Below, one piece after another: positions 1-64,000 of a stretch of 64,000 nt of DNA. Positions within the stretch are counted from its first letter, which is position 1. Each line of letters opens with the position of its first letter. Position numbers and translations under genes: made by a program. The DNA lies in the NCBI GenBank assembly GCA_001029295.1, contig LDXJ01000060.1, forward strand, positions 62,127-126,126. Direction: 5' to 3'. Source of the DNA: Peptococcaceae bacterium CEB3 (lineage in GTDB: Bacteria; Bacillota; Desulfitobacteriia; Desulfitobacteriales; Desulfitobacteriaceae). The notes beneath the pieces were generated by a model. It saw nothing but the letters and a program-made list of their open reading frames with translations. It had not been told where the DNA came from and ran no database searches.

Positions 1-1023
1 GCCGTGGCTTTGCTCAATGTTGTTCTCTTGCTGGGCGCCGTCTTCGTCCTCATCGCTAATCACGGTCATTTCGCCCAGCCTATTCTGTCAGCCCGTTCCT
101 TTATTGCTTCGCCCAACCACGCTTACGGAACACCGGTGGCGATGCTTTCCTTTATCGTCTTTGCCCTCTTCGCCTACGGCGGTATTGAAGTGGTGGGCGG
201 CTTAGTGGACCAGACGGAACACGCCGAAAAGGTTTTCCCGAAAGGAGTCACGATCTCGGCTATTATCATCGCGATAGCGTATTCTTTAGGTATCTTCTTG
301 GTCGGTATTTTCGTTAACTGGAATCATGTCATGGCTTCGAATAACGTGAACATGGCCAACGTGTCCTACATCGTGATGCAGAATCTGGGCTTCCAGGTCG
401 GCCGCGGCTTCGGTTTGGCCGAGGCGGGTGCCTTAACCTTCGGCGCCTGGGTGGCTCGCTTGGTCGGACTGTCTATGTTCTTGGCTTTGACCGGAGCGTT
501 CTTCACCCTGATTTATGCTCCCCTCAAGCAAATGATTGAAGGAACGCCTGCCGGCTTATGGCCGGGAAAGCTGGGCGAGGTTAAGGAAGGGATGCCCCTG
601 AACGCGATCTGGATTCAGTGCCTGGTTGTCGTGGTCATGATCTTCATCGTATCTTTTGGCGGGCAGGCAGCCTCAGCCTTTTTCAACAAACTCGTGCTTA
701 TGACCAACGTGGCCATGACCATCCCCTATATGTTCATTTCGGGAGCATTTGCGGCCTTTAAGAAAAAGACCGAGATCGAGAAGCCGTTCCAGGTATACAA
801 GAGTTACAAATCGGCTTTGGTGGCGACGGTCGTAGTGACTTTCACTGTCGGTTTCGCTAACTTCTTCACCATTATCCAACCGCTGACTCAGGGTGATGTG
901 CAATCCACCCTCTGGATGATTGGGGGCCCTTTGTTCTTCACGCTGGTGGCTTTCTGGATGTACCACAGATATGAAAAGAAACAGGGGACCCTTGCGCCGG
1001 TGGAAAAGCAGGTTGCCAGATAA
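1..1023 (+). CDS. APC-family amino-acid permease, C-terminal part (YjeM-like)
   Basis: This is the carboxy-terminal part of a membrane amino-acid transporter of the APC superfamily, most like the YjeM/glutamate-GABA antiporter group. The frame is open at base 1, so the true start lies outside the window; about 340 codons remain. Many hydrophobic segments alternate with short loops, and the stretch FAYGGIEVVGGLVDQTE is typical of an APC core helix followed by a conserved acidic loop. The protein ends in a charged cytoplasmic tail (YHRYEKKQG). The substrate cannot be read from the sequence. A repeat patch and a GC-rich hairpin follow the stop, and the next gene (ptsH) has its own promoter, so this is the end of a transcription unit. 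Confidence 0.8.
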   Translation, partial: AVALLNVVLLLGAVFVLIANHGHFAQPILSARSFIASPNHAYGTPVAMLSFIVFALFAYGGIEVVGGLVDQTEHAEKVFPKGVTISAIIIAIAYSLGIFLVGIFVNWNHVMASNNVNMANVSYIVMQNLGFQVGRGFGLAEAGALTFGAWVARLVGLSMFLALTGAFFTLIYAPLKQMIEGTPAGLWPGKLGEVKEGMPLNAIWIQCLVVVVMIFIVSFGGQAASAFFNKLVLMTNVAMTIPYMFISGAFAAFKKKTEIEKPFQVYKSYKSALVATVVVTFTVGFANFFTIIQPLTQGDVQSTLWMIGGPLFFTLVAFWMYHRYEKKQGTLAPVEKQVAR

Positions 1024-1046
1024 GTTGATCCGGGTCGAGCCGGATT

Positions 1047-1191
1047 GACGAAGCCGAGCCGGAACGATAATTGGACGAAGCAGGGCAACGGTAACGGACG
1101 AAGCCAGTCGGAACGATAGTGGGCGGACTGGGAGTGTCGCGGCCGTGCTGCCGGACCCGGCCTGAGGAAAGTTGAGCCGGAACGATAATTG
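1047..1191. repeat. Three degenerate copies of a GACGAAGCC..CGGAACGATA motif
   Basis: Copies lie at 1047-1073, 1097-1122 and 1174-1191 and share a core GCCGGAACGATAATTG with a few changes. They sit in the non-coding gap after the permease gene. No function is evident. Confidence 0.5.
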
Positions 1192-1208
1192 AGAGACGTG
1201 AGGCTTTG

Positions 1209-1240
1209 ACGGCCGGGGTGCTTACGCATCCCGGCCGTTT
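1209..1240 (+). terminator. Hairpin terminator after the permease
   Basis: The 13-bp stem ACGGCCGGGGTGC/GCATCCCGGCCGT (1209-1221 with 1226-1238, one G-T pair, loop TTAC) is followed by only a short T run, so it is a plausible but not ideal intrinsic terminator. The rest of the 1024-1633 gap holds the repeat above and the ptsH promoter. Confidence 0.55.
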
Positions 1241-1421
1241 CGGGTGCGCCACGCATGACGATTAAGGCCAAGGTTTCCGTAGAGAAGGCGGAAAGGGTTT
1301 GTAGTTGAAGGAACATCGTTCTGTAGTGCATGTAACACCACGAAACGGGGTCGCGAACCCCGCCAAATAGATTCTTAAAAAGATGACAGAATAACTGTGA
1401 CAAAGTGTAAGGATCTTCGGC

Positions 1422-1451
1422 TTGAATTTCCTTTTCGGCAGGCTATATAAT
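1422..1451 (+). promoter_or_regulatory. SigA-type promoter for ptsH-ptsI
   Basis: TTGAAT (1422-1427) and a perfect TATAAT (1446-1451) are separated by 18 bp, about 180 bp ahead of ptsH. No other -10 of this quality lies in the gap. Confidence 0.6.
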
Positions 1452-1633
1452 GGAAATGGACGCAATCGAGCTTCTTGGCCCGGCGGAAACCGTGCAGGCG
1501 ACTTCAGTCAGCGGCGGACGGCGCGGAAGAGCGGCGCTGGCGGAGTGTTGATAAATGAGGCAACAAGGCAGAGGAGCCGTGGCATAGTCGTCCGCATTCT
1601 GTGTTAAACTGTTATTGCCGGGAGGAAAAAAAC

Positions 1634-1897
1634 ATGATTAAACGCGAGTATACCTTGACAAATCCTCAGGGGCTTCATGCCCGCCCAGCCAGCCTGCTGG
1701 TGCAGGCGGCCGGTCAGAGCCGTTCGGAAGTGACCCTGATCAAGAATAACAAAGAATATAACGCCAAGAGCATTTTGGGAGTGCTCAGCCTGGGTGCCCA
1801 AAAAGGGGACAGTCTGGTCATTAAGATAGAGGGTCCGGATGAGGCGGAGACAGACGAGAAGCTGCAGGCGCTCTTTGCCGGGAATTTCGGCGAATAG
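1634..1897 (+). CDS. ptsH: Phosphocarrier protein HPr
   Basis: HPr (87 aa, normal family length) carries phosphate from enzyme I to PTS sugar permeases and, in Bacillota, is also a regulator. His15 in NPQGLHARPAS is the phosphocarrier residue, and Ser46 in AKSILGV is the site used by HPr kinase, so this is a true HPr and not a Crh-type paralogue. The ATG at 1634 is chosen because GGAGG at 1621 is correctly placed; an in-frame upstream start has no such site. ptsI follows about 100 bp downstream, so the two are probably co-transcribed. No sugar-specific EII gene is visible in the window. Confidence 0.93.
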   Translation: MIKREYTLTNPQGLHARPASLLVQAAGQSRSEVTLIKNNKEYNAKSILGVLSLGAQKGDSLVIKIEGPDEAETDEKLQALFAGNFGE

Positions 1898-2001
1898 GGC
1901 CGCCCCAGGTACCAGGGGATAGGCGAGGACTTTGAATTGCCTTTAGTGCTCATGTCCTGGTGAGGAAATCGCCGGTGCAATAGGATGGGGGAGGACTTGA
2001 C

Positions 2002-3690
2002 ATGCAGGGAATAGGGGTTTCGCCCGGAATCGCGATCGGCGGGGCGCTGGTGATTAAGGATGTGCCATCAGTCTTACCGGAACGCAGCCGTTTGACGGCG
2101 GAGGAGGAAAATGAGCGCCTGAGCCGGAGCTTAAGTGCGGCCCGCCGACAACTGGAAAAGATCCGGGCCGGCGCTGAGGCGCGCCTTGGGGACAAGGCCC
2201 AAATACTCGATGCCCAGATCTTGATTACGGAAGACGAAGAATTACTCTCGTTAGTGCGTGACAAGTTACAAGAGGGTTTGACGGCCGAAGCAGCTATACG
2301 CGACGGGGTGCAGTATTATGCCGACCTGTTGGAAAATATGGACAATGAGTATTTGCGCGAGCGGGCGGCCGACATCCGCGATACGGGGCGCCGGATCATC
2401 CGGCATCTGCTAGGGGCGGCCGAGACTGACCTGGCACATTTGAGCACACCCTGCATCATAGTGGCTCATGATCTGACACCTTCCGATACGGCGACGATGG
2501 CTCCGGAGCAAGTTCTGGGCTTCATTACTGATGTAGGAGGAAGAACGTCCCACAGCGCGATCATGGCGCGCACGCTGGAGATCCCGGCCATTGTGGGCAC
2601 TGAGCGGGGGACGGAATTAATCCGGACAGGAGAACCACTGATTTTAGACGGGGACAGCGGTGAGGTCATCGTGAACCCGCAGCCGGAGGTGCTCGAGACT
2701 TACCGGGAGAGGCAAAGGGCGCAGGCGGAACGCAAAGAAAAGCTGCAGGCTGTAAAAGGGCGGCCGACGGCGACGCGAGACGGGCACAAGGTCCTGGTGG
2801 CCGCCAATATAGGGACGCCGAAAGATTGTGAAGGGGCTTTGAGGAACGGGGCGGAAGGGGTCGGACTTTTCCGGACGGAATTTCTCTATTTAAACCGGGA
2901 TGATCTGCCGAGCGAGGAGGAGCAGTTTCAGGCCTACAAAGAGGTTCTGGAGGCCATGGCGCCCCAAGAGGTGATCATCCGGACGCTCGATGTCGGCGGG
3001 GATAAGGAACTCCCCTATTTGGGTTTGGCCAAGGAGAGCAATCCCTTCTTGGGCTACCGGGCCATTAGGGTCTGTCTCAGCCGGCCGGAGATGTTCAAGA
3101 CGCAGCTGCGGGCCCTGCTGCGCGCGAGCGTCTATGGCAAACTCGGCATTATGTTTCCCATGATTTCCAGCCTGGACGAAGTCCGTCAGGCTAAAGGCAT
3201 GCTGGCGCAAGTCAGAGAGGAACTGGTGAGCGAGGGCGTGGCCGTGAGTGAGGAGGTTGAGGTCGGAATCATGATTGAGATTCCGGCGGCCGCCGTGATC
3301 TCCGACATCTTGGCCCGCGAGGTTGACTTCTTCAGCATCGGAACCAACGATCTGATCCAATATACGACGGCTGTGGACCGGCTCAATGAAAGGATCGCTG
3401 CCCTGTATACGCCTTATCATCCGGCGGTTTTGCGCTTGGTGAGTCAGGTGATTGAAAACGGGCATAAGTCCGGGATTTGGGTCGGGATGTGCGGCGAGGC
3501 GGCCGGAGATCAGGCCCTGATCCCGCTTCTGCTGGGCATGGGCCTTGACGAATTCAGTATGAGCGCGATATCCGTTTTGGAGTCGCGGGAACTGATCGGC
3601 AGGCTGGACTACGCGCAAGCCCAAGTGAGAGTGCCGGAGGTGCTGGCTCTGGGAACGGCCGCTGAGGTCAAGGGGGCTCTGGCGGAGTAG
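2002..3690 (+). CDS. ptsI: PTS enzyme I (phosphoenolpyruvate-protein phosphotransferase)
   Basis: Enzyme I autophosphorylates with phosphoenolpyruvate and passes phosphate to HPr in the cytosol. The 562-aa length is normal for the family. The N-terminal HPr-binding and swivelling domains contain the active His184 in GGRTSHSAIMAR; the C-terminal PEP-binding barrel shows the LFRTEFLYL, GIMIEIP and GMCGEAAG blocks. It lies directly downstream of ptsH. The pair may serve mainly in regulation or feed EII components encoded elsewhere. After the stop, CTGTCTCCAAG (3709) can pair with CTTGGAGATAG (3749) over a long loop, a weak candidate terminator. Confidence 0.95.
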   Translation: MQGIGVSPGIAIGGALVIKDVPSVLPERSRLTAEEENERLSRSLSAARRQLEKIRAGAEARLGDKAQILDAQILITEDEELLSLVRDKLQEGLTAEAAIRDGVQYYADLLENMDNEYLRERAADIRDTGRRIIRHLLGAAETDLAHLSTPCIIVAHDLTPSDTATMAPEQVLGFITDVGGRTSHSAIMARTLEIPAIVGTERGTELIRTGEPLILDGDSGEVIVNPQPEVLETYRERQRAQAERKEKLQAVKGRPTATRDGHKVLVAANIGTPKDCEGALRNGAEGVGLFRTEFLYLNRDDLPSEEEQFQAYKEVLEAMAPQEVIIRTLDVGGDKELPYLGLAKESNPFLGYRAIRVCLSRPEMFKTQLRALLRASVYGKLGIMFPMISSLDEVRQAKGMLAQVREELVSEGVAVSEEVEVGIMIEIPAAAVISDILAREVDFFSIGTNDLIQYTTAVDRLNERIAALYTPYHPAVLRLVSQVIENGHKSGIWVGMCGEAAGDQALIPLLLGMGLDEFSMSAISVLESRELIGRLDYAQAQVRVPEVLALGTAAEVKGALAE

Positions 3691-3780
3691 GCGAATAGCG
3701 CAACCATCCTGTCTCCAAGATTGGTGAAAAAGTCGCTGTCGTTCACTGCTTGGAGATAGGTCTTTTGCGTTGTAGGGTTC

Positions 3781-3809
3781 TTGACAAAGCACCATAAACC
3801 TCGTAGTAT
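3781..3809 (+). promoter_or_regulatory. SigA-type promoter of the tetR gene
   Basis: A perfect TTGACA (3781-3786), a 17-bp spacer and TAGTAT (3804-3809) form a strong promoter. The palindromic operator starts 4 bp after the -10 box, so a bound repressor would cover the transcription start. Confidence 0.75.
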
Positions 3810-3812
3810 ATG

Positions 3813-3826
3813 ACTGACCGGTCAAT
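3813..3826. promoter_or_regulatory. TetR operator O1 (tetR autoregulation)
   Basis: ACTGACCGGTCAAT is a near-perfect palindrome around TGACCGGTCA. A longer 20-bp match, ATGACTGACCGGTCARTACA, occurs here (3810-3829) and again at 4595-4614, flanking the tetR gene on both sides. This is the arrangement expected for an autoregulated TetR controlling its neighbour. Confidence 0.75.
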
Positions 3827-3876
3827 ACAAAGTTGTCCAAGGGATCTTGAGGAGAAAATTTGAAGGAGCGGATGTC

Positions 3877-4467
3877 ATGCCGGATCTGAGAGAACAGGCT
3901 ATTCTGGAGAGTTCCCTGGAGGTTTTTGCGGCCAAGGGTTTTGAGAGGGCGACTATGGATGAGATCGCTGCCAAAGCCAAGGTGGCGAAAGGTACGCTCT
4001 TTTACCGCTATAAGAGCAAGGAAGACTTGTTTCTCCATTTGCTGAAAGACGCAGTAGAACGGTTTACCGACAGCGTGGCCAAGGCCTGTGCCGAAATGCC
4101 CGATGGGGTGGTGAAACTGCGCAAGGCCATCGAACTGCAGACCCGCCTTTCCTACGAGCATCCGAAGTTTGCCAAGATCCTGCTCAGTGAGGTCTGGGGG
4201 AAACAGGAGCGGCAGAGGCTGTTTCGGGAGACGCTCAACCGTTATCTGCACCTGTTGACTGAGATGATCGAACAGGGGATACGGGAAGGACAGCTGCGCC
4301 GGACTGACAGTGCGCTTCTTTCCACCGCGATCTTTGGCATGACGGCTGCCGCCACTCTTCATCTTCTCCTGGCGGAGCAGGAAGCGCAAATTGCCGAGAC
4401 CATCGGAGAACTCCAGGATTATGCTCTGCGGGGGATTCTGGCGCAAAATAGGCGGGACATGGGATGA
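3877..4467 (+). CDS. TetR/AcrR family transcriptional regulator
   Basis: This 196-aa protein has an N-terminal TetR helix-turn-helix (ATMDEIAAKAKVAKGTLFYRY, about residues 27-47) and a helical ligand-binding C-terminal half. The ATG at 3877 follows GAAGGAG with good spacing; the open frame extends further upstream without a ribosome binding site. The same palindrome is found in its own promoter and 130 bp after its stop, ahead of the ABC ATPase/YhgE pair, so it most likely represses itself and that export-like pair. The inducing ligand is unknown. Confidence 0.88.
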   Translation: MPDLREQAILESSLEVFAAKGFERATMDEIAAKAKVAKGTLFYRYKSKEDLFLHLLKDAVERFTDSVAKACAEMPDGVVKLRKAIELQTRLSYEHPKFAKILLSEVWGKQERQRLFRETLNRYLHLLTEMIEQGIREGQLRRTDSALLSTAIFGMTAAATLHLLLAEQEAQIAETIGELQDYALRGILAQNRRDMG

Positions 4468-4597
4468 AGGCGAAAGTGTTCGGGGAGGCTAAAGCAGCCT
4501 AAGTCCAGCCATGGCCTCGTGACGGTGCCGGCGTGAACTTCAGGGTTCAGCGTTCAGCGTACCGTGATGTGCCGAATAAGGGAGTTGCCCCGGAATG

Positions 4598-4611
4598 ACT
4601 GACCGGTCAGT
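4598..4611. promoter_or_regulatory. TetR operator O2 ahead of the ABC/YhgE pair
   Basis: ACTGACCGGTCAGT is a perfect 14-bp palindrome, matching the site in the tetR promoter. It lies about 130 bp upstream of the ABC ATPase start. A weak promoter (TTGCCC at 4585, then CAGTAC at 4608) would be overlapped by it. Confidence 0.75.
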
Positions 4612-4738
4612 ACACAAGATCGGGGGTGAGGGTAAGAAAGTAGGGAAGGCGGAAAGCGGGGACGACGAAGAAGGAGCGGGTTAAGTCTTGACTCTTAGGA
4701 ATTAAGAATATCCTTTAAGAAAAAAGGGGGTTTTTCGG

Positions 4739-5428
4739 GTGGTGCTTTCATGTCACGACATCACAGTTAAAGACGGCAGGAGCACGGTGTTCGCCGGACT
4801 TAACCTGACTATTCCGGTCGGGCAAGTAACGGGAATCTACGGCGGAAGCGCTAGCGGAAAAACCGCTTTAATCTTGCTTCTGGCCGGGCTCTTAAGGCCG
4901 CAGCGCGGAGAAGTGCGCTTGGGCGACGTCGATGTGTTGAAAGACGGAAAAAAGGCGAAGAAAATGATCGGGTTAGGTGTTATTAAGGATTTTAATCCGC
5001 TGTTTTATAATCTAACGGTAGAGGAGAACCTTCTCTTTCAGGCCCGGGCCGTGGGAACGCGGGCTCCCAGGGAGAGAGTTCGGACCGTGCAGAGAGAGTT
5101 TTGCCTGCGGGGTGTGCGGGATCGGATGCCTGAGCGGCTGGGGGCGCTGGAACAAGCCCTGATCAATTTGGCTGTCGCCGGCGTCGGAGAGCCCAAGGTC
5201 TTTCTTTTGGATGAGCCTGAAATGGGCTTAACGGCAGAGGAGAGCGGGATATTCTGGCAGCATTTGCGGGGTTTAAAAGAGCGGGGAGCGACGGTCGTAC
5301 TGACGACACACCGGCAGGAGACGGCCTTCCGTTGTGACCGAATTGTCGCGATGCCGGAAGGAAAGGCGGTGAGCTTCCATGCAGTTCGTTCACTTGGCCC
5401 ATATGGAACTGAAACGGCTTTGGCGTAA
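4739..5428 (+). CDS. ABC transporter ATP-binding protein with degenerate signature motif
   Basis: A 229-aa ABC ATPase, probably working with the membrane protein encoded next. Walker A is GGSASGKT (about residue 35), Walker B is KVFLLDEPEMGLT, and the switch histidine is in VLTTHRQE. The usual LSGGQ signature is replaced by RLGALEQ, and no clear Q-loop glutamine precedes NLTVEENL, so the protein is a divergent or weakly active ATPase. The GTG start at 4739 lies 8-9 bases after AGGGGG. The gene overlaps the next one by 50 bp, which suggests coupled translation, and it follows the TetR operator O2. Confidence 0.8.
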   Translation: MVLSCHDITVKDGRSTVFAGLNLTIPVGQVTGIYGGSASGKTALILLLAGLLRPQRGEVRLGDVDVLKDGKKAKKMIGLGVIKDFNPLFYNLTVEENLLFQARAVGTRAPRERVRTVQREFCLRGVRDRMPERLGALEQALINLAVAGVGEPKVFLLDEPEMGLTAEESGIFWQHLRGLKERGATVVLTTHRQETAFRCDRIVAMPEGKAVSFHAVRSLGPYGTETALA

Positions 5429-8216
5429 TCGTTTTGCTCGGATTGCGGCAGTGGCTCTTTGCTTCATGCCGCTGCTTTACAGTTTCCTCTATTTGTCGGC
5501 ATTCTGGGACCCCTATGGCCATTTGGAACACATGAAGGTGGCTGTGGTCAATTTGGACCGAGCAGCGACACGCAACGGCGAGACTATCCACGCCGGAGAC
5601 GACCTGGTTAAAAAGCTGAAAGGAGATCCAAGTGTCGGCTGGCGCTTCACGAGCGAAGCGGATGCCGAGAACGGCGTCAAAGAGGCCAAATATGACATGG
5701 CCCTGATCATTCCGCCGGACTTTTCCCAGACCCTGCTCAATGTAGCCCGGGATCCGAAATCCGGCAAGACCCCGCCGAAGGCCAGATTGCTTTATTACTC
5801 CAACCCGAGCAAGAACTTCCTGGCCGCGCAGATCGGCGATAAAGTGACGGAGAAGCTGAAAGGGGAATTCAACGGGCAAATCGCCGGGGACTTCTTAAAC
5901 AACGTTTTTGTGAATCTGGCGGATTTAGGGAGCGGGATGCAGACAGCCGCCGAGGGGGCGAGCCACCTGGATCAGGGCTTGCGGCAAGCCGCTTCCGGCA
6001 GCGCCAAGATCACAGGACGGTTGCGCGAGGCTGCCGACGGGGCAGGGAAACTAACTCAAGGGTTAAAGTCCGCGGCGAACGGAGCGGATCAGGTGGCTGG
6101 AGGAGACACCAGCCTGGCCAACGGGGCTCAGGCTCTGCTTGGGGCGACGAACCCCATCGACTCCGGTCTGGAGCGGGCGCGGCAAGGAAGCGGACAGTTG
6201 GCCGCGGGTTCGGGGAGTCTCGTCAGCGGGTTGAACAACTCCGAGACGAAGATGGGCAGCGCGGCAGCCGGGGCTACGGAAATCCAGAAGGGAGTGGCTG
6301 CCGCCTATGACGGGGCCCAGAATTTACAGTCCGGGACGGGGGCTCTGCTCAACGGTTCGGCTCAGTTGGAGAACGGCGCCGGCCAAGTGTACTCCGGCCT
6401 GAGCCAGATGAAACAGCAGTTGAATGACCCGGCGAACGGAGTGCCCGCCCTCATAAATGGAGCGAATACGCTGGCCGCGCACACCTCGGCCAAGAGTCAG
6501 CTGCTCCGGGGGGTAATTTCAGCGCACCAGGCTTTAACAGGCCGGATCATACCGGGGGTTCAAAGTGCGGCCGGGAGTGTCAGCCAAATTTCCTCCGGTC
6601 TGAGCCAGGCATCCGCCGGGCTGACCCAGGACAGCCGGGCTCTGCAGACCGCTGCCGCGTCTTTGGCCAAAGTGGAGGCTGCCGATCCGGCCTTGGCCCA
6701 AAACCCGGATTTTGTGACCGCCCTGGGCGCGGTGAAAAGTGTGCAGCCGACTCTCGATCCGACGAATACGGATGCGGGCACCGGAATCACGGCTAGTATC
6801 AAAGCAGCCGCTGCCGGACTGGGTCAGGTGGCCTCAGGCCTCACGGGCCCTGCGACGGATCCGGCCCAGCCATCGGCCCTGTCAGGGTTACAGCAACTGG
6901 ACGCTGGCCTGTACAATGCCAACGATTCCGAGGCTAACCCTCAAACTGTCTACGGTGGGGTTGAGGCTCTGAACAACGGAGCTGGTCGGTTGAGCGCAGG
7001 CTTACAGCAGTTTCTCGACACGAGCAACAGCGGCCTGGACCAACTCCTCGCCGGGGCGGGTCAGTTGCGGACCGGGGCGGCAGGTCTGAACAGCGGGCTC
7101 GCGGAGGTCAACCGCGGCTCGGCCGCGCTCACGGGGGGCTTAAGCCAACTGAAATCTGGGGCTTCCGGACTTTCCGCAGGCTTAAGCCAAGGAGCCCAAG
7201 GCTTTCCCCGGCTCGTAGACGGAGGGCAAAAGCTCAGCAGCGGCCTAAATGCTTTGACGGGTGCTTTAACCGAGCTGGAGCAGGGATTTCGCACATTTGC
7301 CGGGCACCTGGCCGGACTGAACCAAGGTGCGGCCCAATTGGCCCAAGGATCCCGGACGGTGAGCGAGGGTGTGGCCCGGGCCGCGGCTGGTTCCGCTTCC
7401 CTGCAAAACGGTCTCACGGCGTTGCACACCGGGAGCGCGGGACTCACTCAAGGACTCGGCACAGCGAAAGCGGGAAGCCAAAAGTTGCTTAAAGGCCTGA
7501 ACAAGGGTGTGAGACAAGTGCGGGAGAATCTGCCGGCCCAGCGGTCGCTTGTGGCCAAAGACATGGGAGAACCGGTGCGGATTGTGAAAGATACCCTGAA
7601 TCCCGTGCAGACCTATGGGACGGGTTTTGCTCCCTACTTCATTCCCCTATCCTTGTGGGTTGGAGCTTTGGTACTTTTCTTCCTTATTAATACGAAGGAG
7701 AACCGCTTCGTAACATCCCGCGTTTCACCCTTGGATATCGTTCTGGGCAAGTATGTGATCTTTGCTCTCTTGGGGGTGCTGCAGGCTGTGGTTTCTTCCT
7801 TGGTCTTGATTGAGGTGCTCGGTCTGCATCCGCTTAATGTCCCGGCCTTTTATGGCTTCAACATTCTTCTCAGCCTGACCTTCACTGCCATCATGGAGCT
7901 TTTGGTAGTGGCGGCCGGTATGGTCGGACGTTTCGCGGCTATCGTACTGCTGATGTTGCAGCTGACGTCCAGTGGCGGGACATTCCCCTTGGAATTGGTA
8001 CCCAAGTTCTTCCGAGTCATCTCTCCTTTCCTGCCCATGACCTATGCGACGGCCGGGCTGAGGCAAATCATCTCCGGAAGCTCGGTGCTCCCGCTCGGGA
8101 CCGACCTGATGGTTTTAACCGGTTTCGGACTCGTCTCCCTCGCTCTGGCAGTGCTGGCCACCCGGCCGAGAATACGCGTCCGGGATCTGCATCCCGCCCC
8201 CGAGCTGGGAGCCTGA
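5379..8216 (+). CDS. YhgE/Pip-family membrane protein with long repeat-rich extracellular region
   Basis: A 945-aa protein of the YhgE/Pip ('phage infection protein') family. It begins with a basic stretch and one membrane segment (about residues 20-45), followed by the family's N-terminal domain (AVVNLDRA...GDDLVKKLK). Residues about 180-720 are a long run of Gly/Ala/Ser/Leu-rich repeats of the form AxGxxxLxxGL. The last 200 residues form several membrane helices like an ABC-2 permease (ISPFLPMTYATAGLRQIISG). The likely role is an envelope exporter partnered with the upstream ATPase. The ATG at 5379 overlaps the ATPase gene; AAGGCGG precedes it. In Bacillota, relatives act as phage receptors or in secretion; the role here is inferred. 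Confidence 0.85.
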   Translation: MQFVHLAHMELKRLWRNRFARIAAVALCFMPLLYSFLYLSAFWDPYGHLEHMKVAVVNLDRAATRNGETIHAGDDLVKKLKGDPSVGWRFTSEADAENGVKEAKYDMALIIPPDFSQTLLNVARDPKSGKTPPKARLLYYSNPSKNFLAAQIGDKVTEKLKGEFNGQIAGDFLNNVFVNLADLGSGMQTAAEGASHLDQGLRQAASGSAKITGRLREAADGAGKLTQGLKSAANGADQVAGGDTSLANGAQALLGATNPIDSGLERARQGSGQLAAGSGSLVSGLNNSETKMGSAAAGATEIQKGVAAAYDGAQNLQSGTGALLNGSAQLENGAGQVYSGLSQMKQQLNDPANGVPALINGANTLAAHTSAKSQLLRGVISAHQALTGRIIPGVQSAAGSVSQISSGLSQASAGLTQDSRALQTAAASLAKVEAADPALAQNPDFVTALGAVKSVQPTLDPTNTDAGTGITASIKAAAAGLGQVASGLTGPATDPAQPSALSGLQQLDAGLYNANDSEANPQTVYGGVEALNNGAGRLSAGLQQFLDTSNSGLDQLLAGAGQLRTGAAGLNSGLAEVNRGSAALTGGLSQLKSGASGLSAGLSQGAQGFPRLVDGGQKLSSGLNALTGALTELEQGFRTFAGHLAGLNQGAAQLAQGSRTVSEGVARAAAGSASLQNGLTALHTGSAGLTQGLGTAKAGSQKLLKGLNKGVRQVRENLPAQRSLVAKDMGEPVRIVKDTLNPVQTYGTGFAPYFIPLSLWVGALVLFFLINTKENRFVTSRVSPLDIVLGKYVIFALLGVLQAVVSSLVLIEVLGLHPLNVPAFYGFNILLSLTFTAIMELLVVAAGMVGRFAAIVLLMLQLTSSGGTFPLELVPKFFRVISPFLPMTYATAGLRQIISGSSVLPLGTDLMVLTGFGLVSLALAVLATRPRIRVRDLHPAPELGA

Positions 8217-8323
8217 GGCCCGGTGCAAGCAGAAGACTGCCGAGAGCAAGCCGAAGACAGGAAAGAGAAGCCTCACTGCTGCAGATACAAGGCAGTGCAG
8301 AGAAGACGCAGTGCAGAGAAGGC

Positions 8324-8359
8324 ACGAAGGCCGGAAAGAATATTCTTTCCGGCCTTCGT
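8324..8359. terminator. Perfect 36-bp palindrome between convergent genes
   Basis: The sequence is fully self-complementary (18-bp arms from ACGAAGGCC, centred on AATATT). It sits between the YhgE gene and the oppositely oriented carboxypeptidase gene, where a two-way terminator is expected. There is no long T run. A 14-nt direct repeat, GCAGTGCAGAGAAG, lies just upstream (8292 and 8308). Confidence 0.6.
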
Positions 8360-8517
8360 AGGTCTTAGGGGGCGTCAGCCTGATTCAATGGAACGCTTAC
8401 TTGAGCGATAGCGGCGCTGATCCTGCGCCAGTACGGTTTGTCTCCCCCCTGGCGGGTCAGCGGCTAGCCTCCGGGGATTTTCCGTTCCGTGCGCGGTCAG
8501 CTGTGCGCCATATCGCC

Positions 8518-9762
8518 TTAAAGTCTGAAGACTTTCCAGAGCAGTCCCGGCGGCGTGACTTTCTGCACCGTACGCAAGGGGATGGTTTGGACTTGACTGC
8601 CCGCTTGTACTTTCAAGTTCGCGGCTTGATCGGCGGCTGCCAGCGGGAGTTGACTGTGCAGAAGCTGAACGGAGTACTGAACTTTGAGGCCGGGGTAGCC
8701 GAAAACCCGAACCGGCTGGGTCGTCTTTAAAGCACTGGCAGTGTGCCAGGCCGTGGTTATTTGAGCAAAGCCCGCGGCAGGCTGAGCCAAGGTGTAGGAT
8801 TTGAACTCGGGACGTACTTGATCAAGCATTTGCACGGTGGCGTCGAAGGCACTCTTCAAGGACAGAGCGGTTTTCTGACCAAGGACCGCGCCGATGATAT
8901 AGTGGGTGTCGCTCCCTTCGACGACCGGAGTGGCCGAGATGAAACAGCCGCCGGCCTCTGAGGTGGAGCCTGTCTTGATTCCGACGATGCCGTGTTTGCC
9001 CAGCATTCCATCCACGTTAAAGACCTTGCCAGCCACAGGCAGGGTGGCTTGAGGCATGGCGACGATCGTGCGGAAAGCGCGGTCCTGCATCGCCATTTGG
9101 GCCAGTTTGATTTGGTCCACCGCGTTGCTCACAGTGGCCGGACTGACTCCGCTGGGATCGGCGTAGTGAGTGGATGTCATCTTTAGGGATTTAGCGGTCT
9201 CATTCATCTTACCCACGAAAGCCGACTCCGATCCCGCAACCCAGCGGGCCAAAGTATCCGCGATGTTGTCACCCGAAGGGAGGAGGAGACCCTCAAGAAG
9301 TTGTCTCTCCGTCAGTTGTTCTCCCTGGGTCACTTTGAGAACAGAATAATTGTTCTTGAGGCCGCTTTGATAATCAGCCACATCTTGGGCCGTCATCGTC
9401 AAAACGGGTCCGTTTGCTCCCGGCTGCAAAGGGTGGGCTTTTAGGACCAGATAGGCGGTCATGATCTTGGCCACGCTGGCGATGGCGACAGGGGCTTGAT
9501 CAGGCGAGGAGGCGACGACGCCCAAATTCTCGGTTCCGACAGCGGCTTCTCCCTGCGTGGGGAAAGTGACGGCAAATTTGCCGGGTAAAACGCTGCCCGC
9601 TGTGACGGGTGCCGCGGCCACCGGCTGGTAGGGGCGGTTGAGCTGGGCAAAGCCCGCTCCCACAACGGCCAAAACAATGACCACGATGAGAAGAATTTTT
9701 AGGTAGAAGCCTTTGAACAATGGAGATTTACCTTGTTGGGGAGACGGCTGCGGTAAAGACAT
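8518..9762 (-). CDS. D-alanyl-D-alanine carboxypeptidase (serine type)
   Basis: A peptidoglycan-trimming penicillin-binding protein (414 aa) that removes the terminal D-Ala of stem peptides outside the membrane. One N-terminal membrane anchor (about residues 22-40) precedes the peptidase S11 domain. Catalytic motifs are SVAK (Ser96-Lys99) and KTG (263-265); the SxN position reads SGD in PSGDNIAD (163-166), so Asp replaces Asn unless the neighbouring Asn166 serves. The start at 9762 follows AGGAGGGC. The gene is monocistronic and diverges from the chemoreceptor gene. Confidence 0.88.
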   Translation of the reverse strand: MSLPQPSPQQGKSPLFKGFYLKILLIVVIVLAVVGAGFAQLNRPYQPVAAAPVTAGSVLPGKFAVTFPTQGEAAVGTENLGVVASSPDQAPVAIASVAKIMTAYLVLKAHPLQPGANGPVLTMTAQDVADYQSGLKNNYSVLKVTQGEQLTERQLLEGLLLPSGDNIADTLARWVAGSESAFVGKMNETAKSLKMTSTHYADPSGVSPATVSNAVDQIKLAQMAMQDRAFRTIVAMPQATLPVAGKVFNVDGMLGKHGIVGIKTGSTSEAGGCFISATPVVEGSDTHYIIGAVLGQKTALSLKSAFDATVQMLDQVRPEFKSYTLAQPAAGFAQITTAWHTASALKTTQPVRVFGYPGLKVQYSVQLLHSQLPLAAADQAANLKVQAGSQVQTIPLRTVQKVTPPGLLWKVFRL

Positions 9763-9805
9763 AATGCCCTCCTGAATGTTGGTTGAATTTATTTTACCGT
9801 ATTTT

Positions 9806-9834
9806 ATTCTACAGGGAATCAAGCCATTCGACAA
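9806..9834 (-). promoter_or_regulatory. Candidate promoter of the carboxypeptidase gene
   Basis: On the minus strand, TTGTCG (9834-9829) and TAGAAT (9811-9806) are 17 bp apart, about 45 bp ahead of the start codon. Confidence 0.45.
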
Positions 9835-10249
9835 GACACGAAACCTGCCAGATCTGCAAAATAGCCCCTGCCGGAGCAGGAAAAGACGCGGGCGAAGCAA
9901 AATGACGAGCTTTTTTTGGTCTGCCCGGGAAAGCCGGATTTATCTAAGGGCAAAGCGGCCCAGAAGAAAAATGGGCGTCGGGATTAAGTCAAGGGTGAGC
10001 CCGGACGATATCTAATATAGCCGGCGCTCCATTAAGTAAGACGTTTCGGAATCGCCGCAAAGTGTCGTCATGCGATCCCAAGATGAGTATCAAAGTGGGA
10101 GATTAGTATCAATATGAGACCAGAAAAGAGGCGATTTAAGGAAAAAGTCTTCGGATAAAACCGCGAAAGGAGTAATTTAAGTAAAAAAATGTCTTGCCGT
10201 GCTGCCGGACTGCGCGTTCGGACACGATTGTGCACCCCAGCAAGAAACC
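9835..10249. other. Non-coding gap between divergent genes, with possible activator half-sites
   Basis: I see no supported gene. Close to the sigma-54 promoter, the pair TTTAAG...GTCTT occurs twice (TTTAAG at 10135 and 10176; GTCTT at 10147 and 10191). The same two half-motifs make up the repeat array upstream of the dpaL sigma-54 promoter, so these may be binding sites for the same activator. Confidence 0.35.
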
Positions 10250-10266
10250 TTGGCACGAAACTTGCC
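10250..10266 (+). promoter_or_regulatory. Sigma-54 promoter of the chemoreceptor gene
   Basis: TTGGCACGAAACTTGCC matches the sigma-54 consensus TGGCACG-N4-TTGC, with exactly 10 bp between the GG and GC dinucleotides. The start codon of the receptor gene is 67 bp downstream. Confidence 0.8.
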
Positions 10267-10332
10267 GTGGCTTCATAAGTCAGAAGGTCTTCGTAGGGAA
10301 ATGTTGAAAGTGTCGTAAGAGGAGGTATTCCG

Positions 10333-12024
10333 TTGAAGAGAAAGTTGGCCCGGCTAATGGCAGCCATTTTGCTTGTTTTTATTTTTATCCAAGGGGGATT
10401 CCAGCTTCTGCAGGTGCTCACCGGAAAGATGTCTTATTACTGGATTCTGTCGGGGGTTCTGATTGAAGGGGGAGTCGTCTTTTTCCTGGTTTGGAAGAGC
10501 ATTATCCGGCCCTTGACGGCATCCGACCGGATCGCCACGGAAATCTCACTGGGGGATTATTTTCAAGAAGTTCCCCAAAACTCGGGCCTTTTTCAGAGCC
10601 TGCTGGCGGCTATGGCGAAAGTTCAAGAGAGCATTCATTTATTCTTAGGCTCAGCGGTCGGCTTATCTGTGAAAGTGCATACCACGGCGGACGAGATCTT
10701 CCAAGCTTTTTTGGAAACTCAAGCGGGGACTGAGGAGGTTACGGCCAGTGTGACCCAAATAGCGGAACAGAACAGCCGCCAGGCGGTCTTAGCGGAGGAG
10801 ATACATCGGTTGGTGGCTTCACTCGGCGAGCACTCGGGACAGGCGCGGGAGCAAGCGGGGGAGTTGTCTCAAGAGGCAGAGGAGACGAGGAGATCGTCGG
10901 CAAAAGGGGTGGAGACCACCCGCCTTTTAACGGAAACAATGGGTTTTATGCGAGAAAACGCGGCTAAGACGCACGAGGCGGTGAAGCGCCTCAGCAGCGA
11001 GTCCGAAGGGATCGGGGGTGTGCTGAAGCTGATCGAGGGGATTGCGGGCCAGACTTCCTTGCTGGCTTTAAACGCGGCGATTGAAGCGGCTCGCGCGGGG
11101 GAAGCGGGTCGTGGATTTTCCGTCGTGGCTGAAGAAGTGAAGAAATTGGCCGAACAATCCAGCCAACACGTTCGGGAGATCCGCAACAATCTGGAGGGGA
11201 TTACCGAAGGCATAGAGCGGGTCGAAAAGGCCGAAAACGCCTTGTCAGAGCATCTACGGGCAAGCGTGGAAGCCGTCAGCCAAGCGACAGGGATTTTTGA
11301 CGGGGTGGCGGGCGCTGTGCGGACAATGAGCGGGAAGGTCGAAATTATCGTTTCCGCTGTGCAAAACATAGGGGAGAGCGCCATTGACTTGCAGGCGCAA
11401 AGTGAGGAAATCGCGGCCGTGACCCAGGCGACGGCCGCCAGTGCCGAGGAGGTGTCCGCGGCGATGGAGGAGCAGAGTAGGGTTTTAGAAATAAACGGCA
11501 CGGTTTTGGCCGAACTGACGGAATCCGCCAACGAGTTGCAGCAGTGGGTGGCGGAAAAAGCTTTGAACCAGACTCTGGTGACCCGAAGCAAACGCTTCCG
11601 GAGGTTTGACGCGGAAAAGGAGCTCACTCGGGAGGATTTGGACCGCTTAAAGCGGGAGTTGGATGTGGATGACATTTACTTGACAGACCGGGACGGCATT
11701 TTTTCTTTGGCGACCCAGAAATCTATCGAAGGAAGCTCGATTTTTCCGCTCAACGACCAGTTCCGACGGGTGGCAGCGGGGGAAATCCCTGATTATATCA
11801 CGCCAATCATCGAGAGAGTGGAGGACAAGCAACGGTTTAAATTTGTAGTCGCCCCCCGGCCCAACGGCCGGGGTCTTATGGAGTTGGCCTTGTCGGCTGA
11901 CCGGATTCTCAATTTGAAATCAGAGTCGCAAGACTTGACACTTCAGCAGAAGGCGGGAGAGGTGCGACGAAAGACGAATATCCAAGGAAACCAGAGCCCC
12001 ACGGTCACGGGACGGCTGTCTTGA
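10333..12024 (+). CDS. Methyl-accepting chemotaxis protein with C-terminal cytoplasmic sensor-like domain
   Basis: A 563-aa chemoreceptor. Two membrane helices (about residues 6-28 and 35-58) are joined by only a few residues, so there is no extracellular ligand domain. The signalling hairpin with the conserved tip (IEGIAGQTSLLALNAAIEAA near residues 235-255) and flanking coiled coils follow. Unusually, about 130 residues come after the signalling domain, with a compact segment (DDIYLTDRDGIFSLAT...FKFVVAPRPNGRGLMELAL) that resembles a small sensor fold. The TTG start at 10333 follows GAGGAGG. A sigma-54 promoter drives it and the xanthine dehydrogenase operon follows, so a role in purine taxis is inferred. 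Confidence 0.87.
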   Translation: MKRKLARLMAAILLVFIFIQGGFQLLQVLTGKMSYYWILSGVLIEGGVVFFLVWKSIIRPLTASDRIATEISLGDYFQEVPQNSGLFQSLLAAMAKVQESIHLFLGSAVGLSVKVHTTADEIFQAFLETQAGTEEVTASVTQIAEQNSRQAVLAEEIHRLVASLGEHSGQAREQAGELSQEAEETRRSSAKGVETTRLLTETMGFMRENAAKTHEAVKRLSSESEGIGGVLKLIEGIAGQTSLLALNAAIEAARAGEAGRGFSVVAEEVKKLAEQSSQHVREIRNNLEGITEGIERVEKAENALSEHLRASVEAVSQATGIFDGVAGAVRTMSGKVEIIVSAVQNIGESAIDLQAQSEEIAAVTQATAASAEEVSAAMEEQSRVLEINGTVLAELTESANELQQWVAEKALNQTLVTRSKRFRRFDAEKELTREDLDRLKRELDVDDIYLTDRDGIFSLATQKSIEGSSIFPLNDQFRRVAAGEIPDYITPIIERVEDKQRFKFVVAPRPNGRGLMELALSADRILNLKSESQDLTLQQKAGEVRRKTNIQGNQSPTVTGRLS

Positions 12025-12051
12025 GGGTACCCTCGGGTCACAAGCGAGAAG

Positions 12052-12068
12052 TTGGCACAATATTTGCA
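12052..12068 (+). promoter_or_regulatory. Sigma-54 promoter of the xdhA-xdhB-xdhC-ygfK operon
   Basis: TTGGCACAATATTTGCA fits TGGCAC-N5-TTGCA, with 10 bp between GG and GC. It is 116 bp ahead of xdhA. Confidence 0.8.
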
Positions 12069-12183
12069 TCAGACAAAAGTTCAAAGGCTGGAAGATTCAA
12101 ACACTGTTTGGAGTAAAGCAAGGCCGGACGCGGCTCACAGGGTGAATCTCGTTCGGGTAGGGTAGAAGGCGGAGGCGAAGAAA

Positions 12184-14475
12184 ATGGCCTATGATACGGT
12201 GGGACAGAGAGAAATAAGAGTGGACGCGGTGGCCAAGGTGACCGGCAAGGCGAAATACACCGCTGATTTCCGCGAACGGGACTTGCTGGTCGGGAAAATC
12301 TTGCGCAGTCCCTATGCACATGCTTGGGTGCGCCACATCGACAGTGAGCGGGCGCAAGCTTTGCCTGGTGTGGAGGCGGTTCTTACTTACGCGGATGTTC
12401 CCCATATCAAATTCTCGACGGCGGGGCATCCCTATTCCTTGGACCCCGGACACAGAGACAAAGAAGATCGTTTGATTTTGACGGATAAGGCGCGCTTTGT
12501 CGGGGACGCGGTGGCTGCCGTGGTGGCGGCTGACGAACTCATTGCGGAAAAAGCTCTCCGACTGATTGAGGTGGAATATGAGCCCCTGGAAGTTTTGACA
12601 TCCCCCGAGGCGGCCATGCGGGAAGATGCCCCTCTGATTCACGAGGTGAAGCGCAATATCCTGTCGACGTTCGGCTATGAGTTTGGTGACCTGGACAAGG
12701 CCTTCGCCGACGCGGACCGGATCTTTGAGGGAGAATATCAAACGAGTGTGGTCCAGCACTGTCAGATGGAAAACCAAATTGCCACTGCTTATGTAGATGA
12801 AAACGGCCGGATCGTAATCACGACTTCGACCCAGATCCCGCACATCGTGCGTCGGATCGTGGCTCAGGCTCTGGGGATACCCTGGGGCAAGGTCCGGGTC
12901 TTGAAACCGTACATCGGAGGGGGGTTCGGCAACAAACAAGACGTTTGTGTGGAACCTTTGGCCGCAGTGATGACCTTGGCGGTGGGGGGGAGGCCGGTGC
13001 GGCTGGAACTGTCCCGGGAAGAGTGTATGATCGATACTCGGACCAGGCATGCGATTCAGTACCGGATTAAGACAGGAGTGAAGCGCGACGGAAAAATCAC
13101 AGGTATCCGGATCGAGGCGATCTCCAATACGGGGGCTTACGCTTCCCATGGGCACTCGATTGCCAGCAGCGGCGGCGGGAAATTCCGCTACCTTTATCAA
13201 GTGGATGCCCTTAAATATGAACCGGTGACCGTTTACACCAATCTGCCGGTGGCTGGGGCCATGCGCGGTTACGGGACGCCGCAGATTTTCTATGCCTTCG
13301 AGTGCCACATGGAAGATATTGCCCGCGGCCTCGGCCTGGACCCGATCGCTCTGCACAAGCTGAATTTCGTGGAGACCGGGTTTGTGGATCCGATCGGAAA
13401 AAACAAGGTCCTGTCCTGCGGGATTCGTGAATGTGTCGACAAAGGGCGGGAAATGATAAAGTGGGATCTGAAGAAGAAATTGTATAAAAACGAGAGCGGG
13501 GACAAACGCCGGGGGCTGGGCATGGCCTGCTTCAGTTATCAATCGGGAACTCACCCTGTAAACCTGGAGATAGCTGGGGCCCGAATCGTGCTCAACCAGG
13601 ACGGTTCGGTCCAATTGCAGGTGGGAGCCACCGAAATCGGGCAAGGGAGCGATACGGTCTTCGGTCAGATGGTGGCGGAAGTCCTGGGTCTTCCCCTGGA
13701 CATGGTGCATGTGGTTTCAACTCAGGATACGGATCTCAGTCCTTTCGATACGGGGGCTTACGCTTCGAGGCAGACTTATATTACCGGGATGGCGGTCAAG
13801 AAAGCGGCGGAAGAGGTGAAAGCCAAAATCCTGGACTTTGTTTGGGGTATGACCGATACTCCGGCCCAGGCATTGGATCTGAAAGGGCAGAAGGTGATCT
13901 ACAAGCATTCCGGTGAGGTGCTCATGCCTTTGGCGGAGGTCGCTTTGCAGACCTACTATGACCCGGTTTTCGCCCGCCCGATCACGAGTGATACGAGTAA
14001 TAACGCGCGCGTCAATGCTATGTCCTACGGGGTAACTTTCGCGGAAGTAGAGGTTGATCTGAAGACGGGCCAGGTGGGAGTGCTGGAGATTTACAATGTG
14101 CATGATTCCGGCCGGATCATCAATCCGCAGCTAGCCGAAGGGCAGGTGCACGGCGGCGTGAGCATGGGCATCGGTTACGCGCTTTCGGAACAGCTTCTCT
14201 ATGATGAGAAGACGGGCCGGGTGCTCAATAATAATCTGCTGGATTATAAATTGCCGACGATCATGGATACCCCGGAGATAGGGGCCGCTTTTGTGGAGTT
14301 AGACGATCCGACGGGACCTTTCGGGGTCAAGTCTCTGGGTGAGCCACCCGCCATAACCCCGGCCCCCGCCATTCGCAACGCGGTGTTGGACGCGACTGGT
14401 GTAGCTTTCAACCGCTTGCCCATGAATCCGCAAAGGGTTTTTGAAAAGCTGCGGCAAGCCGGAATTGTGGGTTAG
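12184..14475 (+). CDS. xdhA: Xanthine dehydrogenase, molybdopterin-binding subunit
   Basis: The molybdenum-cofactor subunit (763 aa) of a three-subunit xanthine dehydrogenase in the cytosol; it oxidises hypoxanthine/xanthine-type purines at the Mo site. The small N-terminal aldehyde oxidase/xanthine dehydrogenase fold is followed by the two large Mo-binding domains. Visible signatures are QHCQMENQ, GGGFGNKQD, GAMRGYGTPQ (substrate Arg) and GVKSLGEPP with the catalytic Glu. Sequence and length resemble Escherichia coli XdhA. ATG 12184 follows GGCGGAGG. xdhB begins 18 bp later. The first operon gene after the sigma-54 promoter. Confidence 0.93.
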   Translation: MAYDTVGQREIRVDAVAKVTGKAKYTADFRERDLLVGKILRSPYAHAWVRHIDSERAQALPGVEAVLTYADVPHIKFSTAGHPYSLDPGHRDKEDRLILTDKARFVGDAVAAVVAADELIAEKALRLIEVEYEPLEVLTSPEAAMREDAPLIHEVKRNILSTFGYEFGDLDKAFADADRIFEGEYQTSVVQHCQMENQIATAYVDENGRIVITTSTQIPHIVRRIVAQALGIPWGKVRVLKPYIGGGFGNKQDVCVEPLAAVMTLAVGGRPVRLELSREECMIDTRTRHAIQYRIKTGVKRDGKITGIRIEAISNTGAYASHGHSIASSGGGKFRYLYQVDALKYEPVTVYTNLPVAGAMRGYGTPQIFYAFECHMEDIARGLGLDPIALHKLNFVETGFVDPIGKNKVLSCGIRECVDKGREMIKWDLKKKLYKNESGDKRRGLGMACFSYQSGTHPVNLEIAGARIVLNQDGSVQLQVGATEIGQGSDTVFGQMVAEVLGLPLDMVHVVSTQDTDLSPFDTGAYASRQTYITGMAVKKAAEEVKAKILDFVWGMTDTPAQALDLKGQKVIYKHSGEVLMPLAEVALQTYYDPVFARPITSDTSNNARVNAMSYGVTFAEVEVDLKTGQVGVLEIYNVHDSGRIINPQLAEGQVHGGVSMGIGYALSEQLLYDEKTGRVLNNNLLDYKLPTIMDTPEIGAAFVELDDPTGPFGVKSLGEPPAITPAPAIRNAVLDATGVAFNRLPMNPQRVFEKLRQAGIVG

Positions 14476-14493
14476 GAAAAGGGGGTCAGCCAA

Positions 14494-15378
14494 TTGTTTA
14501 ATATTAGCAAGTATGACGAGGCGGGCAGTCTGGACGGGGCTCTGGAGTTCTTGTCCGAGCATCCCGCGGCCAAGGTCATTGCCGGGGGGACGGACGTCGT
14601 GATCAAGATGCAGGGCGGTAAGCTGAGAGAGGTCGAACTCTTCAGCATTCGCGGCCTGGCTGAACTTAAAGGAAGCAAGTGCAGCCCGGACGGTGCGGTG
14701 CTCCTCGGGCCCTTGGTTACTTTCAGCCAAATTGCCGGGGATCCGTTTTTGCAAGACAATATTCCGGTTTTAACTCAGGCGGCCCTCTCGATGGGCGGGC
14801 CGCAAATCCGCAACATCGCGACCATTGGCGGCAATATCTGCAATGGCGCGGTTTCGGCCGACAGCGCCCCCACCCTTTTGGCGCTGAACGCCGAGCTGAG
14901 GTTGCAAAGCGCCCGGGGTGAGAGAAAAGTGCCGCTGCGGGAATTCTATCTCGGTCCCGGTAAGGTGGATCTGCGGCCGGGAGAACTGCTGACCGGGATC
15001 ATGGTTCGCCCGGAGGAATACCTGGGTTATCATGGGCATTATATTAAATTTGCCATGCGCAAGGCGATGGACATCGCCACCTTGGGGGTGAGCGTACTCT
15101 GCCGGGTGGAGGAAGGGAAGGTCTTGCGCGGGGTGAGGATTGCCCTGGGAGTTGCCGCCCCGACCCCCATTCGCTGTCCGGAAGCGGAGGCTTTTGCGGA
15201 GGGCAAAACCGCCTCTGCTGAGACTCTGCGGGAAATCGGCAGGCTGGCGGTTAGGTCGACCAAGGCCCGGACTTCTTGGCGGGCTTCCCAAGAGTACCGG
15301 GAACACCTGGTGGCTGAGCTGGTACCCAGGGCCCTGCAAGAGGCGATGCGGGCGGCCGGAGGTGAAGGGAATGCGTGA
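14494..15378 (+). CDS. xdhB: Xanthine dehydrogenase, FAD-binding subunit
   Basis: The 294-aa FAD subunit passes electrons from the iron-sulfur subunit to NAD or another acceptor. FAD-binding blocks are VIAGGTDVVIKMQGG (about residues 29-43) and IATIGGNICNGAVSADS (about 109-125). It matches E. coli XdhB along its length. The start is TTG at 14494, giving the expected N-terminus (FNISKYDEAGSL) after GGGGG. Its last codons overlap the start of xdhC. Confidence 0.93.
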   Translation: MFNISKYDEAGSLDGALEFLSEHPAAKVIAGGTDVVIKMQGGKLREVELFSIRGLAELKGSKCSPDGAVLLGPLVTFSQIAGDPFLQDNIPVLTQAALSMGGPQIRNIATIGGNICNGAVSADSAPTLLALNAELRLQSARGERKVPLREFYLGPGKVDLRPGELLTGIMVRPEEYLGYHGHYIKFAMRKAMDIATLGVSVLCRVEEGKVLRGVRIALGVAAPTPIRCPEAEAFAEGKTASAETLREIGRLAVRSTKARTSWRASQEYREHLVAELVPRALQEAMRAAGGEGNA

Positions 15379-16084
15379 GGGAAAGGGAATCTCCGAGGCA
15401 ATGAGAATGCCTGGGGTCAAGGGGCTGTCGGAAGCAGAAGGGCTGTCGGAAGCAGAAGGGATGTCCGAAGCAGAAGGGATGTCCGAAGTAAAGGGAATAT
15501 CTGAAGTAGGGGTAATGAGGATGTCTGAGGTAAAAAGAAAGCCTGGGGACGGGACCACTCCGGAAAACGTATTACGGAAGATATCTTTCACCGTGAATGG
15601 CAAGGCTCTGACCTTGTACGTGGATATCAGGGAGTCCCTGCTCGAAGTGTTGAGGGAGCGCTTGGGCTTTACAGGGGTAAAGAAGGGCTGCGGGGTCGGG
15701 GAGTGCGGAGCCTGTACAGTACTCGTCGACGGCACCCCCATTGATTCCTGCATTTATCTCGCCGTCTGGGCGGACGGGAGGGAGATCAGGACTGTTGAGG
15801 GACTGGCCGTCGACGGCCAGCTGAGCCCGGTCCAGGAGGCCTTTGTGGAAGAGGGAGCAATTCAGTGCGGGTTTTGTACCCCTGGCTTGGTGCTTTCGAC
15901 CACCGCGCTGGCGGAAAGCGGCAAGGAGTACAGCCGGGAAGAGATTAAACGGGAACTGTCCGGCCATTTCTGCCGCTGTACGGGTTACCAAAATATCCTT
16001 AAAGCGGCGGAGCGTGCTGTGCATGAGGGCGGCCACCGCTGTGCCCACTGCGAACATGAGCGGGAAGGAGAGAAGCGGATATGA
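15371..16084 (+). CDS. xdhC: Xanthine dehydrogenase, [2Fe-2S] subunit with repetitive N-terminal extension
   Basis: The small electron-transfer subunit (237 aa, versus about 160 in E. coli). Two [2Fe-2S] sets are present: CGVGECGAC plus a later Cys, and CGFCTPG...CRCTGY. The first ~70 residues are an extra low-complexity stretch (GLSEAEGLSEAEGMSEAEG) coded by an 18-nt tandem repeat. ATG 15371 is favoured by GGAGGTG six bases upstream and by the ATGCGTGA overlap with xdhB; ATG 15521, 8 nt after AGGGG, is an alternative that would remove the repeats. It overlaps ygfK by 4 bp. Confidence 0.9.
   Translation: MREGKGISEAMRMPGVKGLSEAEGLSEAEGMSEAEGMSEVKGISEVGVMRMSEVKRKPGDGTTPENVLRKISFTVNGKALTLYVDIRESLLEVLRERLGFTGVKKGCGVGECGACTVLVDGTPIDSCIYLAVWADGREIRTVEGLAVDGQLSPVQEAFVEEGAIQCGFCTPGLVLSTTALAESGKEYSREEIKRELSGHFCRCTGYQNILKAAERAVHEGGHRCAHCEHEREGEKRI
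15422..15510 (+). repeat. 18-nt tandem repeat inside xdhC
   Basis: Units GGGCTGTCGGAAGCAGAA at 15422 and 15440 are identical. 15458 and 15476 are close variants starting GGGATGTCC, and a decayed fifth copy begins at 15494. The period of six codons keeps the frame open. Confidence 0.85.
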
Positions 16085-19000
16085 GTGACGTGATGAGACA
16101 GATCCCGTTTAAGAAGCTGGTGCGTTGGGTTTTGGCCGAGTATCGGCAGAAACAGACGGTTTTCAGTGTCCCTGAGGGCAAGTTTTTCCGGCCGGCGGGT
16201 CAAGGAACCATGAAGCTGTTCGGGGAGCCGCTCGCTTCTCCCGTGGGTCCGGCGGCCGGTCCCAATACCCAACTGGCGCAAAACATCGTGGCCGCTTACT
16301 TGGCCGGGGCTCGCTTTTTCGAACTGAAAACCGTTCAGATCCTGGATAAGCTGGAGTTTCCCAAACCTTGCATCAATGCCGAAGATGAATGCTATAACAC
16401 AGAATGGTCGACAGAACTTTCAATCGAGGGGGCTTTTGCGGAATACGTCAAAGCCTGGTTTTTGCTCCATATTTTGCGGAAGGAAGTCTTGCGGCAGCCG
16501 GGACAAAATTTCTTGTTCAATATGAGTGTGGGCTATGATCTCAAAGGAATCCAGTCTCCCAAAGTGGATAGCTTCATTGAGGGACTTAAAGAGGCTGCCG
16601 GGACAGAAATCTTCCGGGAATGCCGGCAGGTCCTGCTGGATGAAGTCGCGGAGGGAAACCTGACCCAGGTTGACCGGGCCTTTGTCGAGACCATACCCTC
16701 TAGCCTCTGCCAATCTATCACTTTGTCGACCATGCACGGCTGTCCGCCGGCCGAAATCGAGGCGATTGCCGGATATCTCCTGAAGGAAAAGAAGCTGCAT
16801 ACCTTGGTGAAGATGAACCCCACTCTTTTGGGTTACGCTTTCGTACGGGAGACGTTTGATCGGATGGGTTACGGTTACATTAAATTGAAAGAAGAGTCGT
16901 TCAGCCATGATCTCCAATATGCCGACGGTGTAGCTATGTTAGGCAGGCTGAAGGAGGTTGCCCGCCGGGAGGGCAGAGGCTTCGGCATCAAACTTTCCAA
17001 CACGCTGCCCGCGCGGATCACCCGAGGAGAACTGCCTGGGGAAGAGATGTATATGTCAGGCCGGGCACTCTATCCGCTGACGGTTAACCTGGCCTTAAAA
17101 CTGGCGCAAGAATTCAACGGAGACCTATTGATCTCTTATTCCGGGGGGGCGGATTTCTTCAACGTCAGAGAGATTTTCGCCGCCGGCATTCGTCCCATTA
17201 CCGTGGCCACTACTCTGCTCAAACCCGGGGGATATATGCGCTTACAGCAGATGGCTCAGGCTCTGGAACCGCTTCTGGACGGGGAGGAAGCGGGCCGGAT
17301 TGACTTGGCGAAACTAAAGGATTTGGCGGACAATGCTTTTGAGGCGGCTCACCACCGCAAGGAGAGCCGGGCAGGCAAGAGCCGCAAGAGCGGCCGGAAG
17401 CAGTTGGGACTGACGGACTGTTTTGCGGCACCCTGCACTTTAGGCTGCCCGATTGAGCAGGACGTGCCCGAGTATATCCGGCTCGTCGGAGAGGGGCGTT
17501 ATGAAGAAGCGTACGAGGTGATCGTCCGGCGGAATCCTTTGCCCTTCATTACGGGGACGATTTGCAACCATAATTGCATGACTCAATGCACTCGGCAGGA
17601 TTACGACGAGTCGATCTGGATCCGGTCTTTGAAATTGCTGGCGGCTGAACGCGGTTTTGCCGGCTTTATGGCCAAGATGTCCACTGACGGGGGAATGTCG
17701 CCCTCAGCGGGAGCGGGGCTTAGGCCTGCGCGACCGGGGGCCGCCCCGGCCAAAGTGGCCGTGATCGGGGCGGGACCGTCGGGGCTCGCCGCTGCCTATT
17801 TCCTGGCTCAGGCGGGGCTGGAGGTTACGGTTTTCGACAAACGGGAAAAAGCCGGCGGAACCGTGACCTATGTCATTCCCGGTTTCCGGATTTCCGCGGG
17901 GGCGATTGAACGGGATGTGGAGCTGATTGCGGCAACGGGTGTCAAGTTCAAACTGGGCGCAAAGCCGGATTTCTCAATCCGGGCCTTGCGGCAAGAGGGT
18001 TATGACTATATTTACCTGGCCATCGGAGCCGGCAAGTCCGGCACTTTGCCCCTCGAGGGAGAGAGCGGTAAGGTGAGGAGCGTGATCGAGTTTCTGGAAG
18101 AATTCAAGCGTGAGCAAGGAGTGCCTGCTTTGGGCCGGAACGTCGCCGTCATCGGCGGGGGGAACTCTGCCATGGATGCGGCCAGAGCGGCTCTCAGGGT
18201 GCCTGGGGTGGAAAAGGTCTTTATCGTCTACCGTCGCACTCGGGAATATATGCCCGCGGATCGGGAAGAATTAGACCTAGCCCTGACGGAGGGAGTGGCC
18301 TTCAAGGAACTTCTTTCTCCCCTGAGTTTGCGGGGCGGGTTGTTGCATTGTCAGGTGATGGCCCTCGGCGAAGAGGATGCTTCCGGTCGCCGCAGTCCGC
18401 TGCCTCAGGCGGGTCGGTTTGAGGACATTCCGGCCGACACGGTTTTGGCGGCGATCGGCGAGCAGGTGGATCGCGAACTTCTGGTTAAAAACGGGATTGC
18501 CCTCGACTCTGAGGGCCGGGCGCAAGTGGATCCTATGACCCTCGCGACGAATATTGAGCATGTCTATCTGGGCGGGGATGCCCTTTACGGACCGTCCACC
18601 GTAGTGGAGAGCATCGCCCATGGGACCCGAGCCGCCAAGGCTATCCTGGCCGAGGTGAACGGCGGAGGGGAAGGCCGAATCACCCGGGAGACCGCGGAGG
18701 GTCCGGACGCCGGAGCGAGGACAGTCGCGGGTGTTGCGGCGAGCGGTGCCGCTCGTGACACCGCCGGATCTCCGCCGACGGTTGTCACAGAGGGGCAGAG
18801 AGCGGAGATTGCGGCTAAGAAGGGTGTTCTGCAAAACTTTGCCGGCTTGGAGCGGGAACCGGGCCGCTGTCTGGAATGCCAGGCGGTTTGCAATGTCTGT
18901 ACGGAGGTCTGCCCCAACCGGGCCAATATTGCGGTTCAGGTCTCCGGCCCGGGGTTGGAAAACCCCAATCAGATTATTCACATCGATGGGATGTGCAATG

Positions 19001-19269
19001 AGTGCGGCAACTGCGCCACTTTTTGCCCGACGGCCGGAGATCCTTATAAAGATAAGCTCACTCTCTTCTGGAATGATGAGGATTTCAACAGCAGCAAAAA
19101 CTCAGGGTTTCTGCTGCTGAAAGGCGGTGAGGCTCCGCGTTTTAAGGTCAGGATCGGGGAGGATGTGCGGGAGATCCGCTTCGATGAAAAGGGCGAAGGA
19201 TCCGGTTTGAGCGCGGATGTGGCCGCCATGATCCGGACCACTTACCGTAACTACCCCTATCTGTTCTGA
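16081..19269 (+). CDS. ygfK: YgfK: multidomain Fe-S/FAD oxidoreductase of anaerobic purine breakdown
   Basis: A 1062-aa protein resembling E. coli YgfK (about 1030 aa, 'putative selenate reductase subunit'). Residues 1-430 look like a dihydroorotate dehydrogenase-type barrel (TMHGCPPAEIE). Residues ~450-870 are GltD-like, with a cysteine-rich start (APCTLGCPIEQ...CNHNCMTQC) and two dinucleotide folds (VIGAGPSGLAAAYF; VIGGGNSAMDAA). A ferredoxin-like part near residues 930-985 has CLECQAVCNVCTEVCP and CNECGNCATFCP. In gut anaerobes ygfK homologues are linked to uric-acid/purine breakdown; the exact reductive step is not certain. It is the last gene of the xdhABC operon (4-bp overlap). Confidence 0.9.
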   Translation: MSDVMRQIPFKKLVRWVLAEYRQKQTVFSVPEGKFFRPAGQGTMKLFGEPLASPVGPAAGPNTQLAQNIVAAYLAGARFFELKTVQILDKLEFPKPCINAEDECYNTEWSTELSIEGAFAEYVKAWFLLHILRKEVLRQPGQNFLFNMSVGYDLKGIQSPKVDSFIEGLKEAAGTEIFRECRQVLLDEVAEGNLTQVDRAFVETIPSSLCQSITLSTMHGCPPAEIEAIAGYLLKEKKLHTLVKMNPTLLGYAFVRETFDRMGYGYIKLKEESFSHDLQYADGVAMLGRLKEVARREGRGFGIKLSNTLPARITRGELPGEEMYMSGRALYPLTVNLALKLAQEFNGDLLISYSGGADFFNVREIFAAGIRPITVATTLLKPGGYMRLQQMAQALEPLLDGEEAGRIDLAKLKDLADNAFEAAHHRKESRAGKSRKSGRKQLGLTDCFAAPCTLGCPIEQDVPEYIRLVGEGRYEEAYEVIVRRNPLPFITGTICNHNCMTQCTRQDYDESIWIRSLKLLAAERGFAGFMAKMSTDGGMSPSAGAGLRPARPGAAPAKVAVIGAGPSGLAAAYFLAQAGLEVTVFDKREKAGGTVTYVIPGFRISAGAIERDVELIAATGVKFKLGAKPDFSIRALRQEGYDYIYLAIGAGKSGTLPLEGESGKVRSVIEFLEEFKREQGVPALGRNVAVIGGGNSAMDAARAALRVPGVEKVFIVYRRTREYMPADREELDLALTEGVAFKELLSPLSLRGGLLHCQVMALGEEDASGRRSPLPQAGRFEDIPADTVLAAIGEQVDRELLVKNGIALDSEGRAQVDPMTLATNIEHVYLGGDALYGPSTVVESIAHGTRAAKAILAEVNGGGEGRITRETAEGPDAGARTVAGVAASGAARDTAGSPPTVVTEGQRAEIAAKKGVLQNFAGLEREPGRCLECQAVCNVCTEVCPNRANIAVQVSGPGLENPNQIIHIDGMCNECGNCATFCPTAGDPYKDKLTLFWNDEDFNSSKNSGFLLLKGGEAPRFKVRIGEDVREIRFDEKGEGSGLSADVAAMIRTTYRNYPYLF

Positions 19270-19677
19270 TGGACGCCCGGAAAATCAGTTAGTGTCATTT
19301 TGCGATGGTGCCGCGCTTGCGGCGGCAGGGGCGTCCGAAGCTTCGAAACTGTTTTTTGGCTTACCGCCACTTAGGCTTCTAATAAAGAGTAGGGAGGAAG
19401 GCCGCGCAGGCGGCTGCGTCAGGGGATGGGCATCCGGCATATCGATGAAGATGTGTACATCGATAAAGATGTGTACATCCGGTCGCAGGGCCCGTGTCCC
19501 TGACCTTGCCTCTGATTCGAGTGGAAAGTCATGTCGGCGAAGTAAGACCCTTGGGCGGAGCGCGGACCGTCCGAGGCTCGGCTATGGCGGGGAGGTGATG
19601 AAAAAAGCTGAATAAGAGCATGCCGATCCGCGCAGACTTTTGTTCTTAGTGTCCATCTTATGAGGGGGGAAGTAGCA
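19270..19677. other. 408-bp gap ahead of the purine permease
   Basis: No supported gene. It contains an 18-nt tandem repeat at 19441 and a poor sigma-54-like match at 19306. GGGGAGGTG near 19590 precedes only very short frames. Confidence 0.4.
19441..19480. repeat. Two tandem 18-nt units containing TGTACA
   Basis: ATCGATGAAGATGTGTAC (19441-19458) is repeated with one change at 19459-19476, followed by ATC. Each unit junction carries the TGTACA palindrome, so it might be an operator for the permease gene. Confidence 0.6.
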
Positions 19678-21024
19678 ATGGCCAATGCCAAGCATCCAGT
19701 TGATGAAGTATTGCCTGCCAGCCAATTAATCCTGTACGGTTTGCAGCACGTTCTGGCTATGTATGCCGGAGCCGTCGCCGTACCACTGATCATTGCCGGA
19801 GCAGCCGGCTTGACGAAGGCCCAAACGGGTTTCCTGATTAACGCGGACCTCTTTACCTGCGGGATTGCTACTTTGCTCCAAACCCTGGGGTTGTGGAAAC
19901 TGGGGATCCGCATCCCGGTCATTCAAGGGGTTACGTTTGCAGCCGTGACTCCTATGATCATGATTGCCAAAAGTATCGGGATGGAGGGCATTTACGGGGC
20001 GGTCATCATCGGCGGTATCTTTACCTTTCTTACCGCGCCCTTCTTCAGTAAACTCCTGCGCTTTTTCCCGCCGGTCGTAACCGGCAGCGTCATCACGGTC
20101 ATCGGTTTATCCCTGCTGGGAGTGGGGGTGGATCTGTCCGCCGGAGGGGTCGGGGTCCCGAACTACGGCGCCTTTAAGTTTCTGGCCGTGGCGGCAATTG
20201 TTTTGGTCTGTATTCTTTTGATCAATAAGTTTTTCAAAGGTTTCATTGCCAACGCCGCGGTCCTCTTGGGGCTCATCATAGGTTTCATAGTCGCCATACC
20301 CTTGGGCCTGGTGAGTTTTTCAGGCGTGTCGAGCGCGGCCTGGCTGCACGTAGACACACCTTTCTTCTTCGGTATGCCGAAGTTTGATCTGGGGGCCATC
20401 ATTTCCATGGTCTTGGTCATGCTGGTCACGATGGTGGAGTCCACCGGAGACTTCCTGGCGATTGGTGAGATTATCGAAAAACCGCTGGGAGAAGAGGATC
20501 TGACCCGCGGCTTGAGAGCCGACGGTTTGGCGACATTCCTGGGAGGTATCCTCAATGCTTTTCCTTATACCGCGTTTGCCCAAAACGTGGGCTTGGTAGG
20601 CCTGACTGGGGTTAAGAGCCGCTATGTGGTCGCCACCTCCGGTGTTATCTTGGTCCTCATGGGGCTTGTGCCGAAGTTGGCCATGATCATCGCTTCCGTA
20701 CCCAATGCCGTGATCGGGGGAGCCGGAATCGCCATGTTCTCCATCGTGGCTGCCAGCGGGATCAAGACTTTGGCTCAGGTCGACTTTAAACACAACCGCT
20801 ACAATATTTTCATCGTCGCTATCAGTATCGGGGTGGGTATGATTCCCCTGGTTTCCCCGAATTTCTTCAAGTTCTTCCCGAGTTGGAGCCAGACGATTTT
20901 GCACAGCAATATTACTCTGGGCGCGGTTACGGCGATCATCCTTAATGCCTTTTTCAACGGCGGCAGCCCTGAAGACGACGTCAAGAAAGAACTTAAAGCG
21001 AACAGCGGCATTGACGCCGCCTAG
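19678..21024 (+). CDS. NCS2 family purine permease (xanthine/urate type)
   Basis: A 448-aa inner-membrane proton-coupled nucleobase transporter of the NAT/NCS2 family (PbuX, XanQ, UacT relatives). The signature QNVGLVGLTG is present near residue 300, and the functional acidic residue lies in VTMVESTGDF. About 14 hydrophobic segments cover the protein. ATG 19678 follows GAGGGGGG with good spacing; an earlier in-frame ATG overlaps that site. Its location between ygfK and ssnA points to xanthine or urate uptake, but the substrate cannot be fixed from the sequence. Confidence 0.88.
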   Translation: MANAKHPVDEVLPASQLILYGLQHVLAMYAGAVAVPLIIAGAAGLTKAQTGFLINADLFTCGIATLLQTLGLWKLGIRIPVIQGVTFAAVTPMIMIAKSIGMEGIYGAVIIGGIFTFLTAPFFSKLLRFFPPVVTGSVITVIGLSLLGVGVDLSAGGVGVPNYGAFKFLAVAAIVLVCILLINKFFKGFIANAAVLLGLIIGFIVAIPLGLVSFSGVSSAAWLHVDTPFFFGMPKFDLGAIISMVLVMLVTMVESTGDFLAIGEIIEKPLGEEDLTRGLRADGLATFLGGILNAFPYTAFAQNVGLVGLTGVKSRYVVATSGVILVLMGLVPKLAMIIASVPNAVIGGAGIAMFSIVAASGIKTLAQVDFKHNRYNIFIVAISIGVGMIPLVSPNFFKFFPSWSQTILHSNITLGAVTAIILNAFFNGGSPEDDVKKELKANSGIDAA

Positions 21025-21033
21025 GGTCAGCGC

Positions 21034-21068
21034 GGGAAAAGATGATGTCAGTCACATCACCTTTTCCC
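21034..21068 (+). terminator. Hairpin after the permease gene
   Basis: GGGAAAAG pairs with CTTTTCCC and an inner GATGT with ACATC, separated by a small internal loop, starting 10 bp after the permease stop. There is no clean T run, so it may be a terminator or an mRNA-stabilising hairpin. Confidence 0.5.
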
Positions 21069-21232
21069 ACCCCACAGCCCCTGCGGGGGGATCAGTCGGG
21101 CTGGCGAAACATTCGTATACAGTGTACACCTTTGCAATTCATGAGAGGCAAGCCCACGTAAATTAATGAACCGCAGCTGCTTTGTTGAAATCTTGTGTTG
21201 AATGTAGACCTATAGTTAAGGGAGGGTTTGTC

Positions 21233-22561
21233 ATGCTTTTGGTCGGTCACGGCACGGTACTCACCTTGGGTGAGCATAACCGGGTACTGACGGACGGGGC
21301 TGTGCTCATTGACGGCACCGTCATTAAAGAGGTCGGTTTGACCGGGGAACTGCGTTCCCGCTTTCCCCAAGCTTCTTTTATAGATGCTCAAGGAAAGTTG
21401 ATCATGCCGGGCCTGATTAATACCCATATGCATCTTTACAGCACGTTTGCCCGCGGGATGGATGCCAAGAGCAAGCCACCCAAGAGTTTCGCGGATATTC
21501 TGCAGGGACTGTGGTGGAAGCTGGATAAGCTTTTGACTTTGGAAGATGTTTACTATAGTGGGCTTGTGCCCTTGATCGAGTGTATCAAGACAGGGACGAC
21601 GACTATCATCGATCATCATGCCAGTCCCATGGCTGTGCGGGGGAGTTTGGACCGCTTGGCCCAGGCGGCCGGGGAGACCGGAGTGCGTTCGGCGTTTTGC
21701 TACGAGGTGTCCGAGAGGGATGGAGAGAAGATTGCCCAGGAGGGGATTGAGGAGAATACTGACTTCATCTCGGCCTGCCACAAAGCGCAAGACAGCATGA
21801 CGGCGGGACTGTTCGGGCTGCACGCGTCTCTCACCCTTTCGGATCGCATTCTGGCCCAATGCCGGGAGGCGGCGGCCGCTTTGGGGGCGGGCTTTCATAT
21901 TCATGTCGCGGAAGGCCGGGAAGATGTGGAGGACAGTGTGACCAAATCTGGCCTGCGCGTGGTGGAACGCTTGCATAAGTTCGGGATTTTGGGAGCGAAG
22001 ACGATCGCTGCTCATTGTGTGCATGTCAATGAGCGGGAAATCGAAATCTTGCGGGAGAGTGCAACTCAGGTCGTACACAATCCCGAATCGAATATGGGCA
22101 ACGCCGTGGGAGCGGCTCCGGTGCTTAAGATGCTGGGGGCCGGGGTGCGGGTCGGCTTGGGTACGGACGGTTATACCGCCGATATGTTTGAGAGTGCCAA
22201 AGTGGCCAACATCCTGCAAAAGCACGCGGCGGCTGATCCGAGCGTGGCTTGGGCGGAGGTGCCGGAAATGCTCTACGGCAATAATCCCAAAATCGCCGGG
22301 GGATTGTTCGGCGGCCGTTACGGCGAGTTGAGCCCCGGGGCCAAAGCGGACCTGATCGTCGTGGACTATTTGCCGCCCACTCCCCTGACCGAGGCAAACT
22401 GGTCGGGTCATCTCCTCTTCGGTGTCTCCGGCCGGTCGGTGGAAACTACGGTGGTTGACGGGAAGGTCAGAATGCTGAGGCGCGAGTTGCAAGGGATCGA
22501 TGAGGAACGGATCAATGCCCGAGCGCGGGAATTAGCCCAGGATCTGTGGCAAAGGATTTGA
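21233..22561 (+). CDS. ssnA: SsnA-type aminohydrolase
   Basis: A 442-aa amidohydrolase-superfamily enzyme with the length and sequence pattern of E. coli SsnA. Metal ligands are visible in NTHMHLYSTF, FHIHVAEG, AAHCVHVN and GLGTDGYT. Members hydrolyse C-N bonds of heterocycles; in anaerobic purine clusters SsnA is thought to act on a ring intermediate, though its substrate is not settled. ATG 21233 follows AGGGAGGG. The PLP-enzyme genes follow closely in the same direction. Confidence 0.9.
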   Translation: MLLVGHGTVLTLGEHNRVLTDGAVLIDGTVIKEVGLTGELRSRFPQASFIDAQGKLIMPGLINTHMHLYSTFARGMDAKSKPPKSFADILQGLWWKLDKLLTLEDVYYSGLVPLIECIKTGTTTIIDHHASPMAVRGSLDRLAQAAGETGVRSAFCYEVSERDGEKIAQEGIEENTDFISACHKAQDSMTAGLFGLHASLTLSDRILAQCREAAAALGAGFHIHVAEGREDVEDSVTKSGLRVVERLHKFGILGAKTIAAHCVHVNEREIEILRESATQVVHNPESNMGNAVGAAPVLKMLGAGVRVGLGTDGYTADMFESAKVANILQKHAAADPSVAWAEVPEMLYGNNPKIAGGLFGGRYGELSPGAKADLIVVDYLPPTPLTEANWSGHLLFGVSGRSVETTVVDGKVRMLRRELQGIDEERINARARELAQDLWQRI

Positions 22562-22587
22562 TTTTATGAAGAATTAGGGTGGTAAAG

Positions 22588-23835
22588 GTGGAGAATGTTT
22601 TAGGGCTGCGCTGTCTTCACTGTGGCAAAGAATATCCGGCCAAGACGGGGATTTTCACCTGCGAGGCCTGTGGACAGAAGGCCGGGATTCTGGATGTGGA
22701 ATACGATTACGGCCAAATCAAGCGTAAGATAACCCGGGAGTCTCTGGCTCAGACCAAAGATCCTTCAATTTTCCGTTACCTGCCGTTTCTGCCGGTCAAG
22801 CCGGAGACTCCCCGCCCCCATCTCAGGGTGGGAGGAAGCCCGCTTTACCGGCCGCCCGGTCTGGCCAAAGCTTTGGGTGTAACTAAGCTCTATGTCAAAG
22901 ACGACGGCCAGAACCCGACGGCTTCCCTCAAGGACCGGGCCTCGGTGATTGCGGTGATCAAGGCGGTTGAGGAAAAAGCGACGACGGTCTCCTGTTCTTC
23001 CACAGGGAATGCGGCTTCCTCCCTGGCCGGAAGCGCCGCCGCCATGGGAATCCCCAGCTATATTTTTGTTCCGGCCAGGGCGCCGCAGGGAAAGATTGCC
23101 CAACTTCTGGTCTTCGGCGCCCATGTGATCAGTGTGCAGGGAAATTATGAAGATACCTTCCGGCTCTCAAGTGAGGCCATTGAGCGCTGGGGTTGGTATA
23201 ATCGCAACGCGGCCGTCAATCCCTATCTCGTTGAAGGGAAAAAGACGGTGGCCCTGGAAATTGCCGAGCAGTTGAATTGGCAGGTGCCAGACTGGGTGGT
23301 CCTTTCGGTGGGGGACGGCTGTACGATGGCCGGAGTGTGGAAAGGGTTCAACGACCTGTATAAGGTAGGCTGGATCGACCGCCTGCCTAAGCTGGCGGGT
23401 ATTCAATCGACAGGCTGCAGTCCCCTGGTGGACGCGTTTTTGGAAAACCGGCCTTGGCGGCCGGCGGAAGAGAACACTTTGGCGGACAGCATAGCGGTCG
23501 GGGTTCCGCGCAACCCGGACAAAGCGCTGAGGGCGGTGCGGGAGTCCGGGGGCACTATGGCGGCAGTCAGCGACCAGGAAATATTGGCCGCGATGCGGCT
23601 CTTGGGCGCGAGCGCGGGAGTCTTCGGCGAGCCTGCCGGGGTGACCGGGGTGGCGGGGCTGAAGCGTCTCCTGGCTGCCGGCGTGATCAAGGAGGAGGAC
23701 ACGGTGGTGGCCATCGTCACCGGCAACGGCCTCAAAGATGTGAAGAATGCCATCGCCGCCGTAGGTGAGCCCCTGAAAGTCGAGCCGTCGCTTAAATCTC
23801 TCATTCCCCTGTTAGCCAAAGACGGATGGAGCTAA
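22588..23835 (+). CDS. Threonine synthase-like PLP enzyme
   Basis: A fold-type-II pyridoxal-phosphate enzyme (about 415 aa) most like threonine synthase (phosphohomoserine to threonine). The N-terminal zinc ribbon CLHCG...CEACG precedes the PLP domain; the Schiff-base Lys lies in NPTASLKDR and the substrate loop is SSTGNAASS. GTG 22588 is favoured by AGGGTGG five bases upstream; GTG 22579 is possible. It sits between ssnA and another PLP enzyme inside the purine block, not with homoserine genes. It may therefore process a beta- or gamma-substituted amino acid made from purines; this is inference. Confidence 0.8.
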   Translation: MENVLGLRCLHCGKEYPAKTGIFTCEACGQKAGILDVEYDYGQIKRKITRESLAQTKDPSIFRYLPFLPVKPETPRPHLRVGGSPLYRPPGLAKALGVTKLYVKDDGQNPTASLKDRASVIAVIKAVEEKATTVSCSSTGNAASSLAGSAAAMGIPSYIFVPARAPQGKIAQLLVFGAHVISVQGNYEDTFRLSSEAIERWGWYNRNAAVNPYLVEGKKTVALEIAEQLNWQVPDWVVLSVGDGCTMAGVWKGFNDLYKVGWIDRLPKLAGIQSTGCSPLVDAFLENRPWRPAEENTLADSIAVGVPRNPDKALRAVRESGGTMAAVSDQEILAAMRLLGASAGVFGEPAGVTGVAGLKRLLAAGVIKEEDTVVAIVTGNGLKDVKNAIAAVGEPLKVEPSLKSLIPLLAKDGWS

Positions 23836-23898
23836 GAGGCAGAGGACTTTAAGACCATTCCGGAAAGATTCTTGTTAGCCAAAGAGGGATGGCGTTAG
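23811..23898 (+). repeat. Duplicated end of the threonine synthase-like gene
   Basis: The 25-nt end of the gene (23811-23835, encoding LAKDGWS and stop) recurs at 23874-23898 with four changes, again ending in TAG. A small segmental duplication is the simplest explanation. Confidence 0.6.
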
Positions 23899-23948
23899 GG
23901 GCTGAAAGATGGCGTTAACGCGCTTAAAAAGATAAAGGAGGAAGTAAG

Positions 23949-25301
23949 ATGCCCAAGATTCCATTCGGACCCACGTACAAAGAGATGCTTGATCCGGGGA
24001 GGATCGCGCCCGAGATTCGCCAGAAAGCTTTGCGGGCCAAGAGCGACGAGCTGGACCCCATCAACCTTTTTAACATCACCTGGAAGGATGAAGTGGGTGA
24101 AGTCCATAAGGTCGTTTTGCCGAAAGAGCTGACCGGTACCGAGGCCAATATCGTGGTGCTCTTGGGAAAATATTTTCCCTCGGGTTCGCATAAAGTCGGG
24201 CCCGCCTACGCCACCCTGATCGAAGGCTGTGTGGACGGGGATATTCTGCCGGGTGAGCACACGATTCTGGGCCCGTCAACCGGTAATTTCGGGATTGGGG
24301 TCTCGTATATCTGCAACCTGATGGGATATGAAGCGGTCGTCATCATGCCCGATAACATGAGTAAGGAACGTTACGAGCGCATTCAAAAGTACGGCGCGAA
24401 ACTGGATCTGACCCCCGGTACGGAGTCCGATGTGATCCTGACCCTGCAAAGGACGTACGAACTGAAGAAAGATCCCAAGAACCGGCCTTTGGCCCAGTTC
24501 GAACTCCTGCCCAATTACCGTTTTCATCGTTATGTCACAGGCAATTCGGCGATCGAGGCTGTCAAGGGAGTCGGCAACGGGAGGATTGCCTGTTTCACGT
24601 CCGCCCCAGGCTCGGCCGGGACCATCGCCGCCGGCGACCAAATTAAGCAAGCTTTTCCCGAAGCCAAGGTGGCGGCCTTGGAACCATACGAATGCTCGAC
24701 TCTGGCTACCGGCGGGCGCGGACAGCACCGGATCGAGGGGATCGGGGACAAGATGTGCACCTTGATCCACAATGTCAACAATACCGACTTTGTGGCTTTG
24801 ATTCCGGACGATGACGCGGTACGCGGGCTGAAGGTCATTCAAGACGGGACGAAGATCCTGGAGGAAATGGGCGTATCTCCGGCCCAAGCGCTGGGGCTGA
24901 AAGATTTGTTTGGAGTCTCCGGCATCTGCAACATCCTGGGCGCGATTCGCATGGCCCACTATCTCAAGCTGGGACCGGACGACAATGTGGTCACGATCGC
25001 CACGGACGGGTTCGACCGCTATCCTTCCGTCATGGAAGACTTGGAGCGGCGTTATCTCGAGACGGAGGATTTCGTCGTCCGGCGCTGGGCCAGGGACATT
25101 TTCCTCACACCCAATACGGAGAACATCTTTGATTTTCGCGGCCCGGAGGCGAAAGAACAGCTTTACCACCAAAAAGAAAAAGACTGGCTGCCTTTCGGCT
25201 ATTCTCAGGCATACCTGGACTCTATGAAGGAACCAGAGTTCTGGGAAAAAGAGTTTGCCAAGATTGAGGCTTATGACGAGAAGATTGAGAAGCTGAGATG
25301 A
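23949..25301 (+). CDS. PLP-dependent beta-family enzyme of unknown reaction
   Basis: A 450-aa fold-type-II PLP protein, related to the cysteine synthase/threonine synthase family but not to a subgroup I can name with a reaction. The likely Schiff-base Lys is in FPSGSHKVGPAYA (near residue 82), the substrate loop is GPSTGNFGIG, and the phosphate loop is TSAPGSAGTIAAG. ATG 23949 follows AAAGGAGG. It ends the first purine block and is followed by a strong terminator. With the threonine synthase-like protein and DpaL, it makes three PLP lyase/synthase-type enzymes in one catabolic cluster. Confidence 0.82.
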   Translation: MPKIPFGPTYKEMLDPGRIAPEIRQKALRAKSDELDPINLFNITWKDEVGEVHKVVLPKELTGTEANIVVLLGKYFPSGSHKVGPAYATLIEGCVDGDILPGEHTILGPSTGNFGIGVSYICNLMGYEAVVIMPDNMSKERYERIQKYGAKLDLTPGTESDVILTLQRTYELKKDPKNRPLAQFELLPNYRFHRYVTGNSAIEAVKGVGNGRIACFTSAPGSAGTIAAGDQIKQAFPEAKVAALEPYECSTLATGGRGQHRIEGIGDKMCTLIHNVNNTDFVALIPDDDAVRGLKVIQDGTKILEEMGVSPAQALGLKDLFGVSGICNILGAIRMAHYLKLGPDDNVVTIATDGFDRYPSVMEDLERRYLETEDFVVRRWARDIFLTPNTENIFDFRGPEAKEQLYHQKEKDWLPFGYSQAYLDSMKEPEFWEKEFAKIEAYDEKIEKLR

Positions 25302-25333
25302 TTCGCCGGCACGGAATTGATTCACTAGGCAAG

Positions 25334-25366
25334 GGCAAGACCTCCGGTTTGGGGGGTCTTGCCTTT
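25334..25366 (+). terminator. Terminator closing the first purine block
   Basis: GGCAAGACC (25334-25342) and GGTCTTGCC (25355-25363) form a 9-bp stem with a 12-nt loop, followed by TTTGGCTTTCTT. Confidence 0.8.
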
Positions 25367-25424
25367 GGCTTTCTTGCACTTGAAAGATCCCACTTATAGC
25401 TCGTAAGGCAAGCGGAATAGAATC

Positions 25425-25453
25425 TTGCGGTCCCGTTAGGCCTCACCTATAAT
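25425..25453 (+). promoter_or_regulatory. SigA-type promoter of the AAA/Toprim pair
   Basis: TTGCGG (25425-25430), a 17-bp spacer and a perfect TATAAT (25448-25453) lie about 150 bp ahead of the ATPase gene. The pair therefore does not depend on the sigma-54 system around it. Confidence 0.6.
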
Positions 25454-25601
25454 TATTTGTATTATTGCAGCGGAATCGGGAAGTTCCGGGGTATGCGGTC
25501 GCGGCAACGGAGGAGGCACGCCGGGATGAAGGAAAGTGCTAGGCACGGGCCAGAAGACGTGGTATGATAGTACCAAATACTGGAACGAGAGGTGACAGAC
25601 T

Positions 25602-26852
25602 GTGATTACCGCTCTTAGACTGAGACAATTCAAGAGTTTCGAAGATGCGGAACTTAAAATAGGCGCATTGACAGTTCTTATGGGAACGAACGCTGCTGGT
25701 AAAAGTAATATTAGGGATGCTATCCGGTTCTTCCACGGAGTCTCCAGGGGCTACACGCTGGCAGAGATCTTGGGTGAAAAATGGATCGAAGGGGGTATTC
25801 TCCAATGGCGGGGAATTCGGGGCGGAACCCGCGAGGCGGCATATAGACACAAGAAAACCTTTAAACTTGGTTTGGACTTCAGTGTGAACGGAGGAACGTT
25901 CATTTCCTATGACATTGAGGTTGAACCGCGATTTAAGGGAAACGTTCCGCGAATCGTAAGAGAAAAACTCATTCGGGAATCCGATACAATCTATCAGGCG
26001 GAAAGCGATAATGATCCCAAACAGATCCATGTTAGAATCCTGAGGGGTGGAGACCTTCGCAAGGCCCATGTAGAGAGGGTTCTCTCTAATCAGCCTGTGC
26101 TTACTCAGTTGTTGGAAAAGATGACTGTGCGTAACGATTACAACGGTCAACAGGTCGTAAAAACGATCGAGGAGACTCTCAATAACCTGAAACAAATGAA
26201 GTTTCTCGATTTAAGCCCGGAGGCGATGCGGCAGCCTTCTACACCCGGACAGACTGTGCTCAGTGACAGGGGGGAAAATCTGTCCTCTGTTCTTCAAGTC
26301 ATGTGTCAGGATCCCGCTCAGAAACAAGGGCTGTTAGAATGGCTGAAAGAACTAACGCCCCTTGATGCTGTGGATTTTGAATTTCCGCTCGATCAAACCG
26401 GGAGGACGTTGGTCACCTTGATTGAAAAGGGGGGCCAAAAAGTTTCGGCGTACAGCGCCTCCGACGGGACATTGCGTTTCCTGTCTATAATTGTTGCTTT
26501 ACTGGGATCCCAGGGTACCCGCCTGTACGTATTGGAGGAACTGGAAAACGGCATTCACCCCACGCGCCTGCAGTTGCTGCTCCAATTAATGCAGGGTAAG
26601 GTGGCGGAAGGCAAAGTACAAGTGATAGCCACCACCCATTCGCCCCAATTGGTACGATTGCTGAATCCAGAAAACCGTTCTTTTGCTGCATTGGTGTACA
26701 GATTACCGGAACAAACAAATTCTAAGATCGTTCGGCTGGGAGATATCCCACACGCGGATGAGGTACTTAGCGCACATGATTTGGGACACTTGATGGAATC
26801 GGGCTGGATGGAAGATGCGGTTTTCTTCGGGGGAGCGGGGGACGAAAGATGA
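25602..26852 (+). CDS. AAA family (SMC/RecF/OLD-like) ATPase, possible defence protein
   Basis: A 416-aa ATPase of the AAA_15/AAA_21 type. The N-terminus ITALRLRQFKSFEDAELKIG and Walker A GTNAAGKSN (about residues 30-38) are those of RecF/OLD-like ATPases. The C-terminal half has an ABC-like region SDGTLRFLSIIVALL, Walker B LYVLEELENGIHP and switch His in VIATTHSPQLV. The GTG start follows GAGGTG. It overlaps the next gene by 4 bp (ATGA). By eye it is more AT-rich than its neighbours and it interrupts a purine cluster, suggesting acquisition by transfer. Such ATPases with a Toprim-like partner are common in phage defence; that role is inferred here. Confidence 0.78.
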   Translation: MITALRLRQFKSFEDAELKIGALTVLMGTNAAGKSNIRDAIRFFHGVSRGYTLAEILGEKWIEGGILQWRGIRGGTREAAYRHKKTFKLGLDFSVNGGTFISYDIEVEPRFKGNVPRIVREKLIRESDTIYQAESDNDPKQIHVRILRGGDLRKAHVERVLSNQPVLTQLLEKMTVRNDYNGQQVVKTIEETLNNLKQMKFLDLSPEAMRQPSTPGQTVLSDRGENLSSVLQVMCQDPAQKQGLLEWLKELTPLDAVDFEFPLDQTGRTLVTLIEKGGQKVSAYSASDGTLRFLSIIVALLGSQGTRLYVLEELENGIHPTRLQLLLQLMQGKVAEGKVQVIATTHSPQLVRLLNPENRSFAALVYRLPEQTNSKIVRLGDIPHADEVLSAHDLGHLMESGWMEDAVFFGGAGDER

Positions 26853-27445
26853 ATGTTTTAGTCATTCCTGAAGATTTTCGTAAAGATCAATATATTCTTG
26901 CACCTATCATTAAAGCCATGTTTAATTACCTTGGTAAGCCTAAAGCAAAAGTTGCTGTTTGCCGGGATCCCCTTTTAGGTGGAGTTCATCAGGCTTTAAG
27001 ATGGGAGACAATAGCTGGCGTAATTGATCGTTACAAGGGAATGATTGATATATTTGTTCTCTGCGTAGACAGAGATGGCATTTTGGGGAGAAAGCAACAG
27101 CTGGGGGAGATCGAGCGTTCAGCCGCAACTCGCTTGGAGGATCATCGTCATTTTTTTGCCGAAAATGCTTGGCAGGAGCTTGAGGTATGGGTCTTGGCTG
27201 GTCATGATTTGCCCAAGGATTGGAAGTGGGTGGATGTACGTCAAGAGGTCAATCCTAAGGAAACCTATTATGTGCCGTACGCAAAAAACCGAGGACTATG
27301 GCAAAGGCCGGGAGAAGGAAGGGTAGCCTTGTCCTTGGAGGCAGCTCGGAGATATGAAAGAATTCGTGGCTTATGCCCAGAAGACATTGGGCTGTTAGAG
27401 AGCAGGATTAGGCAGGTCCTGGAGAGACAGTCCAGAGAATTGTAG
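26849..27445 (+). CDS. Toprim-like protein paired with the AAA ATPase
   Basis: A 198-aa protein without a family I can name firmly. An early acidic residue in VLVIPEDF, the DxD-like VLCVDRDGI (about residues 72-80) and a further Glu in AENAWQELEVW follow the spacing of Toprim-type metal sites, as in OLD-family, RloB or DUF4276-type nucleases. It is translated from the ATGA overlap with the ATPase gene, so the two products probably act together. The sequence is AT-rich (about 45% G+C in a line I counted). Nuclease activity is inferred only. Confidence 0.65.
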   Translation: MNVLVIPEDFRKDQYILAPIIKAMFNYLGKPKAKVAVCRDPLLGGVHQALRWETIAGVIDRYKGMIDIFVLCVDRDGILGRKQQLGEIERSAATRLEDHRHFFAENAWQELEVWVLAGHDLPKDWKWVDVRQEVNPKETYYVPYAKNRGLWQRPGEGRVALSLEAARRYERIRGLCPEDIGLLESRIRQVLERQSREL

Positions 27446-27468
27446 AGGTCGGAAGGTATCGTCTCAAA

Positions 27469-27806
27469 GAGAAACGCACAGGGTCTCGTCAAAGTTAACG
27501 AGCGAGCGTTGCAAGTGCTTAGCGAACCTTTCAGGCAAAGGAGCGTCCGCGCACGCAGAAGGCGCAGCGTTAGAACGCGCCTCAGACGTCAGTCCACGGT
27601 GCGGACTGACGCCAAATGCGCCCGACAGGGCAACAGCATTTGGATCCCACTGCTCGATACCCAGAGGTTAGGCGCGTTAGCGGAGCCTTCGAGTACGCAG
27701 CTCCGGCGCCAAGGTGAGCGTGCACTGCAGAGCCGCTCGTGGACCCAAGAGTGCTGTAAAGTGCACAGATAGCCACAGGACTTTGATGTTTCCCTGGAGA
27801 AACGCA
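27469..27806 (+). ncRNA. Candidate structured non-coding RNA bounded by an 11-nt direct repeat
   Basis: No convincing gene fills this stretch, but it is packed with consecutive hairpins: CCTTT/AAAGG (27527), GGCG-CGTT/AACG-CGCC (27561-27581), CGTCAGTCC/GGACTGACG (27587-27611), CCAAATGC/GCATTTGG with an inner GCCC/GGGC (27612-27643), GGCGC-GGAGC/GCTCC-GCGCC (27671-27710) and GTGCAC/GTGCAC (27720, 27761). GAGAAACGCAC stands at both ends (27469-27479 and 27797-27807), and an intrinsic terminator follows at once. It could be a non-coding RNA or a small structured mobile element. I could not match it to a known RNA family, and the strand is inferred from the terminator. Confidence 0.5.
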
Positions 27807-27837
27807 CCCCTGGTCTATGAAACCAGGGGGCGCTTTT
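27807..27837 (+). terminator. Intrinsic terminator after the AAA/Toprim/ncRNA segment
   Basis: CCCCTGGT (27807-27814) and ACCAGGGG (27822-27829) form the stem, followed by GGCGCTTTTGTG. Confidence 0.8.
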
Positions 27838-27891
27838 GTGTTCCGCTGGCAACCGTTTAACCCCTTTTGGCGGTAAAGGAAAAAGTCGCAA

Positions 27892-27999
27892 CTTAAGACA
27901 AATGTCTAACCTTAAGCTGTCTAGATTTTACCTGTCTAAATTTAAGCGCAAGCTTTATTGTCCAAGTTTAAGGGTCTAAGTTAAAGGTCTAAGCCAAAT
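27892..27999. promoter_or_regulatory. Array of TGTCTAARTTTAAG motifs, probable activator (YgeV) sites
   Basis: Degenerate copies of a 14-nt motif begin at 27903, 27918, 27933, 27959, 27973 and 27986, preceded by an inverted copy CTTAAGACA at 27892. They lie about 55-160 bp upstream of the dpaL sigma-54 promoter, where enhancer sites for sigma-54 activators are usually found. The activator gene ygeV is the next gene after dpaL. Confidence 0.6.
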
Positions 28000-28051
28000 A
28001 TATTGCCGCCTGGGTATAGTTTAGGGTGGCATATAGAGCGGAACGAGATTG

Positions 28052-28068
28052 TTGGCATGATTTTTGCA
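28052..28068 (+). promoter_or_regulatory. Sigma-54 promoter of dpaL
   Basis: TTGGCATGATTTTTGCA fits TGGCAY-N5-TTGCA with 10 bp between GG and GC, 55 bp ahead of the start codon. Confidence 0.8.
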
Positions 28069-28122
28069 TAGAAGTCTGGGGTGTTCGTGCCGGATGATCA
28101 TGGTTATGGAGGAGTTAAGAAA

Positions 28123-29358
28123 ATGAATACCCAAGACGAGAATGTTGTTTGGACCGCTAATTCTATGCAAAGGGAGAGCGTGTCTAAAGTTTCGGCGGAA
28201 CTGCTCAGCCAGGAGCAAGTCAGGATAGCCAGGGATTTCCACAGGACCCTACCGGGCTATAAACCCACTCCTTTGCAATCTCTCAACGCCCTTGCCAAGC
28301 ATCTTGGTGTGGGTGGGATCTATGTTAAAGATGAATCATATCGCTTCGGGCTGAAGGCGTTTAAGGCACTGGGAGGTTCTTATGCTATCGGGCGCTACCT
28401 GGCCGAGCGGCTGGATGAGAATATCGCCGACTTGCCATTCGAGAAGCTGACATCGCGTATGGTGCGGGAGAAACTGGGGAAAATTACATTTGCCACGACG
28501 ACGGACGGAAACCACGGCCGGGGTGTGGCTTGGACAGCGAAGCAGCTGCGGCAGCGAGCGGTGGTCTATATGCCCAAAGGATCGTCTCCGTACAGGTTGG
28601 CCAAAATCCGGGAAGAAGGGGCGGATGCATCGATCAGTGACTTGAATTATGATGATACCGTCCGCCTGACGGCCGCCAAAGCTCGGCGCGAGGGTTGGGT
28701 TGTCGTTCAGGATACGGCCTGGGAGGGGTACACGAAGATACCGGGCTGGATCATGCAGGGCTATGGGACGATGGTGGCCGAGGCTTTGGAGCAGCTGCGG
28801 GAGCGGAAAGCGGAAAGGCCGACTCACGTGTTTGTGCAAGCCGGAGTGGGGGCCTTGGCCGGTTCTGTGGTGGGATATCTCCTGTCGTCGTACGGATGCG
28901 GGACGGAGCGGCCCAAGACCGTGGTGGTGGAGTCCGACCGGGCAGCCTGTCTCTACCGTTCGGCCTTGGCCGGAGACGGCGTTCCCCGTTGTGTGGGTGG
29001 TGACATGGATACGATTATGGCGGGCTTGGCTTGCGGCGAAGTGAATGTTCTGGGGTGGGATGTCCTCCGCGCGGCCGCCGACATGTTTGTGGCTTGTCCC
29101 GACTGGGCCTCGGTCAAAGGGATGCGGATTTTGGGAAATCCGCTGCCGGGCGATCCGGCGGTTATTTCAGGCGAGTCAGGAGCGGTGACGACTGGATTGT
29201 TGTGGGCTCTTCTCTGTGATCCCGCCCTCAGGGAGGCGAGGAAGGCTTTGGAAATTGACGGGAGTTCCCGCGTTCTGCTGTTCAGTACGGAAGGAGACAC
29301 CGATCCGCTCCGTTATCGGGATATCGTCTGGGATCGGGTTTCTTCGGCGGCGCGCTGA
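28123..29358 (+). CDS. dpaL: 2,3-diaminopropionate ammonia-lyase
   Basis: A 411-aa fold-type-II PLP enzyme with strong similarity to E. coli DpaL/YgeX, which splits 2,3-diaminopropionate to pyruvate and two ammonia. The Lys in RFGLKAFKALGGSYA (about residue 78) is the expected Schiff-base residue, and TTDGNHGRGVAW is the substrate/cofactor loop. ATG 28123 follows GGAGG; upstream in-frame GTG 28081 is less likely. In purine-degrading anaerobes this enzyme is the late step yielding pyruvate. It has its own sigma-54 promoter, and the activator gene follows. Confidence 0.93.
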   Translation: MNTQDENVVWTANSMQRESVSKVSAELLSQEQVRIARDFHRTLPGYKPTPLQSLNALAKHLGVGGIYVKDESYRFGLKAFKALGGSYAIGRYLAERLDENIADLPFEKLTSRMVREKLGKITFATTTDGNHGRGVAWTAKQLRQRAVVYMPKGSSPYRLAKIREEGADASISDLNYDDTVRLTAAKARREGWVVVQDTAWEGYTKIPGWIMQGYGTMVAEALEQLRERKAERPTHVFVQAGVGALAGSVVGYLLSSYGCGTERPKTVVVESDRAACLYRSALAGDGVPRCVGGDMDTIMAGLACGEVNVLGWDVLRAAADMFVACPDWASVKGMRILGNPLPGDPAVISGESGAVTTGLLWALLCDPALREARKALEIDGSSRVLLFSTEGDTDPLRYRDIVWDRVSSAAR

Positions 29359-29467
29359 AATCACGGGTGAAATATTGGGCCTGGGGGGTGTCCGAGGAAG
29401 GAATTCCCAAGGAAAGGGCGAATATTAGGGAAAAAACCCGTGCAGGGTCGCGGTGAGGGTGTGTGTC

Positions 29468-31237
29468 ATGGATAGTTTGTACGACATCGAGACAACGGTT
29501 CGCCAAACGGCGGAGGCCATTGCCGCCGCCTTGAAAATCGAGGTTGAGATTGCCGGCGCCGATTTGACCCGCGTGGCTGGAACCGGCACTTACAGCAGCC
29601 GCTGCGGTTTGCGGATGGAGGACAGCTTTGTTTACCGGCACGTTTTGGCCAGCGGGGAACCGGTCATTATCGATAAGCCGGGGTATGATCCGCTCTGTGA
29701 ACCCTGTGCCAGCCGCCGCAACTGTCTGGAGTTTGCCGAGGTGGCTATGCCCATCAAAGCGGAAGGTTCCATCATTGGGGTCATCGGTTTGATCAGTTTC
29801 GATGAAGAGCAAACCCAACGCCTCTTGGAAAATAAGGATTCGTTGTTACGCTTTCTGGACAAGATGGCGGAACTCATGGCGGCCAAGGCCATTGAACATC
29901 GCCAAAACCGGGAGCGGGAACTTTTGACCGGTCAGCTGTTGACGGTGCTCAATTTCCTGAATGACGGGATTCTCCTGACGGACGCGGAGCGCAGGGTGAC
30001 ACATTACAATCGTTTGGCGCAAAAATTGCTGGATATTCCTGAGACAAAGTATACCCCGCTCTTCCAGCTGCTGGATGAGAAAAAGTTGTGGCGAAGCGTA
30101 GAAGGGGGAGAGGTGTTTTCCGGCCAGGTTAAAGGCAAGAGGGTAGCCAGCCAGTTTTATTGTGACGCTGTGCCGATTGCCAACGGTGAGCAGATCGAGG
30201 GTGCCGTCATTACCCTCAAGGATGTGCAACAGATCAAAAAACTGGTGAAGGCGGCTACGGAAACGGAGATCGAGACCCACTTTTCGGAGATCATAGCGGC
30301 CAGTGCCAAGATGAAGCGTTTGAAAGAGCTGGCCCTCAAGGTTGCGCCGAGTAACGCCACCCTGTTAATTCAGGGTGAGAGCGGCACCGGCAAAGAGTTG
30401 CTGGCCCGAGCCATTCATCAAAGAAGCAAACGCCGGGACAATTCTTTCATAACGATTAACTGCGGCGCGATTCCGGAGAACCTGCTGGAGAGCGAATTGT
30501 TCGGTTATGACGAGGGGGCCTTTACCGGGGCCCGCAGGGGCGGTAAATTAGGCAAGTTTGAGCTGGCCCACAACGGGACGATCTTCTTGGATGAAATAGG
30601 GGACATGCCCTTGCATTTGCAGGTGAAGATTCTTCGGGTTCTGCAGGAGCGGAGAGTGGAACGCGTGGGAGGGCTGCACTCGATTCCGGTGGATGTAAGG
30701 GTTATAGCCGCGACGAACCGGGATTTGGAAAGCATGGTGAAGACCGGCGAATTCCGCGAGGATTTGTTTTACCGTTTAAATGTAATTCCCCTATATATTC
30801 CGCCTTTGCGGGAACGTCAAGAAGATGTCCCTCTTTTGATCCGGTTTTATCTCGAACACTATTCCCAGGTTACCGGTAAATCCGTCCGGGGTATCTCACC
30901 GGAAGCCTTAAGGATTCTGACACGTTACGCCTGGCCGGGAAATGTGCGTGAATTGGGGAATGTGGTGGAGTACAGTGTGACGATGACTCCCGGGGAATAT
31001 ATTACCGCGGAGTTCCTGCCGGTCAGAGTGGTCGAAGGCTCCCGGTCCGGGTCGCCTGAGAACTCGTCTTTGAACTTGAAGACCTTGGAAAAAGAGGCTA
31101 TTATCAAAGCTTTGACGGCGGCGGAAGAAGAAGGAAACAAGGAGGGGGCGGCCAAGATCCTCGGGATCAGCCGGGCCACACTCTACCGCAAGATTAAGGA
31201 ATACAACATCCGGGAACAAACCGTGTTTAAAGTGTGA
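29468..31237 (+). CDS. ygeV: Sigma-54-dependent transcriptional activator
   Basis: A 589-aa activator matching E. coli YgeV in layout. Residues 1-140 form a GAF-like sensor with Cys46 and the cluster DPLCEPCASRRNC (Cys77, Cys80, Cys86), a possible metal, Fe-S or redox site also present in E. coli YgeV. A PAS-like domain covers about 150-265. The AAA+ domain has GESGTGKE (303-310) and GAFTGA (350-355), the sigma-54 contact loop. A Fis-type helix-turn-helix ends the protein (GAAKILGISRATLYRKI). Its genome position and the nearby sigma-54 promoters make it the probable master activator of the purine genes. Confidence 0.92.
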   Translation: MDSLYDIETTVRQTAEAIAAALKIEVEIAGADLTRVAGTGTYSSRCGLRMEDSFVYRHVLASGEPVIIDKPGYDPLCEPCASRRNCLEFAEVAMPIKAEGSIIGVIGLISFDEEQTQRLLENKDSLLRFLDKMAELMAAKAIEHRQNRERELLTGQLLTVLNFLNDGILLTDAERRVTHYNRLAQKLLDIPETKYTPLFQLLDEKKLWRSVEGGEVFSGQVKGKRVASQFYCDAVPIANGEQIEGAVITLKDVQQIKKLVKAATETEIETHFSEIIAASAKMKRLKELALKVAPSNATLLIQGESGTGKELLARAIHQRSKRRDNSFITINCGAIPENLLESELFGYDEGAFTGARRGGKLGKFELAHNGTIFLDEIGDMPLHLQVKILRVLQERRVERVGGLHSIPVDVRVIAATNRDLESMVKTGEFREDLFYRLNVIPLYIPPLRERQEDVPLLIRFYLEHYSQVTGKSVRGISPEALRILTRYAWPGNVRELGNVVEYSVTMTPGEYITAEFLPVRVVEGSRSGSPENSSLNLKTLEKEAIIKALTAAEEEGNKEGAAKILGISRATLYRKIKEYNIREQTVFKV

Positions 31238-31273
31238 GAGAGCAGGGAGCAGGTATCAGCGCAGGTATCAAAT

Positions 31274-31313
31274 CAAGTCTCGAGTCTCATCCTGAGACTT
31301 GAGTCCGGGTTTT
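31274..31313 (+). terminator. Hairpin after ygeV
   Basis: CAAGTCTC (31274-31281) pairs with GAGACTTG (31294-31301) over a 12-nt loop; GTTTT follows at 31310. It lies between ygeV and the sigma-54 promoter of ygeY. Confidence 0.4.
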
Positions 31314-31361
31314 GGGTCATTCGGATCAAAGCGTGCTTCCGCTCTTGCGGTGTGCGGCGCT

Positions 31362-31378
31362 TTGGCCCCTTTCTTGCA
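31362..31378 (+). promoter_or_regulatory. Sigma-54 promoter of the ygeY-ygeW-carbamate kinase-hydantoinase operon
   Basis: TTGGCCCCTTTCTTGCA keeps GG and GC exactly 10 bp apart and ends in TTGCA. It lies 50 bp ahead of ygeY. Confidence 0.75.
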
Positions 31379-31427
31379 TGTAAAGTCAGTGGGCGGATTT
31401 TTAAGCAAAAGACGAAGGGAGTTTAGG

Positions 31428-32678
31428 TTGAAGATGGATTATGCTCAGGTCTTAGCGCTGGCCAAGAAGTACGAACCGGATATAAGCCGCTTTTTGCGAG
31501 ATATGATTGCCATTCCCAGCGAGAGCTGCCAGGAAGGGGCGGTGGTTCAGCGGATCAAAGCGGAGATGGAAAAAGTGGGCTTTGACCGGGTTACGATCGA
31601 TCCTATGGGCAATATTCTGGGCTATATCGGCCACGGTTCCCATTTGATCGCGATGGACGCCCACATTGATACGGTGGGAGTGGGAGATCCCGACTTGTGG
31701 AATTACGACCCACATCAAGGGTACGAAGATGACAAGATCATCATCGGACGGGGCGGCAGCGACCAAGAGGGCGGCATGGCTTCTATGGTCTACGCCGGTA
31801 AGATCATTAAAGAACTCGGGTTAGAGGATGATTACACTTTGGTCGTGGTGGGATCCGTTCAGGAGGAAGACTGTGACGGCTTGTGCTGGCAGTACATTGT
31901 GAACGAAGACGAGCTCAAGCCCGAGTTCGTCGTGATTACAGAACCGACTGACGGGAAGATCTACCGGGGACACCGGGGCCGGATGGAGATAAAAGTGCTG
32001 ACCAAGGGTGTCAGTTGTCACGGCTCAGCTCCCGAACGGGGGGACAATGCCATATTTAAGATGGCCCCGATCCTGACGGAGTTGCGCGCTTTGCATGAAA
32101 ACCTGACAGATCACGCTTTCCTGGGCAAAGGCAGTCTGACCGTCTCCGAGATCTTCTTCACTTCTCCTTCACGCTGCGCCGTGGCCGACAGTTGCTGGAT
32201 TTCCATTGACAGGCGCTTGACGGCCGGTGAAACCGCTGAGTTTGCCCTGCAACAAATCCGTAACCTTCCTGCGGTGAAAGCGACTGAGGCGGAAGTTTCC
32301 CTCTACGGTTATGAGCGGCCCGCTTACACAGGGCTGGTATACCCGACTGAATCCTATTTCCCGACTTGGCTCATTGAAGAGGAACATCCGGTCTGCAATA
32401 TGGTGCAAGAAGCTTACAGTTCACTCTTTCACGAGCAGGCGGTTCTGGACAAATGGACCTTTTCCACCAACGGAGTGTCGATCATGGGGCGCTATGGGAT
32501 TCCCTGCATCGGCTTCGGTCCGGGCCATGAGGATCAAGCCCATGCCCCCAATGAAAGGACCTGGAAGAAGGAGCTTGTCAATGCGGCGGCGATGTACGCC
32601 GCGATTCCCCAGCTTTTTGTGCAAAAATATGCGGCCAAAATGCCGAAGAGCACGGAGAACCTACTGAGAGTGGATTGA
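31428..32678 (+). CDS. ygeY: YgeY family M20-type peptidase/deacetylase-like hydrolase
   Basis: A 416-aa zinc hydrolase of the M20 family, clearly matching E. coli YgeY. Metal and catalytic residues are seen in [21 protein letters not shown] and VQEEDCDG. The dimerisation domain begins near residue 190 with RGRMEIKV. In anaerobic purine clusters YgeY is thought to cleave an amide-type intermediate before DpaL; the substrate is inferred. The start is taken as TTG 31428, 7 nt after GAAGGGAG; ATG 31434 is possible. Confidence 0.9.
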
Positions 32679-32751
32679 GGCGAACACGGAGCTCCTGAGA
32701 ACGCGGGGCTCTAACTGGAAATCGAGCGAAACGAAGGAGGATAAGTCCAAG

Positions 32752-33759
32752 ATGCAAACGATTTTTCACGGCAGGCATTTTATCAATCTGGAGGATTTCA
32801 CCAAAGAAGAAGTTGACACCATGCTGGAGGTGTCCTTCGATTTAAAGAAGAAGTTTGCCATGGGGGAACCGACACCTTATCTGGTCAACAAGACCATGTT
32901 TCTCATATTCTTTGAGCAGTCGACCCGTACTCGCAATTCGATGGAAGCGGGCTTGGCCCAACTGGGCGGCCACGCCGGCTTTTTGGACAGCAGCAATATG
33001 CAGGTTTCCCACGGCGAGAGCGCCAAAGACACGGCGATCATCCTGTCCCGCTTCGGCCACGCGATTGCCTGCCGCTATTGCAACTGGGGTTACGGCAATA
33101 AGTACCTGAACGAGATGGCGAAATGGTCTACCGCTCCGGTGATGAATCTGCAATGCGACCTCTACCATCCCTTCCAAGCTCTGGCTGACCTGATGACGAT
33201 GCAGGAGAAAATCGGTAAAGATCTGAAGCGCGTAAAAGTGTCTATCATCTGGGCTTATGCCGAAAGCCACAAGAAGCCGATTTCCGTACCGGTGTCCCAG
33301 ATTCTCCTCTTCCCCCGTTATGGCATGGATGTCGTCCTGGCCCACCCGAAGGGTTGGGAACTGCCGGATTGGGTGATCGAGCAGGCCAAGGCTAACGCGG
33401 CTAAGTTCGGTGGGAGTGTGACTGTTACGGACAATGAGGAAGAAGCCTATCAGGGAGCCAACATCGTGATCCCCAAGAACTGGGGGAGCTGGGTGACCGA
33501 CCAAACGGGCGCCGCCCCGGTCGGCGCCACCGCTGTCATCGATGACAAGCTCAAGGCCCAGAAGGGTTGGAAATGTACGGAAGCGAAGATGGCCTTGGCC
33601 GACAAAGATGTGGTCTATATGCACGCCCTGCCGGCGGATCGTAATAACGAGGTCGAGGATTCCGTCATTGACGGGCCGCACTCGATCGTCTATGACGAAG
33701 CGGAGAACCGCATCCATACGGCCAAAGCCGTGATGACTTTATTGATGGGTGGAAGATAA
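32752..33759 (+). CDS. ygeW: YgeW-type carbamoyltransferase
   Basis: A 335-aa member of the aspartate/ornithine transcarbamoylase superfamily, YgeW subgroup (knotted carbamoyltransferase). The carbamoyl-phosphate site is FFEQSTRTRNS, with HPFQALADLMT in the second domain. Its natural substrate is not established; in purine clusters it is expected to run in the phosphorolytic direction, giving carbamoyl phosphate for the next enzyme. ATG 32752 follows AAGGAGG. The carbamate kinase gene starts 2 bp after its stop. Confidence 0.92.
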   Translation: MQTIFHGRHFINLEDFTKEEVDTMLEVSFDLKKKFAMGEPTPYLVNKTMFLIFFEQSTRTRNSMEAGLAQLGGHAGFLDSSNMQVSHGESAKDTAIILSRFGHAIACRYCNWGYGNKYLNEMAKWSTAPVMNLQCDLYHPFQALADLMTMQEKIGKDLKRVKVSIIWAYAESHKKPISVPVSQILLFPRYGMDVVLAHPKGWELPDWVIEQAKANAAKFGGSVTVTDNEEEAYQGANIVIPKNWGSWVTDQTGAAPVGATAVIDDKLKAQKGWKCTEAKMALADKDVVYMHALPADRNNEVEDSVIDGPHSIVYDEAENRIHTAKAVMTLLMGGR

Positions 33760-33761
33760 AC

Positions 33762-34709
33762 GTGAAATTAGCCGTTATTGCCATTGGGGGAAACTCACTC
33801 ATCCGCGACAAGTCCCATATGGAAGTCTCAGATCAGTATGAGGCGGTCTGCGAAACTGCCAAACACATCGCGGAACTGGCCGAGCGCGGCTATAATCCCG
33901 TAATCACGCACGGGAACGGACCGCAGGTGGGATTTATTCTCCGTCGGGCAGAGATCGCCTATGAGATGGGCGGCTTGCACAGGGTGCCCCTGGTCAGCTG
34001 TGACGCCGATACCCAAGGGGCCATCGGTTATCAGGTTCAGCAGGCAATGGACAACGAGTTTAAGAAGCGCGGCTTGAATATGCTGGCGGCGACCGTGGTG
34101 ACCCAGGTCTTGGTGGCGGGAGATGATCCCGCCTTCACCCGGCCGAGCAAACCGATCGGAACTTTTTACAATGAGGAGCAGGCAGAGAAAATCCGGGTGG
34201 AACACCCGGATTGGACGCTGGTGAATGATGCCGGCCGGGGCTACCGGAGGGTGGTCCCCTCTCCCTATCCTTTGGAGATTGTGGAACTGGGGATCGTGGA
34301 GCGCTTGGCGCGCGACGGGTATTGTGTCGTCTGTGCCGGCGGGGGCGGGATCCCGGTCGTTAAAGGGTCTGACGGAAGGCTAACCGGGGTGGATGCCGTG
34401 ATCGACAAGGATTTTGCCTCCAGCCTGCTGGCCGTCAAGATCCGGGCGGACCTGCTGGTGATTTCCACGGGGGTGCCGATGGTCTACCTCAACTTTGGCA
34501 AACCTGAGCAAAAAGCCTTGGACCGGGTGACGGCGGCCGAGATGAGGCGGTATATCGGGGAGAATCATTTTGCCCCCGGGAGCATGCTGCCGAAAGTGGA
34601 AGCGGCCTTGCGTTTTCTCGAGCAGGGCGGAAAAGAAGCGATCATTACCAACCCGGAGTCGCTGGCTGAGGCTGTGGAGGGAAAGACTGGAACGCACATT
34701 TATCCTTAG
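33762..34709 (+). CDS. Carbamate kinase
   Basis: A 315-aa amino-acid kinase family protein (ArcC/YqeA type) that converts carbamoyl phosphate and ADP to ATP, CO2 and ammonia. Family blocks AIGGNSLI at the N-terminus, THGNGPQVG, and CAGGGGIPV are present. GTG start at 33762, with GGTGGAAG inside the end of ygeW. Tight coupling to the carbamoyltransferase supports substrate-level ATP formation during purine fermentation. Confidence 0.93.
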   Translation: MKLAVIAIGGNSLIRDKSHMEVSDQYEAVCETAKHIAELAERGYNPVITHGNGPQVGFILRRAEIAYEMGGLHRVPLVSCDADTQGAIGYQVQQAMDNEFKKRGLNMLAATVVTQVLVAGDDPAFTRPSKPIGTFYNEEQAEKIRVEHPDWTLVNDAGRGYRRVVPSPYPLEIVELGIVERLARDGYCVVCAGGGGIPVVKGSDGRLTGVDAVIDKDFASSLLAVKIRADLLVISTGVPMVYLNFGKPEQKALDRVTAAEMRRYIGENHFAPGSMLPKVEAALRFLEQGGKEAIITNPESLAEAVEGKTGTHIYP

Positions 34710-34810
34710 GCGGCGGCCTGGGGGCAAAAGTGGGAATTGTCTGGCGCCGGGGGTCTCGTCACCGGTCCGTCGGTCGCGCAAGGGAAAGAGGACGAAGGAG
34801 AGGGAGAGAC

Positions 34811-36244
34811 ATGGGCATTATTTTACAAGGCGGGACGATTGTCACAGCAGGGGATGTATTCCGGGCCGATCTAAGAATAGAAGGAGAGAAGGTCTCAGCT
34901 ATAGGCTTAGGTTTGGAAACGGCGGGGGATACGGTATATGAGGTTGACGGCTGCTATCTCTTTCCCGGCGGAGTCGATCCGCACACTCATTTTGACCTTC
35001 CGGCCGGCGAGACTTCCACGTCAGATGATTTTTTCACAGGTACGCGAGCCGCGCTCCTGGGGGGAACCACGACTGTTCTTGATTTTGCCACCCAGTTTCA
35101 CGGTGAGTCCCTGGCGCAAGGGCTGAGCAATTGGCAGGCCAAAGCACGGGATAAAGCATTTACCGATTATGGTTTTCATATGGCGGTCACGGACTGGAGC
35201 GAGTCTGTGGCCAAAGAGATGGACTTGCTCGCCCGGGAGGAAGGGATCCCTTCTTTCAAGTTCTACATGGCTTATAAGAACACTCTGCAGGTGGATGATG
35301 CGGTGCTCTTGGAAGCGTTTCGAAAAGCAAAAGAGAATGGCGCTATGCTCTGTTTGCATTGCGAAAATGGAGATCTCATTTCCGATTTGACTCGAGAGGC
35401 CCTGCGGCGGGGCGAGCGCGCTGTCCGCGTCCACCCTTTGACCAGGCCGGTCGCGGCGGAGAAGGAAGCCGTGGTTCGGGCCCTTGTCTTGGCGGAGGCG
35501 GTGGGGGCTCCTCTGTATATCGTGCATGTGAGTACCCGAGACGCGCTGGAGGAGATCGTCAAGGCGAAATTGCGCGGCCAGGAGGTTTACGCGGAGACTT
35601 GTCCGCAGTACCTACTGCTGGACGACAGCCGCTATAGGGTTGATGGCTTTGAGGCGGCAAAATACGTCATTTCTCCTCCTCTGCGGCCCTCCGGCCATCA
35701 GGAGGCCCTCTGGCACGGGTTGGAGGCCAAGGCGATCGATACGGTGGCAACGGATCACTGCGCTTTTAACTTCCGGGGTCAAAAGGAGCTGGGCCGGGAG
35801 GATTTTAGCAGAATTCCTAACGGAATGCCGGGTGTGGAGACACGTCTGGGGCTTCTTTACACTTATGGCGTCAAAAGCGGCAGGATCACTCTCAGCGATT
35901 TTGCCGCCCTGACTGCCGCCAATCCTGCCAAACTGTTCGGCCTTTACCCGCGTAAAGGGACGCTGGCCGTCGGCAGTGATGCCGATGTGCTGGTCTGGGA
36001 CCCGGAGGGTTCGGCGGCGGTCAGCGTGGGGACTCTGCATCAGCAAGCGGATTACACTCCTTTCGAAGGGTTCAAGATGGAGGGCAGAGCCGAGTACGTG
36101 TTTTTGCGTGGCCGTTTGGTTGTGCAAGAGGGAAGGCTGCGCGATGTCTCACCGTCCGGGCGCTACTTATTCAGAAGTCGGAGGTCGGAAGTCAGAGGTC
36201 GGAAGGGGAATGACGGGGAGAACGGGGGAAATAGGAAAGGCTAA
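34811..36244 (+). CDS. hyuA: Dihydropyrimidinase/D-hydantoinase-type cyclic amidohydrolase
   Basis: A 477-aa amidohydrolase of the hydantoinase/dihydropyrimidinase family (E. coli HyuA/YgeZ relative). Metal ligands are in DPHTHFDLP, the carbamylated Lys in SFKFYMAYKNT, and further ligands in LHCENGDL, YIVHVST and ATDHCAFN. It opens a cyclic ureide-type ring in purine breakdown. ATG 34811 follows AGGGAGAG. The last ~22 residues (SRRSEVRGRKGNDGENGGNRKG) are coded by a GGTCGGAAG-type repeat and are probably a non-functional tail. Confidence 0.9.
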   Translation: MGIILQGGTIVTAGDVFRADLRIEGEKVSAIGLGLETAGDTVYEVDGCYLFPGGVDPHTHFDLPAGETSTSDDFFTGTRAALLGGTTTVLDFATQFHGESLAQGLSNWQAKARDKAFTDYGFHMAVTDWSESVAKEMDLLAREEGIPSFKFYMAYKNTLQVDDAVLLEAFRKAKENGAMLCLHCENGDLISDLTREALRRGERAVRVHPLTRPVAAEKEAVVRALVLAEAVGAPLYIVHVSTRDALEEIVKAKLRGQEVYAETCPQYLLLDDSRYRVDGFEAAKYVISPPLRPSGHQEALWHGLEAKAIDTVATDHCAFNFRGQKELGREDFSRIPNGMPGVETRLGLLYTYGVKSGRITLSDFAALTAANPAKLFGLYPRKGTLAVGSDADVLVWDPEGSAAVSVGTLHQQADYTPFEGFKMEGRAEYVFLRGRLVVQEGRLRDVSPSGRYLFRSRRSEVRGRKGNDGENGGNRKG

Positions 36245-36268
36245 GGTCAGAAGGGGAATGACGGAGGT
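36171..36268 (+). repeat. Degenerate AGGTCGGAAG repeats spanning the hyuA end
   Basis: Short AGTCGGAGGTCGGAAGTC-like units run from 36171. A 25-nt block AGGTCGGAAGGGGAATGACG... at 36196 recurs at 36244 with three changes. The repeats code the hyuA tail and run past its stop. Confidence 0.65.
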
Positions 36269-36354
36269 TGGATAGCATAAGTCACAGAGAGAGAAAGGAG
36301 GCAGAAGGGCCGCGCCCCCCAGACCGGGGTCAGAAGTACGCGGGCCCGACGATC

Positions 36355-38934
36355 ATGAACATCAATGTAAACGGTAAGAGCTATGCTGTGGAAGAAGACA
36401 TGAATCTGATGGAGTTTTTGCGGGATCATTTGCACTTGACTTCGCTTAAAAACGGCTGTGGCGAGGGGGTGTGCGGCGCCTGCACGATTTTGGTCGACGG
36501 AAAACCCATGCGGGCCTGCCGTCTGACGACGGGCAAGGTCGAGGGGAAAGAGCTGATGACGACGGACGGACTGTCCGAGAGGGAGAAAGAGGTCTTCAGC
36601 TGGGCCTTTGCGGAAGTCGGGGCGGTCCAGTGCGGCTTTTGCACTCCCGGTATGGTGATGAGTGCCAAAGCCCTTTTGGACAGGAACCCGGACCCTGCAC
36701 CGAAAGACATTAAAGAGGGGATACGAGCAAATTTGTGCCGTTGCACCGGATATGTCAAAATAGAGCAGGGGATTCTCTTGGCCGGCCAGGTTCTGCGCGG
36801 GGAGGTGGCATTGGGGATGGCTCCGGTTAAAAGCGGGGTCGGCGCCAACTTCCATCGGGTCGACGCCCGGGCTAAAACCCTGGGTGAGGCGGAATATGTC
36901 GATGATATGTACCGGGAAGGGATGCTCTACGGGGCGGTGCTGCGTTCACCGGCCCCCAGGGTTGTGCTGAAGTCGCTCGCTGCGGAGGCGGCCAGGGCCT
37001 ATCCGGGCGTGGAAGCGGTTTTGACGGCCGACGACATTCCGGGCGAGCCTTACCACGGGCATATCATTCACGATTGGCCGACTTTGGTCGCTGTGGGAGA
37101 AGAGACCAGGTATGTCGGCGATGCTCTGGCTCTGGTGGCGGCCCGTACGAAAAAGGCGGCTCGGGAGGCTCTAAAGCTTATTCAGTTCGAATATGATGAA
37201 CTGGAACCCGTGCTCAGCCCGGCGGAGGCACTGAAGGAAGGGACGGCCGCCATTCATCCCAAGGGAAACCTCTTGAGCACCACGCGGGTGGAACGGGGCG
37301 ACGCGCGGGAGGCCTTGGCCCGGTCGGCCTATGTGGTCACTCAGCATTATTCGACACCGCCTACGGAGCATGCTTTCATGGAACCGGAGAGCGCCCTGGC
37401 GGAGCCGGACCATGACGGCGGAGTGACGGTGTACGTGGCAGACCAGGGGGTTTATGATGATCTGCATGGCATTTGTTCGATCCTGGGGCTTCCCCCCGAA
37501 AAAGTACGGATTGTCAGTAAATTTGTCGGAGGGGGCTTCGGCGGAAAAGAAGATCTGAGCGTGCAGCACCACGCGGCCTTGCTGGCCGTTAAGACGGGCA
37601 AACCGGTGAAACTGACCCTCAGCCGACAGGAAAGCATCATGGTTCATCCCAAACGGCACCCTATGGAGCTGGACCTGACAACCGGCTGTGACGCGGACGG
37701 AAAACTCACGGCGCTGGTTGCTCGGATCACGGCCGATACCGGGGCCTATGCTTCCCTTGGCACGGCGGTACTGCAGCGAGCCTGCACGCACATCGGCGGA
37801 CCTTACGAGATACCCAATGTGGACATCACGGGGTACTGTGTTTACACGAACAATCCTCCGGCGGGGGCTTTCCGCGGTTTCGGGGTACCTCAATCCGCTT
37901 TCGCCTGTGAGGGCAACATGGATCTGCTGGCGGAAAGAGTGGGTGTCTCCGCCTGGGAGATGCGCTGGCGCAACGCATTGGAGGCGGGTAAGGAGAACCC
38001 GACAGGCCAGATCTGCGATGAGGGTACCGCTATCAAAGAAACCCTCTTGGCGGTCCGGGAAGCGTATGAATCAAGTCCTTATGCCGGAATTGCCTGTGCC
38101 CTTAAAAATACCGGGATCGGAGTCGGGTTGCCGGACGTGGGACGCATTAAGCTCAAAGTGGCAAAAGGCAAGGTCTATGGCTACACGAGCGCGGCCTGTA
38201 TCGGTCAAGGCCTGGCTACAATCGTGACCCAGATCATCAGCGAAGCGACCGGCCTGGCGGCGGACCTCATTGAGGTCAACCCGCCGGACACCTTTCTTAC
38301 CCCGAATGCCGGGACGACGACCGCTTCGCGCCAGACGTTGTTCACGGGGGAAGCGACCCGCCAGGCTGCCCTCAAATTGCAGCAAGATATGAATCACAAA
38401 TCTCTGGCCGAATTGGAGGGTGCCGTTTATGAAGGCGAGTATTCCGGAGTAACCGACGTTTTGAATGCGGATAAACCCCATCCTGTCAATCATGTCGCTT
38501 ACAGCTATGCGACTGATGTCGCGATTTTGGATGAGACCGGCCGCGTGGCCAAAGTGGTGGCCGCGCACGATGTCGGCCGGGCCATCAATCCCAAAGCTGT
38601 GGAAGGGCAAGTGGAGGGTGGCATTGCTATGGGACTGGGTTTTGCTTTGAGGGAGGAGTTTCCTCTGCGGAAAGGAGTTCCGACGGCCAAGTTTGCTACT
38701 CTTGGGTTGTTTAGATCCACGGATATGCCGGAGACCGAAGTCTTGATTATCGAGCAGAATCCCTCGCCCTTGGCTTACGGGGCGAAAGGAGTCGGGGAGA
38801 TCGCCTCTATTCCGGTGGCTCCGGCGGTGGCCCTCGCCTATCGTCGTTTTGACGGCAAATTCAGAACCAGCCTGCCTTTAGCGGATACACCGTATACCAG
38901 AGGCCAGAGGTCAGAGACCGGGGGCCAGAAGTAA
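36355..38934 (+). CDS. Fused selenium-dependent-type xanthine dehydrogenase (Fe-S + Mo domains)
   Basis: About 859 aa. Residues 1-155 are a [2Fe-2S] domain (CGEGVCGACTI; CGFCTPG; CRCTGY) fused to a full molybdopterin-binding part from about residue 160. GGGFGGKED, GAFRGFGVPQ and GAKGVGEIAS (catalytic Glu) are present. This fusion and its N-terminus match the family annotated as selenium-dependent xanthine dehydrogenase, where selenium is a labile Mo ligand and not selenocysteine; I see that from family resemblance only. No FAD subunit is adjacent. ATG 36355 lacks a strong ribosome site, but upstream in-frame starts give a non-conserved, repeat-like N-terminus. A second repeat-like tail (RGQRSETGGQK) ends it. 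Confidence 0.87.
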   Translation: MNINVNGKSYAVEEDMNLMEFLRDHLHLTSLKNGCGEGVCGACTILVDGKPMRACRLTTGKVEGKELMTTDGLSEREKEVFSWAFAEVGAVQCGFCTPGMVMSAKALLDRNPDPAPKDIKEGIRANLCRCTGYVKIEQGILLAGQVLRGEVALGMAPVKSGVGANFHRVDARAKTLGEAEYVDDMYREGMLYGAVLRSPAPRVVLKSLAAEAARAYPGVEAVLTADDIPGEPYHGHIIHDWPTLVAVGEETRYVGDALALVAARTKKAAREALKLIQFEYDELEPVLSPAEALKEGTAAIHPKGNLLSTTRVERGDAREALARSAYVVTQHYSTPPTEHAFMEPESALAEPDHDGGVTVYVADQGVYDDLHGICSILGLPPEKVRIVSKFVGGGFGGKEDLSVQHHAALLAVKTGKPVKLTLSRQESIMVHPKRHPMELDLTTGCDADGKLTALVARITADTGAYASLGTAVLQRACTHIGGPYEIPNVDITGYCVYTNNPPAGAFRGFGVPQSAFACEGNMDLLAERVGVSAWEMRWRNALEAGKENPTGQICDEGTAIKETLLAVREAYESSPYAGIACALKNTGIGVGLPDVGRIKLKVAKGKVYGYTSAACIGQGLATIVTQIISEATGLAADLIEVNPPDTFLTPNAGTTTASRQTLFTGEATRQAALKLQQDMNHKSLAELEGAVYEGEYSGVTDVLNADKPHPVNHVAYSYATDVAILDETGRVAKVVAAHDVGRAINPKAVEGQVEGGIAMGLGFALREEFPLRKGVPTAKFATLGLFRSTDMPETEVLIIEQNPSPLAYGAKGVGEIASIPVAPAVALAYRRFDGKFRTSLPLADTPYTRGQRSETGGQK

Positions 38935-39162
38935 CGGTACTGGGTGCAGGGTATAGGGGTTTGCGGGTTTAGGTGCAGCAGATGCGGAGGAAAAGGGCGG
39001 CAGGCGGACGAGGCGGCCTGTACCCCAGGCGGTCAGCCTCTATGAGTGTGGGGCTTTGAGGGGTTTGCCAAGAGGCCTGGCGGGCGTGGTCAGAATGTGG
39101 TCAGTGTAAGGTGTGCGTGACTTTGAGTCAAAGAGGAAGTTTTCGAAACAGGGGAAGAGACG

Positions 39163-39978
39163 ATGATCATGAATGAGTATTATTCCACTCTGCTCCGTTA
39201 TCTCGAAGAGAAGAGACCATCTGTGGCGGCTGTCATCGTCCGGGGCCCCGCCCAATATCCCGCCGGCAGCCGCTTCATTTTTGACGGAGACGGACAAAGG
39301 ATGGCCGGGGAGCAGGCTTGGCCGGCTTTGGCCGACTTGGCTGAGAAGGTTCGGGAAGTTTTGCGGTCAAGGGTTCCCCGGCTTTACCGGTGGGAAGTGG
39401 CCGGGGAGCCGCTGGAAGTTTTCCTGGATCCGCTCATTCCGGCCCAGCGCCTGCTGATCTTGGGCGGGGGGCATATTGCGGTTCCCCTCGCGCAGGTGGG
39501 TCAGATGATCGGTTTTGAAGTTACGGTCGTCGATGATCGGCCGAGCTTTGCTTCGATGACCCGCTTTCCCGCGGCCGCTAGGGTTATTTGTGACGAGTTT
39601 GGCAAGGCGATCAAGGACTACGCCCTTGACGGCGGTACCTTTGTGGTGATTGTGACCCGCGGACACAGGCACGACAAAGACTGTCTCGCTGAGGTTCTTC
39701 GGAATGAGGCGCCTCCGGCTTACACAGGGATGATTGGGAGCCGCCGCAAAGTCAAAGCTGTGCTCGCTGAACTGAGAGAGGAGGGCATTTCCCCCGCCCT
39801 TCTGGACAGTGTGCAGGCTCCCATCGGCTTGGATATAGGGGGGCAAACGCCTGAGGAAATAGCGGTCAGCATCATGGCGGAGATCATTATGGTTAAATAC
39901 TATGGCTACAGCACGGGACTAAAAGTTCAGTCAGGGGGTGTGCGGGGTGGATCAGCAGGTAACGCGGGCCATTCTTAA
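39163..39978 (+). CDS. XdhC/CoxI family molybdenum-hydroxylase maturation protein
   Basis: A 271-aa XdhC-type protein, a chaperone that handles the sulfurated (or selenium-loaded) molybdenum cofactor for xanthine dehydrogenases. The Rossmann domain is clear from LILGGGHIAVPLAQVG (about residue 103) through TRGHRHDKDCL, YTGMIGSRRK and APIGLDIGGQTPEEIAVSI. ATG 39163 follows AGGGGAAGAG. It follows the selenium-type hydroxylase gene and overlaps the next gene, a second CoxI-type protein, which suggests a two-part maturation factor. Confidence 0.87.
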   Translation: MIMNEYYSTLLRYLEEKRPSVAAVIVRGPAQYPAGSRFIFDGDGQRMAGEQAWPALADLAEKVREVLRSRVPRLYRWEVAGEPLEVFLDPLIPAQRLLILGGGHIAVPLAQVGQMIGFEVTVVDDRPSFASMTRFPAAARVICDEFGKAIKDYALDGGTFVVIVTRGHRHDKDCLAEVLRNEAPPAYTGMIGSRRKVKAVLAELREEGISPALLDSVQAPIGLDIGGQTPEEIAVSIMAEIIMVKYYGYSTGLKVQSGGVRGGSAGNAGHS

Positions 39979-40279
39979 GCTGGAAGCCGGTGAGGACGCG
40001 GCTTTGGTCACGGTGATCTCCAGCCGCGGTTCCACGCCGCGCAAGGCGGGAGCTCAGGTTCTGTTTTACAGAGACGGGCGGACGGCCGGGACGATTGGGG
40101 GAGGATGCGGGGAAGCGGAAGCCAGGCGTACGGCCTGGGAAGTTCTGAGAACGCGGCGGCCGCGGATTGCCCGGATCGAACTGACGCACGAGCTGGCGGA
40201 AGAAGACGGCATGGTTTGCGGTGGGGTCATGGAAGTGTTTGTTGAGACGGTATCCGGGCTCGAGCGAGTGAAAGACTGA
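39947..40279 (+). CDS. CoxI-domain protein (XdhC family, N-terminal domain only)
   Basis: About 110 aa covering only the CoxI domain of XdhC-like proteins: SSRGSTPRKAGAQ, TIGGGCGEAEARRTAW with its conserved Cys, and GMVCGGVMEVFVE with the second conserved Cys. GTG 39947 is chosen as the start; GTG 39938 is possible. It overlaps the preceding XdhC gene by 32 bp. The two together carry the domains usually found in one XdhC protein, but in reverse gene order. Confidence 0.8.
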   Translation: MDQQVTRAILKLEAGEDAALVTVISSRGSTPRKAGAQVLFYRDGRTAGTIGGGCGEAEARRTAWEVLRTRRPRIARIELTHELAEEDGMVCGGVMEVFVETVSGLERVKD

Positions 40280-40406
40280 AAGACTTGGCGGTCCTCAGGC
40301 AGTCCGGGGCCAAACCGCCAACTCGCCCAAGCGGTTCGCTTGGCGCAGTCGTGCCGGGGGCGTTTTCAGCGTTTTGCGCTGCTGCTCGGGCGGTATGGGT
40401 TCTGTT

Positions 40407-40640
40407 ATGAAAATCGGGAAAGTCTTTGCACAAAGAGAAGGAATAGAGGAAATCTTGGCGAATATAAACATTATAGAAAAGTTTCTTTCTAAGTCTCTAG
40501 ATGACAGGAACACCAAAAGCAGGAATGCAGAGAGTGAACGAGGGGGATATAAAAGAGCGAAGAGAAAGAAGAGAGCCAAGAGAGTCAAGAGAACGAAAAG
40601 TGGGACTTTCGGGAGAATTGTGTCGAAGTTTGGCGAGTGA
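40407..40640 (+). CDS. Small AT-rich open frame, hypothetical
   Basis: A 77-codon frame (MKIGKVFAQREGIEEILAN...) with a very basic tail (KRAKRKKRAKRVKRTK). No recognisable family and no convincing ribosome binding site. Its base use is clearly more AT-rich than its neighbours. It may be spurious or a remnant. It fills most of the gap between the CoxI gene and the riboswitch, which also holds a GC-rich hairpin at 40324-40345. Confidence 0.25.
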   Translation: MKIGKVFAQREGIEEILANINIIEKFLSKSLDDRNTKSRNAESERGGYKRAKRKKRAKRVKRTKSGTFGRIVSKFGE

Positions 40641-40674
40641 GCCCAATAGGAAACTAAATAGGGTATTGTTTTAA

Positions 40675-40739
40675 CTCATATATCTTTGGAGATTGGTCCA
40701 AAAGTTTCTACCGGATGACCGGAATCGTCCGACTATGAG
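40675..40739 (+). promoter_or_regulatory. Purine riboswitch aptamer (guanine/hypoxanthine class)
   Basis: P1 pairs CTCAT (40675-40679) with ATGAG (40735-40739). P2 is TTGGA/TCCAA (40686, 40697), with loop GATTGG. The joining strand AAGTTTCTACC is identical to known purine riboswitches. P3 is GGATG/CGTCC, with CC in its loop to pair with GG of loop 2. The ligand-discriminating base is C (40733 in GACTATG), which pairs with guanine, hypoxanthine or xanthine; adenine types have U. It heads the NdhFSLM-like hydroxylase operon. Confidence 0.93.
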
Positions 40740-40782
40740 GGGTGTATTTCCCTTCGTGTCGGCGGTGGTCATCCGGTTTTTT
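40711..40782 (+). terminator. Riboswitch expression platform: terminator overlapping the aptamer
   Basis: CCGGATGACC (40711-40720) pairs perfectly with GGTCATCCGG (40767-40776), followed by six T. Inner CCGAC/GTCGG and GAGGGG/CCCTTC extend the hairpin. The 5' arm is the aptamer's own P3 strand, so ligand binding should block the terminator and allow transcription. Confidence 0.85.
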
Positions 40783-40849
40783 GTATGTCGGCAGAGGAAT
40801 GTATTTTCTGAGCTGGATTTTGCGGGTTAACGTACGGAGGTGGGAAAAG

Positions 40850-41695
40850 ATGTATTATGTTCGTCCGGAAACGGTTGCCGAAGTTTTGGAGGCCGGGGAA
40901 AAACCGGGTATGCTTTATCTGGCCGGGGGTACGGACCTGATCCTGAAGCTGCGCCGCCAAGAGGTTCAAGCGAGGGGTTTGGTTGATTTGCAGGCCGTCG
41001 CGGAATTGCGGCGGATCCGGGTGGAAGGCGACCGGCTGGAGATCGGGGCGATGGTCAGCTTTGCGGACTTACTGAATAACGATCAGGTGGCGACAGAGGC
41101 GCGCGCTCTCTGGTTGGCCTGCCGCAGTATGGGTGCGCCGCAGATCCGCAATCAGGCGACTTTGGGAGGAAATCTAGCCAATTGCTCGCCGGCGGCAGAC
41201 AGCCTCCCTGCCCTGTTGGTCTTGCAGGCCCAGGTTCGCTTGCTGAGCCACTCGGGTGAGACCCTTGTTCCGCTCGCCGAGCTTTTGGAGAGAACACCGC
41301 TTTGGCCGTCCGGAACTTTGCTGGCGGGATTTAGACTGCCTTTGACGGGCGGAGCGAGCGGCTTTGCCAAGCTCGGCAGGCGCCAAGCCTTGGCTATTGC
41401 CCGCTTAAGCGCGGCGGTCGCTCTTCGGGAGGAAAACGGGAGGGCGAGCGGAGTCCGGCTGGCTTTTGGGGCGGCCGGGAAGCGGGCCTTTCTCAGTGCG
41501 GATTTGGCAGAGAAACTGAATGGGTTGGTTTTGGACGGCGGCTTCACGGAGGTGGCCTGCCGGGAGGCCAGGAAAGTCATAAGCAGGGCTTTGGGCGAGA
41601 GAGCCTCCGCTCCCTACAAGAGAGAAGCGGTCGCCGGTGTGGTCAGGGAAGCATTGGCGTCTGTGGAGTTTATGAAATCCGGGGAAGGCGCGTAA
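40850..41695 (+). CDS. Molybdenum hydroxylase FAD subunit (NdhF/XdhB-like)
   Basis: A 281-aa CoxM/XdhB-type FAD subunit. FAD-binding blocks are LAGGTDLILKLRR (about residues 24-36) and ATLGGNLANCSPAADS (about 103-118). ATG 40850 follows GGAGGTGGG; an earlier in-frame start would read through the riboswitch leader. It is the first gene of a four-gene operon in the order FAD, Fe-S, large Mo, medium Mo, the order reported for nicotinate dehydrogenase of Eubacterium barkeri (ndhFSLM). The riboswitch suggests a purine substrate here. Confidence 0.88.
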   Translation: MYYVRPETVAEVLEAGEKPGMLYLAGGTDLILKLRRQEVQARGLVDLQAVAELRRIRVEGDRLEIGAMVSFADLLNNDQVATEARALWLACRSMGAPQIRNQATLGGNLANCSPAADSLPALLVLQAQVRLLSHSGETLVPLAELLERTPLWPSGTLLAGFRLPLTGGASGFAKLGRRQALAIARLSAAVALREENGRASGVRLAFGAAGKRAFLSADLAEKLNGLVLDGGFTEVACREARKVISRALGERASAPYKREAVAGVVREALASVEFMKSGEGA

Positions 41696-41720
41696 GCTGA
41701 CGGAAAGGGGGGAGCGGGAA

Positions 41721-42185
41721 GTGAAGATTGAACTCACGGTAAACGGGGTGGCGAGGATTCTTGAGGTGGAACCTGAGGAACGGCTGCTGGATGTCTTGCG
41801 CGAGCGCCTGCATTTGACAGGAACGAAGGAAGGCTGCGGTGAAGGGGAGTGCGGAGCCTGTACCGTGATCATGGACGGTAAAACCGTCAATTCCTGTATG
41901 GTCTTGGCGGCGCAGGCTGACGGACACGCGGTGACGACGATTGAAGGGCTGGGAAACCGGGGTTCTCTGCATCCGGTGCAGAAGGCCTTCTTGGAGGAAG
42001 GCGCGGTTCAATGCGGTTTCTGTACTCCCGGAATGGTTTTGTCGGCCAAAGCTTTGCTTGACCGCAGCCCGCATCCCGGCAAAGAGCAAATTGCGGTTGC
42101 CATGTCCGGGAACCTCTGCCGCTGCACCGGGTATGACAAGATCCTGAGGGCTGTGGAACGCGCGGCCGGGGAGGTGAAAGAATGA
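41721..42185 (+). CDS. Molybdenum hydroxylase [2Fe-2S] subunit (NdhS/XdhC-like)
   Basis: A 154-aa two-cluster ferredoxin-type subunit: CGEGECGACTV plus Cys in NSCMVLA, and CGFCTPG with CRCTGY. Normal length, with no repeat extension. GTG 41721 follows AAAGGGGGGAG. The end overlaps the next gene by 4 bp (ATGA), consistent with coupled translation of the complex. Confidence 0.9.
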   Translation: MKIELTVNGVARILEVEPEERLLDVLRERLHLTGTKEGCGEGECGACTVIMDGKTVNSCMVLAAQADGHAVTTIEGLGNRGSLHPVQKAFLEEGAVQCGFCTPGMVLSAKALLDRSPHPGKEQIAVAMSGNLCRCTGYDKILRAVERAAGEVKE

Positions 42186-43471
42186 ACGGTACGGTAGGCG
42201 GAACAGTTGGCGGGACAGTCGGCGGACGCGTGTTGCGGGAGGACGCCTGGGGGAAAGTTTTGGGTCAGGCTGCTTTTCCGGCGGATGTACGGCGGGAGGG
42301 GCAGATTTATGCAGTGGCCGTGCGCAGCCCGCATGCCCATGCCCGGATACGCGGGCTCAAGCTTGATGAGGCGCGGAAAGCGGAGGGAGTGGTTGCCGTC
42401 CTGACCTCAGCCGATGTCCCCCATAACGGACACGGCGTGCTTTACCGGGATCAACCGGTCCTGGTGCAAGACCACGTCCGGATGGCCGGAGATCCGGTGG
42501 TCTTGGTCGGGGCCGAAACGCTGGCCGAGGCCCGGACGGCGGCCGGGCTGGTGGAGGTCGATTACGAGGTTCTGCCCGGGCTGTTTGACCCGGAAGAAGC
42601 GATGAAGGAGGGGGTTCCGGCTCTTCATCCGGAGATCCACGGCAGCACCAATATCGTCTACCATCTTCCGGTTTGCAAGGGTAACGTGGCCAAAGGCTGG
42701 GCCGAGGCGGAGGTGACAGTGGAAAGGGACTATCAGACCCAGATGCTGGACCACGCTTTTCTGCAGCCGGAGGCTGTGCTCGCTTACGTGGATGAACGGG
42801 GGCACCTGGTCGTTGAGGTGGCTACCCAGTATGCCCATTATGACCGGGGGGAGATCGCCCACGCTCTGGGGTTAAAGTTCAATCAGGTGCGAGTCAAGAC
42901 CGTGAGTGTGGGGGGAGCTTTTGGGGGCCGGGAAGACATTTCTCTGCAAATCATGGCGGCTCTCATGGCTTGGCGCACCCTGCGTCCGGTGAAAATGGAA
43001 AATACGCGCGAGGAATCTTTCCATTCCCACAGCAAACGTCATCCCATGAGGATGCATTACAAGACGGGGGCGACCCGCGCCGGAAAATTGACAGTCCTGG
43101 AGGCCCGGATTGTCGGGGACGCCGGAGCCTATGCGTCCTGGAGCCCCAACATTCTGCGCAAGGCTGCCATTCACGCCACCGGTCCCTATGAGATTCCCAA
43201 TGTTCGGGTCGACGCTTATGCCGTGTTGACCAACAACCCTTATACGGGGGCGATGCGCGGCTTCGGAGCGGCTCAGCCTGTTTTGGCCTATGAAAGCCAA
43301 ATGGATTTATTAGCTCGTGAATTGGGGCTGAGTCCTATGGAACTGCGTCTGAGGAATATCTGCCGGGTGGGGAGTGAAACCGCGACAGGTCAGGTTCTGA
43401 CCGGCAGCGTGGGTATGGAAGAGTGTCTGAAAGCGGTGAAATCCTATTTAGGCGAGGTGAGTGCGCGATGA
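42182..43471 (+). CDS. Molybdenum hydroxylase large Mo subunit (NdhL-like, N-terminal half)
   Basis: A 429-aa protein corresponding to the first ~430 residues of a normal ~760-aa molybdopterin subunit: the small a/b domain (GKVLGQAAFPADVR) and first Mo-binding domain, with LDHAFLQPEAVLAY, GGAFGGREDIS and GAMRGFGAAQ (substrate Arg). The N-terminus has a short GTVGG repeat. It stops with TGA exactly where the next gene begins (ATGA). The size equals that of NdhL in the nicotinate dehydrogenase of E. barkeri. Confidence 0.87.
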   Translation: MNGTVGGTVGGTVGGRVLREDAWGKVLGQAAFPADVRREGQIYAVAVRSPHAHARIRGLKLDEARKAEGVVAVLTSADVPHNGHGVLYRDQPVLVQDHVRMAGDPVVLVGAETLAEARTAAGLVEVDYEVLPGLFDPEEAMKEGVPALHPEIHGSTNIVYHLPVCKGNVAKGWAEAEVTVERDYQTQMLDHAFLQPEAVLAYVDERGHLVVEVATQYAHYDRGEIAHALGLKFNQVRVKTVSVGGAFGGREDISLQIMAALMAWRTLRPVKMENTREESFHSHSKRHPMRMHYKTGATRAGKLTVLEARIVGDAGAYASWSPNILRKAAIHATGPYEIPNVRVDAYAVLTNNPYTGAMRGFGAAQPVLAYESQMDLLARELGLSPMELRLRNICRVGSETATGQVLTGSVGMEECLKAVKSYLGEVSAR

Positions 43472-44463
43472 AAAAAAGGGGTAGGGGGCTGGGTTGTGCC
43501 TGGTACGGGACAGGGTATGGGAATGGCTTTCCCGACGTGTCGAGCGCTTTTGTCGAGATTCATGACGACGGTTCGGTGAGTGTGCTTACAGGTGCGATCG
43601 ATGTGGGGCAGGGCAGCAGCACGATCTTTGCCCAGATTGCGGCTGAGGAACTGGGGATCGATCCGGAAGAGGTGACTGTGATCAGCGGTGATACGGATGT
43701 AACACCGGATTCCGGAACCTCGGCGGCCACCCGGCACACTTATAACACCGGAAACGCGGTGATCAAAGCGGTGGCTCAAGCCAAAGCCAGCCTCTTGACT
43801 TACGCAGCCCGGGCTTTGCATTGTACAACTGCCGACGGGATTGAACTTAAGGATCATAAGGTGCGCGTCAAAGGGGAACCCTCGCGTTCCTTGCCGTTAG
43901 CCGAATTAGTCAGCAAGGCCCGCTTGGAGGGTGAACGTTTCTTGGGTTCTGACAGCTATACCGCCCGCACAACCCGGGTCAATCCGGAAACAGGGCAAGG
44001 GGCTCCCTATTGGCCCTATGCCTTTGGCAGCCAGGTGGCCGAGGTCGAGGTGGATACCGAGACTGGGAACGTGCAAGTGCTTAGAGTGGCAGCCGCGCAT
44101 GATCTGGGCAAAGCGATCAATCCCCTGCAGGCGGAGGGACAAATTGCCGGAGGGATTGCCCAGGGAGTGGGGTTTGCTCTCCTGGAAGAAGTCCGGTTGA
44201 GTGAAGGCCGGATTAAGAATCCGACTTTTTCCCAATATCTGATTCCCACTGTTTTGGATATGCCCGAGATCCGTGCTATCCTTGTGGAGGAGCCGGAGGG
44301 GACCGGACCGTACGACGCCAAAGGATTGGGCGAACCCGCGATGCTGCCCACGATCGCGGCCATTGTCAACGCGATTGATGATGCCGTTGGGGTCAGGATT
44401 ACCTCCCTGCCGGCGACGCCGGAAAAAATACTGGCCGCTCTGGCTGAGCAAAGCAAGAAGTGA
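43468..44463 (+). CDS. Molybdenum hydroxylase medium Mo subunit (NdhM-like, C-terminal half)
   Basis: A 331-aa protein equal to the second Mo-binding domain of xanthine dehydrogenases: GAIDVGQGSSTIFAQIAAEEL, RVAAAHDLGKAINPLQAEGQ and AKGLGEPAMLP with the catalytic Glu. GAGGTGAG seven bases before ATG 43468 and the ATGA overlap support a genuine separate start and not a broken gene. Together with the previous gene it rebuilds a full Mo subunit. Confidence 0.87.
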   Translation: MKKRGRGLGCAWYGTGYGNGFPDVSSAFVEIHDDGSVSVLTGAIDVGQGSSTIFAQIAAEELGIDPEEVTVISGDTDVTPDSGTSAATRHTYNTGNAVIKAVAQAKASLLTYAARALHCTTADGIELKDHKVRVKGEPSRSLPLAELVSKARLEGERFLGSDSYTARTTRVNPETGQGAPYWPYAFGSQVAEVEVDTETGNVQVLRVAAAHDLGKAINPLQAEGQIAGGIAQGVGFALLEEVRLSEGRIKNPTFSQYLIPTVLDMPEIRAILVEEPEGTGPYDAKGLGEPAMLPTIAAIVNAIDDAVGVRITSLPATPEKILAALAEQSKK

Positions 44464-44871
44464 ACCGGCGGGGGCACGCAGATGGGAGGGAGGAAGGGGG
44501 CGTGGCCCGGACGTAACTTGGGGTCGCGGCGATCTGAGCGGGAACAGTTGGCGCCCCGATGCCAAAGGCTGAGGCCATTGGCATCGGGGGCGGGGCGAGG
44601 GGGGATGCAGAGAAAAGGCCATTTTCAGCATGTTGCTTCATTTAAACGGGCACCCATTTTATTCACTTGAACGTATCACCTTATTTAACGCTTCTTCGGG
44701 GTTTGGCAAAGCGGTCAAGTCCCGAAAGATTCAGGACTTCCCGAAAGTTTCCGGTAGAGGGCGATCCGCTAAGGGTTTTCGTGTCCGGGGTCATAGGCCA
44801 AGCGGTCCCGGTCGGCGAAAGGAAAATGAGGCGGCGTCCCGGGAAGTATGTCAAAAAAAGGAGGGCTAAAA
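44464..44871. other. 408-bp gap before the AzgA-type permease
   Basis: No supported gene. It contains the perfect hairpin at 44554-44589 and otherwise plain sequence; I found no convincing promoter for the permease. Confidence 0.4.
44554..44589. terminator. 12-bp perfect hairpin after the NdhFSLM-like operon
   Basis: CCCCGATGCCAA (44554-44565) pairs with TTGGCATCGGGG (44578-44589) around a 12-nt loop. There is no T run after it, so termination is plausible but not certain. Confidence 0.5.
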
Positions 44872-46209
44872 ATGTCGGTTAACCAAAGTTCTGGCGGTTT
44901 GCTGAACCGCATCTTTCACTTGGATGAACTCCATACCAATGTCAAGACAGAAGTCCTGGCAGGGGTGACGACTTTTGTCACCATGGCCTACATTCTCTTT
45001 GTCAATCCCAGTATTCTCAAAGCCGCCGGGATGCCGGTCGCGGCCACTTTTGCGGCGACCGCGATTTCCTCGGCTTTTGCCACTTTGATCATGGGCTTCT
45101 ACGCCAATTACCCTATTGCCATGGCTCCGGGCATGGGCCTTAACGCTTTCTTTACGTACTCCGTGGTCATCGGCATGCACCTTCCCTGGCAGACAGCTTT
45201 GGGTGCGGTTTTCATTTCCGGTTTGGTCTTCTTCATTCTTACTGTGACTAAAGTTCGGGAATGGATTATCGCCGGGGTGCCCGAGGTCCTGCGCTACTCG
45301 ATCGGAGTCGGGATTGGCCTCTTTATCGCTTTTATCGGATTGCAAAATGCCGGTATCATCGTGGCCAACAAAGACACGATTGTGGCTTTGAGCAATATGA
45401 AATCTCCTTCCGTACTGGTTGCGGCTATCGGCTTGATCATCACGGGCTGGTTCATGGCCAAGAGGATTAAAGGGGGACTTTTACTGGGTATGCTAATCAC
45501 GAGTGTCATCGCCATGATCTTCCGCGTGGCTCCGGCACCGACGGGAATCTCCAGTTTCATCGCTCCGACCAATCCTTTTGCCTCTGTGGCTCCCATCTTC
45601 ATGCATCTAAATATTGCGGGCGCTTTTGATTATGGCTTAATCTCCATTTTGTTCGCCTTTACTTTCGTGGACATGTTTGACAATATCGGTACTTTGCTGG
45701 GGGTGTCCCGCAAAGCGGGGCTGCTCGATGACCAGGGAAATCTCCCCCGGGCCGGGCGGGCTCTGATGGCGGACTCCATCGGCACCATGTTCGGGTCAAT
45801 CATGGGGACACCGACGGTCACGTCTTACATTGAGAGTACTTCCGGAGTGGCCGAAGGAGGCAAGAGCGGCTTGACGGCCGTGGTGGTGGCTATTCTCTTT
45901 ATCGTGGCCATCGTTTTCGCACCCTTGGTCGGTCTGGTCCCGTCCGTAGCCACCGCGCCGGTGCTCATTCTGGTGGGAACCCTGATGATGGGCGAAGTGG
46001 TCCACGTGCGCTTTGACGATTTCACGGAAGCGCTGCCTGCCTTCCTAACCATCATTATGATGCCCCTCACCTATTCCATCGCTCAAGGCTTGGCCTTTGG
46101 CTTTATGTCTTATACGATCATCAAGCTGGTTACCGGTCGGTACAAAGAAAACAACGCGGTCACTTACGTCTTGACGATTCTGTTTATTCTCCATTTTGTC
46201 CTGGGATAG
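44872..46209 (+). CDS. AzgA/PbuG-type purine permease (NCS2 family)
   Basis: A 445-aa transporter with about 12-14 membrane segments, of the AzgA-like branch that carries adenine, guanine and hypoxanthine. Family blocks VTTFVTMAYILFVNP, NYPIAMAPGMGLNAFF, FVDMFDNIGTLLGVS and GTPTVTSYIESTSGV are present. ATG 44872 follows AAGGAGGG. With the xanthine/urate-type permease at 19.7 kb it gives the cluster two different purine uptake routes. Confidence 0.92.
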   Translation: MSVNQSSGGLLNRIFHLDELHTNVKTEVLAGVTTFVTMAYILFVNPSILKAAGMPVAATFAATAISSAFATLIMGFYANYPIAMAPGMGLNAFFTYSVVIGMHLPWQTALGAVFISGLVFFILTVTKVREWIIAGVPEVLRYSIGVGIGLFIAFIGLQNAGIIVANKDTIVALSNMKSPSVLVAAIGLIITGWFMAKRIKGGLLLGMLITSVIAMIFRVAPAPTGISSFIAPTNPFASVAPIFMHLNIAGAFDYGLISILFAFTFVDMFDNIGTLLGVSRKAGLLDDQGNLPRAGRALMADSIGTMFGSIMGTPTVTSYIESTSGVAEGGKSGLTAVVVAILFIVAIVFAPLVGLVPSVATAPVLILVGTLMMGEVVHVRFDDFTEALPAFLTIIMMPLTYSIAQGLAFGFMSYTIIKLVTGRYKENNAVTYVLTILFILHFVLG

Positions 46210-46643
46210 GCACCAAGCCTCCCGGTGAACTCGTTCAGGAGAAACCGAATATCGTGTCTCCGGTGGGGAAGTTTACCCCCGCTGGCATCGGGGTTGCTTA
46301 TTGCCTGGAGTTTTAGCGCGACCCCCAACTGCGTTTGACGAGTTATGCTGAATTTGCCGGCACCGTTCACCCGAGCCGGGAATGGCTGCTCCCCTGCGGG
46401 GAGGGCAGGATACCCGCGGGACTGGAAGATCCCGGTTTGGCCGGTGGGTGCCGGCAGAAGTCGGGCGGAGACCCGGGGGGGCGAAAGGCTGCATTTTTGC
46501 CCCCCGGCCGCTTAGACCATATAGAGAAAAGCGCCAAAACAGAAAAAGGAATTACTTTGGAATTTAGAATTGATACGGAAATCTACCCCGTGAAAAGAAG
46601 CAGGGGGTAAAGAAGGTAAAGAAGGTAAAGAAGGGATTTTGAT
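46210..46643. other. 434-bp gap ahead of the amidohydrolase gene
   Basis: No supported gene. It holds a probable sigma-54 promoter at 46283, a small CTCCCC/GGGGAG hairpin near 46390 and, just before the start codon, three copies of a GTAAAGAAG repeat that include its ribosome binding site. Confidence 0.4.
46283..46298 (+). promoter_or_regulatory. Probable sigma-54 promoter of the 46.6-kb amidohydrolase
   Basis: TGGCATCGGGGTTGCT fits TGGCAY-N5-TTGCW with 10 bp between GG and GC. It is about 345 bp from the start codon, longer than for the other sites, so it is less certain. Confidence 0.5.
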
Positions 46644-47975
46644 ATGCGTATTCTCTTAAAGAACGGAACCATTGTCACCATGAACGCGCAACGGACAGTC
46701 TTGAAGGGGGATCTGCTGGTTGAAGGGACGACTATTGCGGCTTTGGGGCCGGCACTACGGGAGACGGCCGACCGAACCATCGATCTGAAAGGGGATTTGG
46801 TGATTCCGGGGCTTATCCAGACGCATGTTCACCTCTGCCAGGTGCTGTTCCGCGGTCAGGCGGACGATTTGGAACTCCTCGACTGGCTGAGAAATAAAAT
46901 TTGGCCTTTGGAAGCGGGGCATGACGCGGAGTCTCTCTATGATTCGGCTCGGCTGGGGTTGGGTGAACTGCTGTTGGGCGGCACGACCGCGATCGTCGAT
47001 ATGGAAACGGTGCACCATACCGAAGAGGCCTTCCGGGCTATCCTCGAAAGCGGGATGCGGGCTGTGTCCGGCAAGTGCATGATGGATTTGCCGGATCCGG
47101 ATATTCCCGCCGGGTTAAAGGAGTCGACGACTGCGTCTCTGCAAGAAAGCACAGACCTCTGGGAAAAATACCGCGGCAGCGGCGAGGGACGGCTGGAGGT
47201 GGCCTATACCCCGCGTTTTGTGGTTTCTTGCACAGACGAACTTCTCAAGGAAGTCTCGCGCCTGGCCGAGGCCAAACAGGCTCTCGTCCACACCCACGCT
47301 TCGGAAAACCGGGGCGAGATTGAACTGGTGGAGAAGACCCGCGGTGAACGCAACGTGGTCTTCCTGAACAAGTTGGGTTTGACCGGCCCTCGCTCTCTCT
47401 TGGCGCACTGTGTGTGGTTGAACGAAACGGAAAAGAAGATCCTGGTGGATACCGGAACTAAGATTGTCCATTGCCCGTCTTCCAATCTGAAGCTCGCGTC
47501 GGGGGTGGCTCCGGTGCCGGAACTCCTGGCGCGCGGAGCGGAGGTCTCCTTGGGAGCGGACGGAGCCCCATGCAACAATAACCTGGACGGGTTTAGGGAA
47601 ATGCGCCACGCGGCTCTGATCCAAAAGCCCCAGCACGGTCCCACCTCCATGCCGGCCGCGAAAGTGTTTGAACTGGCGACTCTGGGAGGAGCACGGGCGC
47701 TGGGCTGGGAGAAAGACCTGGGCAGCCTGGAACCGGGTAAGAAGGCGGATTTGGCGGTCGTCAGTCTGCAGGGGCTTCATACCTGGCCTCTGGAGGGGGT
47801 GGACGTCTATTCGCAACTTGTTTATCAAGCAACGTCGGCCGACGTGCGCCTGACCATGGTGGACGGGCGCATCCTTATGGAGGACAGGCGCCTGCTTAGT
47901 CTCGATGTGGACGATGTGAAGAGAAGCGCCACTGAAAGTTTGAAAAGAGTCTTAAAGCGGACAGGGTTGGCTTGA
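46644..47975 (+). CDS. TRZ/ATZ-type amidohydrolase, probable purine/nucleoside deaminase
   Basis: A 443-aa amidohydrolase close to the 5'-deoxyadenosine/S-adenosylhomocysteine deaminase and chlorohydrolase group, also related to guanine deaminases. Metal ligands are in QTHVHLCQVLFRG, VHTHASEN, LAHCVWLN and LGADGAPCNNN. The position between a purine permease and adenine deaminase suggests deamination of guanine or an adenosine derivative. The sequence does not separate these options. ATG 46644 follows AAGAAGGGA. Confidence 0.82.
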   Translation: MRILLKNGTIVTMNAQRTVLKGDLLVEGTTIAALGPALRETADRTIDLKGDLVIPGLIQTHVHLCQVLFRGQADDLELLDWLRNKIWPLEAGHDAESLYDSARLGLGELLLGGTTAIVDMETVHHTEEAFRAILESGMRAVSGKCMMDLPDPDIPAGLKESTTASLQESTDLWEKYRGSGEGRLEVAYTPRFVVSCTDELLKEVSRLAEAKQALVHTHASENRGEIELVEKTRGERNVVFLNKLGLTGPRSLLAHCVWLNETEKKILVDTGTKIVHCPSSNLKLASGVAPVPELLARGAEVSLGADGAPCNNNLDGFREMRHAALIQKPQHGPTSMPAAKVFELATLGGARALGWEKDLGSLEPGKKADLAVVSLQGLHTWPLEGVDVYSQLVYQATSADVRLTMVDGRILMEDRRLLSLDVDDVKRSATESLKRVLKRTGLA

Positions 47976-48009
47976 GGAAGTCTTTATAGAAATATCGAGA
48001 CGATAAAAG

Positions 48010-48190
48010 AAGGGATAGATGAGGAAGGCTGGATGATGAGGATAGATGATGAAGATAGATGATGAGGACAGATGACGAAGGCTGGATGATGAGGATAGAT
48101 GATGATGATGAGGACAGATGATGAAGGATAGATGATGAAGGATAGATGATGAAGGATAGATGATGAAGGATAGGCGATTAAGGGATAGGG
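48010..48190 (+). repeat. GATGA-rich minisatellite upstream of adenine deaminase
   Basis: The whole gap is built of GATAGATGATGA-like words. From 48121 the 14-nt unit ATGAAGGATAGATG is repeated exactly three times (48121, 48135, 48149), with most of a fourth copy from 48163. No gene or promoter was recognised within it. Confidence 0.85.
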
Positions 48191-48206
48191 ATTGAAGGGA
48201 TAGAAG

Positions 48207-50228
48207 ATGATATCTTGGCGGGAAAAAATGAGGCAGGCCCGGGGTCTTGAACCACTCGATCTGGTTTTGCACCGCGCTCGTTTGGTTAACGTCCTGTCGG
48301 GGGAGATCTATGAGACGGACATCGGCATTCAAGACGGCTTTTTCGTCGGGACGGGGGAGTACCGTGAAGCTCGAGAGATTCGGGATCTGGCGGGTCGTTA
48401 CGTGGTCCCGGGCTTGATCGACGGGCATGTGCACATTGAGAGTTCTCACCTTTGCCCCGAAGAGTTTTGTGCTCTTCTCCTGGCGCACGGAGTGACGAGT
48501 GCCTTGGCAGACCCGCACGAGATTGCCAATGTGGCGGGACCGGCCGGGATCCGCTATATTTTGGAGTGCCTGGCCGGGTTACCTTTTAATGGGTTTGTGG
48601 CCCTGCCCTCCTGTGTGCCGGCCACCGAGCTGGAGACATCCGGGGCCCGCCTGACGGCCGAGAATCTGGCGGCCCTGATGGGGGATCCCCGGGTGATCGG
48701 CTTGGGAGAGGTGATGGACTATCCCGGAGTCCTGGAAGGAAAAGAAGAGTTGGTGCGCAAGCTTCTGTTGCCTTTGCGCTTGAGGGATGGACACGCGCCG
48801 GGGATCGGGGCTCAGGATCTTAATGCCTATTATTTGGCGGGAATCAGTACGGAGCATGAGTGCTCGACTCCCGGAGAGGCCACGGAGCGTTTGCGCAGAG
48901 GTTTTTTCTTAATGCTCAGGGAGGGGAGCGCGGCCCGGAATTTGCTTGATTTACTGCCGGCGGTCAATTCGGCCAATTCCAACCGCTGCCTCTTGGTTAC
49001 GGATGACCGCAATCCTCTGGATCTTTGGCGCGAGGGGAGTATCGACCATCTGATCCGCCTGGCGGTTAAGGCAGGGGTGGAGCCTGTCCAGGCGGTGCAG
49101 ATGGCGACGATTAATCCGGCGCGGGCTTTGGGGTTGGAGCATTTAGGCGCGATTGCTCCCGGGTTTCAGGCGGATTGTGTCATTCTCAACGATCTTGAAA
49201 GGTTTGTCATCGACGATGTTCTCTGGAGGGGGATCAGCCCCAAGAAAGAGCAAGGATCAGCTTCGAAGCTGGGGAAAGATGCTGCGGTAACAGTGGGGAA
49301 GGACGCTTCGGTAACAGTGGGGAAGAATGCTTCGGTAACGGTGGAGAAAGACGCTCCGCTTGCGGCGGAGAGGGGTGGTTCGACAGCTGGGGGGACGGAT
49401 TCTCGGATAGCCGCAGGGACAAACTCTGCCGCGGGGGTAGAGTTGTCGATAAGAAAGGAGTCCCGGGAAGACGTGAATTTCTCCGGAAACGGCAGACAGG
49501 GCACCGGAGAGAGTTTAAGGTATCAGAGCAAACCTTTGAGCGAAACGGTTCACCTGGGAAAGTGGAGCAAGGAGCGGCTGCAAATCCGCTGTCCACGGGA
49601 GCCGCGGGGAAGCGTGAAAGAGCCGGGGCAGAGGGGAGGCCGCCCCTGTGAGGAACGGGAAACGGTTCCGGTGCGGGTGATTGGGATTAAGCCTCGTTCC
49701 TTGGTGACGGATCAGCTGTGCCTGGATTTACCGGTTCGAGCCGGCCTGGTTCTGCCGGACGCGGGTCAGGATGTGGCTAAACTGGTCGTTCTGGAACGCC
49801 ACCGAGGGAGCGGACGCACCGGCCTGGGATTTGTGCGGGGGCTCGGACTCGGTCGGGGAGCGTTGGCTTCCACCGTGGCCCATGATTCGCACAACCTGGT
49901 GGCAGCCGGGATGAACGATGAGGACATGGAATTGGCAGTCCGCACTGTGGCGGCTTCACAGGGCGGCCTTTGTTTAACGGCCGGGGGCAGAGTCCTGGGT
50001 CATTTACCCCTCCCCTTGGCCGGTTTGATGAGTTGGGAGCCGGCTGATGAGGTCGTATCCATCCTGGCGGAGATGCACATTCAGGCTCGTCAACTGGGTA
50101 TGAGGGAGGGGGTCGATCCGTTTATGACTCTGGCCTTCCTTTCCTTGCCTGTAATTCCCCATCTCAAGCTCACGGACCGTGGCCTTGTTGACGGGGATAA
50201 ATTGTGTTTCGTTAACCTTTTTCTCTGA
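48207..50228 (+). CDS. ade: Adenine deaminase with a repetitive insertion
   Basis: A 673-aa adenine deaminase (adenine to hypoxanthine); relatives are usually about 570-600 aa. Metal and catalytic elements include DGHVHIESS (His74, His76), ADPHEIANV, GLGEVMD, DGHAPG and STEHE. The usual TDDRH motif reads TDDRN (Asn269). Residues about 347-430 are an extra low-complexity insertion (KDASVTVGKNASVTV...) coded by a 24-nt tandem repeat. The C-terminal part (VAHDSHNLVAAGMND) is normal. ATG 48207 follows GAAGGGATAG. Activity is likely but not assured. Confidence 0.87.
   Translation: MISWREKMRQARGLEPLDLVLHRARLVNVLSGEIYETDIGIQDGFFVGTGEYREAREIRDLAGRYVVPGLIDGHVHIESSHLCPEEFCALLLAHGVTSALADPHEIANVAGPAGIRYILECLAGLPFNGFVALPSCVPATELETSGARLTAENLAALMGDPRVIGLGEVMDYPGVLEGKEELVRKLLLPLRLRDGHAPGIGAQDLNAYYLAGISTEHECSTPGEATERLRRGFFLMLREGSAARNLLDLLPAVNSANSNRCLLVTDDRNPLDLWREGSIDHLIRLAVKAGVEPVQAVQMATINPARALGLEHLGAIAPGFQADCVILNDLERFVIDDVLWRGISPKKEQGSASKLGKDAAVTVGKDASVTVGKNASVTVEKDAPLAAERGGSTAGGTDSRIAAGTNSAAGVELSIRKESREDVNFSGNGRQGTGESLRYQSKPLSETVHLGKWSKERLQIRCPREPRGSVKEPGQRGGRPCEERETVPVRVIGIKPRSLVTDQLCLDLPVRAGLVLPDAGQDVAKLVVLERHRGSGRTGLGFVRGLGLGRGALASTVAHDSHNLVAAGMNDEDMELAVRTVAASQGGLCLTAGGRVLGHLPLPLAGLMSWEPADEVVSILAEMHIQARQLGMREGVDPFMTLAFLSLPVIPHLKLTDRGLVDGDKLCFVNLFL
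49271..49366 (+). repeat. 24-nt tandem repeat inside ade
   Basis: Four units begin at 49271, 49295, 49319 and 49343, each coding GKDAxVTV or a decayed form. The period keeps the frame. Confidence 0.85.
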
Positions 50229-50339
50229 CATCCGACATCCGCGTTGGCTGCTTGATCGCACGTATAAACTAGCGACGGAAGGAGTCGTGTTCGCGAATCG
50301 TCCGCTTGGCTTGATGTGCGCGTTTTTTTAGCATGTTGT

Positions 50340-50375
50340 AAAACGGCGGCAGGGATATTACCCTGCCGCCGTTTT
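50340..50375. terminator. Bidirectional terminator after ade
   Basis: AAAACGGCGGCAGGG and CCCTGCCGCCGTTTT form a perfect 15-bp stem around ATATTA, with T-rich ends on both strands. It serves ade on one side and a possible small minus-strand gene on the other. Confidence 0.85.
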
Positions 50376-50386
50376 AAGATCATTTA

Positions 50387-50536
50387 TCAGCCCCGCGTGC
50401 CGCGCAAGCGGAACCGGCGGGCAATAAAAAGGTCCACTATTGGCGACAGGAAGCAGCAAATTGATCGGGATGTAAAGCAGCGGAGCTTGTCGGGCGTAGA
50501 CAATACGCTCTGCCGTGGATAACGTTTTTCGGACAT
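50387..50536 (-). CDS. Possible small basic/hydrophobic protein
   Basis: A 49-codon frame (MSEKRYPRQSVLSTPDKLRCF...) read on the minus strand. AGAGGAG sits seven bases before its ATG, and the bidirectional terminator follows 11 bp after its stop. It has a hydrophobic centre (ICCFLSPIVDLFI) and a basic end (ARRFRLRGTRG). I do not recognise it. The ribosome site and terminator are its main support. Confidence 0.35.
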   Translation of the reverse strand: MSEKRYPRQSVLSTPDKLRCFTSRSICCFLSPIVDLFIARRFRLRGTRG

Positions 50537-50759
50537 GTGGCTCCTCTTTTTTGGGGTAGGTCGTTGGAACAAAAATGTGTAGGACTTTGATGCAAAAATA
50601 TGAGGGACGTTCGTCCCGGCGGCCCTAAGATCGATGCCCCGCAGACGGCGTATTCTCGCGGCATCGCGGGAAATTCCATAGAATTCAGCAAAAGAACGCA
50701 AGGACGGCAAAAATTTTGTGGAAAAAGTCGAAGGAGATTTGGTTTTTATGGCGAATAGG

Positions 50760-50786
50760 TAAATCAGGGCCTTTCTGCCCCGAAAA
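50760..50786 (+). promoter_or_regulatory. Candidate sigma-28 (flagellar) promoter of the cheA operon
   Basis: TAAA (50760-50763), 15 bp, then CCCGAAAA (50779-50786), which matches six of eight positions of GCCGATAA. The cheA start is about 300 bp downstream. Confidence 0.4.
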
Positions 50787-50822
50787 AGTATGCCAGATTA
50801 TTGGGAATAGATCCCAAAAAAG

Positions 50823-50852
50823 TTGACTTAAAATCAGGCATTTTTGTTGAAT
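50823..50852 (+). promoter_or_regulatory. Candidate sigma-A promoter of the cheA operon
   Basis: TTGACT (50823-50828) and TTGAAT (50847-50852) are separated by 18 bp; the -10 box is weak. Confidence 0.35.
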
Positions 50853-51083
50853 AGAGGGGGAAACAAGAGGAAGAAACAGGAAAACGAGGAAGATGAACGT
50901 TGTAAATCTTAGGGATTTTGTCGAGGCGGTCGCGGCATAGGAGGGGGAACTTGAGTTGCGCGGAGGGCTATGGGTTTAGCGGATAATCTGAAGAAACTTG
51001 TGGTTTATACCCCGGAAAACCGGTCCGGGTAACGGCGGCGGGTGGCCCCTGAGCGGGTTGCAAAGATAGGGGTGGTTGTGTGT

Positions 51084-53171
51084 ATGGACGGGGATGACCG
51101 GAAAAACCCGAGTGTAGACGTGGCGGAATTCCTGGAGTTCTATTTACTGGATTCCCGGGAGCAGATTGACAGGTTGGGAACGGGTTTGCTGGAGTTAGAG
51201 AAGGAAGGTCAGGACGTCAATTTGGTCAATGATCTTTTCCGCTCGGCGCACAGCTTGAAAGGCGCCTCCGGTACCATGGGATTCTTGCCCATTGTGGCCT
51301 TGACACACGCGGCTGAGGATGTGCTGGACCGTCTCCGCCGGGGCACCATGGAAGTTACTCCGGCCGTGGTGGACGTTCTGCTGGAAGTGACCGACCGCAT
51401 TCGGATGATGCTGACACAGGTTGAACAAGGGCAGGAAATCCGGGAAGAGTATGAAGATTTAGTAGGCGTGATGAAGGGCTGGTCGAGCGGCGGTTCACCC
51501 ACCGTAAGGACAGAAGAGGGAGCTGAGGAGGCGCGGGAAGGCAACTTTGTTCCGCGGGATTTCTTCCTCGAAGCGGGGGACCGTGACAAGATCAAAGAGG
51601 CAGAGAACAAGGGTTATGGCATCTACCAAATCGACGTCACCCTGGTTCGCGATACTTTAATGAAAGCCGTTCGGGCTGTGGTCGTTATGCAGAGACTGGA
51701 AGGTATCGGCACCGTTCTCAAGGTATTGCCGGGCATTGAAGAGATGGAAACGGCGCGGGACAGCCGCTTCTGGCTTTTGGCAGTTTCCGCCGAGCCGCCT
51801 GAAGCCATTCGCGAGGAGATTTTGGGGGTGTCGGAAGTCGCCGAAGTTGCGCTTCATTCCTACCCCACACTTTCCGTTTTGTCCGGAGAGGCAGACTTTT
51901 CTCAGGAGCGTGGGACAGAATCATATGATACATATAATAATACGCCGAATTCCGCTCCGAATGTGGGGGTCTCGAGGGAAAATGTTCCGATTCACACGAT
52001 TCGCGTCGATACCGCCCGCATGGACAACTTGATCAATATGGTCGGGGAGATGGTGATTACGCGGACGCGCTTGGTGCAGACCGGCACGGATCTGAAAGGC
52101 CACTACCCGCAGGAGCCGATGGTGAGCAGCCTGATCGAGACAAATGTCTATCTGGGGCGCCTGATGAATGATCTGCAGGAGAGCGTGATGAGGCTGAGGA
52201 TGGTGCCCATAGGGACGGTATTCGGCCGCTTCCCCCGCCTGGTGCGGGACTTGGCTCGCAAGACGAAGAAAGAGATTGAGCTCGTTCTGCAGGGGGAGGA
52301 TACGGAGCTGGACAAGACCGTTGTCGAGGCTATCGGAGATCCCCTCATGCACCTCATCCGCAACGCGGTGGATCATGGTCTGGAATCCCCCGCCGAACGC
52401 CGGGCGGCCGGCAAAAGAGCGACCGGCACGGTCAGTCTGGACGCTTATCATCAGGGAAATCATATTGCCATCGTCGTCGCGGATGACGGCTGCGGCCTTC
52501 CCCTGGAAAAAATACGCCTGAAGGCTGTGGCCGAGGGCTGGGCAGGCACCCGGGAGGCGCTGTCCGAGAGAGAAATCGCCCAGTTCATTTTCCGGCCCGG
52601 TTTCAGCACCGCCGATACGGTTACGGACATTTCCGGCAGGGGTGTGGGTATGGATGTGGTCAAAAAGGCCCTGAACAGCCTGGGCGGAACCATCGATATC
52701 GACACCCGCGATGGCCAAGGCACTACTTTCACGATTAGACTGCCGCTCACCCTGGCTATTATTCAGGCGCTCTTGGTGGAAGTGGGCCCGGAAGTCTATG
52801 CCATCCCGCTCTCGTCCGTGCTGGAAACTCTGTTGGTTGCGCGCCGGGATATGAAGACGGTCGGCGGCCGGGCCATGGTACAACTGCGCGGGAATGCCTT
52901 GCCCTTGATATTTCTCGAGGAGGAGTTTGACATTCCGAAGCCGGAAAAACCGCCCGAGGAGGTCTTTGTCGTTGTAGTCGGGCTGGGGGATAAAGCCTTG
53001 GGTTTGGTGGTCGACGGCTTGCGGGGTCAGCAAGAAATAGTCATTAAATCTTTGGGTGAGGTGTTGGGCAATTTGCCCGGGATTGCGGGCGCCACCATCC
53101 TGGGCGACGGTAAAGTTACTTTGATTTTGGATATAGGTTCCTTGTTGCAAGACGTTGTGGTTCGCCGCTAG
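51084..53171 (+). CDS. cheA: Chemotaxis histidine kinase CheA
   Basis: A 695-aa kinase that phosphorylates CheY and CheB in response to chemoreceptors. The HPt domain has His56 in SAHSLKGASGTMG. A P2-like domain lies near residues 185-275, followed by dimerisation (RVDTARMDNLINMVGEM), ATPase (NAVDHGLESPAERR, DDGCGLP, GRGVGMDVV) and CheW-like domains. ATG 51084 follows AGGGGTGG; an upstream in-frame GTG adds a non-conserved tail. First gene of the motility operon. Confidence 0.93.
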   Translation: MDGDDRKNPSVDVAEFLEFYLLDSREQIDRLGTGLLELEKEGQDVNLVNDLFRSAHSLKGASGTMGFLPIVALTHAAEDVLDRLRRGTMEVTPAVVDVLLEVTDRIRMMLTQVEQGQEIREEYEDLVGVMKGWSSGGSPTVRTEEGAEEAREGNFVPRDFFLEAGDRDKIKEAENKGYGIYQIDVTLVRDTLMKAVRAVVVMQRLEGIGTVLKVLPGIEEMETARDSRFWLLAVSAEPPEAIREEILGVSEVAEVALHSYPTLSVLSGEADFSQERGTESYDTYNNTPNSAPNVGVSRENVPIHTIRVDTARMDNLINMVGEMVITRTRLVQTGTDLKGHYPQEPMVSSLIETNVYLGRLMNDLQESVMRLRMVPIGTVFGRFPRLVRDLARKTKKEIELVLQGEDTELDKTVVEAIGDPLMHLIRNAVDHGLESPAERRAAGKRATGTVSLDAYHQGNHIAIVVADDGCGLPLEKIRLKAVAEGWAGTREALSEREIAQFIFRPGFSTADTVTDISGRGVGMDVVKKALNSLGGTIDIDTRDGQGTTFTIRLPLTLAIIQALLVEVGPEVYAIPLSSVLETLLVARRDMKTVGGRAMVQLRGNALPLIFLEEEFDIPKPEKPPEEVFVVVVGLGDKALGLVVDGLRGQQEIVIKSLGEVLGNLPGIAGATILGDGKVTLILDIGSLLQDVVVRR

Positions 53172-53211
53172 GCCGAAGGACCGTCAATATCGGAGAGAAG
53201 GGGGCAAAAGT

Positions 53212-53658
53212 GTGGCTGAAGAGCAACTTGTGACGTTCCGTTTAGGGGCGGAGGAATTTGGCATGGACATCATGCGGGTTCAGGAAATCATCCGCATCCC
53301 ACCCATAACCCGTGTTCCGAAAGCTCCACCTCATGTGGAAGGGGTGACTAATTTACGGGGAAACGTGATTCCCATTGTTAACTTGCGCGTTCGTTTCGGC
53401 TTAGCTGCAGCGGAGGAGACGGACCTCAGCCGGATCATCGTTTTGCAGGTAGAACAGAAAGTTTTCGGCATTCGGGTCGATGCGGTGACCGAAGTCCTGC
53501 GTCTGGAGGCGGCAGCCATTGAACCGCCGCCTCCGGTGGCCATGGGCCTGGATGCTCAATTCGTCCGCGGGGTGGGCAAAGTGGGGGAGCGGCTGCTGAT
53601 CCTGCTCGACCTCGATCAGGTTGTGGCTGGGGAGACAAAGTATGAGTTCAGCGCCTAG
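53212..53658 (+). CDS. cheW: Chemotaxis coupling protein CheW
   Basis: A 148-aa single-domain CheW that links chemoreceptors to CheA. The SH3-like fold shows LVTFRLGAEEFGMDIMRVQEI and GVTNLRGNVIPIVNLR. The GTG at 53212 follows AGAAGGGGG; the open frame begins earlier inside the end of cheA. It overlaps cheB by 17 bp. Confidence 0.92.
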   Translation: MAEEQLVTFRLGAEEFGMDIMRVQEIIRIPPITRVPKAPPHVEGVTNLRGNVIPIVNLRVRFGLAAAEETDLSRIIVLQVEQKVFGIRVDAVTEVLRLEAAAIEPPPPVAMGLDAQFVRGVGKVGERLLILLDLDQVVAGETKYEFSA

Positions 53659-54712
53659 CCCTATCGGGGTGCTCATCGTCGATGATTCCCCGTTTATGCG
53701 TCTGGCCCTGCAAAAGGTTCTCGGTCTGGATTCCCGCCTAAAAGTCCTGGGCAGCGCGGGCGACGGCAAGGAAGGGATCGCGAAGCTGCGTGCCCTGCAC
53801 CCGCGGGTGGTCACAATGGATGTGGAAATGCCGGTTATGGACGGACTTCAGGCTCTCGATGAAATCATGCGCTGGCAGCCGACCCCGGTGATTATGCTGA
53901 GTGCCTTGACAACCGAAGGCGCCAGGGCCACGCTCAAAGCCCTCGAGCTGGGTGCCTTTGATGTCGTGGCCAAGCCCACGGGCAGTTCCGGCAGGGATCT
54001 GGCAGCCATGAGCCGTGACTTGATCGAAAAAGTCAAGGCGGCGGCTGAAGTAGACCCCGCCAGACTCGGTGTCTCCCCCGGCCGGAGGCCCTCTACTGAG
54101 GTTCCGGCGAATGGGGTCCCCCATCCCCAATATCCCGTGGAAGTAGTGGCGATCGGCACATCGACCGGGGGGCCCACGGCTTTGCAGACGGTCTTGCCCC
54201 GGCTCCCGGGAAATTTCCCGGTCCCGGTGGTGGTTGCCCAACACATGCCCCCGGGGTTTACCGGACCGTTGGCCCAACGCCTGAACGGCATCTGCAGTCT
54301 TGAGGTACGGGAGGGCGGCGACGGCGAGATACTCCGGGCGGGAATCATCTACGTAGCGCCGGCGGGTAAGCAGACGCAAGTGGTCCGCAGGGCCGGACGC
54401 CTTGGCCTGGCGATCGGGGAGGAAAGCCCGTTTCCCACCCTCTATCACCCCTCGGTGGACGTGCTGTTCCTTTCCTTGGCCCGTGAGGCTGGCCGGGGAA
54501 CTTTGGGGGTGGTGATGACGGGGATGGGCCGGGACGGAGCGGAAGGGATGAAACAAATCAAAGCTTTAGGGGGGTTTGCCATTGCCGAGGCGGAGGAGTC
54601 CTGTGTCGTCTACGGTATGCCCAGGGCTTTGGTGGAGGGAGGACTGGCAGACAGGGTAACGCCGTTGGGAGAAATCGGACGGACTATTGTGGAGTGTGTG
54701 ATGGGGAGGTAA
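53642..54712 (+). CDS. cheB: Chemotaxis methylesterase CheB
   Basis: A 356-aa receptor glutamate methylesterase/deamidase. The receiver domain has Asp14-Asp15 (IVDDSPFMR) and the phosphorylation site Asp60 (VTMDVEMPVMDG). The esterase domain has GTSTGGPT (Ser near residue 174), AQHMPPGFT and MTGMGRDGAEG. No cheR is seen in the window. flgC starts 6 bp after its stop. Confidence 0.93.
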   Translation: MSSAPSPIGVLIVDDSPFMRLALQKVLGLDSRLKVLGSAGDGKEGIAKLRALHPRVVTMDVEMPVMDGLQALDEIMRWQPTPVIMLSALTTEGARATLKALELGAFDVVAKPTGSSGRDLAAMSRDLIEKVKAAAEVDPARLGVSPGRRPSTEVPANGVPHPQYPVEVVAIGTSTGGPTALQTVLPRLPGNFPVPVVVAQHMPPGFTGPLAQRLNGICSLEVREGGDGEILRAGIIYVAPAGKQTQVVRRAGRLGLAIGEESPFPTLYHPSVDVLFLSLAREAGRGTLGVVMTGMGRDGAEGMKQIKALGGFAIAEAEESCVVYGMPRALVEGGLADRVTPLGEIGRTIVECVMGR

Positions 54713-54718
54713 AAACGG

Positions 54719-55219
54719 ATGGGAATTTTTCAGGCTATCGATGCCAGCGCCTCGGGCTTGACAGCGCAGCGCCTGCGCTTGGACCTGATTGCCAACAACA
54801 TTGCCAATGTCAACACCACTCGTACCGGGCAATTGACGCCGGCGGGAAATCAGATTCCTTACCGGCGCGAGGTGGCGATTTTCGAGCCCCGGCCGGTTCA
54901 ACCGGATTTTGCCCGGACTCTCAACAACGCTTTTGCGCAATCATCTTCTCTGGACCGGGCCGCGGGCACGGGGGTGGAGGTGGACGCCATCGCCGGGGAT
55001 CGGACCCCTTTCAAGCTGGCGTACAACCCGGCTTCTCCGGATGCGGCCAAGACGCCGGAGCCCGGCCTCCCGGTCGGGTATGTACGTGAACCGAATGTCA
55101 ATGTGGTGACGGAAATGGTGGACATGATCTCGGCCTCCCGGGCTTATGAGGCCAATGTAACGGTTCTGAACGCCAGCAAAGGGATGGAGACCAAGGCCTT
55201 GGAACTGGGAAAGGTGTGA
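54719..55219 (+). CDS. flgC: Flagellar proximal rod protein FlgC
   Basis: A 166-aa rod protein. The N-terminal ASASGLTAQRLRLDLIANNIANVNT and C-terminal PNVNVVTEMVDMISASRAYEANVT blocks are diagnostic. In most Bacillota flgB comes directly before flgC, but here cheB does and no flgB is in the window. Confidence 0.92.
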   Translation: MGIFQAIDASASGLTAQRLRLDLIANNIANVNTTRTGQLTPAGNQIPYRREVAIFEPRPVQPDFARTLNNAFAQSSSLDRAAGTGVEVDAIAGDRTPFKLAYNPASPDAAKTPEPGLPVGYVREPNVNVVTEMVDMISASRAYEANVTVLNASKGMETKALELGKV

Positions 55220-55224
55220 TCTGA

Positions 55225-55557
55225 ATGAGTCTGAACGCGGTGGCGCCGCTGGCCCTCTTGACGCCGGGCAGCGGCGCCGTGAACAACGCGGCCCCCTTCT
55301 CCGGGGCGGGAGCGAAAACCGGACTCGGACCAACGGGGGCAAATTTCGGTAAGTTTCTCGACCAAGCCCTGCAACAGGTGGATGGGTTGCAGAAAAACGC
55401 GGACGCGGCCGGCATCGCCTTGGCCACAGGACAAGCGCCGGACATTCACAGTGTCATGATTGCTTTGGACAAAGCCAGTTTGGCCATGTCCCTCACGGTT
55501 GAAGTGCGGAATAAGGCTTTGGCTGCGTATCAGGAGTTGATGCAAATGCAAATCTAG
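55225..55557 (+). CDS. fliE: Flagellar hook-basal body protein FliE
   Basis: A 110-aa rod/MS-ring adaptor. The conserved C-terminal half reads FGKFLDQALQQVDGLQKNADAA and HSVMIALDKASLAMSLTVEVRNKALAAYQELMQMQI. The N-terminal 35 residues are a variable Gly/Ala/Pro stretch. It starts 5 bp after flgC. Confidence 0.9.
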   Translation: MSLNAVAPLALLTPGSGAVNNAAPFSGAGAKTGLGPTGANFGKFLDQALQQVDGLQKNADAAGIALATGQAPDIHSVMIALDKASLAMSLTVEVRNKALAAYQELMQMQI

Positions 55558-55603
55558 GGTGTCGGACGGTTTAGAGATTTTGTAGGCAAGGGGGAACGGT
55601 TGA

Positions 55604-57196
55604 GTGAATTTCTCGTGGGCAGACTTGCGGAAATCCATACCGGGCTTTTGGCACAAGCTGACCCGTCCGCAGAAAACCGTGACGGTTGTCGCTCCTCTCC
55701 TGGTGGCAACGGCCCTGATAACCCTGATCGTCTGGGCGGGAAGGCCTCAATATGTCCCGCTCTTCAGCAAGATCGACCTGACGAGCGCGGCGGCCGTAAG
55801 GAGCAAACTGGTCAGTTTGAAAATCCCCTATGAGCTGCAAGACGGCGGCAGCACAATTTTGGTGCCGAAGGCCCAGGCGGCGGAAGCCCGTCTGGAGTTG
55901 GCCAGTGCGGGTGTTCCCCAGGGCAGCAAGTTCAGTTTCGATTACTTGAACCAGATGCAGCTGGGCGAAACGGATGCCGACCGCCAGTTGCGTTATGTTC
56001 TGGCACTGCAAAGTGAACTGGCCAATACCCTGAAGACTTTGAACGGGGTTGAGGACGCTTCGGTGCACATTGTCATGCCCCAGCCTTCTCTGTTCGAGGG
56101 AAAGACGCAGGCCGCCACGGCGGCTGTTACGCTCAAACTGGCCCCGGGAGTGAAGCTGAGCCGGGAGCAAGTCCGCGGCGTGGCGAATCTCTTGGCAGCA
56201 TCAGTGGAAGGACTTAAACCGGGCAATGTGACCATTGTGGACACTGACGGACAAGTGTTGTCAGACGTACTCAACGAGGCAGCAAGTCCGGCCGGCTTGA
56301 GCAACGGTCAACTGCGAATCCAAGAGGCTGTTCAACAACGGATTCAGCAGTCCGTACAAAGCATGCTTGACCAGGCTCTAGGATCGGGTAACGCGGTGGT
56401 GAGGGTCAATGCCGATTTAAATTTCGACCAGGTGAAGGTTACTTCGGATAAGTACGGGGCAGGAGCCCTCGTGAGCAAACAGGTCACGAGCGAGAAGAGC
56501 AGCGGAGGGACGGCAGGTGCCGTGCCGGGGGTGAACAGCAATGTGCCGGGCTATCCGGCGGCAGGTGGCGGCAATACGACGACTTCCAGCAAAAGCTCGA
56601 GCACGGAGAATTACCAGCCCGATAAGACTCAGACCGAACAGGTGGTCAGTCCCGGCGCAATCAAGCGCTTGTCCATATCTGTCATGGCAGATTCCAACAA
56701 GGTCACACCGACCCAATTGGCTTCCATTCAAGGATTGGTGACCTCGGCCGCAGGGCTCGATCCGAAGCGGGGAGACCAAATCAAGGTGGCGGCCATTCCT
56801 TTTGATACGACGGCCTTAAATCAGGCCCAGGCGGCTATGGCTCGGGCTGCGCAAAACCGTCGCCTGCTGAGATACGCGGAGCTGGGCGCGGGAGTTGTGT
56901 TGGGAATTATTTTTCTTCTTCTACTGGTGCGGACGCGTGCCAAACAAAAACGTTTGGCAGGCACAGATGCCCTGACGGGGGCGGGTCAGCCGCTGGCGGC
57001 GGCGGAGGCAGAAGGTGTGCTTCTGGCGCAGCGGCAGGCTGAAGAAGAGGCTAAGGCAAAACTGCAACAAAAGCAGGTCAAAAGTTCCGCTGAGATTGAG
57101 CGTCAGAAAATAAAAGAAGCCGTGGAGCTCTACACCCGCAATAATGCCGACGAGGCGGCCCGCCTTTTGAAAACATGGCTGTCGGAGGAGTATTGA
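55604..57196 (+). CDS. fliF: Flagellar MS-ring protein FliF
   Basis: A 530-aa MS-ring protein with a membrane helix near residues 26-46 (VTVVAPLLVATALITLIVWAG) and another near 425-445. The periplasmic part has QLRYVLALQSELANTLKTLNGVEDASVHIVMP-type blocks, and the C-terminal FliG-binding tail is acidic (NNADEAARLLKTWLSEEY). GTG 55604 follows AAGGGGG. It ends 1 bp before fliG. Confidence 0.92.
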   Translation: MNFSWADLRKSIPGFWHKLTRPQKTVTVVAPLLVATALITLIVWAGRPQYVPLFSKIDLTSAAAVRSKLVSLKIPYELQDGGSTILVPKAQAAEARLELASAGVPQGSKFSFDYLNQMQLGETDADRQLRYVLALQSELANTLKTLNGVEDASVHIVMPQPSLFEGKTQAATAAVTLKLAPGVKLSREQVRGVANLLAASVEGLKPGNVTIVDTDGQVLSDVLNEAASPAGLSNGQLRIQEAVQQRIQQSVQSMLDQALGSGNAVVRVNADLNFDQVKVTSDKYGAGALVSKQVTSEKSSGGTAGAVPGVNSNVPGYPAAGGGNTTTSSKSSSTENYQPDKTQTEQVVSPGAIKRLSISVMADSNKVTPTQLASIQGLVTSAAGLDPKRGDQIKVAAIPFDTTALNQAQAAMARAAQNRRLLRYAELGAGVVLGIIFLLLLVRTRAKQKRLAGTDALTGAGQPLAAAEAEGVLLAQRQAEEEAKAKLQQKQVKSSAEIERQKIKEAVELYTRNNADEAARLLKTWLSEEY

Positions 57197-57197
57197 G

Positions 57198-58205
57198 ATG
57201 GCGCAAACAGAGTTAACAGGGTTGCAAAAGGCGGCTATTCTCATGATCGCGTTAGGCACGGAGCATTCCGCGCGGGTGATTCAGCATTTGAACGAGGGAG
57301 AAATTGAGCAGCTCACCCTGGAAATGGCTAATATGCGCAAGGTGTCCGCTGACGAGAGGGACACGGTTCTGGAGGAATTTCACCAGATGTGTATTGCCAA
57401 TGACTACATTGCCCAGGGCGGCATAGAGTATGCCCGTGAAGTGCTGGAGCGGGCTTTGGGCGAGCAGAGGGCGTTCGAAATTATAAGCCGCCTCTCATCG
57501 TCATTGAAGATGCGTCCTTTCGATATGGTGCGACGGACTGACCCCAAGCAGCTTTTATCGTTCATTCAAGGAGAACATCCTCAGACTATTGCCCTGATTA
57601 TGACTCACCTTCTTCCCGACAAGGCAGCGGTTCTTCTTTCCAACCTGTCTCAGGACAAACAGGCGGATGTGGCCCGGCGTATTGCTCTGATGGGGCGAAC
57701 AAGCCCAGACGTCTTAAAGGAGATTGAAAAAGTGCTGGAACGAAAGATTTCCAGCCTGGCCCCCGCGGATTACGCCACTTCCGGGGGAATGCAGAGCGTC
57801 GTGGACGTCTTGAACCTGGCGGATCCGTCCACTCTGAAAAACATCATGGATACCTTGGAAATGGAGGACCCGGAATTGGCCGAGCAGATCAAACGCCAGA
57901 TGTTTGTCTTCGAAGACATTGTCCTGTTGGATGACCGCGGCGTGCAGTTGGTGCTGAGGGAGATCGATACCAAAGATCTGGCGACCGCCCTCAAAGGCGC
58001 GGACCCGGCGGTGTTGCAGAAAGTTCAGGTGAACATGTCTTCCCGGGCCGGGCAAATGCTCAAGGAGGACATGGAGTTTATGGGACCTGTGCGGTTGCGC
58101 GATGTTGAGGAAGCCCAGCAGAGGATTGTAAAAGTTATCCGCAAGCTGGAAGAAAGCGGAGCCATAGTCATTTCGCGGGGTGGCGGCGATGAACTCATTT
58201 ATTAA
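57198..58205 (+). CDS. fliG: Flagellar motor switch protein FliG
   Basis: A 335-aa C-ring protein that transmits torque and binds FliF and FliM. GLQKAAILMIALG at the start, GEHPQTIALIMTHL in the middle domain and a C-terminal torque helix region (LVLREIDTKDLATALKGADPAVL) are typical. It overlaps fliH by 17 bp. Confidence 0.94.
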   Translation: MAQTELTGLQKAAILMIALGTEHSARVIQHLNEGEIEQLTLEMANMRKVSADERDTVLEEFHQMCIANDYIAQGGIEYAREVLERALGEQRAFEIISRLSSSLKMRPFDMVRRTDPKQLLSFIQGEHPQTIALIMTHLLPDKAAVLLSNLSQDKQADVARRIALMGRTSPDVLKEIEKVLERKISSLAPADYATSGGMQSVVDVLNLADPSTLKNIMDTLEMEDPELAEQIKRQMFVFEDIVLLDDRGVQLVLREIDTKDLATALKGADPAVLQKVQVNMSSRAGQMLKEDMEFMGPVRLRDVEEAQQRIVKVIRKLEESGAIVISRGGGDELIY

Positions 58206-59064
58206 TCGGAAGGTTTACAAAAAGTGCACGGTAGAACTGAACGGGCTCTGCCTGGTCGACGGGCAGTTCGCCTTTGAAAGGCTGAGGGAGCGGCTGACTG
58301 TTGCGGTCGGGACCCCGGAGCGGGATTGGCAAGAAAGTGACGGGTCGGATTCCGAAGCCGAAGAGAGGGGCGAAGAAGAAGGGTTGGCGGCGGAGATCGG
58401 CCGTCAGGCGGAAGACATCCTGCGGGAGGCCCGGCTCCGGGCGGACAAGCTGATCCGGGAAGCCGAAGAAACCGCCGGTCGCCGAACAACGGAGATTGAG
58501 GAGGAGGCACGGGCCGAGGGACATACGCAAGGGTATGCCAAGGGATATGCCGAGGGCCGTGAGGAAGGGTTTCGGAGGGGAGAGAACGAGGTAAGACATC
58601 TGTTGAATCGTTCCAAGGAACTGGTGCGATTGGCGGAAAAGGCGGCACAGGCGGAGTTTCTGAGGGCCGACAGGGAGATCCTCGGCTTGGCTTTGCGGAT
58701 CGCGGAGCGTATCGTGAGGGCCTCCCTGGCGGTCGAGCCGCAGCGCTTGTTGGAGATCGCGCGTTCCCTGACCCTCTTGCCGGAGGAGAAGGAGGGAATG
58801 GTGTTGCACCTATCGGCCCGGGATGCCGAATGGGTCGGAGAACTGGCACCCGAGTCCCTGCCCTGTCCCTGGGTGAAGGATGATTCCCTGGCGGTGGGGG
58901 ATTGCTTCCTGGATTGCCGGGAAGGAGTGTACGACGCCAGTCTGGCCGACCAATTGGCCAAGTTGGAGCATTTTTTGCGGGAGGAGCTAGAGCATGGGGG
59001 AGTGGAGCCGGCTGGCCCGGAAAGTGCGGGGGGCGGAACCGGTCAGCGGGCGGGGCCGGGTTGA
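58189..59064 (+). CDS. fliH: Flagellar assembly protein FliH
   Basis: A 291-aa cytoplasmic regulator of the export ATPase FliI. It has an acidic N-terminal part, a long coiled coil with the GxxxG-like GYAKGYAEGREEGFRRGENE (about residues 117-136), and a C-terminal FliI-binding domain. ATG 58189 follows GGGGTGG; GTG 58180 is an alternative. It overlaps fliI by 71 bp. Confidence 0.85.
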   Translation: MNSFINRKVYKKCTVELNGLCLVDGQFAFERLRERLTVAVGTPERDWQESDGSDSEAEERGEEEGLAAEIGRQAEDILREARLRADKLIREAEETAGRRTTEIEEEARAEGHTQGYAKGYAEGREEGFRRGENEVRHLLNRSKELVRLAEKAAQAEFLRADREILGLALRIAERIVRASLAVEPQRLLEIARSLTLLPEEKEGMVLHLSARDAEWVGELAPESLPCPWVKDDSLAVGDCFLDCREGVYDASLADQLAKLEHFLREELEHGGVEPAGPESAGGGTGQRAGPG

Positions 59065-60307
59065 AAGAATTGTCGGGTTGATGATCGAAGCGGCGGGACC
59101 GCGGGCCGGCGTCGGCGAATATTGTCTGATTCGGACGCGCAAGGGATTGGAGATTCCGGCTGAGGTTGTGGGGTTCCGCCATACGACGACATTGCTTCTG
59201 CCTTTGGCCGAGCCGGAAGGGATTGCTCCCGGGGACCGGGTGGTCCCACAGGAGGGAACCCTGAAGGTCGGTGTCGGTCCCAATCTTTTGGGCAGGGTGC
59301 TGAATGGGTTGGGACAGCCCTGTGACGGGAGGGGTTTGGTCGCGGAAACGGGTTACCCGCTGTTCAACCGGCCACCTGATGCCTTGTTGCGGCCGCGAAT
59401 CCGGGAAAGCCTCAGTGTGGGCGTACGGGCTATCGACGGATTGCTGACGATAGGGCGCGGGCAGCGGATAGGGATTTTCTCGGGATCCGGGGTCGGCAAG
59501 AGTACGCTTCTGGGCATGATGGCCAGGAATACGACGGCGGGGGTGAATGTCATCGGCTTGGTCGGGGAGAGGGGACGGGAACTGCGCGAGTTTATCGAGA
59601 AAGATTTAGGCCCCGAAGGACTTCGCCGCTCCGTGGTCGTGGTGGCCACTTCAGACCAACCGGCCTTGGTCCGGCTGAAGGCCGCGTTTACGGCGACCGC
59701 CGTGGCGGAGTACTTCCGGGATCAGGGTGAAGATGTCCTCCTGATGATGGACTCAGTGACCCGGTTTGCCATGGCTCAGCGGGAAGTCGGTTTAACCGCC
59801 GGAGAACCCCCGGCCACGCGGGGTTATCCCCCCTCGGTTTTTGCTCTCCTGCCCAAACTCTTGGAGAGGGCGGGAATGTCGGAACGGGGGAGTATCACGG
59901 GGATCTACACAGTGCTGGTAGACGGGGACGATCACAATGAACCGGTTGCCGACGCGGTGAGGGGAATCTTGGACGGGCATATTGTTTTGACCCGGGAACT
60001 GGCCGGGCAAAACCACTACCCCGCTATCGATGTCTTGCAGTCGGTCAGCCGGGTGATGCCGGATGTGGCGGACAAAGAGCACAAGGAACTGGCCGCGGCG
60101 GTCAGGGAGCATCTGGCCGTTTATGAACATGCCAAGGACCTGATCGATATCGGCGCCTATGTGGGCGGCAGCAATCCCCGCCTTGACGCGGCCATCGGGT
60201 ACAACGAAGGGATCCGCAAGTTTTTGCGTCAGGGGACCGATGAGCGCTCCGATTTCGCGGCGACGCTGAGGGAGCTGAAAGGGTGTGTGGGCAATGGCAC
60301 AGTTTAA
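58994..60307 (+). CDS. fliI: Flagellum-specific export ATPase FliI
   Basis: A 437-aa F1-like ATPase of the flagellar type III export system. Walker A is GIFSGSGVGKSTLLG (about residue 160), Walker B VLLMMDSVTRFAMAQREVGL, and the conserved GEPPATRGYPPSVFALLP follows. Length and motifs are complete. It overlaps fliJ by 14 bp. Confidence 0.94.
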   Translation: MGEWSRLARKVRGAEPVSGRGRVERIVGLMIEAAGPRAGVGEYCLIRTRKGLEIPAEVVGFRHTTTLLLPLAEPEGIAPGDRVVPQEGTLKVGVGPNLLGRVLNGLGQPCDGRGLVAETGYPLFNRPPDALLRPRIRESLSVGVRAIDGLLTIGRGQRIGIFSGSGVGKSTLLGMMARNTTAGVNVIGLVGERGRELREFIEKDLGPEGLRRSVVVVATSDQPALVRLKAAFTATAVAEYFRDQGEDVLLMMDSVTRFAMAQREVGLTAGEPPATRGYPPSVFALLPKLLERAGMSERGSITGIYTVLVDGDDHNEPVADAVRGILDGHIVLTRELAGQNHYPAIDVLQSVSRVMPDVADKEHKELAAAVREHLAVYEHAKDLIDIGAYVGGSNPRLDAAIGYNEGIRKFLRQGTDERSDFAATLRELKGCVGNGTV

Positions 60308-60737
60308 ATTTCGCCTGGAGACAAGCCTGGGGCTGGCGGAGAACGCTTTGGAAGAGGCGCAGCGCCGTTTGGCGGAGGAGGTCCTCCGCTGGCAGACCCT
60401 GATGCTCCGGCGGGAACGGCAGGAAAGGCGCTGGCTCGAGGGCTTGAACGGGCAGCGCCGGGCCCAACCGGAAGAACTGGGACGCTGGCAGGTGTTTGCC
60501 CGGCAAGAGTACCGGAAGCTGCAAACCTGTGAGACGGAGCTTCAGGAGCAGGAAAAGCGCAAAGAGGAACAGCGCCGGCGAGTGGTCGAGAGCTACCGCC
60601 GCAAAGAAAAGTTCCGTCGCTTGAAGGGACGCCAGTCCCGGGCCTGGGCCTTGGCGGAACAACGCCGCGAGCAAAAGGTGCTGGACGAGGCGGGGCAGAT
60701 CATTTACTTAAGCAGGCGGGTAAGGGGTGGACTATGA
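60294..60737 (+). CDS. fliJ: Flagellar export protein FliJ
   Basis: A 147-aa, highly charged, almost wholly coiled-coil protein, the stalk-like partner of FliI. ATG 60294 (MAQFKFRLETSLGLAENALEEAQ) is the family-like start. The next gene is swrD: the fliK, flgD and flgE genes that usually stand between are missing. Confidence 0.85.
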   Translation: MAQFKFRLETSLGLAENALEEAQRRLAEEVLRWQTLMLRRERQERRWLEGLNGQRRAQPEELGRWQVFARQEYRKLQTCETELQEQEKRKEEQRRRVVESYRRKEKFRRLKGRQSRAWALAEQRREQKVLDEAGQIIYLSRRVRGGL

Positions 60738-60955
60738 TTAAAGTGACTCGTCTTAACAAGAAAAGTTTCTATTTAAACCCGGACTTGATTGAGACCATGG
60801 AGCAGACTCCCGACACGGTGATTACGCTGACGGGTGGAAATAAATACGTGGTGACTGAGGAACCGACTCTTTTGATTCAACGGATCGGGGAATTTCGCCG
60901 GCGCTGTCATCCGGATTATGCGGGACCGGAGGAGAGAAAGAAGAATGAAACGTAA
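60734..60955 (+). CDS. swrD: SwrD/FlbD-type small motility protein
   Basis: A 73-aa protein of the FlbD/SwrD family: IKVTRLNKKSFYLNPDLIETMEQTPDTVITL is the conserved core. In Bacillus subtilis SwrD raises motor power. It overlaps fliJ (ATGA) and fliL by 11 bp. Confidence 0.88.
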   Translation: MIKVTRLNKKSFYLNPDLIETMEQTPDTVITLTGGNKYVVTEEPTLLIQRIGEFRRRCHPDYAGPEERKKNET

Positions 60956-61364
60956 ATTGTGGAGTTTGGTGATTGTGGCGGCTGTTGTGGGAGTGGTGCT
61001 GGGGGTCGGGGGGACGCTGCTGACGCAAAAAGTTTTCCGGCCGGGGCAGGCGACGGGAATAACACCCCGCCAGAACGGCCCTCTGGTGTCGATCGGCGAA
61101 TTTACGGTCAACCTGCAAGGGGGGTCTTTCCTGAGAACGTCCATTACTCTGGAGGGGACCGACGCCGCGGCGGAGGCTGTTCTCAATGCCAAGGCGGACT
61201 TTCTTAAGGATAAAGTAAACACTGTTCTCTCCAACAAATCTTTGGCCGATGTGGAAACTCCGGCGGCCCGAGAAAAACTGCGCCAAGAACTGCTCAGTCA
61301 ACTTAACCAGGTGGCGGACGGATATATCAGGAATGTGCTTTTCATTTCCTTCATCTATCAGTGA
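60945..61364 (+). CDS. fliL: Flagellar basal-body-associated protein FliL
   Basis: A 139-aa single-pass membrane protein (helix about residues 5-25) with a stomatin-like periplasmic domain ending in RNVLFISFIYQ. ATG 60945 follows GGAGAG inside the end of swrD. FliL supports stator function. Confidence 0.87.
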   Translation: MKRKLWSLVIVAAVVGVVLGVGGTLLTQKVFRPGQATGITPRQNGPLVSIGEFTVNLQGGSFLRTSITLEGTDAAAEAVLNAKADFLKDKVNTVLSNKSLADVETPAAREKLRQELLSQLNQVADGYIRNVLFISFIYQ

Positions 61365-61455
61365 ACCCGCTCGACTGAAGTTGAGCGACGAAACTGCACG
61401 GGCCAGCGAATACCGAACCACGAACCACGAACATCGATCCGGAGGGGGGGATTCC

Positions 61456-62451
61456 ATGGGTGATGTCCTGTCTCAAGCGGAAATTGATGCCCTGCTGAGT
61501 GCGTTGTCAGAAGGACAGGTTGACGCGGAGGAGATGAAAGAAAGCAAAGCGCATAAGAAAATTCGAGTTTACGATTTCAAACGCCCGAACAAATTTTCGA
61601 AGAATCATATCCATTCTTTGCAAAACATTCACGACAATTTTTGCCGGGCCCTGACGACGTATTTGTCTGCCCATCTTCATTCCGTGATCGAAACCCGGGT
61701 GCTGTCCATGGAGCAAATTACCTATGATGAGTTTATCAGATCCCTGCCAAATCCCACAATTCTGGGGATATTTACCTTGGAGCCGCTGGAGGGAACGCTG
61801 CTTCTGGAAATCAGCCCGGCCCTGGCATTCACGATTATTGACCGCGTTCTGGGAGGGCTGGGACAGGGCGGGGAAAAGAACCGGGATCTGACGGAGATTG
61901 AGCGGACGATTATTGAACGCAGGCTGGCCCAGGTAGTGGGACTTTTCGGAGAGTCTTGGGCCGAAGTGTACGCGACCAATCCCCATTTCGTGGCCCTGGA
62001 AACGAACCCCCAGTTTACCCAGATCATTGCGCCCAATGAGATGGTGATGCTCGTCACTCTGCAAATCAGTGTGGGGGAAACGGTGGGGATGATCAATGTC
62101 TGTCTGCCTTATCTGGTCTTGGAACCGATCCTGGATAAGTTGAGCACTTTTTTGCTCTTCGCGGCTCAGGCCAAAGTGTCATCCGCGGAGGAGGTTGAGG
62201 CGATCCGGCGCCAAATTGAACGGGCTAAAGTGGAGCTTCATGTGCTTTTAGGCCAAACAGAGATCGCGGTGCGGGAACTTTTGGATTTGGCTCCGGGTGA
62301 CGTGATTCCGCTTGACCAAGAGGTCGAGGCCCCTCTCCCCGTTTTCGTCGGCGCTTTTAGGAAGTTCCGGGGGGTTCCGGGGTTGCACGGGGAACATCTC
62401 GCGTTGAAACTCACGGAGGTAGTCGAGGAAGGAAGGGATCAGGATGAGTGA
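61456..62451 (+). CDS. fliM: Flagellar motor switch protein FliM
   Basis: A 331-aa switch protein. The N-terminal CheY-binding peptide is VLSQAEIDALLSAL, followed by the KIRVYDFKRPNKFSKNH segment, a CheC-like middle domain and a C-terminal SpoA domain. ATG 61456 follows GGAGGGGGG; a longer upstream frame is not conserved. It overlaps fliY by 8 bp. Confidence 0.94.
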   Translation: MGDVLSQAEIDALLSALSEGQVDAEEMKESKAHKKIRVYDFKRPNKFSKNHIHSLQNIHDNFCRALTTYLSAHLHSVIETRVLSMEQITYDEFIRSLPNPTILGIFTLEPLEGTLLLEISPALAFTIIDRVLGGLGQGGEKNRDLTEIERTIIERRLAQVVGLFGESWAEVYATNPHFVALETNPQFTQIIAPNEMVMLVTLQISVGETVGMINVCLPYLVLEPILDKLSTFLLFAAQAKVSSAEEVEAIRRQIERAKVELHVLLGQTEIAVRELLDLAPGDVIPLDQEVEAPLPVFVGAFRKFRGVPGLHGEHLALKLTEVVEEGRDQDE

Positions 62452-63739
62452 CGGGATGCTCTCCCAGGAAGAAATAGACGCTCTGCTCAAAGGGACGGTG
62501 GAGGCCGGCCCTGAAGAGCACGAGGGGGAAGAAGCGGCCTTCAGTGAGCAAGAGAAAGACGCGATCGGGGAGATCGCCAATATCTCCATGGGTACGGCGG
62601 CTACGACTCTGTCACTGCTCCTGGGCCGAAAAGTTGAAATTACCGCCCCTAGGGTGGATGTGACATCGGCGGAGCAGGTGCGCCGGGATTATCCTGTTCC
62701 TTCCGTCATTGTCAACGTAAAGTACAAGGCGGGTCTGGAAGGGTCAAACCTGCTCATTCTGTCCCAAAAGGACGGGGCGGTGATCGTCGATTTGATGATG
62801 GGCGGCGATGGCAGTAATCTCTCGCCCGAGCTCTCGGACCTGCAGATCAGCGGGATTGCCGAGGCCATGAATCAAATGATGGGCTCGGCGGCCACCTCGA
62901 TGTCCACGATGTTCAATTCCCTGGTGGACATCACCCCGCCCCAGCTGACTTTACATGATCTGGGTGAAGAGAGGGATGTCTTACAGGAGTTTTTGCAGGC
63001 GTCCGAGCCTTTTGTCCGCATTTCTTTTCGGATGGTCGTGGAGTCGGTGATAGACAGCATCCTGGTTCAGGTCATCCCGATTTCAGTCGCTAAAGGGATG
63101 GTGGCGAAGCTTATGGCCAGTGTCAGTGGGGTGACGGAAACAGCCGCGGAAAGGGAGGACACGATTGCCCGCAGATCCCCGGCGCCGGGAAGGCCGGCGG
63201 AAACGGCCGGGATTCCGTCTCCGCCCGGAGTGGACCGTGACACGGAAGATTTGGCCGACGCCCGAAATTATGCCGCACGGGGCAGTAAAGGTTATGTCAG
63301 CCCGGGTCAGAGCGGGCCGGGTTACGGCCCTCCGGGCCCCGCCGCCCAGGCTTATGGCGGCAGGTCCGCTAAAGCCGCTTATGGTGCCGCGGCTCAGTCC
63401 CCGTCCGGACACGGTTCTCAGACCGCTGTGCGGACGGCGCGTTTTGCCTCGCTGGAGCCCGGAGGGGAAACGGCCCCGCCAAACAATCTAGACCTCATTA
63501 TGGATGTCCCGCTCCAGGTCAGCGTCGAATTGGGCAAGGCGAAAAAGACTATCAAAGAGATCCTGGAGATGGGGCCGGGTTCGGTGGTGGAACTGGATCG
63601 TCTGGCGGGGGAACCGGTCGATATGATCGTCAACGGAAAACTGATTGCGAAATGCGAAGTAGTGGTCATCAATGAAAGCTTTGGTATTCGCATTACGGAT
63701 ATTGTGCATCCGGCCCAGAGGATTCAGACTTTGGCCTAA
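62444..63739 (+). CDS. fliY: Flagellar motor switch phosphatase FliY
   Basis: A 431-aa protein with a FliM-like N-terminal peptide (MLSQEEIDALL), a CheC-like phosphatase domain (EIANISMGTAATTLSLLLG and a second EAMNQMMGSAATSMS motif) and a C-terminal SpoA/FliN domain (DVPLQVSVELGKAKKTIKEIL). A long Gly/Pro/Ala/Tyr-rich linker (about residues 245-330) joins them. FliY in place of FliN supports a Bacillota origin. Confidence 0.93.
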   Translation: MSDGMLSQEEIDALLKGTVEAGPEEHEGEEAAFSEQEKDAIGEIANISMGTAATTLSLLLGRKVEITAPRVDVTSAEQVRRDYPVPSVIVNVKYKAGLEGSNLLILSQKDGAVIVDLMMGGDGSNLSPELSDLQISGIAEAMNQMMGSAATSMSTMFNSLVDITPPQLTLHDLGEERDVLQEFLQASEPFVRISFRMVVESVIDSILVQVIPISVAKGMVAKLMASVSGVTETAAEREDTIARRSPAPGRPAETAGIPSPPGVDRDTEDLADARNYAARGSKGYVSPGQSGPGYGPPGPAAQAYGGRSAKAAYGAAAQSPSGHGSQTAVRTARFASLEPGGETAPPNNLDLIMDVPLQVSVELGKAKKTIKEILEMGPGSVVELDRLAGEPVDMIVNGKLIAKCEVVVINESFGIRITDIVHPAQRIQTLA

Positions 63740-63765
63740 ACAAACTCAATTAAGGGGGAACACTT

Positions 63766-64000
63766 GTGGGCGCAACGGTAATGATCGTCGACGATGCGGC
63801 CTTCATGCGGATGATGCTGAAGGATATTCTGAACAAAGGGGGATTCATGGTGATCGGGGAGGCCGAGAACGGGGCGATCTCCGTAGAAAAATATCTGGAA
63901 TTGAAACCTGACCTGACCATCATGGACATCACGATGCCGGAAATGGACGGTTTGCAAGCGGTAAAAGAAATTCGCGAGAAAGATCCCAAAGCCAAAATCA
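63766..64000 (+). CDS. cheY: Chemotaxis response regulator CheY, partial
   Basis: The first 78 residues of a single-domain receiver cut by the window edge: VMIVDDAAFMRMMLKDIL with the acidic pair and LTIMDITMPEMDGLQ with the phosphorylated Asp. GTG 63766 follows AAGGGGGAA. The position after fliY is that of cheY in the fla/che operon of Bacillus. Confidence 0.9.
   Translation, partial: MGATVMIVDDAAFMRMMLKDILNKGGFMVIGEAENGAISVEKYLELKPDLTIMDITMPEMDGLQAVKEIREKDPKAKI

Follow-up and report, generated by a model that had tools for sequence, protein, structure and literature searches.

In the textbook view, guanine-I riboswitches repress the synthesis and uptake of purines. The locus studied here, in a 64-kb stretch of DNA from Peptococcaceae bacterium CEB3 (the window), carries a guanine-class aptamer ahead of genes for purine breakdown, which raises the question of whether this aptamer turns its operon off or on. 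An original prediction for the locus held that an oxo-purine would stabilize the aptamer, prevent an overlapping terminator and induce a catabolic hydroxylase.

Aptamer class and expected ligands

An Infernal search with the Rfam purine model, as proposed in the original prediction, matched RF00167 at 40656-40755 across the full model (positions 1-102), with 68 bits as compared to a gathering score of 37. The full purine aptamer and the guanine-type C claimed at 40733 were thus both recovered (C40733 aligns to C74), and the coordinates first given for the element proved accurate to 1-2 nt. This was the only Rfam match in the 64-kb window; a permissive search of 30-52 kb gave no matches beyond the purine riboswitch, and no further RF00167 match was found in the genome (5.3 Mb, 64 contigs). 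As the fold energy of the aptamer alone was ordinary when compared to shuffled sequences (z = -1.05), its identity rests on the covariance model. The aptamer has the following parts:

40656-40755, + strand: purine riboswitch aptamer RF00167, guanine class (Rfam cmscan, E = 8.5e-10)
40675-40680, + strand: P1 5' strand CUCAUA, partner 40734-40739 (MFE fold, Rfam alignment)
40685-40702, + strand: P2 hairpin, strands 40685-40690 and 40697-40702, 6-nt L2 GAUUGG (Rfam alignment, MFE fold)
40704-40711, + strand: J2/3 GUUUCUAC, with the U47 equivalent at 40705 and the U51 equivalent at 40709 (Rfam alignment)
40712-40731, + strand: P3 hairpin CGGAUGA/UCGUCCG, strands 40712-40718 and 40725-40731, L3 CCGGAA (Rfam alignment, MFE fold)
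40733, + strand: C74 equivalent, expected Watson-Crick partner of guanine, hypoxanthine or xanthine; pairs with G40758 in the terminator form (Rfam alignment, fold)

The ligand-contacting bases in guanine-I structures are U22, U47, U51 and C74. This pocket is complete here (U22 at 40681, U47 at 40705, U51 at 40709 and C74 at 40733), A73 is present, and the junction lengths match the consensus, with no insertion in J2/3 or J3/1; the departures from consensus are a U for A at position 24, a C.A first P2 pair, and L2 and L3 loops that are each one base short. With all four contact bases in place and neither junction enlarged, the core reads as canonical guanine-I. Membership in guanine-II was rejected, as there is no J2-3 single-nucleotide or J3-1 insertion, though U51 is retained; xanthine-II was rejected because U40709 is kept (no U51G) and the junction insertions are absent, and the adenine class (pbuE type) because position 74 is C40733 and not U.

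Guanine-I aptamers bind guanine with nanomolar affinity and hypoxanthine and xanthine about 10-fold more weakly. Because the pocket is canonical guanine-I, these three purines are the expected ligands, and which of them matters in the cell can be predicted with moderate confidence. A preference shifted towards xanthine or hypoxanthine over guanine, such that the RNA would sense the substrates of the hydroxylase, is compatible with ON control and would suit an operon encoding a xanthine dehydrogenase-type enzyme, the xanthine sensing of xanthine-II variants near xdh genes (PMC9295807), the reported xanthine response of the C. difficile CD2704 riboswitch (PMC11477304), and the U at position 24 and the short L2 and L3; we consider it rather unlikely, as U22, U47, U51, A73 and C74 are all canonical guanine-I and neither U51G nor a J2/3 or J3/1 insertion is present.

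Genes around the aptamer

The following genes surround the element:

36268-38934, + strand: selenium-dependent xanthine dehydrogenase, upstream (1360 bits, over cut-off)
40850-41695, + strand: FAD-binding subunit, xdhB-like, at the head of the predicted target operon (144 bits to NCBIfam XdhB_XDHase, below cut-off)
41721-42185, + strand: 2Fe-2S subunit, PucE/XdhC-like (NCBIfam, below cut-off)
42182-43471, + strand: N-terminal half of the molybdopterin subunit, PucD-like (NCBIfam, below cut-off)
43468-44463, + strand: C-terminal half of the molybdopterin subunit, a separate ORF with an ATGA overlap (family match, below cut-off)
44848-46209, + strand: purine permease (PF00860 Xan_ur_permease)
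46644-47975, + strand: amidohydrolase/deaminase (best NCBIfam match 5'-deoxyadenosine deaminase; guanine deaminase models also match)
48207-50228, + strand: adenine deaminase (NCBIfam ade, 563 bits, over cut-off)

The predicted purine-hydroxylase operon is thus present downstream, as a xanthine dehydrogenase-type hydroxylase with a purine permease and deaminases. The ORFs of 40850-44463 are assigned to the xanthine dehydrogenase family and encode FAD, 2Fe-2S and molybdopterin subunits; as none of the four reaches the curated cut-off of any single xanthine dehydrogenase equivalog, the substrate can only be suggested from the family and from the neighbouring adenine deaminase and Xan_ur permease. 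The molybdopterin subunit (42182-44463) is split into two ORFs in 17 of the 19 Bacillota orthologs described below, while in the other two (L056, L060) the halves lie in one frame without a stop. Upstream, XdhC-type maturation proteins accompany the selenium-dependent xanthine dehydrogenase.

A generic scan showed no plus-strand promoter near the aptamer, and no convincing sigma-70 promoter was found upstream of it. When the regions upstream of 20 orthologs were searched for a consensus promoter, no match beat shuffles in nearly all of them, and the sole promoter-like signal was a loosely GAATA-like sequence 15-20 nt 5' of P1; we infer a promoter just upstream. Alternatively, the element may be an internal attenuator: transcription would run through it from the selenium-dependent xanthine dehydrogenase genes, and it would adjust the latter half of a single long transcript, a layout that is also compatible with ON control. 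The lack of a good promoter and the position of the upstream genes (36268-40279; same strand, same pathway) are consistent with this arrangement; we regard it as doubtful, given the upstream gap of about 380 nt.

Overlapping terminator and its conservation

The terminator is composed of three elements:

40710-40720, + strand: terminator 5' arm ACCGGAUGACC, comprising the end of J2/3, the P3 5' strand and the first two L3 bases (fold, ortholog comparison)
40735-40757, + strand: nucleating hairpin, AUGAGGGG (40735-40742) with CCCUUCGU (40750-40757) (folds, growing-transcript folding)
40767-40782, + strand: terminator 3' arm GGUCAUCCGGU (40767-40777) and U6 tract (40777-40782) (sequence, fold, ortholog comparison)

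The claim that the terminator 5' arm is the aptamer's own P3 strand held up: the outer stem consists of 11 uninterrupted pairs (40710-40720 with 40767-40777) and is followed by the U6 tract. The OFF platform usual for guanine-I, which does not strictly define the class, is therefore not the one seen here. An inner stem pairs CCGAC (40729-40733, C74 included) with GUCGG (40758-40762), and AUGAGGGG covers nearly the whole P1 3' strand and extends past it. In the fold of the full leader (-52.6 kcal/mol as compared to a shuffle mean of -32.2; z = -5.8, 0 of 200 dinucleotide shuffles), C74 and the P1 3' strand are buried in the terminator form. Because the terminator takes the P3 5' strand, C74 and the P1 3' strand, the aptamer and the terminator are mutually exclusive. 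The generic scan reported no terminator near the aptamer, since the hairpin is longer than the pattern used by the scan.

When folding of the growing transcript was modelled, the aptamer was predicted to be intact with RNA ends at 40740-40752, P1 was gone at 40755-40758 and P3 by 40764, and the terminator was complete by 40776. With the aptamer enforced in a constrained fold, the remaining downstream RNA made no terminator; the region 3' of P1 alone reached only -9.1 kcal/mol, in a non-terminator fold. As an enforced aptamer leaves no possible downstream terminator, ligand can, on this reading, only oppose termination. The aptamer-constrained fold was less stable than the terminator by about 22 kcal/mol, so that the terminator would win at equilibrium; control would thus have to be kinetic, and unfavourable kinetics could leave the switch permanently off.

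We propose, with a probability of roughly 0.84, that a guanine-I type aptamer here serves an ON riboswitch acting at the level of transcription. The aptamer would be the first structure to form in the nascent leader. When ligand is absent, the hairpin nucleated by 40735-40742 and 40750-40757 would invade P1, then J3/1 and P3, and this strand invasion would complete the U6 terminator and stop transcription ahead of the xdh operon. When guanine, hypoxanthine or xanthine is bound, the closed three-way junction would block strand exchange until the polymerase clears the U tract, so that the hydroxylase would be made, along with the permease and the deaminases if these are co-transcribed. The ON direction in the cell is a strong prediction of these models.

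Conservation was assessed by aligning the XdhB proteins of six loci in relatives and searching one-genome-per-species contigs with the alignment. This search found 26 loci (19 from Bacillota and seven more distant), and the closest named relative by the first gene was Acididesulfobacillus acetoxydans (86% identical). An aptamer lies upstream of xdhB in 19/19 Bacillota loci (107-335 nt from J2/3 to the start codon), a count that describes one protein clade and not all xanthine dehydrogenases, as most of the query proteins had been taken from loci first detected through their riboswitch; no aptamer was present upstream of xdhB in the seven more distant loci. The gene order FAD subunit, 2Fe-2S subunit, molybdopterin subunit and purine permease is also kept in all 19.

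In 20/20 sequences (the present one included), the U tract is preceded by bases that can pair with the P3 5' strand of the same leader, with a mean duplex energy of -14.1 as compared to about -4 to -8 for shuffles. The P3 strands form two clades (CGGAUGA/CGGAUAA and GAGGCAA/GAAGCAA/GAGGCGA/GAAGCGA), and cross-clade arms do not fit. With the 3' arms set in register by hand, 119 of 132 cells were paired among 12 distinct sequences, as compared to 28-51% when the arms were slid by 1-3 bases. Six consecutive pairs showed at least two standard pair types (e.g., G-C to A-U, C-G to U-A); the pairing of the P3 strand with the terminator is thus conserved with compensatory changes. In a Desulfosporosinus sister clade of ON switches (L031-L039, L053-L063, L065, L066), G54-C72 is flipped and position 73, otherwise a conserved part of the pocket, is U; these changes might alter the ligand preference.

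A vestigial or locked element, with a constitutive terminator and an aptamer that is not competent, would agree with the very high stability of the terminator; it is highly improbable, as aptamer core and terminator are both conserved with covariation across genera and adjacency to the gene is kept in 19/19. Least probable of all is a conventional OFF riboswitch, in which bound ligand would favor termination and keep the operon off. OFF control is the rule among guanine-I switches (PMC9295807, PMC11477304), and in the phylum sample described below many purine riboswitches have a terminator wholly 3' of the aptamer. At the present locus, however, the one stable terminator cannot form unless P3, J3/1 and P1 come apart, the weak fold of the post-P1 region is not terminator-shaped, no separate antiterminator was seen, and the P3-terminator pairing covaries.

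Related purine riboswitches in Bacillota

The closest known systems each share some features with the proposed ON switch. In pbuE, the terminator forms at the expense of P1 and P3, with a nucleating stem that invades P1, J3/1 and P3 and a ligand that gates the invasion (PMC7707468); a strand-exchange study of yxjA provides the matching OFF case (PMC9756952). Like this Bacillus subtilis adenine ON switch, the present RNA has a terminator built from P1, J3/1 and P3 sequences plus a U tract, and a nucleating stem and ligand-blocked exchange are predicted here. Unlike pbuE, which has U74, belongs to the adenine class and controls an efflux pump, it has C74 and a catabolic operon; the folding models suggest that it works like pbuE without belonging to the adenine class. 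Fold and pocket bases are shared with the known guanine-I members of RF00167 (xpt, yxjA and others), but these are OFF and have a downstream terminator, whereas the present RNA has an aptamer-overlapping terminator and precedes catabolic genes. With guanine-II the RNA shares C74, U51 and a predicted ON direction (PMC9295807); guanine-II differs in its junction insertions and phosphoribosyltransferase genes. Xanthine-II, the variant reported near xanthine dehydrogenase, is similar in its predicted ON direction, overlapping terminator and neighbouring genes (PMC9295807), but its U51G and J2-3 and J3-1 insertions are absent here. Both features, U51G and xanthine-II-like junction insertions, do occur in a purine aptamer of a Desulfosporosinus-type relative (L050:2001-2103), which lies upstream of a molybdopterin hydroxylase subunit and has a P3-complementary arm preceding a U tract. 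Xanthine-I (NMT1) also controls purine oxidation genes, but its fold is unrelated, and no Rfam match to NMT1 was found here. The premise that guanine-class switches usually turn genes off therefore applies to guanine-I, described as OFF, and to the four C. difficile guanine riboswitches, all OFF (PMC11477304), but not to the guanine-II, xanthine-II and guanosine variants, which are predicted ON (PMC9295807).

ON purine switches are thus already known (pbuE) or predicted (guanine-II, xanthine-II); the combination of a guanine-I core with a pbuE-like ON platform on xanthine dehydrogenase was not found in a literature search that covered main texts available without subscription. A conserved, covarying ON platform on this core would mean that one aptamer serves opposite regulatory signs, with pathway substrates as inducers. 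It would also assign regulation to anaerobic xanthine dehydrogenase operons and provide a directly testable set of natural guanine-ON switches, of use in studies of strand-exchange kinetics and as inducible parts.

RF00167 matches from an even draw of 91 Bacillota genomes were surveyed and their neighbourhoods read. Terminators were typed with a single-hairpin classifier settled after earlier results on the same sample: a first classifier, which let weak structures pass and overlooked terminators that begin in P3 3' or J3/1, and a second, which took multibranched folds, had been dropped. Terminators started in P3 or J3/1 at 7/9 xanthine dehydrogenase or deaminase sites as compared to 16/69 others (P = 0.002, Fisher's test), a P value that is approximate because of kinship within the sample and because the classifier was revised twice on the same data. 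The nine sites represent seven families, six of which have at least one aptamer-overlapping terminator; L174, with a terminator starting in P1 3', was left out of the seven sites. Guanine-I-like cores with a terminator starting in P3 or J3/1 precede an FAD subunit (L133) and a selenium-type xanthine dehydrogenase (L183), while L158 and L174, with altered junctions, look closer to guanine-II. Shortening of L2 and L3 was dropped as an ON-specific adaptation, as L133 has a normal L2. On balance, and only somewhat better than evenly, we favor the view that guanine-class aptamers were repeatedly rewired in Bacillota to induce purine catabolism (genes for xanthine dehydrogenase, deaminases and some BMP-family importers) through a terminator arm on the aptamer, related genomes running the same class ON for breakdown and OFF for synthesis, as judged by the downstream terminators.

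Seven Desulfosporosinus loci (L019, L020, L022, L026, L027, L029, L030) have high-scoring guanine aptamers with a long conserved leader resembling the guanine-PRPP tandem, ahead of a second FAD/2Fe-2S hydroxylase. These are an apparent exception to the ON rule; a PRPP aptamer in these leaders was not confirmed by Rfam. At L047:2235-2336, the U tract follows a long near-perfect inverted repeat and the P3 5' sequence is repeated as well, which leaves the regulatory direction of this leader ambiguous. A BLAST search of the leader of the present locus against plasmids gave no match. Several of the other aptamer-overlapping terminators in the survey lie ahead of BMP-family ABC importer lipoproteins (L165, L176, L187), which probably serve purine or nucleoside uptake. 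In two relatives, adenine-class (U74) aptamers lie directly 5' of an adenine deaminase gene (L040:12001-12097, L041:2001-2097).
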